NCBI GenBank assembly: GCA_023150915.1
Contig: JAKLKA010000073.1
Location: forward strand, 1 to 34,953
Direction: 5' to 3'
DNA length: 34,953 bases
DNA from: Polyangiaceae bacterium
GTDB taxonomy: Bacteria > Myxococcota_A > Polyangia > Polyangiales > Polyangiaceae
Shown here: piece by piece, positions 1 to 34,953 of the stretch
Position numbering within the stretch: the first letter of the stretch is position 1
Layout of the letters: each line of letters begins with the position of its first letter
Translations under genes and position numbers: made by a program
Notes under the pieces: generated by a model
What the model was told of the DNA's origin: nothing
The model's input: the letters and a program-made list of their open reading frames with translations, nothing else
Database searches by the model: none

Positions 1-2
1 CG

Positions 3-566
3 ACCCTGACCGTGGGCCGCGACACCGGCTCGATCTTCGCCGGCGACAGCTACCTCTCTCCTCGGCATGCGACCTTCTCGCGCCGCGGAGGGCAGCTGTT
101 CGTGAAAGACGAAAACTCGCTGAACGGCGTGTACTTGAAGATCAAGCCGAACGAGCCCTGGGCCCTTGCATACAACGACATCTTCCGCATCGGGCAAGAG
201 ATCGTCCGCCTGGAAGAGCTCAAGGCCATTGGCCCGTCGCCCGACGGCGTCGAGCGCTTCGGCAGCCCCGCCAAGGGCTACATCGGGCGCCTTTCCCTGA
301 TGATTGGCCGAGATACCACGGGCAACGCCTTCCCCATCCCCGAACGGGGCGTCCATCTCGGCCGCGAGCGGGGCGACGTCCTGTTCTCGGAAGACGGCTA
401 CGTGTCCGGGCTCCACTGTCGCATCGCGCGGGGCGCCGACGGCAAGATGTACCTGACCGACGTCGGGAGCTCGAACGGCACTTTCGTCCGTCTGGGCAAA
501 GAGCAACTGGTGCAACGGGGCGACGTCTTGCTGATGGGACAGCAGCTGTTCCGCGTCGACTTCTGA
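3..566 (+). CDS. Double FHA-domain protein, 5' end cut by window edge
   Basis: FHA domains bind phosphothreonine peptides, usually products of Ser/Thr kinases. The reading frame is already open at the left edge (codons for TLTVGRD), so the true start lies upstream and only the last 187 or so residues are present. Two FHA modules are visible: one near the edge with a GRD strand, SPRHATF and NSLNGVY, and a second over the last 100 residues with MIGRD, VSGLHCRI and DVGSSNGTF, the Ser/His and Asn positions expected for phosphopeptide contact. There is no enzyme domain in the visible part. Stop is TGA at 564-566, and the Nudix gene begins 3 bases later, so the two are probably co-transcribed. Partners could include the Ser/Thr kinase encoded at 28552, but that is only a guess from the shared window. 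Confidence 0.88.
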   Translation, partial: TLTVGRDTGSIFAGDSYLSPRHATFSRRGGQLFVKDENSLNGVYLKIKPNEPWALAYNDIFRIGQEIVRLEELKAIGPSPDGVERFGSPAKGYIGRLSLMIGRDTTGNAFPIPERGVHLGRERGDVLFSEDGYVSGLHCRIARGADGKMYLTDVGSSNGTFVRLGKEQLVQRGDVLLMGQQLFRVDF

Positions 567-569
567 GTC

Positions 570-968
570 ATGTCGGGCCCTCGCACCATTCGAGTGGTGG
601 CTGCCGTCATCGAGCGCGACGGCAACTACCTCATCACACAGCGGCGGCCCACCGCAGTGCTTCCGTTGCTCTGGGAGTTCCCCGGCGGCCGCGTCGAAGA
701 CGGCGAGACCGACGCCGACGCGCTGCGCCGCGAGGTCAAGCACCGTCTGGGTGTCGAGGTGCAACCCGGGCAGCTGATCAGCTTCGTCAGCCACCCGTAC
801 GAGCACTACACCGTCGACCTGTACCTCTACGAGTGCCGGATCGCCGCTGGCGAGCCGAAAGAGCTCAACGTACACTCCTTCAAGTGGGTGACGAGCGGCG
901 ACTTCGATCAGTACCCGTTCACCCCGGCGGACGAGCTGTCGATGAACAAGCTGCTCGGCCTCGACTGA
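570..968 (+). CDS. Nudix (MutT-type) protein with altered Nudix box
   Basis: 132 residues, the usual length for a MutT-type NUDIX pyrophosphohydrolase that cleans oxidised or non-canonical dNTPs. The N-terminal strand (RVVAAVIERDGNYLITQRRP) and the sequence WEFPGGRVEDGE are typical. The Nudix box consensus is GX5EX7REUXEEXGU; here it reads G-RVEDG-E-TDADALR-REVKHRLGV. The EE pair that binds metal in E. coli MutT (E56, E57) is therefore replaced by His-Arg, while RE is kept. The enzyme may be inactive, use other ligands, or bind a nucleotide without cleaving it. It starts 3 bases after the FHA gene and its stop overlaps the candidate CTG start of the next gene. Family assignment is secure; activity is not. 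Confidence 0.88.
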   Translation: MSGPRTIRVVAAVIERDGNYLITQRRPTAVLPLLWEFPGGRVEDGETDADALRREVKHRLGVEVQPGQLISFVSHPYEHYTVDLYLYECRIAAGEPKELNVHSFKWVTSGDFDQYPFTPADELSMNKLLGLD

Positions 969-1573
969 CGCGCGCGGCGGCGCTCGCCGGGGCCTTGCTG
1001 GTTGCCGCGCCGGCGCGCGCGCAAGGGCCGGCGGCCAGCGCCAGCCCGGCGCCGTTCGGCCCGGGTGCCTCGGTCGAGGTGGTGAGCGAGGGCAAGCCCG
1101 TGAACGTCTTCGTCGCGCGCCTGGCGCCGGGTGGAACGCTGCCACAGAGCGACTCCGACTTCATCAAAGTGGGCAAGACGCCACTGGCGGTGCAGCTGCC
1201 CCCCGGCAGCTACCGGATCGAGGTCGAGGGGGTCGAGATCTCGAACGCGGCCATGGTGCTCGAAATGAGCAAGAGCCCGCGGAAGATAAAGGTTCGCACC
1301 GGCTCCGAGGGGCTTGCGACCACGGGCACGCTCTTCATGGGGCTGGGCATTCTGGGCGTGGTGGGCGCGACCGCCATCTTGGTCTCGGGCTCGAAAGCGC
1401 CCAGCTCGCTGGACAAGGCGGGCGTGCTGATCCCGATGTATGCCGCGGGCGCGGTGTGTTTCGGCGGCGGGCTGGCAATGAGCCTGGTCGGCAACAGCAA
1501 GCTGGAAGCGGACTCGCCGACGCCGCCACGCGCACCGCACGGCGCATGGCTCGGGGTGCGCGGCACCTTCTGA
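965..1573 (+). CDS. Exported PEGA-like protein with C-terminal membrane segments
   Basis: About 202 residues. The N-terminus (TRAAALAGALLVAAPARA then QG) is a good signal peptide. A PEGA-like surface-layer motif follows: VGKTPLAVQLPPGSYRIEVE, a TPL...LPPG.Y.I pattern typical of small extracellular beta domains. Two hydrophobic segments come next (GTLFMGLGILGVVGATAIL and the stretch around MYAAGAVCFGGGLAM). The frame has no ATG or GTG near the signal peptide. The best start is CTG at 965, which overlaps the upstream TGA as CTGA, mimicking an ATGA coupling junction; this start is an inference. Function unknown. It is likely an envelope protein co-expressed with the genes before it. Confidence 0.72.
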   Translation: MTRAAALAGALLVAAPARAQGPAASASPAPFGPGASVEVVSEGKPVNVFVARLAPGGTLPQSDSDFIKVGKTPLAVQLPPGSYRIEVEGVEISNAAMVLEMSKSPRKIKVRTGSEGLATTGTLFMGLGILGVVGATAILVSGSKAPSSLDKAGVLIPMYAAGAVCFGGGLAMSLVGNSKLEADSPTPPRAPHGAWLGVRGTF

Positions 1574-1631
1574 GCGCACGTGCGCGGGATCAATCCACGC
1601 AACTCGTCCGACGCGCGCCCGATGAGGGGGC

Positions 1632-2279
1632 ATGTCGCTCTTCACCCGGGCTGGCTCGGCGCTGTTCGACCTTCTCGCTCCGCTCGAGTGCGCGGCCTGC
1701 GGACAGCCCGCGGCCCACGGCTATTGTGGCGACTGCCGGCGGCTGCTCGTCGCCGCGCCGGCGCGCGACCTCGAAGGCGTGCCCGTGCTCGCCGCGGCGG
1801 CGTATGCCGCGCCGCTCGACGCGGCGATCCATCGCTACAAGTACGGGTCCCGACCCGATCTGGCCGGGGCGCTCGCCGGCCTCTTGCCGCGTGCGGCGCT
1901 GGCCGGCGCCAGCGGCGATGCCCGCACACTGTTCGTGCCCGTGCCGCTTCACCGCAGTCGCCTGGCAGAGCGGGGCTACGACCAGTCGGCCCTCTTGGCC
2001 TCGGCGCTGGCTGCCCGCGCCGGGCGCCCAGCGAGCGCCCGCGCGCTTTGCCGGACGCGGCCGACCGCTCAGCAGGCGCGGCTCGACGAGCGCGGACGTG
2101 CCCAGAACGTGCTCGGCGCCTTCAGCGCCGGCGGCGGCACAGCGCTCGCGCAGCGGCCCGTCGTGCTGGTCGACGACGTGGTCACCACCGGGGCGACGGC
2201 CCGCGCCTGCGTGCACACGCTTCGCGCGGCCGGCGCGCGCGTGGTCGCCGTGGCGTGCGTCGCGTCCACACCGCGCTGA
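1632..2279 (+). CDS. comF: ComF family phosphoribosyltransferase-like protein
   Basis: 215 residues. ComF proteins are needed for late steps of DNA uptake in naturally competent bacteria and carry a phosphoribosyltransferase fold. An N-terminal zinc-knuckle is visible (CAAC near residue 20 and CGDC near residue 32), then the family signature RYKYG, the segment PVPLHRSRLAERGYDQS, the RTRPTAQQARLDERGR block, and the PRPP-binding loop VVLVDDVVTTGAT. All hallmark motifs are intact. A purine-rich stretch (GAGGGGG, 1624-1630) immediately precedes the ATG. The gene is separated by 58 bases from the PEGA-like gene and 37 from the GYF gene. Competence has not been demonstrated by anything in this window; ComF homologues occur in many non-transformable species. 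Confidence 0.92.
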   Translation: MSLFTRAGSALFDLLAPLECAACGQPAAHGYCGDCRRLLVAAPARDLEGVPVLAAAAYAAPLDAAIHRYKYGSRPDLAGALAGLLPRAALAGASGDARTLFVPVPLHRSRLAERGYDQSALLASALAARAGRPASARALCRTRPTAQQARLDERGRAQNVLGAFSAGGGTALAQRPVVLVDDVVTTGATARACVHTLRAAGARVVAVACVASTPR

Positions 2280-2316
2280 TCGGCCCGAAATCTTCGGCCT
2301 CTGCGCTACGCAATTG

Positions 2317-4248
2317 ATGGCGCATGCGGAAAATGGGAAACCGCCTCGGGTGACCGACGACGAAGCCGAGAGCTGGCACTGGGCCGATGCCGACGGTGTG
2401 GTCAGCATCGTGGACGAGTGGGAGCTGGTTTCGTCACTGTCGACGGGTTCGCTGCCGCACTACACCTTGGTGTGGCGCCCGGGTTGGAAGGTCTGGCTCC
2501 CGGCGTGCCAGGTCGCCGAGCTCTCGACCAGCCTGCCGAAAGAGAAGGCCGAGAAGCCGGTAGAGCCCGGCAGCGATCCGCTGCTGACCGAGCCGCCGCC
2601 GCCCCCGGTGGATCGCTATCAGGCGTATCAGACCCGCGAGGCCGCCGCGAAGCTGGTGGGCAAGAGCATCAAGCCGGCAGCCCGGGTGCCGGTGGCTCCG
2701 CCGACGGGGCGCCCGCCGGCCGGGGCCGCCCCCACCCCGCCGCCGCCCCCGCCCGCGATCCGACCGGCCCAACCCACGCTGGTCGAGGGCACGCCCATGC
2801 AGTCCACGGCCACGCTGCGCCCGCCCGGCGCCGTGCCGCCCCCGCCACGGGGCGTGCCGACGCCGACCCCGATCGCCGCGCCGGTCGCCCCGATGATCCA
2901 GGTCAAACCGATCGAAGAGCCCGCCCCGGTGTCGACCGAGGCTCCGACGAATCCCGCGGCGTCGGCTGGTCCAATCGCCAGCGCGCCGCTCCCATCGTGG
3001 AGCGAGGATCTCGATGCCGAGATGCGCGCCCACGCGCGGCCTGCCGCTCGACAGATGCCGCAGACCGGGTACGCCCCGCCCCCCACCCCCGCGCTGGCGC
3101 TGTCGCCGCCGCCGCGGAAGGGCAGCGGACTTCTGCTGGGCGCTGTCGCACTGGGCGGCGTCGGGCTGATCGGCGTGGTCGCGATCGGCGTGGTGTGGAT
3201 GCGATCGAACAAGGCCCCTTCGCCCGCCGTCACGGGCAGCTCGAGTCCGGGCGCTCGTGACAAGTCGCCGCTGCGCGCCTGCAAGCTCGAGAAGTCGGCC
3301 GCGCGCCTCTCGCCGGCCATCTTGCCCTCGGTCACTCCCGTCGTGGCGTCCATCCAGAACGGCGCGAAGTTCGCCATCGGGTTCGCCGCGGCCGAACGCG
3401 AAGCCGAGGGCATCACGGTCGACGGCGCGAGCCTGGCGGTGGAGCGGCCGTTCCGCGAGAAGGCCGAGCACGACATCACCAGCGTGGTCCCCATCACCGC
3501 CGAGGGCGACCTGCGCTTCACCGTGGACCAGACGGACCCCAGCTTCCGGTCGTCGCGCACCGTCGATGGCAAGGGTCGCTGGGCGCTGGGGTGGACCGAC
3601 CAGGGGCTGGCGCGCCGCACCGGCACCGGCTCTCCGACCACGCTCTGGCCTGGCCCCAGCGACAAGGTCACCGAGCCGCGCGTGGCGTCGGTTGCCGGCG
3701 GTGGGTTCGCAGTCACGGCGCGCCGCGGCGGGCAAGGTGGGTCGGTGCTGGCGGGCTTGCTCGACGCGAACGGCGACAAGCAGGGGGACGCCCGCGAGGT
3801 CAGCGCCAAGCCCCAGGTGGGCTCGCCCGCCATCGCGGTCAACGACCGCGGCGTGCTGATCGCGTTCGCGGGTCGCCCGACCGACGAGTCGTACTGGACC
3901 CTTCAGGTCGGCGCGGCCCCGCCAGGCGCGACCCCGGGGGCGGCCCAGAGCTTTGCCACGCCCCCGGGTGGCCTGGGGGCCGACGCCATTTCTCCCGCCG
4001 TCGAGGGCCTTTCCCACGGCCGCTGGCTCTTGCAGTGGACCGAAGGGGCCGCCGGCCAGCGCCAGGTTCGCATCCAAACCCTTGGCTTCGACCTGGTTCC
4101 CGTGGGAGATCCCCTCAACCTGTCACCTGACGGCCTCAACGCCGGCCAAGGCGTAGTAATGGTTCGAGGTGACCGGGCCCTCTCGCTGTTCTTGGTGAAA
4201 AAAGGCAAGGCCCACGAGCTTTGGGGAGCAACGCTTTCATGTCCGTGA
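2317..4248 (+). CDS. GYF_2 domain / proline-rich / transmembrane protein
   Basis: 643 residues. Residues 18-70 resemble the GYF_2 (DUF4339) domain: SWHWADADGVVSIVDEWEL, then LVWRPGWKVWLPA, matching the usual W-Y-x-pattern and TLVWREGM.DWLPA ending. Residues 80-268 are extremely Pro/Ala rich, with runs of five or six prolines. One transmembrane helix lies at 271-295 (GLLLGAVALGGVGLIGVVAI), so the N-terminal GYF and Pro-rich part is probably cytoplasmic and the remaining 350 residues periplasmic. The C-terminal part alternates beta strands with recurring WALGWTD- and LLQWTEG-like blades, suggesting a propeller, though no family was recognised. The frame stays open upstream to 1456 through ComF, but sense-strand coding there belongs to ComF, so ATG 2317 was chosen. 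The stop overlaps the next gene by 10 bases. Confidence 0.85.
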   Translation: MAHAENGKPPRVTDDEAESWHWADADGVVSIVDEWELVSSLSTGSLPHYTLVWRPGWKVWLPACQVAELSTSLPKEKAEKPVEPGSDPLLTEPPPPPVDRYQAYQTREAAAKLVGKSIKPAARVPVAPPTGRPPAGAAPTPPPPPPAIRPAQPTLVEGTPMQSTATLRPPGAVPPPPRGVPTPTPIAAPVAPMIQVKPIEEPAPVSTEAPTNPAASAGPIASAPLPSWSEDLDAEMRAHARPAARQMPQTGYAPPPTPALALSPPPRKGSGLLLGAVALGGVGLIGVVAIGVVWMRSNKAPSPAVTGSSSPGARDKSPLRACKLEKSAARLSPAILPSVTPVVASIQNGAKFAIGFAAAEREAEGITVDGASLAVERPFREKAEHDITSVVPITAEGDLRFTVDQTDPSFRSSRTVDGKGRWALGWTDQGLARRTGTGSPTTLWPGPSDKVTEPRVASVAGGGFAVTARRGGQGGSVLAGLLDANGDKQGDAREVSAKPQVGSPAIAVNDRGVLIAFAGRPTDESYWTLQVGAAPPGATPGAAQSFATPPGGLGADAISPAVEGLSHGRWLLQWTEGAAGQRQVRIQTLGFDLVPVGDPLNLSPDGLNAGQGVVMVRGDRALSLFLVKKGKAHELWGATLSCP

Positions 4249-5177
4249 CCACCCGATTCCGAAACATCGCCCGCGTCGTGACGCTCAGCGCCAGCGCGAG
4301 CCTCGTCCCCCTGACCGCGACCGGTTTGGTCGTGGCCGCCACCGGCTGCTCCATTCTTGGCAGCCCCGGCCCGTCCGCCGTGTCGCAGGGCCAGAAGTAC
4401 CAGAGCGGGGACCCGACCTTCGACGAGTTCTTCAGCAACCTCTACGACATGCAGATCGAGCTCGCCCGCGCTCCCGCGTCGGAGAAAGAGATCCGCGAAG
4501 AGCTGGCCAAGAAGGTCAAGCTCGACGAGGGCTCGTCGGCCAGCATGTTGGGCAAGAAGCTGGGCAAGAAGACCGAAGAGCTGGCGACCGCGGGCACCGG
4601 CCTGAAGATGGAAGTCGACGGGCTGGACGACAACGACGACGCGGGGGTCAAGGTGTCGGTCAAGGGCAAGGACCTGGAAGGCGACGCCAAGACGATGGTT
4701 TCGGCCATGGAGGCGGCGGTGAAGAGCGCCGCCAAGCTTCATGTGCGCATGAAGAAGATCAAGAAGTCGTTGGACCAGGCCACCGGGCAGATCCTGGCCC
4801 TCGAGGCCACCGTGGACGGCGCGTTCCGCAAGGGCGGTCCGAAGAAGAAGTCCGAGGTGCGCAAGAACCTGGACGACGCCAAGAAGCTGATCCCGCTGAT
4901 GTCGGCCCGTGCGGAAGAGGTGGCCGAGGCCTCGAAGACCACCGCCAAGAAGATCGCCGATGCGGCCCAGACCGACACCGGCCAGTTCGACCAGCCGCCG
5001 CCCGCCGAGCCGCCGCCCGCCGAGCCCGAGCCCGAGAAGGGCGACAAGAAGGGCGACAAGAAGGGCGACAAGAAGGGCGACAAGAAGCCCCCGGCCGACA
5101 AGCCCCCGGCCGACAAGCCCCCGGCCGACAAGCCTCCGGCCGACAAGCCCAAGCCGCCCAGCGACTTCGAGCCGTGA
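4239..5177 (+). CDS. Lipoprotein with coiled-coil body and tandem-repeat tail
   Basis: 312 residues from ATG 4239, which overlaps the GYF gene by 10 bases and implies translational coupling. A signal peptide ends in VVAATGC followed by SILG, a probable lipobox. The middle is charged and helical (many KK, EE and AK runs), consistent with a coiled coil or helical bundle. The last 70 residues are low complexity: PPPAEP units, four GDKK units and four PPADK units, suited to an extended linker through peptidoglycan or periplasm. No enzymatic motif is visible and no family was recognised. The 3' end abuts the convergent dsbD-like gene with no intervening base. Overlap with the GYF membrane protein suggests the two act together at the envelope, but this is inference. 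Confidence 0.82.
   Translation: MSVTTRFRNIARVVTLSASASLVPLTATGLVVAATGCSILGSPGPSAVSQGQKYQSGDPTFDEFFSNLYDMQIELARAPASEKEIREELAKKVKLDEGSSASMLGKKLGKKTEELATAGTGLKMEVDGLDDNDDAGVKVSVKGKDLEGDAKTMVSAMEAAVKSAAKLHVRMKKIKKSLDQATGQILALEATVDGAFRKGGPKKKSEVRKNLDDAKKLIPLMSARAEEVAEASKTTAKKIADAAQTDTGQFDQPPPAEPPPAEPEPEKGDKKGDKKGDKKGDKKPPADKPPADKPPADKPPADKPKPPSDFEP
5036..5150 (+). repeat. Two adjacent in-gene tandem repeats (12-mer and 15-mer)
   Basis: Roughly 5038-5087 holds four copies of a 12-base unit (GGCGACAAGAAG, encoding GDKK). It is followed directly by four copies of a 15-base unit encoding PPADK (about 5088-5147); the last PPADK copy has one synonymous change (CCT for CCC). Both units are multiples of three, so copy-number change by slippage keeps the lipoprotein frame open and would only change linker length. 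Confidence 0.9.
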
Positions 5178-6524
5178 TCAGTTCACGCTCTTGATGGCAT
5201 CCAGGAACGGTTGCGCGGCCACGAAGTCGGTGCACCGCACCGCTTCCGAGCCGCGCGAATCGTAGATCAGCACGGTCGGCAACCCGACGACCTTGTGCTC
5301 TTTCATGGTCGCGGCCACCACCGGATCTTCGTCGTCGGTCGCGTCGACCTTCACGGCGACGAAGCGGCCGGCCTCACGCGCCACGCCCTCTTCGCTGAAG
5401 GTGTGCTTGTCCAGCTCTTTGCACGCGCCGCACCACGCGGCGGTGAAGTCCAAGAGCAGCGGGCGCTTCTCGGTGCTGGCCTTGGTGCGCGCCTCGGCCA
5501 CGCTGATCTTCTCCCACGCCAGCGTGCGCGACGGCTTCGAGAAGCCCGCGATGAAGGCGAACGAACCCAGGCACGTGAGCACGATGCCGATCGCCTTGCG
5601 AGCCTTCACCCCGGCGCCGGGCTCGTCGAACGATCGGTGGACGGCGCCCAGGGCCACGCCCACGAGCGCGGCCGCGGCCGCGACCCCCAGGAAGGTGGCG
5701 TCCGGCCGGGCCAGCTTGGTCAGCAGCGGGAACGCCGAGCCCAGGAACCAGAACGCGACCACCACCAGCACGATGCCCAGCAACGACTTGACGTGGACCA
5801 TCCAGCGCCCGCTCTTCGGAAGCTGCACGGCGAACGCACCGACCAAGAAGAACGGCGCGCCAAGCCCGAGGGCAAACGCGGCCATGGCCAGGGCGCCCAG
5901 GCCCGCGCTCTGGGTCTTGGCGATCCAGGTCAAGATGCCGGTGAGCACCGGACCGGTGCAGGGCGCGGCGATGACGCCGCACACCAGGCCCAGCACGAAG
6001 GCGCCCTTGTAACCGATGCCACCCACGGTCGCGAGCTTGTTGGTGATGGCCGACGGCAGCGTGAACTCGAACGCGCCGAACATGCTGGCGGCCATGGCCA
6101 AGAACAAACCGCTGATCACCACGATCACCCATTTGCTCTGGAGAACCGCGCCAAACATGCCGCCGGTGAGCCCCGCGGCCAACCCCAGCGGGACGAACAT
6201 CGCCACGATCCCCAGCACGAAGGCCAGCGAGAGCAGCACGCCTTGCGCGCGGCTCCTGGCCTCTTTCGCGCCGAACACGCTGACCGTCACGGCGATCATC
6301 GGGTACACGCACGGCGTCAGGCTCACCAGCAGCCCCCCGACCAAAGCGGCCAGCGCGGCATACATCGGGCCCCGCTGCAGCGCGCGCGTGAAGGCGTCAC
6401 CCCCCCCCGGGCCGGCGGCGTCCCCCGCCACGGTGCAGACGTTGCCCGATGCTTCGGCGCCGAAGGTCCAGGCGGAAACCGCGAGCAGCACGATGAAGAA
6501 CGGAGTCCAGCGCAGGCGCGTCAT
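5178..6524 (-). CDS. dsbD: DsbD-type thiol:disulfide interchange protein (CcdA core plus thioredoxin)
   Basis: 448 residues. It moves reducing equivalents from the cytoplasm across the inner membrane to periplasmic thiol proteins. A signal-like first helix is followed by a DsbD-beta/CcdA core of about eight hydrophobic segments. The core Cys pair is visible as TPCVYP (C72) and AAPCTGPVL (C189). A C-terminal thioredoxin domain has FTAAWCGACKEL (C365, C368) and the cis-Pro loop GLPTVLI. The large N-terminal DsbD-alpha domain is absent; only about 25 residues including one Cys (C30) replace it, so the electron acceptor must differ from classical DsbC/DsbG transfer. Codons 39-42 sit on a nine-G tract. 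The stop abuts the convergent lipoprotein stop in TGATCA. The TPR gene lies 60 bases upstream on the same strand. Confidence 0.92.
   Translation of the reverse strand: MTRLRWTPFFIVLLAVSAWTFGAEASGNVCTVAGDAAGPGGGDAFTRALQRGPMYAALAALVGGLLVSLTPCVYPMIAVTVSVFGAKEARSRAQGVLLSLAFVLGIVAMFVPLGLAAGLTGGMFGAVLQSKWVIVVISGLFLAMAASMFGAFEFTLPSAITNKLATVGGIGYKGAFVLGLVCGVIAAPCTGPVLTGILTWIAKTQSAGLGALAMAAFALGLGAPFFLVGAFAVQLPKSGRWMVHVKSLLGIVLVVVAFWFLGSAFPLLTKLARPDATFLGVAAAAALVGVALGAVHRSFDEPGAGVKARKAIGIVLTCLGSFAFIAGFSKPSRTLAWEKISVAEARTKASTEKRPLLLDFTAAWCGACKELDKHTFSEEGVAREAGRFVAVKVDATDDEDPVVAATMKEHKVVGLPTVLIYDSRGSEAVRCTDFVAAQPFLDAIKSVN
6400..6408 (-). repeat. Nine-G homopolymer inside dsbD coding region
   Basis: The plus strand shows nine consecutive C from 6400 to 6408, i.e. 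nine G on the coding strand at codons 39-42 of the DsbD-like protein, between the signal region and the first core helix. Slippage by one base would truncate the protein almost completely. Confidence 0.95.
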
Positions 6525-6584
6525 CGAGTGGTCTCGGGTAGTCTAGTTCCAGGCGCGCCCGGTGTGGAGGGCGGGGCGCGAAAA

Positions 6585-7343
6585 TCAGGGCTTCTTCCGT
6601 GGGAGCCGGGCCAGAAGCCGGCGGGCCCGGGCGATCTCGCCGGTCAGCGCCACCGCCAGCGCCACGCGCCCACTGGTCGACCGCCGGACGAAGCCCCGCA
6701 GATAGAGCCGCGCGGCGTCGAAGTCCCGCGCGTGAAACGCCAGCTCGCCGAGCACGAACTGCCCGTAACCCTGCCCGCAGGGTGCATCGGCCAGCCGCTC
6801 TCGCAGGCTGTCGACCTCGTCCGGCGCGATCGACTCGCCGCTGGCGATGCGCGACAGCGCGAGCTGTGCTTGATAGAGCGGGCGGTCCGTCGTCCCCCAG
6901 CGCGACGCCCGCGACAGCGCCCCGGCGGCCTCGCGGTGGCGCCCGGCCAGGTACAGCACGCTCCCGAGCGTCCACAGGTGAAACGCGCGACGCGACGGCG
7001 GGCTCACGCGGCTCGCCAGGCGCAGGTGCGCGACCGCGCCCTCGTGATCGCCCAGACCCAGGCACGCCCGCGCAGCGTCTTGACGCGCGACGTCCGGCAT
7101 CACGTCGAGCGCGACGATGTCGAGTGCCACGCCGAGCGCGGGCTCGAAACGCTTCGCCTCCATGTGGGCCAGGTACAGCTGCCGAAGCAACATGGCGCGG
7201 GTCGTTCGGCTGATGCGCCCGCCACGGTCGAGCGCGCGCAGGGCGTACTTGGCCCTCAGGCCGGAGGTCCGCGCGAGGGTCGCCTTCCTGAGCAAGTGCT
7301 CGGGCGTCACGACCTCCGCCGCTGCGGCGCGCGTCCGGGACAT
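6585..7343 (-). CDS. Tetratricopeptide-repeat protein
   Basis: 252 residues, no signal peptide, strongly helical and Ala/Leu/Arg rich. Several TPR-like units are readable, with the small-residue and aromatic spacing of the family: ARACLGLGDHEGAVAHLRLA, WTLGSVLYLAGRHREAAGAL and FVLGELAFHARDFDAARLYL. TPRs form protein-binding superhelices; the partner is unknown. Start ATG at 7343 faces the divergent small lipoprotein gene across a 91-base region rich in repeats. Downstream on the same strand, 60 bases away, is the dsbD-like gene, so the two could be co-transcribed. No catalytic motif seen. Confidence 0.82.
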   Translation of the reverse strand: MSRTRAAAAEVVTPEHLLRKATLARTSGLRAKYALRALDRGGRISRTTRAMLLRQLYLAHMEAKRFEPALGVALDIVALDVMPDVARQDAARACLGLGDHEGAVAHLRLASRVSPPSRRAFHLWTLGSVLYLAGRHREAAGALSRASRWGTTDRPLYQAQLALSRIASGESIAPDEVDSLRERLADAPCGQGYGQFVLGELAFHARDFDAARLYLRGFVRRSTSGRVALAVALTGEIARARRLLARLPRKKP

Positions 7344-7344
7344 C

Positions 7345-7382
7345 TCTGGACAAGACTAGCAAGACCTGTACACTCGTCCAGA
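7345..7382. promoter_or_regulatory. Inverted repeat in divergent intergenic region
   Basis: TCTGGAC (7345-7351) and its exact reverse complement GTCCAGA (7376-7382) flank a 24-base spacer. The spacer holds a 9-base direct repeat (CAAGACTAG, CAAGACCTG) and TGTACA. The arms extend imperfectly (CTGGACAAG versus CTGGACGAG on the other strand). Lying between the divergent TPR and lipoprotein genes, this looks like paired operator half-sites for a dimeric regulator. No known consensus was matched. Confidence 0.45.
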
Positions 7383-7397
7383 TTTCTGCCGCGCCTT

Positions 7398-7426
7398 TTG
7401 AAAGCGCTCGGCCTTCGGGATAAAGC
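7398..7426 (+). promoter_or_regulatory. Candidate sigma70-type promoter for small lipoprotein operon
   Basis: TTGAAA at 7398-7403, a 17-base spacer, then TAAAGC at 7421-7426. The predicted transcription start would fall about 2 bases before ATG 7435, and no ribosome-binding site is visible there, so a leaderless message is possible. The -10 match is weak (3 of 6). Confidence 0.35.
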
Positions 7427-7434
7427 GACTCCCC

Positions 7435-7737
7435 ATGAGCTCGGCGGCGCGGCGATGTCTGAGAGCAGCGGGTTTTGCCCTGGTTGTCGCCGGCTGCGGG
7501 CACCCGGCGAGCGAGGCGGAGTGCGAAGAGATCGTCGAGCGCGTCGCGCGGCTCGAGCTCGAGAAGAAGAACGCCGGAAACCCCGCCTCGGTTCACGACG
7601 AGATCGAGGCCACCAAGAAGAGCGTGCGCGAGTCGATGCTCAAACAGTGCGTCGGCCGACGCATCACCACGAAAGCGATGCAATGCGTTCGCAGCGCAAA
7701 GACGAGCAAAGAGGTCGTGGAGGATTGCTTCGACTGA
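7435..7737 (+). CDS. Small four-Cys lipoprotein, paralog A
   Basis: 100 residues. The signal peptide ends in ALVVAGC followed by GHP, a good lipobox. The mature part is helical and charged with four further cysteines: AEC near the start, KQC, MQC and EDC near the end. Spacing of the last three is C-x11-C-x13-C. The next gene encodes a protein with the same layout, so the pair arose by tandem duplication. The cysteines could form two disulfides pinning a helical hairpin. No known family recognised. The ATG lies 91 bases from the divergent TPR gene, and the 3' end overlaps paralog B. Outer-membrane attachment is inferred from the lipobox only. Confidence 0.78.
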   Translation: MSSAARRCLRAAGFALVVAGCGHPASEAECEEIVERVARLELEKKNAGNPASVHDEIEATKKSVRESMLKQCVGRRITTKAMQCVRSAKTSKEVVEDCFD

Positions 7738-8018
7738 GCGGCGCCGTGGGGCTGTGCCTGGCCCTCTGCGCGGGCTGCGGTCGCCCCCTGGACCCGGCCG
7801 AATGCAATCAGCTCCTCGATCGGTACACCGAGCTCTTGGTCCGGCAAGAGCGGCGCGGCGTCAGCGACGACGAAGTGGAGCGCAGCAAAGAGAGCGCTCG
7901 GCTCAAGGCCGCGGGCTCTCCCGAGTTTGCCAAGTGCGGTTCCAAGGTCTCGCGTCGCCAGTGGGAGTGCGCGATGAAGGCGCCCAGCGTGGACGAGGTC
8001 GAGCGATGTCTGTTGTGA
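7725..8018 (+). CDS. Small four-Cys lipoprotein, paralog B
   Basis: 97 residues if the start is TTG 7725, giving a compact signal peptide ending LALCAGC. An in-frame ATG at 7683 would add 14 residues and overlap the upstream gene by 55 bases. TTG was preferred because it gives a normal signal peptide length and has GAGG about 10 bases upstream (7711-7714). The mature part aligns with paralog A: AEC, AKC, WEC and ERC, with spacing C-x10-C-x12-C for the last three, plus a shared VxEV-E-C-(F/L) ending. Its 3' end overlaps the TtcA gene by 13 bases, so all three genes form one transcript. Function unknown. Confidence 0.72.
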   Translation: MLRLSGAVGLCLALCAGCGRPLDPAECNQLLDRYTELLVRQERRGVSDDEVERSKESARLKAAGSPEFAKCGSKVSRRQWECAMKAPSVDEVERCLL

Positions 8019-8863
8019 AGGGGGACCCGACGCGCCGGCTGAATCGCCAGCTGCGTCGCACCATCGCCGACCACCAGCTCTTCCAGCCCGGTGATCGCGT
8101 GCTGGTCGCGGTGAGCGGCGGCAAAGACAGCTGGACGCTGCTCGACCTTCTCGAGACCTGGCGGCGCGGGCCCGTGCCGATCGAGCTGGTGGCCGTTCAT
8201 CTCGACCAAGGGCAGCCCGGGTACGACGGCGCCCCCCTGGTGGCCGCCCTGCAGGCCCGCGGGGTCGCCTTCGAGATCCTGCGCGAGGACACCCACGCCG
8301 TGGTGGTCGAGAAGCTGACCGCCGACCAGACGCCCTGTTCGCTGTGCTCGCGGCTGCGCCGGGGGATCTTGTATTCGGCGGCCGAGCGCCTGGGTGCGAA
8401 CAAGATCGCGCTGGGCCACCACCGCGAAGACGCGCTCGAGACGTTCTTGCTCAACCTGCTCTATGCCGGTCGGCTGCAGACGCTGCCCCCGAAGTACCGC
8501 ACCGACGACGGGCGCTTCGAGGTGGTCCGCCCGCTCGTCGAGTGCGCCGAGGCCGACATCCGTGCCCACGCGGCGGCGCGCGCCTTCCCCATTCTTCCGT
8601 GCGGGCTGTGTGGCTCGCAAGAAGGGCTACGCCGGGAAGCAATGGGCACGCTTCTGGACCAGCTGGAGCAGAGCAACCCCAACGTGCGAGCGATCATGCT
8701 GAACGCCCTGGGCAACGTCAGCCCCACCCACCTGATGGACCGCGACCTGGTGCGCGCGTGGAGCGCGCGCCCGGCGGACGTGCGCCCCGCGCTGCCCGCG
8801 CCCGAGCGCCCGCGCCACGCCCGCGCGCTGCCGGTGCTGGGCTCGGCCACCCACGACCCCTGA
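8006..8863 (+). CDS. ttcA: TtcA-like tRNA 2-thiocytidine synthetase
   Basis: 285 residues. TtcA uses ATP and a [4Fe-4S] cluster to thiolate C32 of certain tRNAs. The PP-loop SGGKDS lies at residues 37-42, and GHHREDALETFLLNL is the family block. Both cysteine pairs are present: CSLC (C111, C114) followed by RLRRG, and CGLC (C199, C202) followed by GSQEG. A short Pro/Arg-rich tail ends the protein. ATG 8006 lies inside the end of the upstream lipoprotein gene (13-base overlap), so translation is probably coupled to it, an unexpected partner for a cytoplasmic tRNA enzyme. The convergent permease gene ends 11 bases after the stop. Paralogous TtuA/TilS families were considered, but the CxxC placement fits TtcA best. 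Confidence 0.9.
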   Translation: MSVVKGDPTRRLNRQLRRTIADHQLFQPGDRVLVAVSGGKDSWTLLDLLETWRRGPVPIELVAVHLDQGQPGYDGAPLVAALQARGVAFEILREDTHAVVVEKLTADQTPCSLCSRLRRGILYSAAERLGANKIALGHHREDALETFLLNLLYAGRLQTLPPKYRTDDGRFEVVRPLVECAEADIRAHAAARAFPILPCGLCGSQEGLRREAMGTLLDQLEQSNPNVRAIMLNALGNVSPTHLMDRDLVRAWSARPADVRPALPAPERPRHARALPVLGSATHDP

Positions 8864-8874
8864 GCTCCGCGGCG

Positions 8875-9738
8875 TCACTCTGCCGCCGGTGCCGACGCGC
8901 GCGACCAGAGCTGTCGAACCCCGACCGCAGCCGCGGTGCCCAGCACCGAAAGCGCCAGGGGCAGCGCGATGGGCGGCGCGGCGCCAAACGCGCGCGGCAG
9001 CTCTTGGCCCAGCATGAACAGCGCCATGGCCACCACCAGCCAGCCAAACCCGCGGCGCAGGTGGTACGACGAGACGCGGTCGACCCAGAGCCCTCCGAGC
9101 ACGCTGCCGATCACCGCGGCGCCTCCGATCCACGCCGCCAGCGTCCAGTCGATGGGCGTATGACCCAGGAAGCCGGCGAAGCCCGCGAACGACTTCATCG
9201 CGATCACCAACAGCGAAGTGCCCACGGCCACGTTCATCGGCAGGCCGCCGAGCAGCACCAGCGCCGGCACGACCAAGAAGCCGCCGCCCGCCCCGACCAG
9301 GCCCGTGACGGCGCCGACCACCAGGCCCTCGCCCAGCACCTTGACCACGGGGAGCTCGCGAACGACCGCGGCTGCCCGGATGCGAGGCCTGTCGCTCAGC
9401 ATGGCCACGGACGTCGCGAGCAGGATCGCGGCGAACAGCAGCAAGAGCGCCGTGGCGGGGATCCAGTGCGCCACGCGGCCCGCCAGGAAGGCGCCGACCA
9501 TGCCGGCCGCTCCGAAGATCATCCCGGTGCGCCAGCGCACCCGGCCCCTTCGCGCGTGGGGCACCAGGGCCGCCAGGCTGGTGGTACCCACGATCAAGAG
9601 CGAGAGCGCCACCGCGCGGTGCGCCTCGAGCCCCACCACGTAGCGCAAGAGCGGAACCGTGAGCAGGGACCCGCCGCCGCCCAGGAGCCCCAGGGAGACG
9701 CCCACGAGCAGGGCCAGGACGACGGCGACGGCGATCAC
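8875..9738 (-). CDS. TauE/SafE (TSUP) family membrane permease
   Basis: About 287 residues with roughly eight hydrophobic helices. TSUP proteins move sulfite, sulfoacetate or other organosulfur anions. The signature glycine-rich repeat occurs twice: LGLLGGGGSLLTVPLL near the N-terminus and TGLVGAGGGFLVVPALVLL in the second half, as expected for the duplicated fold. The frame is open further upstream to 10014 with an ATG at 9840. GTG 9738 (MIAVAVVLALLVG) was chosen because it starts directly at the first helix, has GGAG six bases upstream, and leaves about 112 bases for promoters before the divergent lipoprotein. The substrate cannot be read from sequence. The nearby rhodanese and TtcA genes make sulfur traffic plausible but unproven. 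Confidence 0.86.
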   Translation of the reverse strand: MIAVAVVLALLVGVSLGLLGGGGSLLTVPLLRYVVGLEAHRAVALSLLIVGTTSLAALVPHARRGRVRWRTGMIFGAAGMVGAFLAGRVAHWIPATALLLLFAAILLATSVAMLSDRPRIRAAAVVRELPVVKVLGEGLVVGAVTGLVGAGGGFLVVPALVLLGGLPMNVAVGTSLLVIAMKSFAGFAGFLGHTPIDWTLAAWIGGAAVIGSVLGGLWVDRVSSYHLRRGFGWLVVAMALFMLGQELPRAFGAAPPIALPLALSVLGTAAAVGVRQLWSRASAPAAE

Positions 9739-9850
9739 GACGGGCTCCGCGGGTACGAGCCGCGCCCCGCCAGGAGGGATTCGGGGTTCGTCGCAACTTT
9801 CATCGAGCGTCTGGCCGGAGCGCGGGGTGCGTGCAACCATCCGGCTCGTG

Positions 9851-10480
9851 GTGAGGCGAACGGTGGGTCTGATGCTGCTCTGGGCCGCGGGCTGCCAGGG
9901 CCAGACGGTGGGCGATTCGGGGACGGGGGGTGTCGCCGGCCTGCCCGGTGGCACGGGCGGCACGGGCTCGGGCGGAGCGGGCAGCGGCGGCGCGAGCACC
10001 GGAGGGGCGAGCACCGGCGGCGCCGGCGGCGCTCAAACCGGGCCGGGCCCCCACGGTGCACTCCCCACGGGGTACTGCTGCACCACCGACGAAGACTGTC
10101 GCTACCGCGCCTGCCTCGAGTTCGGCGGAGTGAAGGTGTGCAGCGACCGGTGCCTGAGCAACGCGGCCTGCGCCACGGGGCCGGGCTTCGTCTGCTCGAA
10201 GGCCACCGAGCAGTGCGAGCCGGGGGGCGCGCCGTCGTGCATCCCCGCTGACCAGTGGAAGCTCGGCGCACAGCCCATCGGCACGTGTTGCGTGGCCACC
10301 GGCGACGGCACTGCCGGCGAAGAGTGCCAGGGCAACCTGTGCATGGCCTTCGGGCCCACCTCGAACCCGTTCATCTGCACCCAGGCGTGCGACACACCCA
10401 AAGACTGCCCCGCGAACTACAAGTGCGAGACGCAGGTGGGCTTCTGCTGGCCGTATGCCACCGACTACACCTGTCAGTGA
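9851..10480 (+). CDS. Cys-rich lipoprotein with Gly/Ser linker
   Basis: 209 residues. GTG 9851 (or 9848) gives RRTVGLMLLWAAGC, a short signal peptide and lipobox. Residues 20-60 are a Gly/Ser/Thr/Ala linker (GGTGSGGAGSGGASTGGAST). The folded part has about 16 cysteines in two similar halves: GYCCTTDEDCRYRACLEFGG and GTCCVATGDGTAGEECQGNL both start with a C-C pair and end with a CS/CT-xx-C-xxxx-DC segment, suggesting an internal duplication. Such proteins are common on the myxobacterial cell surface. No enzymatic motif. The 3' end overlaps the convergent TPR lipoprotein gene by 7 bases. Confidence 0.82.
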   Translation: MRRTVGLMLLWAAGCQGQTVGDSGTGGVAGLPGGTGGTGSGGAGSGGASTGGASTGGAGGAQTGPGPHGALPTGYCCTTDEDCRYRACLEFGGVKVCSDRCLSNAACATGPGFVCSKATEQCEPGGAPSCIPADQWKLGAQPIGTCCVATGDGTAGEECQGNLCMAFGPTSNPFICTQACDTPKDCPANYKCETQVGFCWPYATDYTCQ

Positions 10481-10890
10481 GGGCGCGCGGCCTGGCCGCC
10501 ACAGGCGGGCGCGTGGCGGGCCGCCGCGCAGGCCCGTTCCAAGCGCAGCTGTGCGCACTCGATCCACTCGCGGTGGGTGGCGCGATGGGGCCCCAAGATG
10601 GCGACCGCGCGCGCGTACGACTGGGCCGCGTGCTCGGGCTGGTGATTGAACAGGCGCAAGTCGCCGAGCTGCACGAACGAGTAGGCCGGATCCGGACACT
10701 CGAAGCCGCAGGCGGCGATCCGCACCACGAGGGCGCGAGTGGCGAAGTGCAGCGCCTCGGCTAGGCCCGCGGCGCCGCGCGCGCGGGCCGCGTAGGCCTC
10801 GGCCCGGGCACGGTCCGCGTTTCCCACGCGGGGCACTGCAGCACAACCGCCGAGCAGCAGGCACGCGAGAACCCGGATCCGGCGCGCCAT
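10474..10890 (-). CDS. Small TPR-like lipoprotein
   Basis: 138 residues from ATG 10890. Signal peptide RRIRVLACLLLGGC gives a clean lipobox (LGGC). The mature region is helical; one segment (VQLGDLRLFNHQPEHAAQSY followed by ARAVAILG) has the TPR helix-pair pattern. Seven further Cys/Arg-rich positions follow. The frame is open far upstream antisense to the M48 gene, but the signal peptide fixes the start. It is divergent from the M48 lipoprotein (51 bases between starts) and overlaps the end of the Cys-rich lipoprotein gene by 7 bases. Function unknown; it may assist the divergent protease. Confidence 0.72.
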   Translation of the reverse strand: MARRIRVLACLLLGGCAAVPRVGNADRARAEAYAARARGAAGLAEALHFATRALVVRIAACGFECPDPAYSFVQLGDLRLFNHQPEHAAQSYARAVAILGPHRATHREWIECAQLRLERACAAARHAPACGGQAARPH

Positions 10891-10941
10891 GGCCCGAGAG
10901 TGCCACGCCGCCGCAGATGCGCTAGGAGGGTCGAGGCTGCC

Positions 10942-12279
10942 ATGCGTGCTCTGGTCGTTGCGCTCTGTCTTGCCGCCGCGTGCGCCGGGCCCCGCGATCG
11001 GCCACGCCCACCCGAGACCAAGCCATCGCTGGCAGTCGACGACGACGCCGAGCTCGGGCGCTTGGCCGACCAGCAGGTGATGAACGAAGTGCTCGCGATG
11101 CGGGATCCCGCGCTGCAGGGCTATGTCGAACGGGTGCTGGGGCGAGTAGCGGCCCACGCCGACCCGAACGCCAGTCGCTGGACGTTGCGCTTGATCGACA
11201 GCTCGCACGTGAGCATCCGCTCGGGACCGGGCGGGTACATCTACCTGACTCGAGGGCTGCTGGCTTTCCTGGGCTCCGAGGCCGAGCTGGCCGCGGCCCT
11301 CGCCCACGAGGTCGCTCACGTCTCGATGCGGCACTGGCGCAAGCAGGCCGAGTATCTGGTGAAGCACGGGGTCGACGACGGCGACATCGCGAAGCTGGGC
11401 AGCGCCGAGCGGCGGGCGCTCTTGGCGCGCCTGCGCGACGAAGAGCACGAATCCGATCAGCTGGCGCTGGGGTATCTGGAGCGCGCGGGCTACGCCCGTT
11501 CGGGCCTGCTGAAGGTGATCCGACTGTTCGCCGAGCTCGAGCGCCGGGCGGGGGGCAGCCGTGTCCCGCCGGCGCTGCGCACGCACCCCGCGACTCGCGA
11601 GCGCCTCGACGCCATCACCCGCCGGGCCACGCCCGGCGGTGAGTCGAAAGCCGCCGAGTACTTCTCGAAGATCGACGGCCTGCAGTTCGGAGAGGACCCG
11701 CGCGACGGCTATTTGCTGGGCGATCGCTACCTGGTGCCGAGCGCCGACTTCGAGCTGCCGCTGCCACCGGCCTGGCGCGCCGAGCTGGTGGGGCGAGATC
11801 TGATGGCGGCGCTGCCGGGCAAGGCGACGATCTTGCTCGTTGCGCGCTCGGAGCACGGGAACCTGGACGCCACGCTGGGCGCGCTGGGCGACCGTTCGAG
11901 CTTCCGCCCGGTGACCCTGGGCGACCGGCCAGCCCACTTCTCCAAGCAGCCCCGCGAGGGCGGCTTGACCGCCCTGAGCTGGGTGATCGACGCGCCGAAG
12001 GCGCCCCTGGTGATGGCGTTGATAGTGCCCTCGGGGCAAGACGAAGGTGACACCGTGCAGGCGCTGACCGGCGGCGCGAAACGGATCACCGAGCCTGCGC
12101 TCCGGAACCTGGGGCCCTTGCGGGTGCGGGTGAGCCGGCTGACCGAGGCGCGCTCGCTGCGGGCGCTGATCGAGGCCGGGCCCACCCACACCAACCTGTC
12201 GACGCTGGCCCTGCTCAACGGGGTCGAGCCCGATCAGCAGCTGCCGGCCGGAAGCTGGGTGAAACGCATCGAGCCGTGA
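10942..12279 (+). CDS. M48-family zinc metalloprotease lipoprotein with LysM-like tail
   Basis: 445 residues. M48 proteases of the BepA/LoiP type act in outer-membrane protein quality control. The N-terminus is a lipoprotein signal (LCLAAACAGP). The zinc site AHEVAHVSMRH (HExxH) is near residue 120, with the third ligand in EEHESDQLALGYL. The glycine-rich substrate strand GGYIYLTRGLL precedes it as in BepA. The C-terminal half has an extra domain of about 180 residues, ending in LSTLALLNGVEPDQQLPAGS, which resembles a LysM-like hook seen in related proteases. AGGAGG at 10924-10929 is a possible ribosome-binding site. The stop abuts the convergent zinc-ribbon gene in TGATCA. Confidence 0.9.
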   Translation: MRALVVALCLAAACAGPRDRPRPPETKPSLAVDDDAELGRLADQQVMNEVLAMRDPALQGYVERVLGRVAAHADPNASRWTLRLIDSSHVSIRSGPGGYIYLTRGLLAFLGSEAELAAALAHEVAHVSMRHWRKQAEYLVKHGVDDGDIAKLGSAERRALLARLRDEEHESDQLALGYLERAGYARSGLLKVIRLFAELERRAGGSRVPPALRTHPATRERLDAITRRATPGGESKAAEYFSKIDGLQFGEDPRDGYLLGDRYLVPSADFELPLPPAWRAELVGRDLMAALPGKATILLVARSEHGNLDATLGALGDRSSFRPVTLGDRPAHFSKQPREGGLTALSWVIDAPKAPLVMALIVPSGQDEGDTVQALTGGAKRITEPALRNLGPLRVRVSRLTEARSLRALIEAGPTHTNLSTLALLNGVEPDQQLPAGSWVKRIEP

Positions 12280-12561
12280 TCAGCGCGCCAGAAGGCCCAG
12301 CCCCACGACCAGCGCCAGCAGCACCACGAGGATCCCGACCAGCCACAGCACGAGCCCGCGCCACGCCCCGCCCAGCGTTCGCCCTCCGCGGTCGTCGCAG
12401 GCCAGACAGATGGCCCAGGTGCTGGCGCCGCCTTCGGTCAGCACGCAGCAGTCCCCGCAGATCGGGGCGCGACAGCGCGCGCACGGGCCCACCGCCACCG
12501 CGCCGCAGCGACTGCAGTGCGCGATGCCGCCGTCGCCGTCGTGGGAAATCAGCTCGGGCAC
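12280..12561 (-). CDS. Small zinc-ribbon membrane protein
   Basis: 93 residues. The first 55 hold four CxxC-type pairs (HCSRCG, PCARC, ICGDCC, ICLACDD), resembling a B-box/zinc-ribbon knuckle. The last 25 are one strong transmembrane helix (LVLWLVGILVVLLALVVGLG), so the metal site should face the cytoplasm from the membrane. It is the last gene of a likely hemerythrin-rhodanese-zinc ribbon operon; 23 bases separate it from the rhodanese gene. Its stop abuts that of the M48 gene. It may sense or shuttle metal or redox state, but no direct evidence exists. Confidence 0.8.
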   Translation of the reverse strand: MPELISHDGDGGIAHCSRCGAVAVGPCARCRAPICGDCCVLTEGGASTWAICLACDDRGGRTLGGAWRGLVLWLVGILVVLLALVVGLGLLAR

Positions 12562-12584
12562 CGGCCGATTGTAGGCTCAGCCCT

Positions 12585-12932
12585 TCACCAGCGCGACATG
12601 GCGCCCAGGTTCTTCACCGTGGCGAACCCGGCGCTGGCCAGCACGCGGCCGGCCACCGCGCTGCGGACCCCGGACGCGCAATAGATCACCACCGCCCGGT
12701 CTTTGGGGCCGAGCTCCGCCAGGCGGCCCTCGAGCTCGGCCAGCGGAACGCAGACCGCCCCGGGAAGGTGGCCGCTGGCGAACTCGGCGGGGGTACGCAC
12801 GTCGAGAAGCAACGCGCCGCCCTGGACCAGAGTGCGGGCCTCGGCGGCCGAGACGTCCCCGAACCGCCGGCGGAGCATGAACACCAACAAGGCGGCGGTC
12901 ACCGCCAGCAAGATCCACTGGAACGAGGTCAT
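12585..12932 (-). CDS. Membrane-anchored rhodanese-like sulfurtransferase
   Basis: 115 residues. Rhodaneses carry sulfane sulfur on an active-site cysteine. Residues 4-22 form an N-terminal membrane anchor (FQWILLAVTAALLVFML). The domain follows with LLLDVRTPAEFASGHLPGA and the active-site loop YCASGVRS, where C85 fits the CxxGxR pattern of catalytically competent single-domain rhodaneses. Start ATG 12932 was chosen because the anchor begins there; the frame extends upstream without a better start. It sits 38 bases downstream of the hemerythrin gene and upstream of the zinc-ribbon gene, suggesting a small stress or sulfur-handling operon. Confidence 0.9.
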   Translation of the reverse strand: MTSFQWILLAVTAALLVFMLRRRFGDVSAAEARTLVQGGALLLDVRTPAEFASGHLPGAVCVPLAELEGRLAELGPKDRAVVIYCASGVRSAVAGRVLASAGFATVKNLGAMSRW

Positions 12933-12970
12933 CGGGGCCCGGGTTGGAGCCGCGCCGGCAGGCGAAGGAT

Positions 12971-13402
12971 TCAGTCCCGAGCCCGGCTGCCGAGGGCCTC
13001 GAGGATGCGCTGGCGCGCGGCGGCCCCAAGCCGCGCGTCCGCCAGGGCGTAGAGCGTCGCTTCTTCCCACTTTGCGTGCATCTCGAGTGCGGTCTCGAGC
13101 TGGTCGAGGGCTTGCCGCAGCATCCCGCCGGACTTGGCCAGCGCTGCCAGGTCGGAGATCAGGTCCCGGAGCCGGTCGTGCTCGTAGCGGGCCTGCCGGC
13201 ACTCTGCCGGGTGGCTGGCGTCGAGCGCGGGCAGCACGGCGCGCTCTTCGAGCTGGATGTGGGCCCGCACGCTGCGCTCGAACACCGACCACAGCGCAAG
13301 GAGCCCGAGCTCGTCGCCCGGAGTCGCGGCGCTGCCCAGCTGCTCGAGCAAGGCGCCGAGCCGCGCGTGATCGTCGCGGAACCGAGAGCGGATCTCTTCC
13401 AT
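12971..13402 (-). CDS. Hemerythrin HHE-domain protein
   Basis: 143 residues, a single four-helix HHE domain binding a di-iron centre for O2, NO or iron sensing or repair. Candidate ligands are spaced as expected: H12 (DDHARL), H48 and E52 (HIQLEER), H75 (YEHDRL), H109 and E113 (MHAKWEEA). No signal peptide, so cytoplasmic. ATG 13402 follows a GTG (13405); AGGTGAGG lies just upstream. A strong hairpin at 13410-13440 stands between this gene and the upstream OmpA gene, and its right arm touches the ribosome-binding region. First gene of the presumed three-gene operon with rhodanese and zinc-ribbon protein. Confidence 0.9.
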   Translation of the reverse strand: MEEIRSRFRDDHARLGALLEQLGSAATPGDELGLLALWSVFERSVRAHIQLEERAVLPALDASHPAECRQARYEHDRLRDLISDLAALAKSGGMLRQALDQLETALEMHAKWEEATLYALADARLGAAARQRILEALGSRARD

Positions 13403-13409
13403 CACCTCA

Positions 13410-13440
13410 CCTGCCCCGAGCCGGGTGGACCCGGGGCAGG
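13410..13440 (-). terminator. GC-rich hairpin between ompA-like gene and hemerythrin operon
   Basis: CCTGCCCCG (13410-13418) pairs perfectly with CGGGGCAGG (13432-13440), a 9-bp stem with a 13-base loop. It starts 11 bases past the OmpA gene stop on the minus strand. There is no U tract, so it may be a GC terminator, an mRNA 3'-end stabiliser or an attenuator next to the hemerythrin ribosome-binding site. Confidence 0.6.
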
Positions 13441-13450
13441 CCCCGGCGGC

Positions 13451-15469
13451 TCACTCGACGGCAGGCGGGAACACGCCCTTGCCCTTGGCCTTCTCGCAGC
13501 CGCGCTCGGCGTTGGTCGAGCCGTCCTCGGTCTTCACGACCTTGAACTCCACGCGGCGGTTCTTCTCCCACGCGGTGGCGTTGTGGCCCTCGTCGAGCGG
13601 GCAGTACTCGCCGTACCCCTGCGAGACCAGCCGCGACTTGGCGACCCCACGGCTGACCAGCGCGTCGACCACGCTGGCCGCGCGATCCCGCGTCAGCTTC
13701 AGGTTGTAGTCGTCGCTCGAGCGCTCGTCGGCGTGACCGGCGACCTCGACCATCTGGAACTCGGGGTGACCCTTCAGGGTCGCGGCCACCGCGTCGAGGA
13801 TGCCGTCCGACTCGGGCAAGATCTTCGCGCTGTTGGTCTCGAACATCACCTTGTCCAAGATGATGATGTCCGAGCCTTCGATCAGCACCTTGCCCTTGTC
13901 CGGGCAGCCGTCTTCGTCCTCGAAACCGTTGTAGGTCTCGGGATCGTTCGGGCACTTGTCCTTCACGTCGGGGATCTGATCTTTGTCGTTGTCGGGGTCG
14001 GGGCAGCCGTCGGTGTCCTCGAAGTTGTCCTTGTCTTCGGGGTCGAGCGGACAGCTGTCGTCTTTGTCCAAGATGCCGTCTTTGTCGTTGTCCGGCTCGG
14101 GGCAGCCGTCCTTGTCCTCGAAGCCGTCGCGGTCTTCCGGATCGTCGGGGCACTTGTCGCGCGAGTCGAGGATGCCGTCACCGTCGCGATCACCGTCTTG
14201 ACCCTCGGGGCAGCCGTCCTCGTCCTCGTCGCCATCGCGGTCCTCGGGCGTGTTCGGGCAGCGGTCGTCGACGTCCAAGATGCCGTCGTTGTCGTTGTCC
14301 GGTTCGGGGCAACCGTCTTCGTCGCGGAAGCCGTCGAAGTCCTCGGGGTCGTCGGGGCACTGGTCGAGGTCGTCTTTGTAACCGTCGCCGTCGCGGTCAC
14401 CAATGCTGGGCTCGAACACGAAGCCCAGCACCATGCGGACGTCGGCGGCCTCGTAGCCGGTCATGAATGCGCGGCTGCCGCCACCCATCATCAGGTAGCT
14501 GTTGCGCTCGACGAACAGCTTGATTCCGCCGAGGAACTCCTGGCTGAGCTTCTGCTTCGAGTCGCTCTTCCCGTCCAGCAGGTAGGTGCCATAGGTCTCG
14601 ACCACCAGGTCGAGCGGGTCGATCACGCGGTAGGCGATGCCCGCACCGAAGGTGGCCAGGTTGCCGCCTTCCAGCTTGCCTTCCGCGAGCTGATTTCGTC
14701 CGGCGTTGTCCAGCTCGAACTTCGGGTTCTTGCCGGTGTGCCCGCGATAACCGGCGTCGAGGCCGATCTTCAGGCGCTTCGACGAGCCGAAGCGGTTCTC
14801 GAACACCACGTGCGGCCAGTACCAGCCGCCGGGATCGGCACCCAGCTCTCGCGGTGCGTCGCCGACCGGCACGCCGCCCTGCACCACGATGGCAAGGCCC
14901 GGGCCACGGTCCACGCGCGTCAGGCGAAGCTTGCCTTGCAGAGCCACGGTGCTGATCTTCTGCGAGTCGAGCTTCCCGGTGTCGTAGGTGTCGTTGGTGG
15001 CGCCGATCTCGTTGGCCTCGTTGCCCGCCATCAAGATCACGGGCACGGTGATGCCGATGCTTCCGATGTTGGCGATGCCGTAGTTGAAGCCGAACGTCCC
15101 CTGGAACGAGTTCTTGACCAAGGCGTCCACGCCGCGATCCAGACTCTGCCCGCCATTCGGGCAGGCCGACTCGCCGGGCCCCCCGCAGGCGTCGCGCTCG
15201 TCGTTGGTGCGCAGCAGGTTCCGGCCATAGTCGAGCACCAGGCCGAAGCTGATGTCGTTGGCGCCGAGAATGTCGGAGCCGTTGATCGACATGAACCCCT
15301 TCGAGTCGATGGCCGGACGGAACAGGTGGGTGTCGAGACCCTCTCCGTTCTTGTCGGCGACCCGCGGCTCTTGCGCGAACGTCACCCCAGAAACCGCGAG
15401 CAGCGTGCCGACGCCCGCCGCGGTCCGCACCCATCGCTGCAGCCGTCTGCTGCCGCTATCCCTTCGCAT
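13451..15469 (-). CDS. OmpA-family outer-membrane protein with TSP type-3 repeats
   Basis: 672 residues. Signal peptide of about 33 residues ends TFA before QEPRV. Residues 35-350 form a beta-rich region reminiscent of a transmembrane barrel. Residues 356-526 are about eight acidic thrombospondin type-3 calcium-binding units such as DRDGDGYKDDLDQCPDDPED and DNDKDGILDKDDSCP. Residues 530-650 are the OmpA C-terminal peptidoglycan-binding domain, with GHADERS, YNLKLTRDRAASVV and NRRVEFKV. ATG 15469 has AGAGGAG about 10 bases upstream. Such proteins tie outer membrane to peptidoglycan. A consensus -35 element precedes it and a hairpin follows it. It stands divergent to the zinc-ribbon protein gene. 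Confidence 0.93.
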   Translation of the reverse strand: MRRDSGSRRLQRWVRTAAGVGTLLAVSGVTFAQEPRVADKNGEGLDTHLFRPAIDSKGFMSINGSDILGANDISFGLVLDYGRNLLRTNDERDACGGPGESACPNGGQSLDRGVDALVKNSFQGTFGFNYGIANIGSIGITVPVILMAGNEANEIGATNDTYDTGKLDSQKISTVALQGKLRLTRVDRGPGLAIVVQGGVPVGDAPRELGADPGGWYWPHVVFENRFGSSKRLKIGLDAGYRGHTGKNPKFELDNAGRNQLAEGKLEGGNLATFGAGIAYRVIDPLDLVVETYGTYLLDGKSDSKQKLSQEFLGGIKLFVERNSYLMMGGGSRAFMTGYEAADVRMVLGFVFEPSIGDRDGDGYKDDLDQCPDDPEDFDGFRDEDGCPEPDNDNDGILDVDDRCPNTPEDRDGDEDEDGCPEGQDGDRDGDGILDSRDKCPDDPEDRDGFEDKDGCPEPDNDKDGILDKDDSCPLDPEDKDNFEDTDGCPDPDNDKDQIPDVKDKCPNDPETYNGFEDEDGCPDKGKVLIEGSDIIILDKVMFETNSAKILPESDGILDAVAATLKGHPEFQMVEVAGHADERSSDDYNLKLTRDRAASVVDALVSRGVAKSRLVSQGYGEYCPLDEGHNATAWEKNRRVEFKVVKTEDGSTNAERGCEKAKGKGVFPPAVE
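13890..14402 (-). repeat. DNA-level repeats encoding TSP3 calcium-binding units
   Basis: A run of similar 36- and 72-base units repeatedly containing GGGCAGCCGTC and GTCGTTGTC on the plus strand. They encode DGCPEPDNDxDGI and CPxDPED motifs of the OmpA-like protein. The repetition is protein-driven and in frame. Confidence 0.88.
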
Positions 15470-15556
15470 CGTCAGCGCGCTCCTCTCTCGCAAACGGCCT
15501 CGCTCTTCTCCGTGTGTCGGCGGAAGCCTGCGAAAATCCAAGAGTAGTTCGGGCGG

Positions 15557-15586
15557 ACCGTAGCAGAGGCCGATTTTGGGTGTCAA
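15557..15586 (-). promoter_or_regulatory. Candidate promoter of the ompA-like gene
   Basis: On the minus strand TTGACA (15586-15581, perfect -35) is followed after 18 bases by TACGGT (15562-15557, 3 of 6). This places transcription start about 80 bases before ATG 15469. Confidence 0.45.
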
Positions 15587-15635
15587 CGCGACCCGGCCCG
15601 AGCAGCGGGGATCTGCTACGCTGGGCGAAGCTCCC

Positions 15636-16280
15636 GTGAGGCTGACGGTCGCGGTCGCCCTATTTGCCGCCGCTACGGTACTGTCGGACAGCTCCATTCT
15701 GTGGGCGGCGCCGACGGCTACCGAAGCGGCGGAGCCAGCCCCCCGGGCGGCGCAGCCCAGCGACCGGCGGCGGCTGTTCGTCGGGGTGGTGGGCCTGGCG
15801 GCGCTGGTCTTCGGGATCACCGGGCTTTGGCTGCTGCGCCGGCAAAAAGCTCGCGCGCAGACATCACCAGACCCCGAGCCCGTGGCCCCTGCGCCGCTGG
15901 TGACCCGCGTGGTCGCCGCGGCCCGGCCCCCCGAAGCGCCGGCCCCGGCCGACGCGGTGATGCTCTGCCCGACCTGCCGCGCCGAGTACAGAACGCCAGC
16001 GCGCTTCTGTAAGTTCGATGGAAACCGCCTGGTCCTGGGGCAGAGCTCCGAGGGGCGCGGTCCGAGCGGGGGTGTGTGCCCGGTGTGCGAGCAGGGATTC
16101 GATCCCGGGATTACCGAGTGTCCGCTGCACGACGAGGAGCTGGTCCCCGCCGGCGCGCCACACTCGGCAGAGCGGCCCAGCGGGCAATACCCCAAGATCT
16201 GTCCGACTTGCGGAGTCCAGTACCCGAACGGCTCGGGTTTCTGCGGGGCGGACGGGTCAGCGCTGGTCACCGTGAACTGA
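15636..16280 (+). CDS. Membrane protein with C-terminal double zinc-ribbon
   Basis: 214 residues from GTG 15636, which gives RLTVAVALFAAATVLS, a signal peptide or first helix; an upstream TTG at 15576 is a weaker choice. A second hydrophobic segment (LFVGVVGLAALVFGITGLWLL) follows. The C-terminal 100 residues contain three similar CPxC units: LCPTCRAEYRTPARFCKFDG, VCPVCEQGFDPGITECPLHD and ICPTCGVQYPNGSGFCGADG, each a CxxC...C(xx)D/H zinc-ribbon-like block. The protein starts 166 bases from the divergent OmpA gene and lies 82 bases upstream of the AgmX-like gene on the same strand. Function unknown. The repeated CP-C-x-x-x-F/Y pattern resembles zinc-ribbon parts found in myxobacterial kinases and signalling proteins. 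Confidence 0.8.
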   Translation: MRLTVAVALFAAATVLSDSSILWAAPTATEAAEPAPRAAQPSDRRRLFVGVVGLAALVFGITGLWLLRRQKARAQTSPDPEPVAPAPLVTRVVAAARPPEAPAPADAVMLCPTCRAEYRTPARFCKFDGNRLVLGQSSEGRGPSGGVCPVCEQGFDPGITECPLHDEELVPAGAPHSAERPSGQYPKICPTCGVQYPNGSGFCGADGSALVTVN

Positions 16281-16321
16281 AGAGGGGATCTTGTCACTTC
16301 GCCTGAACGGCCGACTTGGTT

Positions 16322-16327
16322 TAGATT
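16322..16327 (+). promoter_or_regulatory. Possible -10 element before the AgmX-like gene
   Basis: TAGATT at 16322-16327 lies in an unusually AT-rich patch (TTTAGATTTT) 36 bases before ATG 16363. No good -35 is present at 16-18 bases; TTGTCA at 16291 is too far. Confidence 0.28.
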
Positions 16328-16362
16328 TTGGGCTCTAGCCCCGAGTTGGGAGCCGAAGCACG

Positions 16363-17904
16363 ATGAAGATCACTTGCCAGTCATGTGGCGCGAAATACGC
16401 GATTGCGGACGAGAAGGTCCGAGGTCGCCGCGTCAAGGTTCGCTGCAAAGGCTGCAACGAGCCCATCGTCGTAGACGGCTACACCGAGCCGGATCAGTTC
16501 GGCGCCGACGCCGGCAGCGCCGCGGCGGGTGGCAACGCCGACACGTGGAGCGTCAACCTGAGCGAGACCGACCAGCGCTCGATGACCACTCACGAGATCG
16601 TCGATGCGTGGAACGCGGGGCAGATCCCGGCCGACGCCTTCGTGTGGAAAGAGGGCATGGGCGACTGGCTGCCGCTGGCCTCGGCACCCGAGCTGACTCC
16701 GTACCTGTCGGCGCCCCAGCACTCGGCGCCGGTGCAGGCCGAGCCCGAGCCGGCGCCCGCGCCGGCGCCCGCGTTCGGCTTCTCGCCGCCGGCCGGGCAG
16801 GTCGCGGCGCGCGTCGAGAAGAGCCGGGGCGCGGCAGACATCTTCGGCAGCGCCGCGCTGGCTGGCTCGGACGGCGATGTCGCGGCGCCCGCAGAGGCTG
16901 CTTACGACGCGCAGCCCACCGGTGCGAGGAACGAGAACTCGGTCCTGTTCTCGCTCGACGCGCTCAAGGCGGGCGTGGGCCCAGCCGCCAAGGCGGCGGC
17001 CCCCTCGCCACGCGGGAGGGCACAGCCCGCCCACGAGGAGAAGGCCGATCTCGACGACATCATGAACATGGGCGGCGGCGGCATGGGTGGGCCGCTGTTC
17101 GGCATGGGCGCCAACCAAGCCCTGCTCTCGGCTCCGCCGCCTCCGCCCGATCCGCCGCCGCGCCCCAGCATTCCGAGCGAGATGCCCGCGGCGTTCGGCA
17201 GCATGCCGCCCCCGGCCTACGCGCAGCCGAAGAAGAGCAACGCCATGATCTTCGTCGTCGGCGGCGGCGTGGCGTTGCTGGCCGTGATCGCCATCGTGAT
17301 CGGCGTGTTCGCGCTGCGCAGCGGAAAGGCCGAAGAAGCCAAGGCCGAGGTCAAAGACAAGGGCTCGGAGAGCGGGAAGAGCGGCAGCGCCAGCCCCGAC
17401 ACGAAGAAGGAAGAGCGGCCCAGCGACGGCGACAAGAAGCCGGAGGAAGCCAAGGCGGGCGACCCGTCGGCCGCCCCGGCGGCCTCTGGCGGCGAAAAGA
17501 AAGAAGTCACCGAAGAGGAAAAGAAGCGCTTCGCCGAGGCGATGAAGAAGAAGGAAGAAGAGGCCGGCAAGAAGCCCGAAGAGAAGAAGGAAGAGCCGAC
17601 CGCGAAGAAGGAAGAGCCTTCGACCGGTGTCGCTTCGTTCAACAAGGGGGCGGCCATCGCCGCCCTCGGCGCCGCCGCGGCCCAGGCCTCTGGCTGCAAG
17701 CGCCCGGGCGGCCCTACCGGCGGCGGCAAGGCAGTCGTCACCTTCGCGCCTTCGGGTCGTGTCACCACCGCCAACGTCAGCGGTGGCGAGTATCCAGGCA
17801 CGCCGGTGGGCAGCTGCGTGGCGGGCGTGTTCCGTCGCGCTCAGGTCCCCGCGTTCCAGGGGGATCCGGTCACGGTGAGCAAGGCGTTCAGCATCTCACC
17901 GTGA
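16363..17904 (+). CDS. AgmX/GltJ-like protein: zinc ribbon, GYF, TM, TonB-like C-terminus
   Basis: 513 residues. The N-terminus is an MJ0042-type zinc ribbon (C5, C8, C28, C31: MKITCQSCGAKYAIADEKVR then VKVRCKGC). A GYF_2 domain follows at 61-111 (TWSVNL..., VWKEGMGDWLPL). A long Ala/Pro linker leads to one transmembrane helix at about 294-317, then a Lys/Glu-rich stretch of 100 residues and a C-terminal domain (425-513). That domain has GCKRPGG, a GRVTTANVSG strand and GSCVAGVFRRAQVPAF, the pattern of AgmX/PglI C-terminal domains, which resemble TonB. In Myxococcus xanthus AgmX (GltJ) has this same domain order and links the cytoplasmic motility regulator to the envelope. Here it stands alone, with no other glt gene in the window, so it may be a paralog of different function. 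Confidence 0.88.
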   Translation: MKITCQSCGAKYAIADEKVRGRRVKVRCKGCNEPIVVDGYTEPDQFGADAGSAAAGGNADTWSVNLSETDQRSMTTHEIVDAWNAGQIPADAFVWKEGMGDWLPLASAPELTPYLSAPQHSAPVQAEPEPAPAPAPAFGFSPPAGQVAARVEKSRGAADIFGSAALAGSDGDVAAPAEAAYDAQPTGARNENSVLFSLDALKAGVGPAAKAAAPSPRGRAQPAHEEKADLDDIMNMGGGGMGGPLFGMGANQALLSAPPPPPDPPPRPSIPSEMPAAFGSMPPPAYAQPKKSNAMIFVVGGGVALLAVIAIVIGVFALRSGKAEEAKAEVKDKGSESGKSGSASPDTKKEERPSDGDKKPEEAKAGDPSAAPAASGGEKKEVTEEEKKRFAEAMKKKEEEAGKKPEEKKEEPTAKKEEPSTGVASFNKGAAIAALGAAAAQASGCKRPGGPTGGGKAVVTFAPSGRVTTANVSGGEYPGTPVGSCVAGVFRRAQVPAFQGDPVTVSKAFSISP

Positions 17905-17940
17905 GCTTGGGTGCCAAGCGGGCGTCGGGTGACGCCCGCT
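17905..17940. terminator. Two overlapping hairpins between convergent genes
   Basis: GCTTGG (17905-17910), loop GTG, CCAAGC (17914-17919) forms a 6-bp stem. AGCGGGCGTC (17917-17926), loop GGGT, GACGCCCGCT (17931-17940) forms a perfect 10-bp stem. The two share AGC (17917-17919), so they exclude each other. Located just after the AgmX-like stop and 12 bases before the Kazal gene stop, it probably ends transcription from both sides. No U tract. Confidence 0.7.
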
Positions 17941-17951
17941 CGCGCAGCGGG

Positions 17952-19286
17952 TCAAGGGGTGACGCAGCCGCAGCCGCACTCGTTCGAGAACGAGACGGCG
18001 GGCGGCGTGCAGTAGTACTTCACCAGCATGCACTTTTCGGGGCTCTGCGCGGCCCAGGTCTTCTTCGGATCGGTGTAGTCGCAGAGCGGCTTGCAAGCAC
18101 CGGCGGTGTAGTAACCCTTGCTCTCGCCCGCGCTGCCGGCGTCGGCCATGACCGCGCCCTGGAAGCCACACGCGCTCGAGTAGGTCTTGGGCGCCTCGCT
18201 CTTGATCGTGCCGCACACCGGCTTGTAAATCGCGGGGCACGCCACCGGCTCGTCGCAGTGACCGCCGCGGATCTCGGAGCTGGACAGGTTCGAGAGCACC
18301 GAGCCGAGCCACGACTCGGCCTCGCCCTTGGCGTCGAAGTTCTTCACGTAGACGGTGGGTGAATTCACGTCCGGCGGGCTGAGCCAGCCGATGGCGCAAT
18401 ACCCATCGGGACACGCGCCAGCCCAGAACTTACCCTTGCTCTCGCCACTGGAGCCGGCGGCGGTGCGCACCACCTTCTGGAACTCGCACAGGCTGGTGTA
18501 GGTGGCCTCTTTGTCGGTGGCGATCGGAACGCCGCACACCGGCGGGTCGGTGGCCGGGCACGCCTTTGCGTTCTTCGACTCGCAGCTGCCATAGCCCACG
18601 CCGCTGGCATTGACCTCGGGGTCGGCCTTCACCCACGCCTCGGCCGCGGCCATGTCGTCGTGGGCGAAGTTCTTGGCGTAGTAGCGGCCGTCGGTGGTGG
18701 TGTATTCCGCGCAGATGGGCAGGTCGACGCAGATGCCGGTCTTGCACGGCGCCTGCTTGCACATCGGCAGCGCGCAGGCCTTGCCAAGACCGCAGTCGGC
18801 GTCCACGTTGCACTCTTTCGAGCACGCGGCCGAGAGGGTGTAGGAATAGCTGGTGTGCACCTTCTCGTACCAAACCGGCGAGACGAAGACCCAGTAGTCG
18901 CCGGCCGTGGCCAGCTGGGCAGACAGCGTCACTTCACCCGTGGTCGAGTGCTTCCAGTCGACGAGCTTGCCGCTCGAGTCGAGCACCATCAAGAACGCGC
19001 CCAGCTGCTTGGGCCAGCTGGCGTTGACGGTGAAGGTCGCTTCGGTGGCAACGTTGGCCGAGAAGCGATAGACGTGACGCCGGCTCTTCGGCTTCACGCT
19101 GTTCTTCAGGCCACCGGTCTGGCAGTCGAAGTCCCAGTCGTAGTAGCGCCAGCCGCCCGCGAAGTGCGTCTCTTCACCCAGGGCGCTGGTGGGCTCGCTC
19201 TCTTCCGGGGCCTCGGCAGTTGCCGCGCAGCCCGCGAGGGACGCGAGAGAGAGTCCGAAACCGACCAAGAAAGCTCTTTTCAACAT
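17952..19286 (-). CDS. Lipoprotein with two Kazal-like protease-inhibitor domains
   Basis: 444 residues. Signal peptide ends LASLAGC (C20). Residues 35-155 are beta-rich and resemble a PPC/jelly-roll module (HVYRFSANVATEATFTVNAS, GDYWVFVSP). A Cys-rich connector follows. Two Kazal-like units begin ACPATDPPVCGVP and ACPAIYKPVCGTI; each then shows the YTSLCEF/YSSACGF core and ends ESKGKFW-AGAC or ESKGYYT-AGAC. Kazal domains inhibit serine proteases, so a surface-exposed inhibitor is the likely role, perhaps self-protection by a predatory bacterium. Between and after them lie repeats with YYAKNF/YVKNFDAKGEAESW that look like a second duplicated element. AAGGTGG precedes the ATG. A strong promoter with palindrome lies upstream. 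Confidence 0.86.
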   Translation of the reverse strand: MLKRAFLVGFGLSLASLAGCAATAEAPEESEPTSALGEETHFAGGWRYYDWDFDCQTGGLKNSVKPKSRRHVYRFSANVATEATFTVNASWPKQLGAFLMVLDSSGKLVDWKHSTTGEVTLSAQLATAGDYWVFVSPVWYEKVHTSYSYTLSAACSKECNVDADCGLGKACALPMCKQAPCKTGICVDLPICAEYTTTDGRYYAKNFAHDDMAAAEAWVKADPEVNASGVGYGSCESKNAKACPATDPPVCGVPIATDKEATYTSLCEFQKVVRTAAGSSGESKGKFWAGACPDGYCAIGWLSPPDVNSPTVYVKNFDAKGEAESWLGSVLSNLSSSEIRGGHCDEPVACPAIYKPVCGTIKSEAPKTYSSACGFQGAVMADAGSAGESKGYYTAGACKPLCDYTDPKKTWAAQSPEKCMLVKYYCTPPAVSFSNECGCGCVTP

Positions 19287-19322
19287 GGCGTACCACCTTT
19301 TGGAGCCGGCCCCCTGACAGGC

Positions 19323-19336
19323 CCCTACATGTAGGG
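19323..19336. promoter_or_regulatory. 14-base perfect palindrome at predicted transcription start
   Basis: CCCTACATGTAGGG reads the same on both strands. It lies immediately after the predicted -10 of the Kazal-lipoprotein promoter, covering about +1 to +14. It is nested inside a wider inverted repeat (TGACAGG at 19315-19321, CCTGTCA at 19365-19371). Either an operator for a repressor or a 5'-UTR hairpin. Confidence 0.6.
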
Positions 19337-19343
19337 TGAGCGG

Positions 19344-19372
19344 GGTCTACGCCCCTGCCTCGGCCCTGTCAA
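19344..19372 (-). promoter_or_regulatory. Sigma70-type promoter of the Kazal lipoprotein gene
   Basis: On the minus strand TTGACA (19372-19367, perfect -35), 17-base spacer, TAGACC (19349-19344, 3 of 6). Predicted start near 19337, giving a 5' leader of about 50 bases before ATG 19286. It lies between the RecD2 and Kazal genes, so the latter has its own promoter. Confidence 0.55.
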
Positions 19373-19399
19373 GCCACGATAACGCATCGCGCTATTCGG

Positions 19400-21574
19400 C
19401 TACTTTCCGCTGGTTTCTCGGAGGCGCTCGCGCAGGCGGGTGCTGCGCTCTTCGCGCCGGACTTCAGACAGGGCGAGCCGGAGCGCCCGCGGGTCGGTGA
19501 CCACCACGCACAGCCGCTTGGCGCGCGTCACCGCGGTGTAGAGCAAGTTGCGGCTGAGCATCACGAAGTGCGCCGCCGACAGCAAGAGCACCACCGCCGG
19601 GTACTCGCTGCCCTGGCTCTTGTGGATGCTGGTGGCGTACGCGAGCGTCAAGCTCTCGAGATCGGTGTCTTCCAGATCCACCTCGCGCCCGTCGAAGCGC
19701 ACCCGCACCCGTCGCTCGGCCGGGTCGACCGCGACGACCACCCCGAGGTCGCCGTTGTACACGTCGCGCTCGTAGTCGTTCTTGGTCTGCATCACCTTGT
19801 CGCCCACGCGCAGCTTCTGCCCGCGCGACTCGAGGAACGGCCCTTCGGGGTTGAGCGCTGCTTGAAGCTTCTCGTTCAGCACCTGCGTTCCCGCGGGCCC
19901 ACGGTGCATCGGGGTGAGCACCTGAATGTCGCTCACCGGGTCGAGCCCGAATCGCTTCGCGATGCGCTTGGCCGCGAGATCGACGACCAGCGTCGCCGCC
20001 TCTTCCGGGTCGCGACGCTGCACCACGAAGAAGTCCGCGCCGGGTGACTCGGCATCGGCGCTCACCGGCGGCTCGCCCACCAGAATGCGGTGGGCGTTGT
20101 CGACGATCCTACTCTGGCTACCCTGGCGGAAGATCTCGTTCAGGCGCACGACGCGCACGGCCCGGCTGTCGATCAGATCGCGTAGCAGCGCGCCCGGCCC
20201 CACGCTGGGAAGCTGGTCGGCGTCGCCCACGATCACCCAGCGGGCCGGCGACGGAATGGCAGACACCAGCGCCGTTCCCAGCGGCAGATCGATCATCGAT
20301 GCCTCGTCCACGATCACGGCATCCACGTCGAGCGGGGTGCCGGCGTTGCGCTGGAACTGGGCCGAGCGCGGCTCGAACTCGAGCAAGCGGTGAAGGGTGG
20401 TGGCCTCGCGCCCGGTGGCTTCCGACAGCCGTTTTGCAGCCCGCCCGGTGGGCGCGGCCAGCCGGGTCGACAGCCGGGCGGCCTCGAACACGCTGAGCAC
20501 CGCCCGCACGATGGTGGTCTTGCCCACGCCCGGGCCGCCGGTGATGACCAGCACCTTCTCGCTCGCGGCGGCCTCGACCGCGGCGCGCTGCGCCGGCGCC
20601 AGCGACAGGCTGCGGCGCTTCTCGAACGCCTCGACGGCGGCATCGAGCCCGGCAAGGCGCGGGGCGGGGGTGGCCAAGAGCCGCCGCAGGTTCTGGGCGA
20701 AGCTGACCTCGGCCGCGTGCAGCCGCCAGAGAAACGCGAAGTCGTCTTCGACCACCACCCGCTCGCTGGCGCGCAGCGCGTCCACCGCGGCTTCCACGTG
20801 CGCGCCGTCGATCTCCAGCATCTGCGCCGAACGCTCGACCAGCACCGAGCGCGGCACCGCCACGTGCCCTTGCTCGGACAGCGAGCCCAGCTCGTGCAGC
20901 ACACCGGCCTGAGCGCGCTCGGGGTGATCGCCCGCGATGCCCAGCGAGCGGGCGATGCGGTCGGCCGTCTTGAAGCCCACGCCGTGCACCTCGAGCGCCA
21001 AGCGATACGGCGAGCGCTGCACCACGCTGGCGCTCTTGTCGCCGTAACGCTGAAAGATGCGCGCGGCGAGGGCCGGCGAGGCGCCGTGGGTCTGGAGCAG
21101 CACCATCACGTTGGCGATGGCCCGGTGTTCCACCCACGCCTTCTTGATCTCGGCAACGCGTCGCGCGCCGATCCCCGGCACCCGGCCCAGGCGCTCGGGA
21201 TCGGTGTCGAGCACCTTCAGCGAATCCATGCCGAAGGTCGCCACGATGCGCTTGGCGAACCCCGGACCGATCCCCGGGATCAACCCCGACCCCAGGTACT
21301 TCTCCAGCCCCACCAGGGTGGCCGGCTCGATGGCCACCAGCGACTCGGCGCGGAACTGCTCGCCCCGCCGCGGGTCGCGAACGAAGTCACCGGTGACCCG
21401 CACGCGCGTTCCGGGGCCGACCGCCTGGAAGTTCCCGACCACCACGATGGGGCCGGGTTGCTTCGGATCGTCGAGCGCGCCGACACGCAGCACCCGAAAG
21501 CCCGACTCTTCGTTCTCGAAGGTCACGCGCTCGACTTGACCGGTGAGGGTGGTCGACACCGGGGGAAGGTACAC
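19400..21574 (-). CDS. recD2: RecD2-type ATP-dependent DNA helicase
   Basis: 724 residues, standard length. RecD2 is a 5'-3' superfamily 1B helicase acting outside RecBCD in DNA repair. An N-terminal OB-like segment (TLTGQVERVTFENEESGFRV) and helix-hairpin-helix elements (GIGPGFAKRI near 101, VPGIGARRV near 132, HGVGFKTADRIA near 197) precede the motor. Walker A TGGPGVGKTT is at 345-354, motif Ia AAPTGRAAKRL, Walker B IVDEASMID (421-429), the GDADQLPSVGPG motif, and a C-terminal YATSIHKSQGSEYPAV UvrD-C-like motif. Start is GTG 21574. The divergent MYXO-CTERM gene starts 108 bases away. No RecB or RecC is seen in this window, consistent with the RecBC-independent type. Confidence 0.96.
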   Translation of the reverse strand: MYLPPVSTTLTGQVERVTFENEESGFRVLRVGALDDPKQPGPIVVVGNFQAVGPGTRVRVTGDFVRDPRRGEQFRAESLVAIEPATLVGLEKYLGSGLIPGIGPGFAKRIVATFGMDSLKVLDTDPERLGRVPGIGARRVAEIKKAWVEHRAIANVMVLLQTHGASPALAARIFQRYGDKSASVVQRSPYRLALEVHGVGFKTADRIARSLGIAGDHPERAQAGVLHELGSLSEQGHVAVPRSVLVERSAQMLEIDGAHVEAAVDALRASERVVVEDDFAFLWRLHAAEVSFAQNLRRLLATPAPRLAGLDAAVEAFEKRRSLSLAPAQRAAVEAAASEKVLVITGGPGVGKTTIVRAVLSVFEAARLSTRLAAPTGRAAKRLSEATGREATTLHRLLEFEPRSAQFQRNAGTPLDVDAVIVDEASMIDLPLGTALVSAIPSPARWVIVGDADQLPSVGPGALLRDLIDSRAVRVVRLNEIFRQGSQSRIVDNAHRILVGEPPVSADAESPGADFFVVQRRDPEEAATLVVDLAAKRIAKRFGLDPVSDIQVLTPMHRGPAGTQVLNEKLQAALNPEGPFLESRGQKLRVGDKVMQTKNDYERDVYNGDLGVVVAVDPAERRVRVRFDGREVDLEDTDLESLTLAYATSIHKSQGSEYPAVVLLLSAAHFVMLSRNLLYTAVTRAKRLCVVVTDPRALRLALSEVRREERSTRLRERLRETSGK

Positions 21575-21681
21575 CGCGTTTCAGCTCACGGACACCGGGT
21601 TTCGGCCCCGGCGCCGCCCGAAGACCCCGCCGTTGCCCCGTCGGCGGCCGCCCGGGATGCGACCGCTGCTACCCTTCCCCC

Positions 21682-22438
21682 ATGCTGCACCTTGGAGCAA
21701 AGAGCGTCGGGCCGGCCACGGTGATGATCGCAGCGCTGCTCGCGTCGAAAGCGGCGCAGGCAGCGCCGACCTGCGGCACGCTGGCCGAGTTCAACGCGGC
21801 CATGAGCGCGAGCGGCACGAGCTCGGACGACGTCACGCTGACCTTCGACCTGACCGGGGCAAACCCCGCGGATTATCCCAACGGCAAGGGCGCGCTGGCT
21901 CACATGCGCAACACCGCCTGCAGTGGCGGCGCTCAAGACGCGGTGATCAAGCTCTATGGCACCTCGACCCCGCTCAACACTGCCCACCCGCCGGGGTGGG
22001 TCGACCGCCCACGCGCCTCACGTCGTGCTGAGCTACGACACCGTCGACGGCGACAGCGACGGCACGCCGGACGGTCCCGATTGCGACGACAGCGACCCCG
22101 CCGTGCACCCCGGGGCTGCCGAGCAGTGCAACGGCCACGACGACAACTGCGATGGTAGCAGCGACGAGGGTTGCCCGGGCGGCGGCTCGGGCGGCTCGGG
22201 CGCCGGCGGCTCGGGCGGCTCCGGCGTCACGCCCGACGTCACCAACGAAGAGGACTCGAGCTCGGGGTGCGCTTGCCGCAGCGCGCGACCCGCGACGGAC
22301 ACCTGGCCGGCGGGCCTCGTCGGCGTGGGTGCGCTCTGGTCGCTGGCGATCCGAAGGCGTCAGGGCGCCATCTTGAAACGACGCAGCCGCACCACGTCCC
22401 CGTCGCGCCAGGCCACGAGCAGACGGTCATCGGCGTAG
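21682..22438 (+). pseudogene. MopE-type metal-binding, MYXO-CTERM-like protein with frameshift
   Basis: The first frame from ATG 21682 encodes a signal peptide (VMIAALLASKAAQA before APTCG) and about 105 plausible residues, then runs into Arg-rich nonsense. From about 22010 the next frame (shifted by one base) is clearly coding. It reads HVVLSYDTVDGDSDG, the MopE-type motif DCDDSDPAVHPGAAEQCNGH then DDNCDG, a Gly/Ser linker, and GCACRSARP followed by a helix and RRR. That last part matches the MYXO-CTERM sorting signal (GC, helix, Arg cluster). An extra C in the CGCCC run near 22006-22010 would explain the shift. The second frame runs on to 22438, 79 bases into the convergent gene, so the 3' end may also be damaged. 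Sequencing error or true decay cannot be told apart here. Confidence 0.75.
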
Positions 22439-23847
22439 GCAACCACCGGTTGGTCCACCGGGCCCTTCAGCTTGGCCGACGGCTGGCCGATCATTTCGAA
22501 GGCGCCGACGGCCACGACCTCGAGCTTGCTTGGCGCCAGCTCGACATACGAGGCGTTGATCGAGAGCGAGCCGTCGGCCACCTTCACGCCCGCCACGGCG
22601 AAGTGGACGCGCTCGTCGCTCGAAGTCGGGGGGCGCTTGTACGCCGCCACCCCGGGCAGCGAGACGCCGTCCAGCGTGGGATTGTCGGCCGACTCGCAGT
22701 TCGAGATCTCGTCCCAGCCCTTCCCCGAGACGAAGAACGAGTTCAGCTCGGAGATGACCGGGCCCAGGGGCTGAGTGGCAAACGCGCCCAGCCAGAGCCG
22801 GCCCCGCCCCGCCGCTGTCAGCCCGGCAAACGCCCCCGTCTTCGCGAAGCACGAGGTGACCGACCCGCTCTTGCCGTTCGGGAAGGTCAGCTGCGGCGCC
22901 GCGTCGTCGCGCCAGAACGCGCCCACGGCCACGTCGGACACGATCGGGGCGAGCCCGGTCACCTTGTTCGCCGAGATGGTCTTGGCCGTGGGTTTCACAC
23001 CGTCGGCAAAGAACCAGATGCCGCCGGGGCCCGACCAGATTGCGCCGGGTTTGCCCGAAGGTCCCACGAACGGCACCGGGCGACGCGTCCCGTCCAGGGG
23101 GAAGATGTCGTAACAGCCTGACGTCGAGCACAGGTCGTCGGTGGCCGGCGCTGACTTCAGGTCGTCGGGGATCACCAGCGACTTCACGCGCCAGTCGCCC
23201 AGGCCGTTTTCGAACGCGACGAAGCCGGTCAGCGTGCTGCCGTCGTGGACCAGCCCGACCGGACCGCGGGGCCCGTTTCCGCCGAACTTCGACCCCAGCA
23301 CCAGCTCGGTACCCTTCTGCAACGCGCCGGTGGTGGGAACCTCGAACACCGCGGTGTCGTAGTCCAGCCCGCCGGCGTCGCCGGGCTTCTTCGTTCCGTA
23401 ATACCGCGAGACGTAGAACCGGCCCTTGCCGGCTGCGATGCCCAGCCCGCCCAGATAGTCGGTGGGCAACAAGTCGTGCGCGCCGTCATCGATCAGCTTG
23501 CCGGCGTGGAAGCACACGTTGGGGCCAGCGTCTTGTTGCACGCACAGGTCGGTGGTGAGCGGATCGCCATCGTCGCACTCGGCGCTGACGCCCGGGGTCT
23601 TGCAGGCCAGCGCCGTGCTGCCGCCGCTGCCACCCACGCCGCCGCTGCCGCCAGCGCCGCCGCTGCCCCCGCTTCCGGCGGTTCCGCCACTGCCCCCGGC
23701 GCCGCCGCTGCCCGACGACCCGCCCACCGACGAGTCGCTGCCGGCGTCCCCCGCTTCGGCCTGAAGCTCGTCGAAGTCGAGCAAGAAAGCACAAGAAGCC
23801 GAGCCGAAGACCGCGATCACCGGCAGCCAGCGTACGACGCTCCGCAT
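22360..23847 (-). CDS. Lipoprotein with Gly/Ser linker and beta-rich domain
   Basis: 495 residues. Signal peptide IAVFGSASC followed by AFLLDFDELQ, a recurring start among myxobacterial surface lipoproteins. Residues 41-78 are a GGSGGAGG-type linker. The rest (80-495) has strand-rich repeats with GRFYVSRYYG, GGIWFFADGV, GRLWLGAF and DRLLVAWRDGD, each looking like a propeller blade; a few cysteines sit between. No catalytic signature recognised. Start ATG 23847 is 89 bases from the divergent M1 peptidase gene. Its end overlaps the frameshifted MYXO-CTERM gene. Likely an exported binding protein of unknown ligand. Confidence 0.82.
   Translation of the reverse strand: MRSVVRWLPVIAVFGSASCAFLLDFDELQAEAGDAGSDSSVGGSSGSGGAGGSGGTAGSGGSGGAGGSGGVGGSGGSTALACKTPGVSAECDDGDPLTTDLCVQQDAGPNVCFHAGKLIDDGAHDLLPTDYLGGLGIAAGKGRFYVSRYYGTKKPGDAGGLDYDTAVFEVPTTGALQKGTELVLGSKFGGNGPRGPVGLVHDGSTLTGFVAFENGLGDWRVKSLVIPDDLKSAPATDDLCSTSGCYDIFPLDGTRRPVPFVGPSGKPGAIWSGPGGIWFFADGVKPTAKTISANKVTGLAPIVSDVAVGAFWRDDAAPQLTFPNGKSGSVTSCFAKTGAFAGLTAAGRGRLWLGAFATQPLGPVISELNSFFVSGKGWDEISNCESADNPTLDGVSLPGVAAYKRPPTSSDERVHFAVAGVKVADGSLSINASYVELAPSKLEVVAVGAFEMIGQPSAKLKGPVDQPVVAYADDRLLVAWRDGDVVRLRRFKMAP
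23614..23724 (-). repeat. Low-complexity Gly/Ser linker DNA
   Basis: Plus-strand GCCGCCGCTGCC-type repeats encoding the GGSGGAGGSGG linker of the lipoprotein gene. In-frame multiples of three. Similar linkers occur in the genes at 9851 and 21682. Confidence 0.85.
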
Positions 23848-23936
23848 TCCGCCGAGCTTAGCCGGGGCGGGCGGAAGTCGCCAATCCGCTCCGTCCTTGC
23901 CGCCCGGATCCGCGCCGGGGTATTCGGTAGCCCGTC

Positions 23937-26615
23937 ATGGCTCTTTCCCAGCGTCACCACGCGCGCTGCTCGTGCGCTGCGGCCGCCGCCGCCCCGTTTG
24001 CTCTGGCCGGCACCGAGCGCAAGTACGAGCGCGACCGCCCGTTTCGCATCGTGCACCTGGCCGTGGACCTGCAGCTCCACTTCGCGAAGAAGTCGGTCTC
24101 TGGCTCCGCGACCCTCGAGTTCGAACGGGTCTCGCCCACCGACGACGCGCTGGTGCTGGACGCCCTGGGATTCGAGCTGGGCCGCGTGCGCATCGACACC
24201 GGCGACGGCTGGTCCGACGTTCCCCACGAGTACGACGGCGACCAAATCCGGATCAGCGTGCCGACGCGGGTCGAGAAGGGCAAGGTGGAAGTCGACTACC
24301 GTGCGACCCCGCGCCGCGGCCTCTACTTCCTGGCGCCCGATGCGGTGGTGAAGGACCGCCCCGAGCAGGTGTGGAGCCAGTGCCAAGACGAGGACGCTCG
24401 CCACTTCGTTCCGTGTCACGACAAGCCCCACGTGAAGATGACCACCGAGATGCGGGTGCGCGTCGCCGAGGGCATGACGGTGCTGTCCAACGGCGAGCTG
24501 GTGTTCAAGGACACGCCGCGGGGCGCCAGCCCCTGGGTCTTCCACTTCAAGATGAACCAGCCGCACCCCAGCTATCTGCTCACGCTGGTGGCGGGTCAGT
24601 TCGACGTGATCGAAGACCGGGACGCGGTGGTGGGCGAGGGGCGGGCGGTGCCGGTGACGTATTGGGTGCCGCCCGGGAAGAAGCCGGACGGTCTGCGGGC
24701 CTTCTCGGAGACGCCGCGCATGATCGAGCTGTTCAGCAAGCTCACCGGCGTGCCCTACCCCTGGAGCCGGTATTCACAGGTGGTGGTGAGCGATTTCATC
24801 TTCGGCGGCATGGAAAACACCACGGCCACCACGATGTACGAGCACATCTTGCTCGACGCACGGGCCGCCATCGACGTGGTCAGCCACGATCTGGTGGCCC
24901 ACGAGCTGGCGCACCAGTGGTTCGGCGACTTCGTGACCTGCCGAGACTGGTCCCACGGCTGGCTGAACGAGGGGTTCGCCACCTTCTTCGAGCAGGTCGA
25001 GCGCGAAGACCGGCTGGGGCGCGACGAATACCTCTACGGCATCGAGGCCGAGCTCGACGCCTACACGACGGAAGCCAGCGGGCGCTATCAGCGCCCGATC
25101 GTGTGCCGTGACTACGCGCTGCCGATCGATCTCTTCGACCGCCACCTGTACGAGAAGGGCTGCCTGGTCTTGCACATGCTGCGGACCGAGCTGGGGGACG
25201 CGACGTTCTGGAAGGGCGTCCACGGCTACCTCGAGCGCCACGCCCACGGCATCGTCGAGACCAACGACCTGATGCGCGCCCTCGAGTCGGTCAGCGGCCG
25301 CTCGCTCGAGCGCTTCTTCGACGCCTGGGTGTATCGGCCGGGGCACCCCGTGGTGAAGGTCAAGGTCAGCTACGAAGACGGGCTGCTCACGGTGGGCGTG
25401 AAGCAGACCCAGAAGACCGGCGAGACCGCCGTGTTCAGCTTCGATCTGGAGGTGGAGGTGGCCGACAAAGCGGGCCGCACCCGCCGCCACAAGAAGACCG
25501 TGACCAGCGAGGCCGACGCGCTGGTGGTGGCGTGCCACGAACGCCCGGCATGGGTCGGCGTCGACCCCGAGCTGCGGATCGTGGGTGAGGTCACCCTCGA
25601 GGCACCGGCCGAGATGCTGCGCGCCCAGCTGGACGGCGGCACCTCGGCGCGCCTGCGCTGGTCGGCGGCGCAAGCCCTGGGCAAGCGCTTCGACCTGCCG
25701 ACCCTTCGCGCGCTGGACAAGGCCTTGTCGAAGCCCGGTGAGGCCTGGATGGTGCGTGCCGAAGCGGCGACCGCGCTGGGCAAGATCCGCGGCGAGCACG
25801 CGCTCGAGATCTTGCTCGACCAGGTCGGGGTGGAGCACCCGAAGGTGCGCCGGGCCGTCGCCCGCGCGCTGGGCAACTTCCGCGACCCGAAGGCCGCCAA
25901 GGCGCTCGAGAAGCTGGCGCGCAAAGACGAGAGCTACCTGGTCGCGGCCGACGCGCTGCGGGGACTGGGGAAGACCCGCCAGAAGCGCGCCCTCGAGACG
26001 CTGCGCGATCTCTGCGACAAGAAGTCGTGGGCCGACGTCACCCGCGCGGGCGCTCTGGATGGCATGGCGTTGCTGCGCGACGAAGACGCGGTGGACGACG
26101 TGATGAAGCGCACGCGCTACGGCTTCCCGACTCGCGGGCGGCGCGCGGCCATCTCGGCCTTGGCGCGGCTGTCGGACACGCGCAAGGCGCGACAGCACCT
26201 CGAGGACCTGCTGGACGACGCCGACCCGCATCTGCGCATCGACGCCGTGAACGCCCTGGTCACGCTGGGTGACGCGCGGAGCCGCGGCCCCTTGCGCCGC
26301 GCGCTGGAGCGGGACCTGGACGGTCGCGTGGCCCGACGCATTCGCGAGGCGCTGCGCGACCTCGGCGACGCGAGCTCGAACGAACGCAAGCGCGCCCTGG
26401 ACGACGTCGAGGCGCTGAAGACCGAGCTTCAAGAGGTGCAGCTTCGGCTGACCAAGCTCGAGCAGAAGAAGAAGGCCAAGCCCGAGCCGCCCGAAGAAAA
26501 GCCCGAGCGCCACCCGCCGGCCCCCGCGAAGAAGCCCGTGAAACACCCCAGCGAGCCCCCGAAGAAGGCCGCCACGCGCGCCAAGAGGCCTTCGCCGAAG
26601 CGGAGGAAGTCATGA
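23937..26615 (+). CDS. M1-family zinc aminopeptidase with C-terminal HEAT repeats
   Basis: 892 residues. M1 enzymes remove N-terminal amino acids from peptides. The substrate-binding GGMEN is at 290-294, the zinc site HELAH at 322-326 and third ligand E345 in WLNEGFATF, exactly 18 residues after the second His. The transition-state tyrosine is in HLYEKGCLVL. After the catalytic core (to about 540) the expected ERAP-type C-domain is replaced by HEAT-like repeats (RLRWSAAQALGKRF, VRRAVARALGNF, LRIDAVNALVTLGD). Then comes a coiled-coil stretch and a Lys/Pro/Glu-rich tail of 50 residues. No clear signal peptide. The stop TGA overlaps the next ATG as ATGA. Related HEAT-M1 proteins are frequent in deltaproteobacterial lineages. 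Confidence 0.94.
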   Translation: MALSQRHHARCSCAAAAAAPFALAGTERKYERDRPFRIVHLAVDLQLHFAKKSVSGSATLEFERVSPTDDALVLDALGFELGRVRIDTGDGWSDVPHEYDGDQIRISVPTRVEKGKVEVDYRATPRRGLYFLAPDAVVKDRPEQVWSQCQDEDARHFVPCHDKPHVKMTTEMRVRVAEGMTVLSNGELVFKDTPRGASPWVFHFKMNQPHPSYLLTLVAGQFDVIEDRDAVVGEGRAVPVTYWVPPGKKPDGLRAFSETPRMIELFSKLTGVPYPWSRYSQVVVSDFIFGGMENTTATTMYEHILLDARAAIDVVSHDLVAHELAHQWFGDFVTCRDWSHGWLNEGFATFFEQVEREDRLGRDEYLYGIEAELDAYTTEASGRYQRPIVCRDYALPIDLFDRHLYEKGCLVLHMLRTELGDATFWKGVHGYLERHAHGIVETNDLMRALESVSGRSLERFFDAWVYRPGHPVVKVKVSYEDGLLTVGVKQTQKTGETAVFSFDLEVEVADKAGRTRRHKKTVTSEADALVVACHERPAWVGVDPELRIVGEVTLEAPAEMLRAQLDGGTSARLRWSAAQALGKRFDLPTLRALDKALSKPGEAWMVRAEAATALGKIRGEHALEILLDQVGVEHPKVRRAVARALGNFRDPKAAKALEKLARKDESYLVAADALRGLGKTRQKRALETLRDLCDKKSWADVTRAGALDGMALLRDEDAVDDVMKRTRYGFPTRGRRAAISALARLSDTRKARQHLEDLLDDADPHLRIDAVNALVTLGDARSRGPLRRALERDLDGRVARRIREALRDLGDASSNERKRALDDVEALKTELQEVQLRLTKLEQKKKAKPEPPEEKPERHPPAPAKKPVKHPSEPPKKAATRAKRPSPKRRKS

Positions 26616-27400
26616 GCAGTGAGAGCCCGGTGGTGGTCGAGCGGCGGGGCAGCGTCGCGATCGTGCGCATCGATCGCGACGACCGGATGAACGCGCTGTC
26701 GCGGGCGACGCTGCTGGCCTTCGGGCGCATCGGACGCGAGCTGGCGGGCGACGCCTCGCTGCGCGCCATCGTGGTCACGGCCACCGGCGACAAGGCGTTC
26801 TGCGCGGGGGCCGACCTCAAAGAGCGGCAGGGCATGGATGAAAACGCGGTCCGCGATCAGGTGAAGCTCTACCGCACCGAGCTTTGCTGGCTCGACCGCT
26901 CGCCGGTGCCGGTGGTGGCGGCGCTGAACGGCGTGACCCTGGGCGGCGGCCTCGAGCTGGCGTTGCTGGCCGACCTGCGGGTGGCGGCGGCGCACGCGGT
27001 GATCGGCCTGCCCGAGACGACGATCGGCATCATCCCCGGCGCGGGCGGAACGCAGCGCTTGCCGCGGGTGGTGGGCGAGGCCCGCGCCAAAGAGCTGATC
27101 TTGCTGGGGCGGCGCCTGAGCGCCGACGAGGCCCTGGCCATTGGCCTGGTGAACCGGGTGACACCGGCGGGCGTCGATCTGCTCGACGACACGCTGGCGT
27201 TCATCGCCCCCATCAGCCAGGGGGCGCCGATCGCCCAGGCCGCAGCCCTGCGTGCCATCGATCTGTCGTTCGAGACCGGGCTCGAGCACGGCCTCGAGCT
27301 CGAACGCGTGCTCTACGACGAGTGTCTGCGCAGCGAAGACCGCAGCGAGGCGCTCAGGGCCTTCGCCGAGAAACGAAAGCCCGAGTTCAAGGGGCGTTGA
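26612..27400 (+). CDS. Enoyl-CoA hydratase/isomerase (crotonase) family protein
   Basis: 262 residues. It hydrates 2-enoyl-CoA in fatty-acid or branched-chain amino-acid breakdown; methylglutaconyl-CoA hydratase is a specific possibility. The oxyanion-hole strand is KAFCAGADLKER (residues 61-72) and the second is NGVTLGGGLELALLADLR. E115 and E135 (LPETTIGIIPGAGGTQRL) match the two catalytic glutamates of rat crotonase, so hydratase rather than isomerase chemistry is likely. ATGA overlap with the M1 gene and strong GGAGG upstream (26602-26606) imply coupling. The following TTG start overlaps its stop. It has no obvious metabolic link to its neighbours. Confidence 0.94.
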   Translation: MSSESPVVVERRGSVAIVRIDRDDRMNALSRATLLAFGRIGRELAGDASLRAIVVTATGDKAFCAGADLKERQGMDENAVRDQVKLYRTELCWLDRSPVPVVAALNGVTLGGGLELALLADLRVAAAHAVIGLPETTIGIIPGAGGTQRLPRVVGEARAKELILLGRRLSADEALAIGLVNRVTPAGVDLLDDTLAFIAPISQGAPIAQAAALRAIDLSFETGLEHGLELERVLYDECLRSEDRSEALRAFAEKRKPEFKGR

Positions 27401-28530
27401 GCACCTCTTCGTCGTTCGTGCGCCGCGCGCTGGGCCTCGTGCTGGGCGTCGCGCTGGCGGCCCTGGTGGTTTGGCGCTTGCGCCGCGTCACCCCCGAGCT
27501 CGCCCCCCCCGAGGGCGCCCACGGTCAGAGCGCGAAGGGCCCGACCCCGGCCGATGCCGCCGCGGACGCGGCGCGTGCCCTGGACAAGCCCCAGCGCCCC
27601 GACGATGACGAGCCCAAGACCGTGGCAGCGCAGCGCGAGCGGCTCTTCGGTCGCATGCAGGCGGTGCTCGGCTACGACGACGCGACGCTGGCCAAGGTCC
27701 GCGCCATCGTCGAGAGCAACAAGGTGATCAGCGAGGGCAACCCCGAGGTCACGCTGCATCCGATGAAGCGCAGCGAGTGCTGGGACACTCGTGACCGCGC
27801 CGGCCTGCACGAGGCCAAGGTGCTCGCCCAGCAAGAAGCCGACGAGAAGCGGTGCGGCGCGCGCCACATGGTCCCGATCTGGGGCAAGGGGCGAGCGCCG
27901 CCCGTCGAGGTGTGCATCGATCAATTCGAGTTCCCGAACATCCCCTGTGAGTTCCCGCTGGTGTACGCCTCGGCACAAGAGGCAGCACAGCTCTGCCGCG
28001 CGGTCGGCAAGCGTTTGTGCGACGCCCACGAGTGGGAGGGCGCCTGCGCAGGCGAGCTGCGACCGGCGGAAGACGAGTACCTCTGGGACCGCAAGCGACG
28101 CATCGAGATGGAGTTCTTCAAGAACGAGAAGCGCGAGAAGGTCTGGGCCTACGGGCCCGCCAAGGACCACGCCAAGTGCGCCACCGGCTCACGGAAGAGC
28201 AGCAAGTGCGCCGGCGGCGGCTGGGAAAGCTGCGGTTCGAACACTTACCCCGCCGGCGCGTTCCCCGAGTGCGTGAGCCCGCTGGGTGTCTTCGACCAGC
28301 ACGGCAACGCTGCCGAGCACATGAGCTTGCCGATGAAGCCCGAAGAGCTGGGCCGGCGCGGTGGCCTGGGCGAGACCGAAATGAAAGGCAGCTGGTTCAT
28401 CTTCGCGCGCGGCGAAGCGCACGAAGACGACTGCCGCTGGCGTGCTCCGGCGTGGCACGGCACACGCGTCGACTACTGGAACAGCCACCGGAACTACCAT
28501 CTGGGCTTCCGCTGCTGCCGGGATCCGTGA
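27397..28530 (+). CDS. Membrane-anchored FGE/SUMF1-like protein
   Basis: 377 residues. TTG 27397 overlaps the upstream TGA (TTGA) and is preceded by AAGGGG; GTG 27418 is an alternative. A basic stretch and one N-terminal helix (ALGLVLGVALAALVVWRL) anchor it. The FGE-sulfatase domain covers about 165-377. Visible landmarks are VEVCIDQFEFPN, GKRLCDAHEWEGAC, GVFDQHGNAAEHM and the terminal YHLGFRCC. SUMF1-fold proteins convert Cys to formylglycine or serve as binding domains. Here the cysteine pattern of true FGE is not recognisable, so a non-catalytic or different role is likely. It lies directly before a Ser/Thr kinase; FGE-like domains near kinases are common in myxobacteria. Confidence 0.85.
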   Translation: MSTSSSFVRRALGLVLGVALAALVVWRLRRVTPELAPPEGAHGQSAKGPTPADAAADAARALDKPQRPDDDEPKTVAAQRERLFGRMQAVLGYDDATLAKVRAIVESNKVISEGNPEVTLHPMKRSECWDTRDRAGLHEAKVLAQQEADEKRCGARHMVPIWGKGRAPPVEVCIDQFEFPNIPCEFPLVYASAQEAAQLCRAVGKRLCDAHEWEGACAGELRPAEDEYLWDRKRRIEMEFFKNEKREKVWAYGPAKDHAKCATGSRKSSKCAGGGWESCGSNTYPAGAFPECVSPLGVFDQHGNAAEHMSLPMKPEELGRRGGLGETEMKGSWFIFARGEAHEDDCRWRAPAWHGTRVDYWNSHRNYHLGFRCCRDP

Positions 28531-28551
28531 GCGCGTGATACGCTTGGTTCC

Positions 28552-30123
28552 GTGACGCATCCGCCCCAGCCGCTGCGCACGTCGGACCCGGCGCTGTTCC
28601 CCGAGCGGCTCGGGCGCTACGAAGTGCTGCTGCCCGTCGCCAGCGGCGGCATGGCCACCGTCTATCTGGCGCGTTCAGTGGGCGCGGGCGGCTTCGAGCG
28701 AGACGTCGCGCTGAAGCTGACGCACTTCCACCTGCGCGAGGACCCCGATTTCGTCGCGTCGCTGATGGACGAGGCCCGGCTCGCAGGTCGAATCCACCAC
28801 CCGAACGTGGTCTCGGTGCTCGACGCCGGCGAAGACCCGCACGGGGTGTTCATCGTGATGGAGTACGTGGAAGGGGACTCGCTGGCCACGCTGCAGCGCG
28901 CGCTCGACAAGCGCGGGCAAGCGATGCCGCTGGCGGTGGGGCTGCGGGTGATGGATGACCTGCTGCTCGGCCTCCACGCCGCTCACGAGCTGGTGGACGA
29001 AGACGGCGCGCCGCTCTATCTGATTCACCGCGACGTGACGCCGCACAACGTGCTGCTCGGCATCGATGGGGTCGCCAAGCTGGCGGACTTCGGCATTGCC
29101 AAGGCGGCCTCGCGCCTGGGCAACACCGCCACCGGCCTGGTGAAGGGCAAGATCGCCTACATGGCCCCCGAGCAAGCCCAGGGTCATGGCATCGACCGTC
29201 GGGTCGACGTCTGGGCCGCCGGCGTGGTCGCGTGGGAGACGTTCACCGGAACGCGCCTCTACGAAGGCCAGAGCGACGCCGCCACCTTGCTGAAGATCGT
29301 GCGCGAGTCGCCGCTCGGGCTGCGCGCCATCAAGCCCGAGGTGCCTGCGGCCATCGAGGCGGCGGTGGCTCGGGCGCTCAGCCTGGACATGTCCGCGCGA
29401 TACCCCACGGCCGCAGCCTTTGCCGAAGCCCTTGCGGCGGCCGCGCGCTCGGCGGGCGTGGCGCGCGCCGAGCGCCAAGACGTCACGCAGTTCCTCGAGC
29501 CATTGCTCGGCGATCGTCTGGCCCGCCGTCGAGAAAAGGCCCGAGAAGTGCGCTCGCTGCGCCAGCGCATGGGCGAGCTGACCGCGCTCGATCAGACGCT
29601 GCGGCCTTCGCAGACCGATCTGGGCCGAGCCGCTGCGCCATCGCAGCCGCGCCTCGAAACGCTGGCGACGGCCACGGTGCAAGAGAGCCCCGCGACCGCA
29701 ACCGTCACCGAGCTCGACGGCAGCGTCGGCGAGGGGCACACGCAGACGGGCACCGCCGGGATCTCGACCATGGCGCGCTCGATCATGCCGCCCCGGCGCG
29801 GTCGCCTGCTGGCGATCGCGGGCGTGGCCGGGGCTGGCCTGGTGGTGGTGGGGCTGGCGGCGCTCTTCTCGGGCGGCGGCGACGAAGCGCCGGCGCCGGC
29901 GGCTGCCCCGCCGCGGCCTTCGTCCATCACCGCCACGCCCCCCGCGCCCGCACCGAAGGCGGGCGAGCCGGCGCCTTCCGCAAGCCCGCTCGATCCCAGC
30001 CCCGTCACGAGCGCGCCGAAAGCCAAACCGAAGGGCCCGGCCCTGATCTACAAGGCCGCGGGGCGCGGCCCGGCGCCGTCGACGGGCCAGAAGCCCCTGG
30101 AAAACCCGTACAAGAAGCCGTGA
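28552..30123 (+). CDS. Transmembrane Ser/Thr protein kinase
   Basis: 523 residues, GTG start. Eukaryote-like kinase of the PknB type with all key positions: Gly loop VASGGMATVYLA (29-40), K55 (VALKL), E74, HRDVTPHNVLL (159-169; the catalytic loop has Thr in place of the usual Lys two residues after Asp), DFG (179-181) and APE (205-207). Residues 345-415 are Thr/Ser rich (TATVQES, TATVTELDG, TQTGTAG), good autophosphorylation or FHA-docking ground. One helix (about 418-440) leads to an extracellular Pro/Ala tail of 80 residues with no sensor fold. The stop overlaps the next gene as GTGA. Substrate unknown; FHA proteins at both ends of the window are possible readers. Confidence 0.94.
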   Translation: MTHPPQPLRTSDPALFPERLGRYEVLLPVASGGMATVYLARSVGAGGFERDVALKLTHFHLREDPDFVASLMDEARLAGRIHHPNVVSVLDAGEDPHGVFIVMEYVEGDSLATLQRALDKRGQAMPLAVGLRVMDDLLLGLHAAHELVDEDGAPLYLIHRDVTPHNVLLGIDGVAKLADFGIAKAASRLGNTATGLVKGKIAYMAPEQAQGHGIDRRVDVWAAGVVAWETFTGTRLYEGQSDAATLLKIVRESPLGLRAIKPEVPAAIEAAVARALSLDMSARYPTAAAFAEALAAAARSAGVARAERQDVTQFLEPLLGDRLARRREKAREVRSLRQRMGELTALDQTLRPSQTDLGRAAAPSQPRLETLATATVQESPATATVTELDGSVGEGHTQTGTAGISTMARSIMPPRRGRLLAIAGVAGAGLVVVGLAALFSGGGDEAPAPAAAPPRPSSITATPPAPAPKAGEPAPSASPLDPSPVTSAPKAKPKGPALIYKAAGRGPAPSTGQKPLENPYKKP

Positions 30124-31028
30124 ACCCCCGCATCGTCCCCGCCTTGATGGGCGCGTGTCTGGTCGCGCTCGCCGCACGCCCTTGCCCGGCCGAGCCCAAG
30201 TCGCGCGCCGAGCGCGCGGCCGCGCACTTCGACGCCGGGCTGACGCTGTATCAGCAGGGCCGAATGCGCGACGCTGCGTCCGAGTTCCTGGCGGCGTTCG
30301 ATCTGGCCCCGCACGGCGACGCGATGTTCAACGCCGGGCTCGCCTTCGATGGCGCCGGCGACAGCGCCGGCGCCGCCACCGCATTCGCCTGGGCCCTCGA
30401 GCTGGGCATGCGCGCCGACGCCGCACCCGAGGCCAAGTCTCGGCTCGAGCGCCTGGCTCCGCGCCTGGGAACGGTGCGCGTGACCGCAGGCGAAGGCACC
30501 ACCATCGAGGTTTCTCCGTTCCGCCGCAAGGCGGCGACCGCCACGTTCTACGCGCTGCCCGGTCAAGTGCTGGTCAGCGTGACCCACGCCGACGGTGCAC
30601 TGGCAGCGCGACGCGCGCGGGTTCGGGTGAGCTCCGAGACGTTGATCGACTTCCAGGCCGCGGCCGCTCTGCCCGCCCCGGCGCCGGAGCCCGTGCCCGC
30701 TCCGGCCGCTTCGCTGCCCGGCGAACCCTTCCCCTGGAAGACGGTCGCATGGGTCTCGATTGGCGTCGGCGCGGCGTCGGGAGTGAGCGCGGCCGTGCTG
30801 CGCAGCGCCACGCTGGGCGCGAAGGACGACTTCGACGCTTCGGGCCACACCGACGCCGACGCGCGCCAGCGCGCCGTGGATCTCAACCGGTGGACCAACG
30901 TGGCGCTCGGCGGCGCGATTGTGGCCGGCGCCTTCGGGGTCGGCGTGCTCTTCTTGCACCAAGATCCGAAGCGCGAGGTGTCGATCGCCCCGGGCCCGGG
31001 TGGCGCTCGGCTGTTCGGTCGGTTCTGA
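30120..31028 (+). CDS. Exported TPR / PEGA-like membrane protein
   Basis: 302 residues from GTG 30120, overlapping the kinase stop as GTGA. A signal peptide (VPALMGACLVALAARPCPAE) is followed by TPR-like helices (HFDAGLTLYQQGRMRDAASE, MFNAGLAFDGAGDSAGAA) and a PEGA-like beta module (GTVRVTAGEGTTIEV, LPGQVLVSVTHADG). A Pro/Ala spacer and two hydrophobic helices (TVAWVSIGVGAASGVSAAVL, VALGGAIVAGAFGVGVLFLH) close the protein. The TPR-PEGA-membrane layout next to a Ser/Thr kinase is a recurring myxobacterial pairing; the TPR domain may be the sensory or substrate side. The stop abuts the convergent FHA-sigma54 regulator in TGATCA. Confidence 0.82.
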   Translation: MNPRIVPALMGACLVALAARPCPAEPKSRAERAAAHFDAGLTLYQQGRMRDAASEFLAAFDLAPHGDAMFNAGLAFDGAGDSAGAATAFAWALELGMRADAAPEAKSRLERLAPRLGTVRVTAGEGTTIEVSPFRRKAATATFYALPGQVLVSVTHADGALAARRARVRVSSETLIDFQAAAALPAPAPEPVPAPAASLPGEPFPWKTVAWVSIGVGAASGVSAAVLRSATLGAKDDFDASGHTDADARQRAVDLNRWTNVALGGAIVAGAFGVGVLFLHQDPKREVSIAPGPGGARLFGRF

Positions 31029-32339
<1,311 letters not shown>

Positions 32340-32368
32340 GAGCCGAGCATCTTACAGCGGATTTCCCA

Positions 32369-32400
32369 TCCGGACTCCGCGTCTGCCACCGTCCGGACGG
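32369..32400. promoter_or_regulatory. Paired TCCGGAC sites, one inside a 12-base palindrome
   Basis: TCCGGAC occurs at 32369-32375 and 32392-32398, 23 bases apart (about two helical turns). The second lies in the perfect palindrome CCGTCCGGACGG (32389-32400). They stand 46-77 bases upstream of the sigma54-like promoter for the PEGA gene, a usual place for activator sites. The same motif pair recurs before the PilZ gene. Confidence 0.55.
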
Positions 32401-32445
32401 CGCCCGCCGGAGCCCGATTTCGCGCGGAATTCGGCTGGCGGCACG

Positions 32446-32461
32446 TGGTCCGCCGTTTGCA
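32446..32461 (+). promoter_or_regulatory. Candidate sigma54 (-24/-12) promoter
   Basis: TGGTCCGCCGTTTGCA matches the consensus TGGCACG-N4-TTGCW: TGG, CG at positions 6-7, TTGC and final A, with exactly 10 bases between GG and GC. Transcription start would be near 32472, next to ATG 32473, so the message would be almost leaderless or the true start lies downstream. The divergent gene encodes a sigma54 activator. Confidence 0.5.
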
Positions 32462-32472
32462 GCGGCCACGCC

Positions 32473-33570
32473 ATGGCCCCCCGCCCTGCCGAAATCGAGC
32501 TGGACCTCCGGGAGCTCGAGCTGACCGGTTCCCTGACGCCCGTCTTCCAGGTGCTGCCGCCGCCACCGCGGCTTCCGTCGCTGCCGCCGCTCCCGATGCC
32601 GGTCTGGCTGCCGGCGCCGGCTCCGCGCCGGCCCAACCGAGAGCGGCCCTCGTCGAGCGCCACCTGGACGCCGACGGCGCCGCCCGGCCGCGCAGCCCCG
32701 CACGGCCGCGCAGCGCCGCACGAGGCCACGCGGCCCGACATCGTGCCCGCTCGGTCGACCCCGTCGACCGTTCCGCCCGCCGCGCGTCGCACGCTGCTGG
32801 AAGCCTCGCGACCGTCGGTCGCGCCAGCCGCCTGGACCCTGCCCCCGCCGCCGCCCCGACGGCCGGTGGCGACCCGTCCCGCGGTGCGCGCTGCCAGCAT
32901 TGGGGTGGGAGCGGGGGTGATGCTCTTCCTGTGTGCGTGGCTGGCCGCGGCGCCGAGCACCGCCGCGGTCAAGCTCACCAGCGTGGTCACCGCGACGGAC
33001 ACGCGGGGCCTTGCCCTGCGAAACGTGCAGGTCCTGGTGGACGGGCTCGCGATGTGCGCGACCACGCCGTGCAGCATGGAGCTCGAGCCCGGGGCGCACC
33101 AGATCGACGTGATCGATCGGACGACGGACCAGCGCGCAGGCCGCAGCCTGAGCGTCGGCAAGGGGGAACGCGCGGTGATCCATTTCGCTCTGCCGGTGGA
33201 CGCGGTCCGGCGCGCAGCGCCCCCGACGGCGGCGCCGCCGCCCCCCGATGCCCCCATCTCGGTGGACGAGCTGGCCCGCGAAGAGAGCAGCACTCAGGCC
33301 CCAATCGCGGGCCCGGCCTCACCGCCGGCCTCACCCCGCGGCCCCACCGCCCTTCTGAACCTGAACTCGATCCCCATTTCCAGCGTGGTGGTCGACGGGC
33401 GCCCCGTGGGCACGACGCCACTGATGGGCGTCCCGGTGGCGGCCGGCAAGCACAGCGTGGCCTTCGTTCACCCCGATCTCGGCCGCCGCGGGGGCAGCAT
33501 CGAGATCGGCGCCGGCGAACGCAAGTCCGTGGTCGTCCACTTCGAGAAGGGTCGAGGCCGAGCGGAATGA
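32473..33570 (+). CDS. Transmembrane protein with tandem PEGA domains
   Basis: 365 residues. N-terminal 130 residues are cytoplasmic, Pro/Arg/Ala rich and without fold. One helix (AASIGVGAGVMLFLCAWLAA) crosses the membrane near residue 140. Two PEGA-type modules follow: one with RNVQVLVDGLAMC-ATTPCSMELEPGAHQI, the other with SVVVDGRPVGTTPLMGVPVA and AGKHSVAFVHPDLG, joined by a Pro-rich linker. PEGA domains are surface or peptidoglycan-associated beta modules common in this phylum. ATG 32473 is 12 bases past the sigma54-like promoter. The frame is open upstream but non-coding in character there. Likely target of the divergent FHA activator. Confidence 0.82.
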   Translation: MAPRPAEIELDLRELELTGSLTPVFQVLPPPPRLPSLPPLPMPVWLPAPAPRRPNRERPSSSATWTPTAPPGRAAPHGRAAPHEATRPDIVPARSTPSTVPPAARRTLLEASRPSVAPAAWTLPPPPPRRPVATRPAVRAASIGVGAGVMLFLCAWLAAAPSTAAVKLTSVVTATDTRGLALRNVQVLVDGLAMCATTPCSMELEPGAHQIDVIDRTTDQRAGRSLSVGKGERAVIHFALPVDAVRRAAPPTAAPPPPDAPISVDELAREESSTQAPIAGPASPPASPRGPTALLNLNSIPISSVVVDGRPVGTTPLMGVPVAAGKHSVAFVHPDLGRRGGSIEIGAGERKSVVVHFEKGRGRAE

Positions 33571-33649
33571 TCCGGACGGATCGGAATCGCCATCCGGACG
33601 CACGAGGATCCGGCTGAATGATCCGGCGAGATGTCGCATCGATTGCGAC
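33569..33649. promoter_or_regulatory. Cluster of TCCGG sites and inverted repeats before PilZ gene
   Basis: TCCGGAC at 33571 and 33593 (22 bases apart), and TCCGG at 33609 and 33622. The first lies in the inverted repeat GATCCG-GA-CGGATC (33569-33582). A separate inverted repeat, GTCGCA-TCGAT-TGCGAC, is at 33633-33649. The region spans the end of the PEGA gene to 38 bases before ATG 33687. Probably a regulatory region using the same protein as the 32369-32400 sites. Confidence 0.5.
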
Positions 33650-33686
33650 GGCACGAGGCGTGCACAGCGGTCCATCGGAGGTCGAA

Positions 33687-34028
33687 ATGGAGAAGCGAAC
33701 CAGCCCCCGCACCAAGACGAACGTCGTGCTGAGCGCTCGGCAGGGCAAGACGAGCTACACGCTCAAGTGCACCGAGCTCTCGCAGACTGGCCTCTTGCTG
33801 TGCGTGCCGCGGGCGCTGAAGCAGACCCCCTGGCCCTACTTGCGGGTGACGCTGCTTCTGAACGATGGCCCGGCGCACCTCTTGGCTCGCCGCATCGGCG
33901 AGCGCGGAAACCGCATGGCCTACGCCTTCATCGCGCTCGACGACCTCTCGGAGGCACGCATCACCGACTTCTTGTTCGAGTGCATGCACGAGCAGCAAGT
34001 GGGCACGCCGCGGCGGCGCGCCGCTTGA
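33687..34028 (+). CDS. Small PilZ-domain protein
   Basis: 113 residues from ATG 33687, preceded by GGAGG at 33676-33680 with ideal spacing. PilZ domains bind cyclic-di-GMP and control motility or exopolysaccharide. The RxxxR motif is R4-TSP-R8. The second motif, normally (D/N)xSxxG, reads ELSQTG, with Glu in the first position, so binding may be weaker. The rest is a single beta-barrel (KTSYTLKCTELSQTGLLLCV, YLRVTLLLNDGPAHLLARRI) and a short helix (LSEARITDFLFECMHEQ). Stand-alone PilZ proteins act by protein contact. It follows the PEGA gene by 116 bases with its own upstream sites and abuts the convergent response regulator in TGATCA. Confidence 0.86.
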   Translation: MEKRTSPRTKTNVVLSARQGKTSYTLKCTELSQTGLLLCVPRALKQTPWPYLRVTLLLNDGPAHLLARRIGERGNRMAYAFIALDDLSEARITDFLFECMHEQQVGTPRRRAA

Positions 34029-34739
34029 TCAGCTCTCTTCGAACTCGGTGCGCCGGCCCTGCTGACGCATGATCTGGTCGTACTCTTCGTAGAGCGAGTG
34101 CCCAGCGTGGGTCTTGGGCAGGTCGACCCCCAAGACGCGCGCGGCAAGCAGGCCCGAGAGGGCCAGGACTCGGTCGCGCTCGGTGTAGCGCCCGACCGAC
34201 CGCAGGTCCGAGAGCTTCCGCTTGATGGTGGCGGTGAGGCGCTCGGCAACGCGCTCCGGAACGTGCGGCATGTCGAAGGCGGCGGTGGTCTCGCCGGCGA
34301 ACCGCGCCAGGGGCGGCGCGAAGTCGGCGTCTTCTTGGCGGTGCCGGCGCACGCTGCGCACGTGGGCGCCCGACACCGCCTCGTCGAGAACCGCCTGGAT
34401 CTGTCGGACCTCGAAGGGCTTGGCGATGAACGTCATGGCCAGGTGACGCGCCAGGCGCTCGATGCGCGGCTCGACCTCGCCGGTGACCAGAGCGATCGTC
34501 ATGTCGGGGTTGTTCTTCCGCAAGAACTCTCCCAAGACCAGCCCCTCCATCCCCGGCAAACCCTGGTCGAGGAACGCGACCTGGAACGTCCAGAGGGGCA
34601 AGAGCGCCATGCCCTCTTCCGCGGACCCGGCGGGCAGCGCTTGGTGACCACGACTGGTGACCACATCCACCAGCATGCGTCGCAGATCGTCGTCGTCGTC
34701 GATGACGAGCACGTTGAGTTGCTCGGGATCGTGGGCCAT
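34029..34739 (-). CDS. Single REC-domain response regulator with unknown C-terminus
   Basis: 236 residues from ATG 34739, with GGAGGGG six bases upstream. The receiver domain is intact: acidic cluster DDDDD (14-18), phospho-acceptor D58 (FLDQGLPGMEG), T86 (LVTGEV) and K107 (IAKPFE). After residue 125 there is a helical region of about 110 residues with Arg-rich segments (SVRRHRQEDADFAPP, RLTATIKRKLSDLRSVGRYT). No DNA-binding or enzymatic output domain was recognised. The cognate histidine kinase is not in the window. Its end abuts the PilZ gene, so overlapping antisense transcripts are likely. Together the two suggest second-messenger or two-component control near the FHA activator locus. Confidence 0.88.
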   Translation of the reverse strand: MAHDPEQLNVLVIDDDDDLRRMLVDVVTSRGHQALPAGSAEEGMALLPLWTFQVAFLDQGLPGMEGLVLGEFLRKNNPDMTIALVTGEVEPRIERLARHLAMTFIAKPFEVRQIQAVLDEAVSGAHVRSVRRHRQEDADFAPPLARFAGETTAAFDMPHVPERVAERLTATIKRKLSDLRSVGRYTERDRVLALSGLLAARVLGVDLPKTHAGHSLYEEYDQIMRQQGRRTEFEES

Positions 34740-34953
34740 GGGCCGCCCCTCCGTCGAAGAGAGGCTAGCACACCGCCGCGCCACGGGCGCCGGCCCGGGG
34801 GGCGGCGCCCAGGCCCGATCGGTTCTCGTCAGGGCGACCTGCAGCGTCCGGCTCAGGAGCGAGGCGACCGGACCGGGGTCGAGGCGCGAGGCCCGTCTCT
34901 TGCCGCCATGGGCGCATCACGCCGCGGCCATCGGGGGCGGTGACCGGGGTGGC
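34740..34953. other. Right-edge region, no gene supported
   Basis: 214 bases. A GC hairpin is visible (GGGCGCCG at 34785-34792 with CGGCGCCC at 34803-34810, 10-base loop). A minus-strand frame is open from the edge to about 34767, but its composition (Arg/Ala/Pro rich, no motif) does not let me call it the end of a gene. Confidence 0.5.

Follow-up and report, generated by a model that had tools for sequence, protein, structure and literature searches.

The closest described parallel to the promoter analysed here is PB, the carB promoter of Myxococcus xanthus. According to PMC8156234, PB is transcribed by the sigma-A RNA polymerase, combines a TTGACA -35 element with a poor, TA-initial -10 element (TACCTC), and is overlapped by a site for the repressors CarA and CarH, with CarA covering about 55 bp between -70 and -19. 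A good match at -35 together with a poor one at -10 has also been described for the fibA promoter (PMC3509222). We analysed a stretch of 34,953 nucleotides from a member of the Polyangiaceae (contig JAKLKA010000073.1; hereafter the window), in which a lipoprotein gene is preceded by a probable promoter that shares with PB both TTGACA and a weak, TA-initial -10 element. A candidate operator at this promoter can be likened to the overlapping repressor site of PB. It differs in that the palindrome concerned, CCCTACATGTAGGG, is shorter, has another sequence and is located at the predicted start and beyond it.

As judged from the sequence comparisons below, the palindrome is a partly conserved, gene-specific start-site element, and the gene control involved is of an ordinary kind. 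The Myxococcota have been little studied, and the locus adds one comparative case from them, well delimited, in which a start-site element specific to one gene accompanies a promoter of the sigma-A type. It also adds an atypical family of Kazal-like lipoproteins with five cysteines, which is a candidate for protease-inhibition testing. Neither the promoter element nor the protein family would alter general understanding.

Organization of the promoter region

An earlier note on this DNA had reported a perfect TTGACA, a 17-base spacing and a 14-base palindrome at the predicted start site, and all of these are confirmed in the minus-strand sequence (Table 1). These elements occupy the 113-bp intergenic stretch between recD2 and the lipoprotein gene, and 36 bases separate CCCTACATGTAGGG from the ATG of the 444-aa reading frame. 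Promoters of the sigma-A/sigma-70 class have a TTGACA-like -35 element, a -10 element 16-18 bases away and a transcription start 5-9 bases past the latter; the present one belongs here by its spacer of 17, with a -10 element that is weak. A consensus scan of positions 17700-21700, which asked for at least 4/6 matches at -10 with the final T, called no promoter. The inverted repeat TGACAGG/CCTGTCA, which had been noted as enclosing the promoter and palindrome, is present as stated, but its left arm is lost in both congeneric orthologues (G001 and G002). A GCGTTAT block just upstream of the -35 element may serve as an activator site or as an upstream element of the promoter. We also considered termination of the upstream recD2 as a role for the palindrome and rejected it: the terminator scan lists no terminator at this position.

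Table 1. Features of the lipoprotein locus and its surroundings, numbered by position in the window
Feature	Position	Strand	Remarks
444-aa lipoprotein gene	17952..19286	(-)	lipobox LAGC, assigned by eye
-35 element TTGACA	19372-19367	(-)	from sequence; perfect, 6/6
Weak -10 element TAGACC	19349-19344	(-)	placed by the 17-base spacer; 3/6 to TATAAT
Start-site element, palindrome CCCTACATGTAGGG	19336-19323	(-)	seven bases past the -10 element
11-base run ACATGTAGGGG	19322..19332	(-)	longest stretch identical across the three congeneric genomes
Enclosing inverted repeat TGACAGG / CCTGTCA	19371-19365 / 19321-19315	(-)	probably incidental
GCGTTAT block	19379-19385	(-)	6 bases upstream of the -35 element; identical in the three congeneric genomes
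recD2	19400-21574	(-)	upstream neighbour of the lipoprotein gene; TIGR01448, 810 bits
M1-family aminopeptidase fused to HEAT repeats	23937-26615	(+)	

The window contains 8 perfect 14-bp palindromes; 30 first-order Markov simulations gave 7.7 on average (range 2-16), and the palindrome by itself is therefore unremarkable. Among 20000 dinucleotide shuffles of the 113-bp intergenic stretch, 235 contained a 14-bp palindrome and 173 contained TTGACA. On the sequence evidence, the significance of the element rests on its conservation and not on the palindrome.

Comparison with homologous upstream regions

Within the genus, we compared the region in its own genome (G000) with that of the orthologues in G001 and G002, three genomes of the genus in all. 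The orthologous lipoproteins are 87% (G002) and 76% (G001) identical, and both genes lie behind recD2. Six upstream blocks, GCGTTAT, GCTTGAC, GGGGCGTA, ACATGTAGGGG, CTGTC and GGCTCC, are the same in all three genomes, and the promoter alignment, which takes in the start codon, has 68 identical columns out of 111. Neutral simulations were run at the rate of the fourfold-degenerate sites of the two flanking genes, where 144/392 are identical in all three genomes. They produced an identical run of 11 or more in 21 of 20000 cases and 68 identical columns in 0 of 20000, statistics that are somewhat favoured by an alignment that maximised identity and took in the start codon. G001 departs from this in the left arm of the palindrome, where it reads CACCCACATG in place of CACCCTACATG, a change that amounts to one missing base by eye and to two substitutions by MAFFT. 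A comparison of orthologous upstream regions, which the earlier note had proposed, thus finds the element again in G001 and G002, but the palindrome is perfect only in G000 and G002 and is imperfect in G001.

Protein matches at E <= 1e-5 were obtained in 22 of 108 genomes of the family, own genus included, and 17 homologous genes were compared in the DNA that precedes them. These comprise the 3 congeneric genes, 11 from other genera of the same family (G072, G064, G022, G019, G074, G076, G024, G065, G073, G070 and G091) and 3 from another family of the order (G043 and two G050 genes). G073, G070 and G091 were counted although their protein matches are partial; matches to the Cys-rich C-terminal tail only were left out, and the lipoprotein signal guided the choice, by eye, of start codons. 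In 11 of the 17 genes TTGAC precedes the start by no more than 160 nt, against 2.0 expected from shuffles, which supports the promoter claimed in the earlier note. Its distance from the start is 72-88 nt in 9 of the 11, 144 nt in G072 and 113 nt in G091; it was not found within 160 nt of the start in G024, G065, G043, both G050 genes and G070. A TA-initial hexamer stands at the 17-base spacing in G000, in G002 (TAGACC), in G001 (TACATG), in G072 (TAGCAG), and in G064 and G022 (TACATC in both), and the best TA hexamer of G019, G074 and G076 is displaced by one base to either side. We consider this very probably a housekeeping promoter of the sigma-A type and the lipoprotein gene's own.

The start-site element was more restricted in its distribution. 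Two other genera carry it in the same arrangement, as TTGACC-N17-TAGCAG-CGCG-CCCTACATGTCGGG in G072 and as TTGACA-N17-TACATC-CGCG-CCTCATGTAGGGG in G064, in both cases 4 bases past the -10 element. Shuffled sequence matched as well in 1/20000 and 6/20000 cases, respectively; both are single-genome figures, and eight outside genomes were tried. Symmetry is broken by one base in G072, and one base is missing by eye from the left arm in G064. The element was not found in G022, which belongs to the same genus as G064, or in G019, G074, G076, G024 and G065. The simple pattern CATGTNGGG matched upstream of 6 of the 17 homologues (the three congeneric genes, G072, G064 and one G050 gene) and was not found upstream in G043, one G050 gene, G073, G070 and G091. 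What had been noted as a perfect palindrome is accordingly an element at the predicted start in five genomes (G000, G002, G001, G072 and G064), but its symmetry is perfect in 2 of the 5 and it is absent in most other homologues. The G050 match (locus L019), in the other family, lies 57 nt before the start and is without TTGAC. Likewise without TTGAC, G070 (L077) shows, by eye, ACATGTAGG and then TCTG at some 30 nt ahead of the start.

Specificity for the lipoprotein gene

A genome-wide search for the palindrome, also suggested in the earlier note, brought no second exact copy: CCCTACATGTAGGG has a single occurrence in the 8.0-Mb genome, and near copies with at most 2 mismatches are not enriched there (13 sites, compared with 18 for the reversed control). 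One copy with a single mismatch, CCCTACCTGTAGGG at G000:C172:11428-11441, precedes a reading frame for a secreted lipoprotein that resembles hydrolases; it is without TTGAC in the preceding 80 bases and is probably a chance match.

Of the patterns that combine promoter and element, TTGACN{25,45}CCTACATGTNGG has 3 matches in 183 genomes of the order (G000, G002 and G072), all before the lipoprotein gene or a homologue, and 0 for the reversed control; it was drawn up with the G072 site already in view, so these counts measure the rarity of the arrangement and are not an independent discovery. A looser composite pattern matched in 9 of 108 genomes, four times at the lipoprotein gene or its homologues (G000, G001, G002 and G064) and elsewhere in five genomes, in one of which (G103) the match precedes a lipoprotein-like start; its reversed control gave 7 matches. 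A model built from the entire upstream sequence and searched in the three congeneric genomes gave the orthologous sites 89-106 bits, and none of the other 17 listed matches exceeded 17 bits. Seven of these 17 were inspected as alignments and 2 for reading frames, one of them lying inside a frame and one before a lipoprotein-like frame. No regulon was found with palindrome mismatches in the own genome, with the upstream model in the genus, or with composite patterns in the genus, family and order. Operators of dimeric repressors are usually, though not obligatorily, repeated elsewhere, ahead of the gene for the regulator or of further target genes. No such copies were found, the composite pattern being confined to the lipoprotein gene and its homologues among the 183 genomes.

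Possible functions of the start-site element

The sequence of the element, its conservation and its gene specificity are observations, and its position is compatible with an operator, a 5' hairpin and initial-sequence effects. We regard an operator as the most likely of these readings, at a probability of roughly 0.45. Transcription would start near 19337-19336, about 7 bases past the -10 element, and the RNA would start with CCCTACATGTAGGGG or immediately ahead of it, CCCTACATGTAGGGG being a cis element that is specific to this gene and retained in several genera. The element would be bound by a protein, probably a dimer whose own gene lies elsewhere, and this protein would repress the lipoprotein gene by blocking open-complex formation or promoter escape. 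A repressor site is the commonest use of such a dyad, which is why the operator is kept first despite the uneven conservation of the two sides. The right side is better kept than the left arm, where the base losses fall. This counts against a strict dimer site, since a dimer operator should resist broken symmetry.

Stem-loops at the 5' end protect mRNA from decay in other bacteria, and the element could act in RNA, as a 5'-terminal hairpin CCCUA-CAUG-UAGGG that shields the message from decay. A short stem-loop of this kind would sit at the very 5' end of the message, as do those of the ompA type, and base losses that break the DNA half-site leave the hairpin arms in place. G000 and G002 fold into the hairpin at -6.1 kcal/mol; in G072 and G064 a C-rich arm and a G-rich arm pair into a stem, with a loop that holds CAUGU in G072 and AUGUAG in G064. 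Unlike ompA-type structures, however, the stem here is weak, and the stability that the earlier note had envisaged for the message is no higher than that of shuffled sequence: of 200 shuffles, 115 folded as well as G000, 82 as well as G002, 134 as well as G001, 29 as well as G072 and 37 as well as G064. Folding of the whole leader gave z = +0.69, G001 prefers another fold, compensatory changes were not seen by eye in the 5 sequences, and Rfam had no match in the window at gathering scores. We find a protective hairpin unlikely.

The chance-level frequency of 14-bp palindromes in the window, the absence of the element from most homologues outside the genus and the lack of another exact 14-mer in the genome would all be expected if the promoter alone mattered and the downstream element reflected shared ancestry and chance, with no function of its own. 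Against this stand the matches in two other genera, as rare in shuffles as given above for eight outside genomes tried, and an identical congeneric run that exceeds expectation at the fourfold-site rate; we hold an element without function to be distinctly unlikely. Less probable still is that the conserved part adjusts early translation or promoter escape, either as an initially transcribed sequence or as a minimal start-stop pair (AUG-UAG) in the leader. The better conservation of the right side, CATGTAGGGG, is in line with such a role, as is ATG followed directly by TAG in G000, G002, G001 and G064 and also in the ACATGTAGG of G070. G072 has ATG TCG instead of ATG TAG, however, ATGTAG is short and missing from many homologues, and no ribosome-binding sequence was noticed by eye before the ATG of the element. 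It is highly improbable that the AUG-UAG pair works inside a tiny 5'-terminal hairpin, where ribosome occupancy would determine how much of the lipoprotein message is made or how stable it is; if true, this would be one-codon leader control in myxobacteria.

The Kazal-like lipoprotein

Classical Kazal inhibitors have a six-cysteine framework with the signature C-x7-C-x6-Y-x3-C-x2,3-C (PROSITE pattern), and their P1 position is two residues after the second cysteine. The secreted, inhibitor-like lipoprotein starts with a lipoprotein signal and an N-terminal part and ends in a Cys-rich tail; between them lie two Kazal-like modules, placed by eye at residues 243-292 and 350-398. It shares with Kazal-type inhibitors (PF00050; ovomucoid third domain) the C-x7-C ... 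Y-x3-C framework and a PVCG motif. It also departs from the classical members: both modules in all three congeneric proteins read C-x7-C-x10 or 11-Y-x3-C, with a longer loop before the tyrosine and the next (fifth) cysteine missing. The P1 residues in G000, G002 and G001 are Ala, Ser and Ser in module 1 and Ala, Ala and Thr in module 2.

The description of the product as a Kazal lipoprotein holds in so far as Kazal_1 (PF00050) scores 25.8 bits, above the Pfam gathering cut-off of 21, but the match (residues 345-375) is one stretch in one module, covers profile positions 2-30, or 29/49, and lacks the fifth cysteine. The Kazal family is listed at E <= 1 for all three congeneric proteins; a genome search at E <= 0.001 listed the gene in G000 and G002 only and missed the G001 orthologue. 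NCBIfam gave no Kazal match in the lipoprotein at E <= 0.1, and a PDB profile search found the ovomucoid third domain weakly (E 0.013). An AlphaFold2 model from two sequences had a mean pLDDT of 38 and was too poor for judging inhibition. Because the fifth cysteine is missing and the P1 residues in the genus are small, inhibition of a serine protease by the lipoprotein is only a guess. The tight repression and the predatory role suggested in the earlier note would likewise be conjectures. If the lipoprotein does inhibit, elastase- or subtilisin-like enzymes are the better candidate targets. Our literature search returned no paper, judged by title, on Kazal proteins of myxobacteria, predatory bacteria or prokaryotic lipoproteins.

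The genome has a second Kazal gene, G000:C257:253-564 (L036, L039), near a contig start, with a CPxxxxPVCGCDGKTYGNEC-type module behind a Gly/Thr/Ala-rich repeat. Within the window itself, the aminopeptidase-HEAT repeat fusion of Table 1 scores 165.9 bits for Peptidase_M1 and 101.6 bits for HEAT_2.
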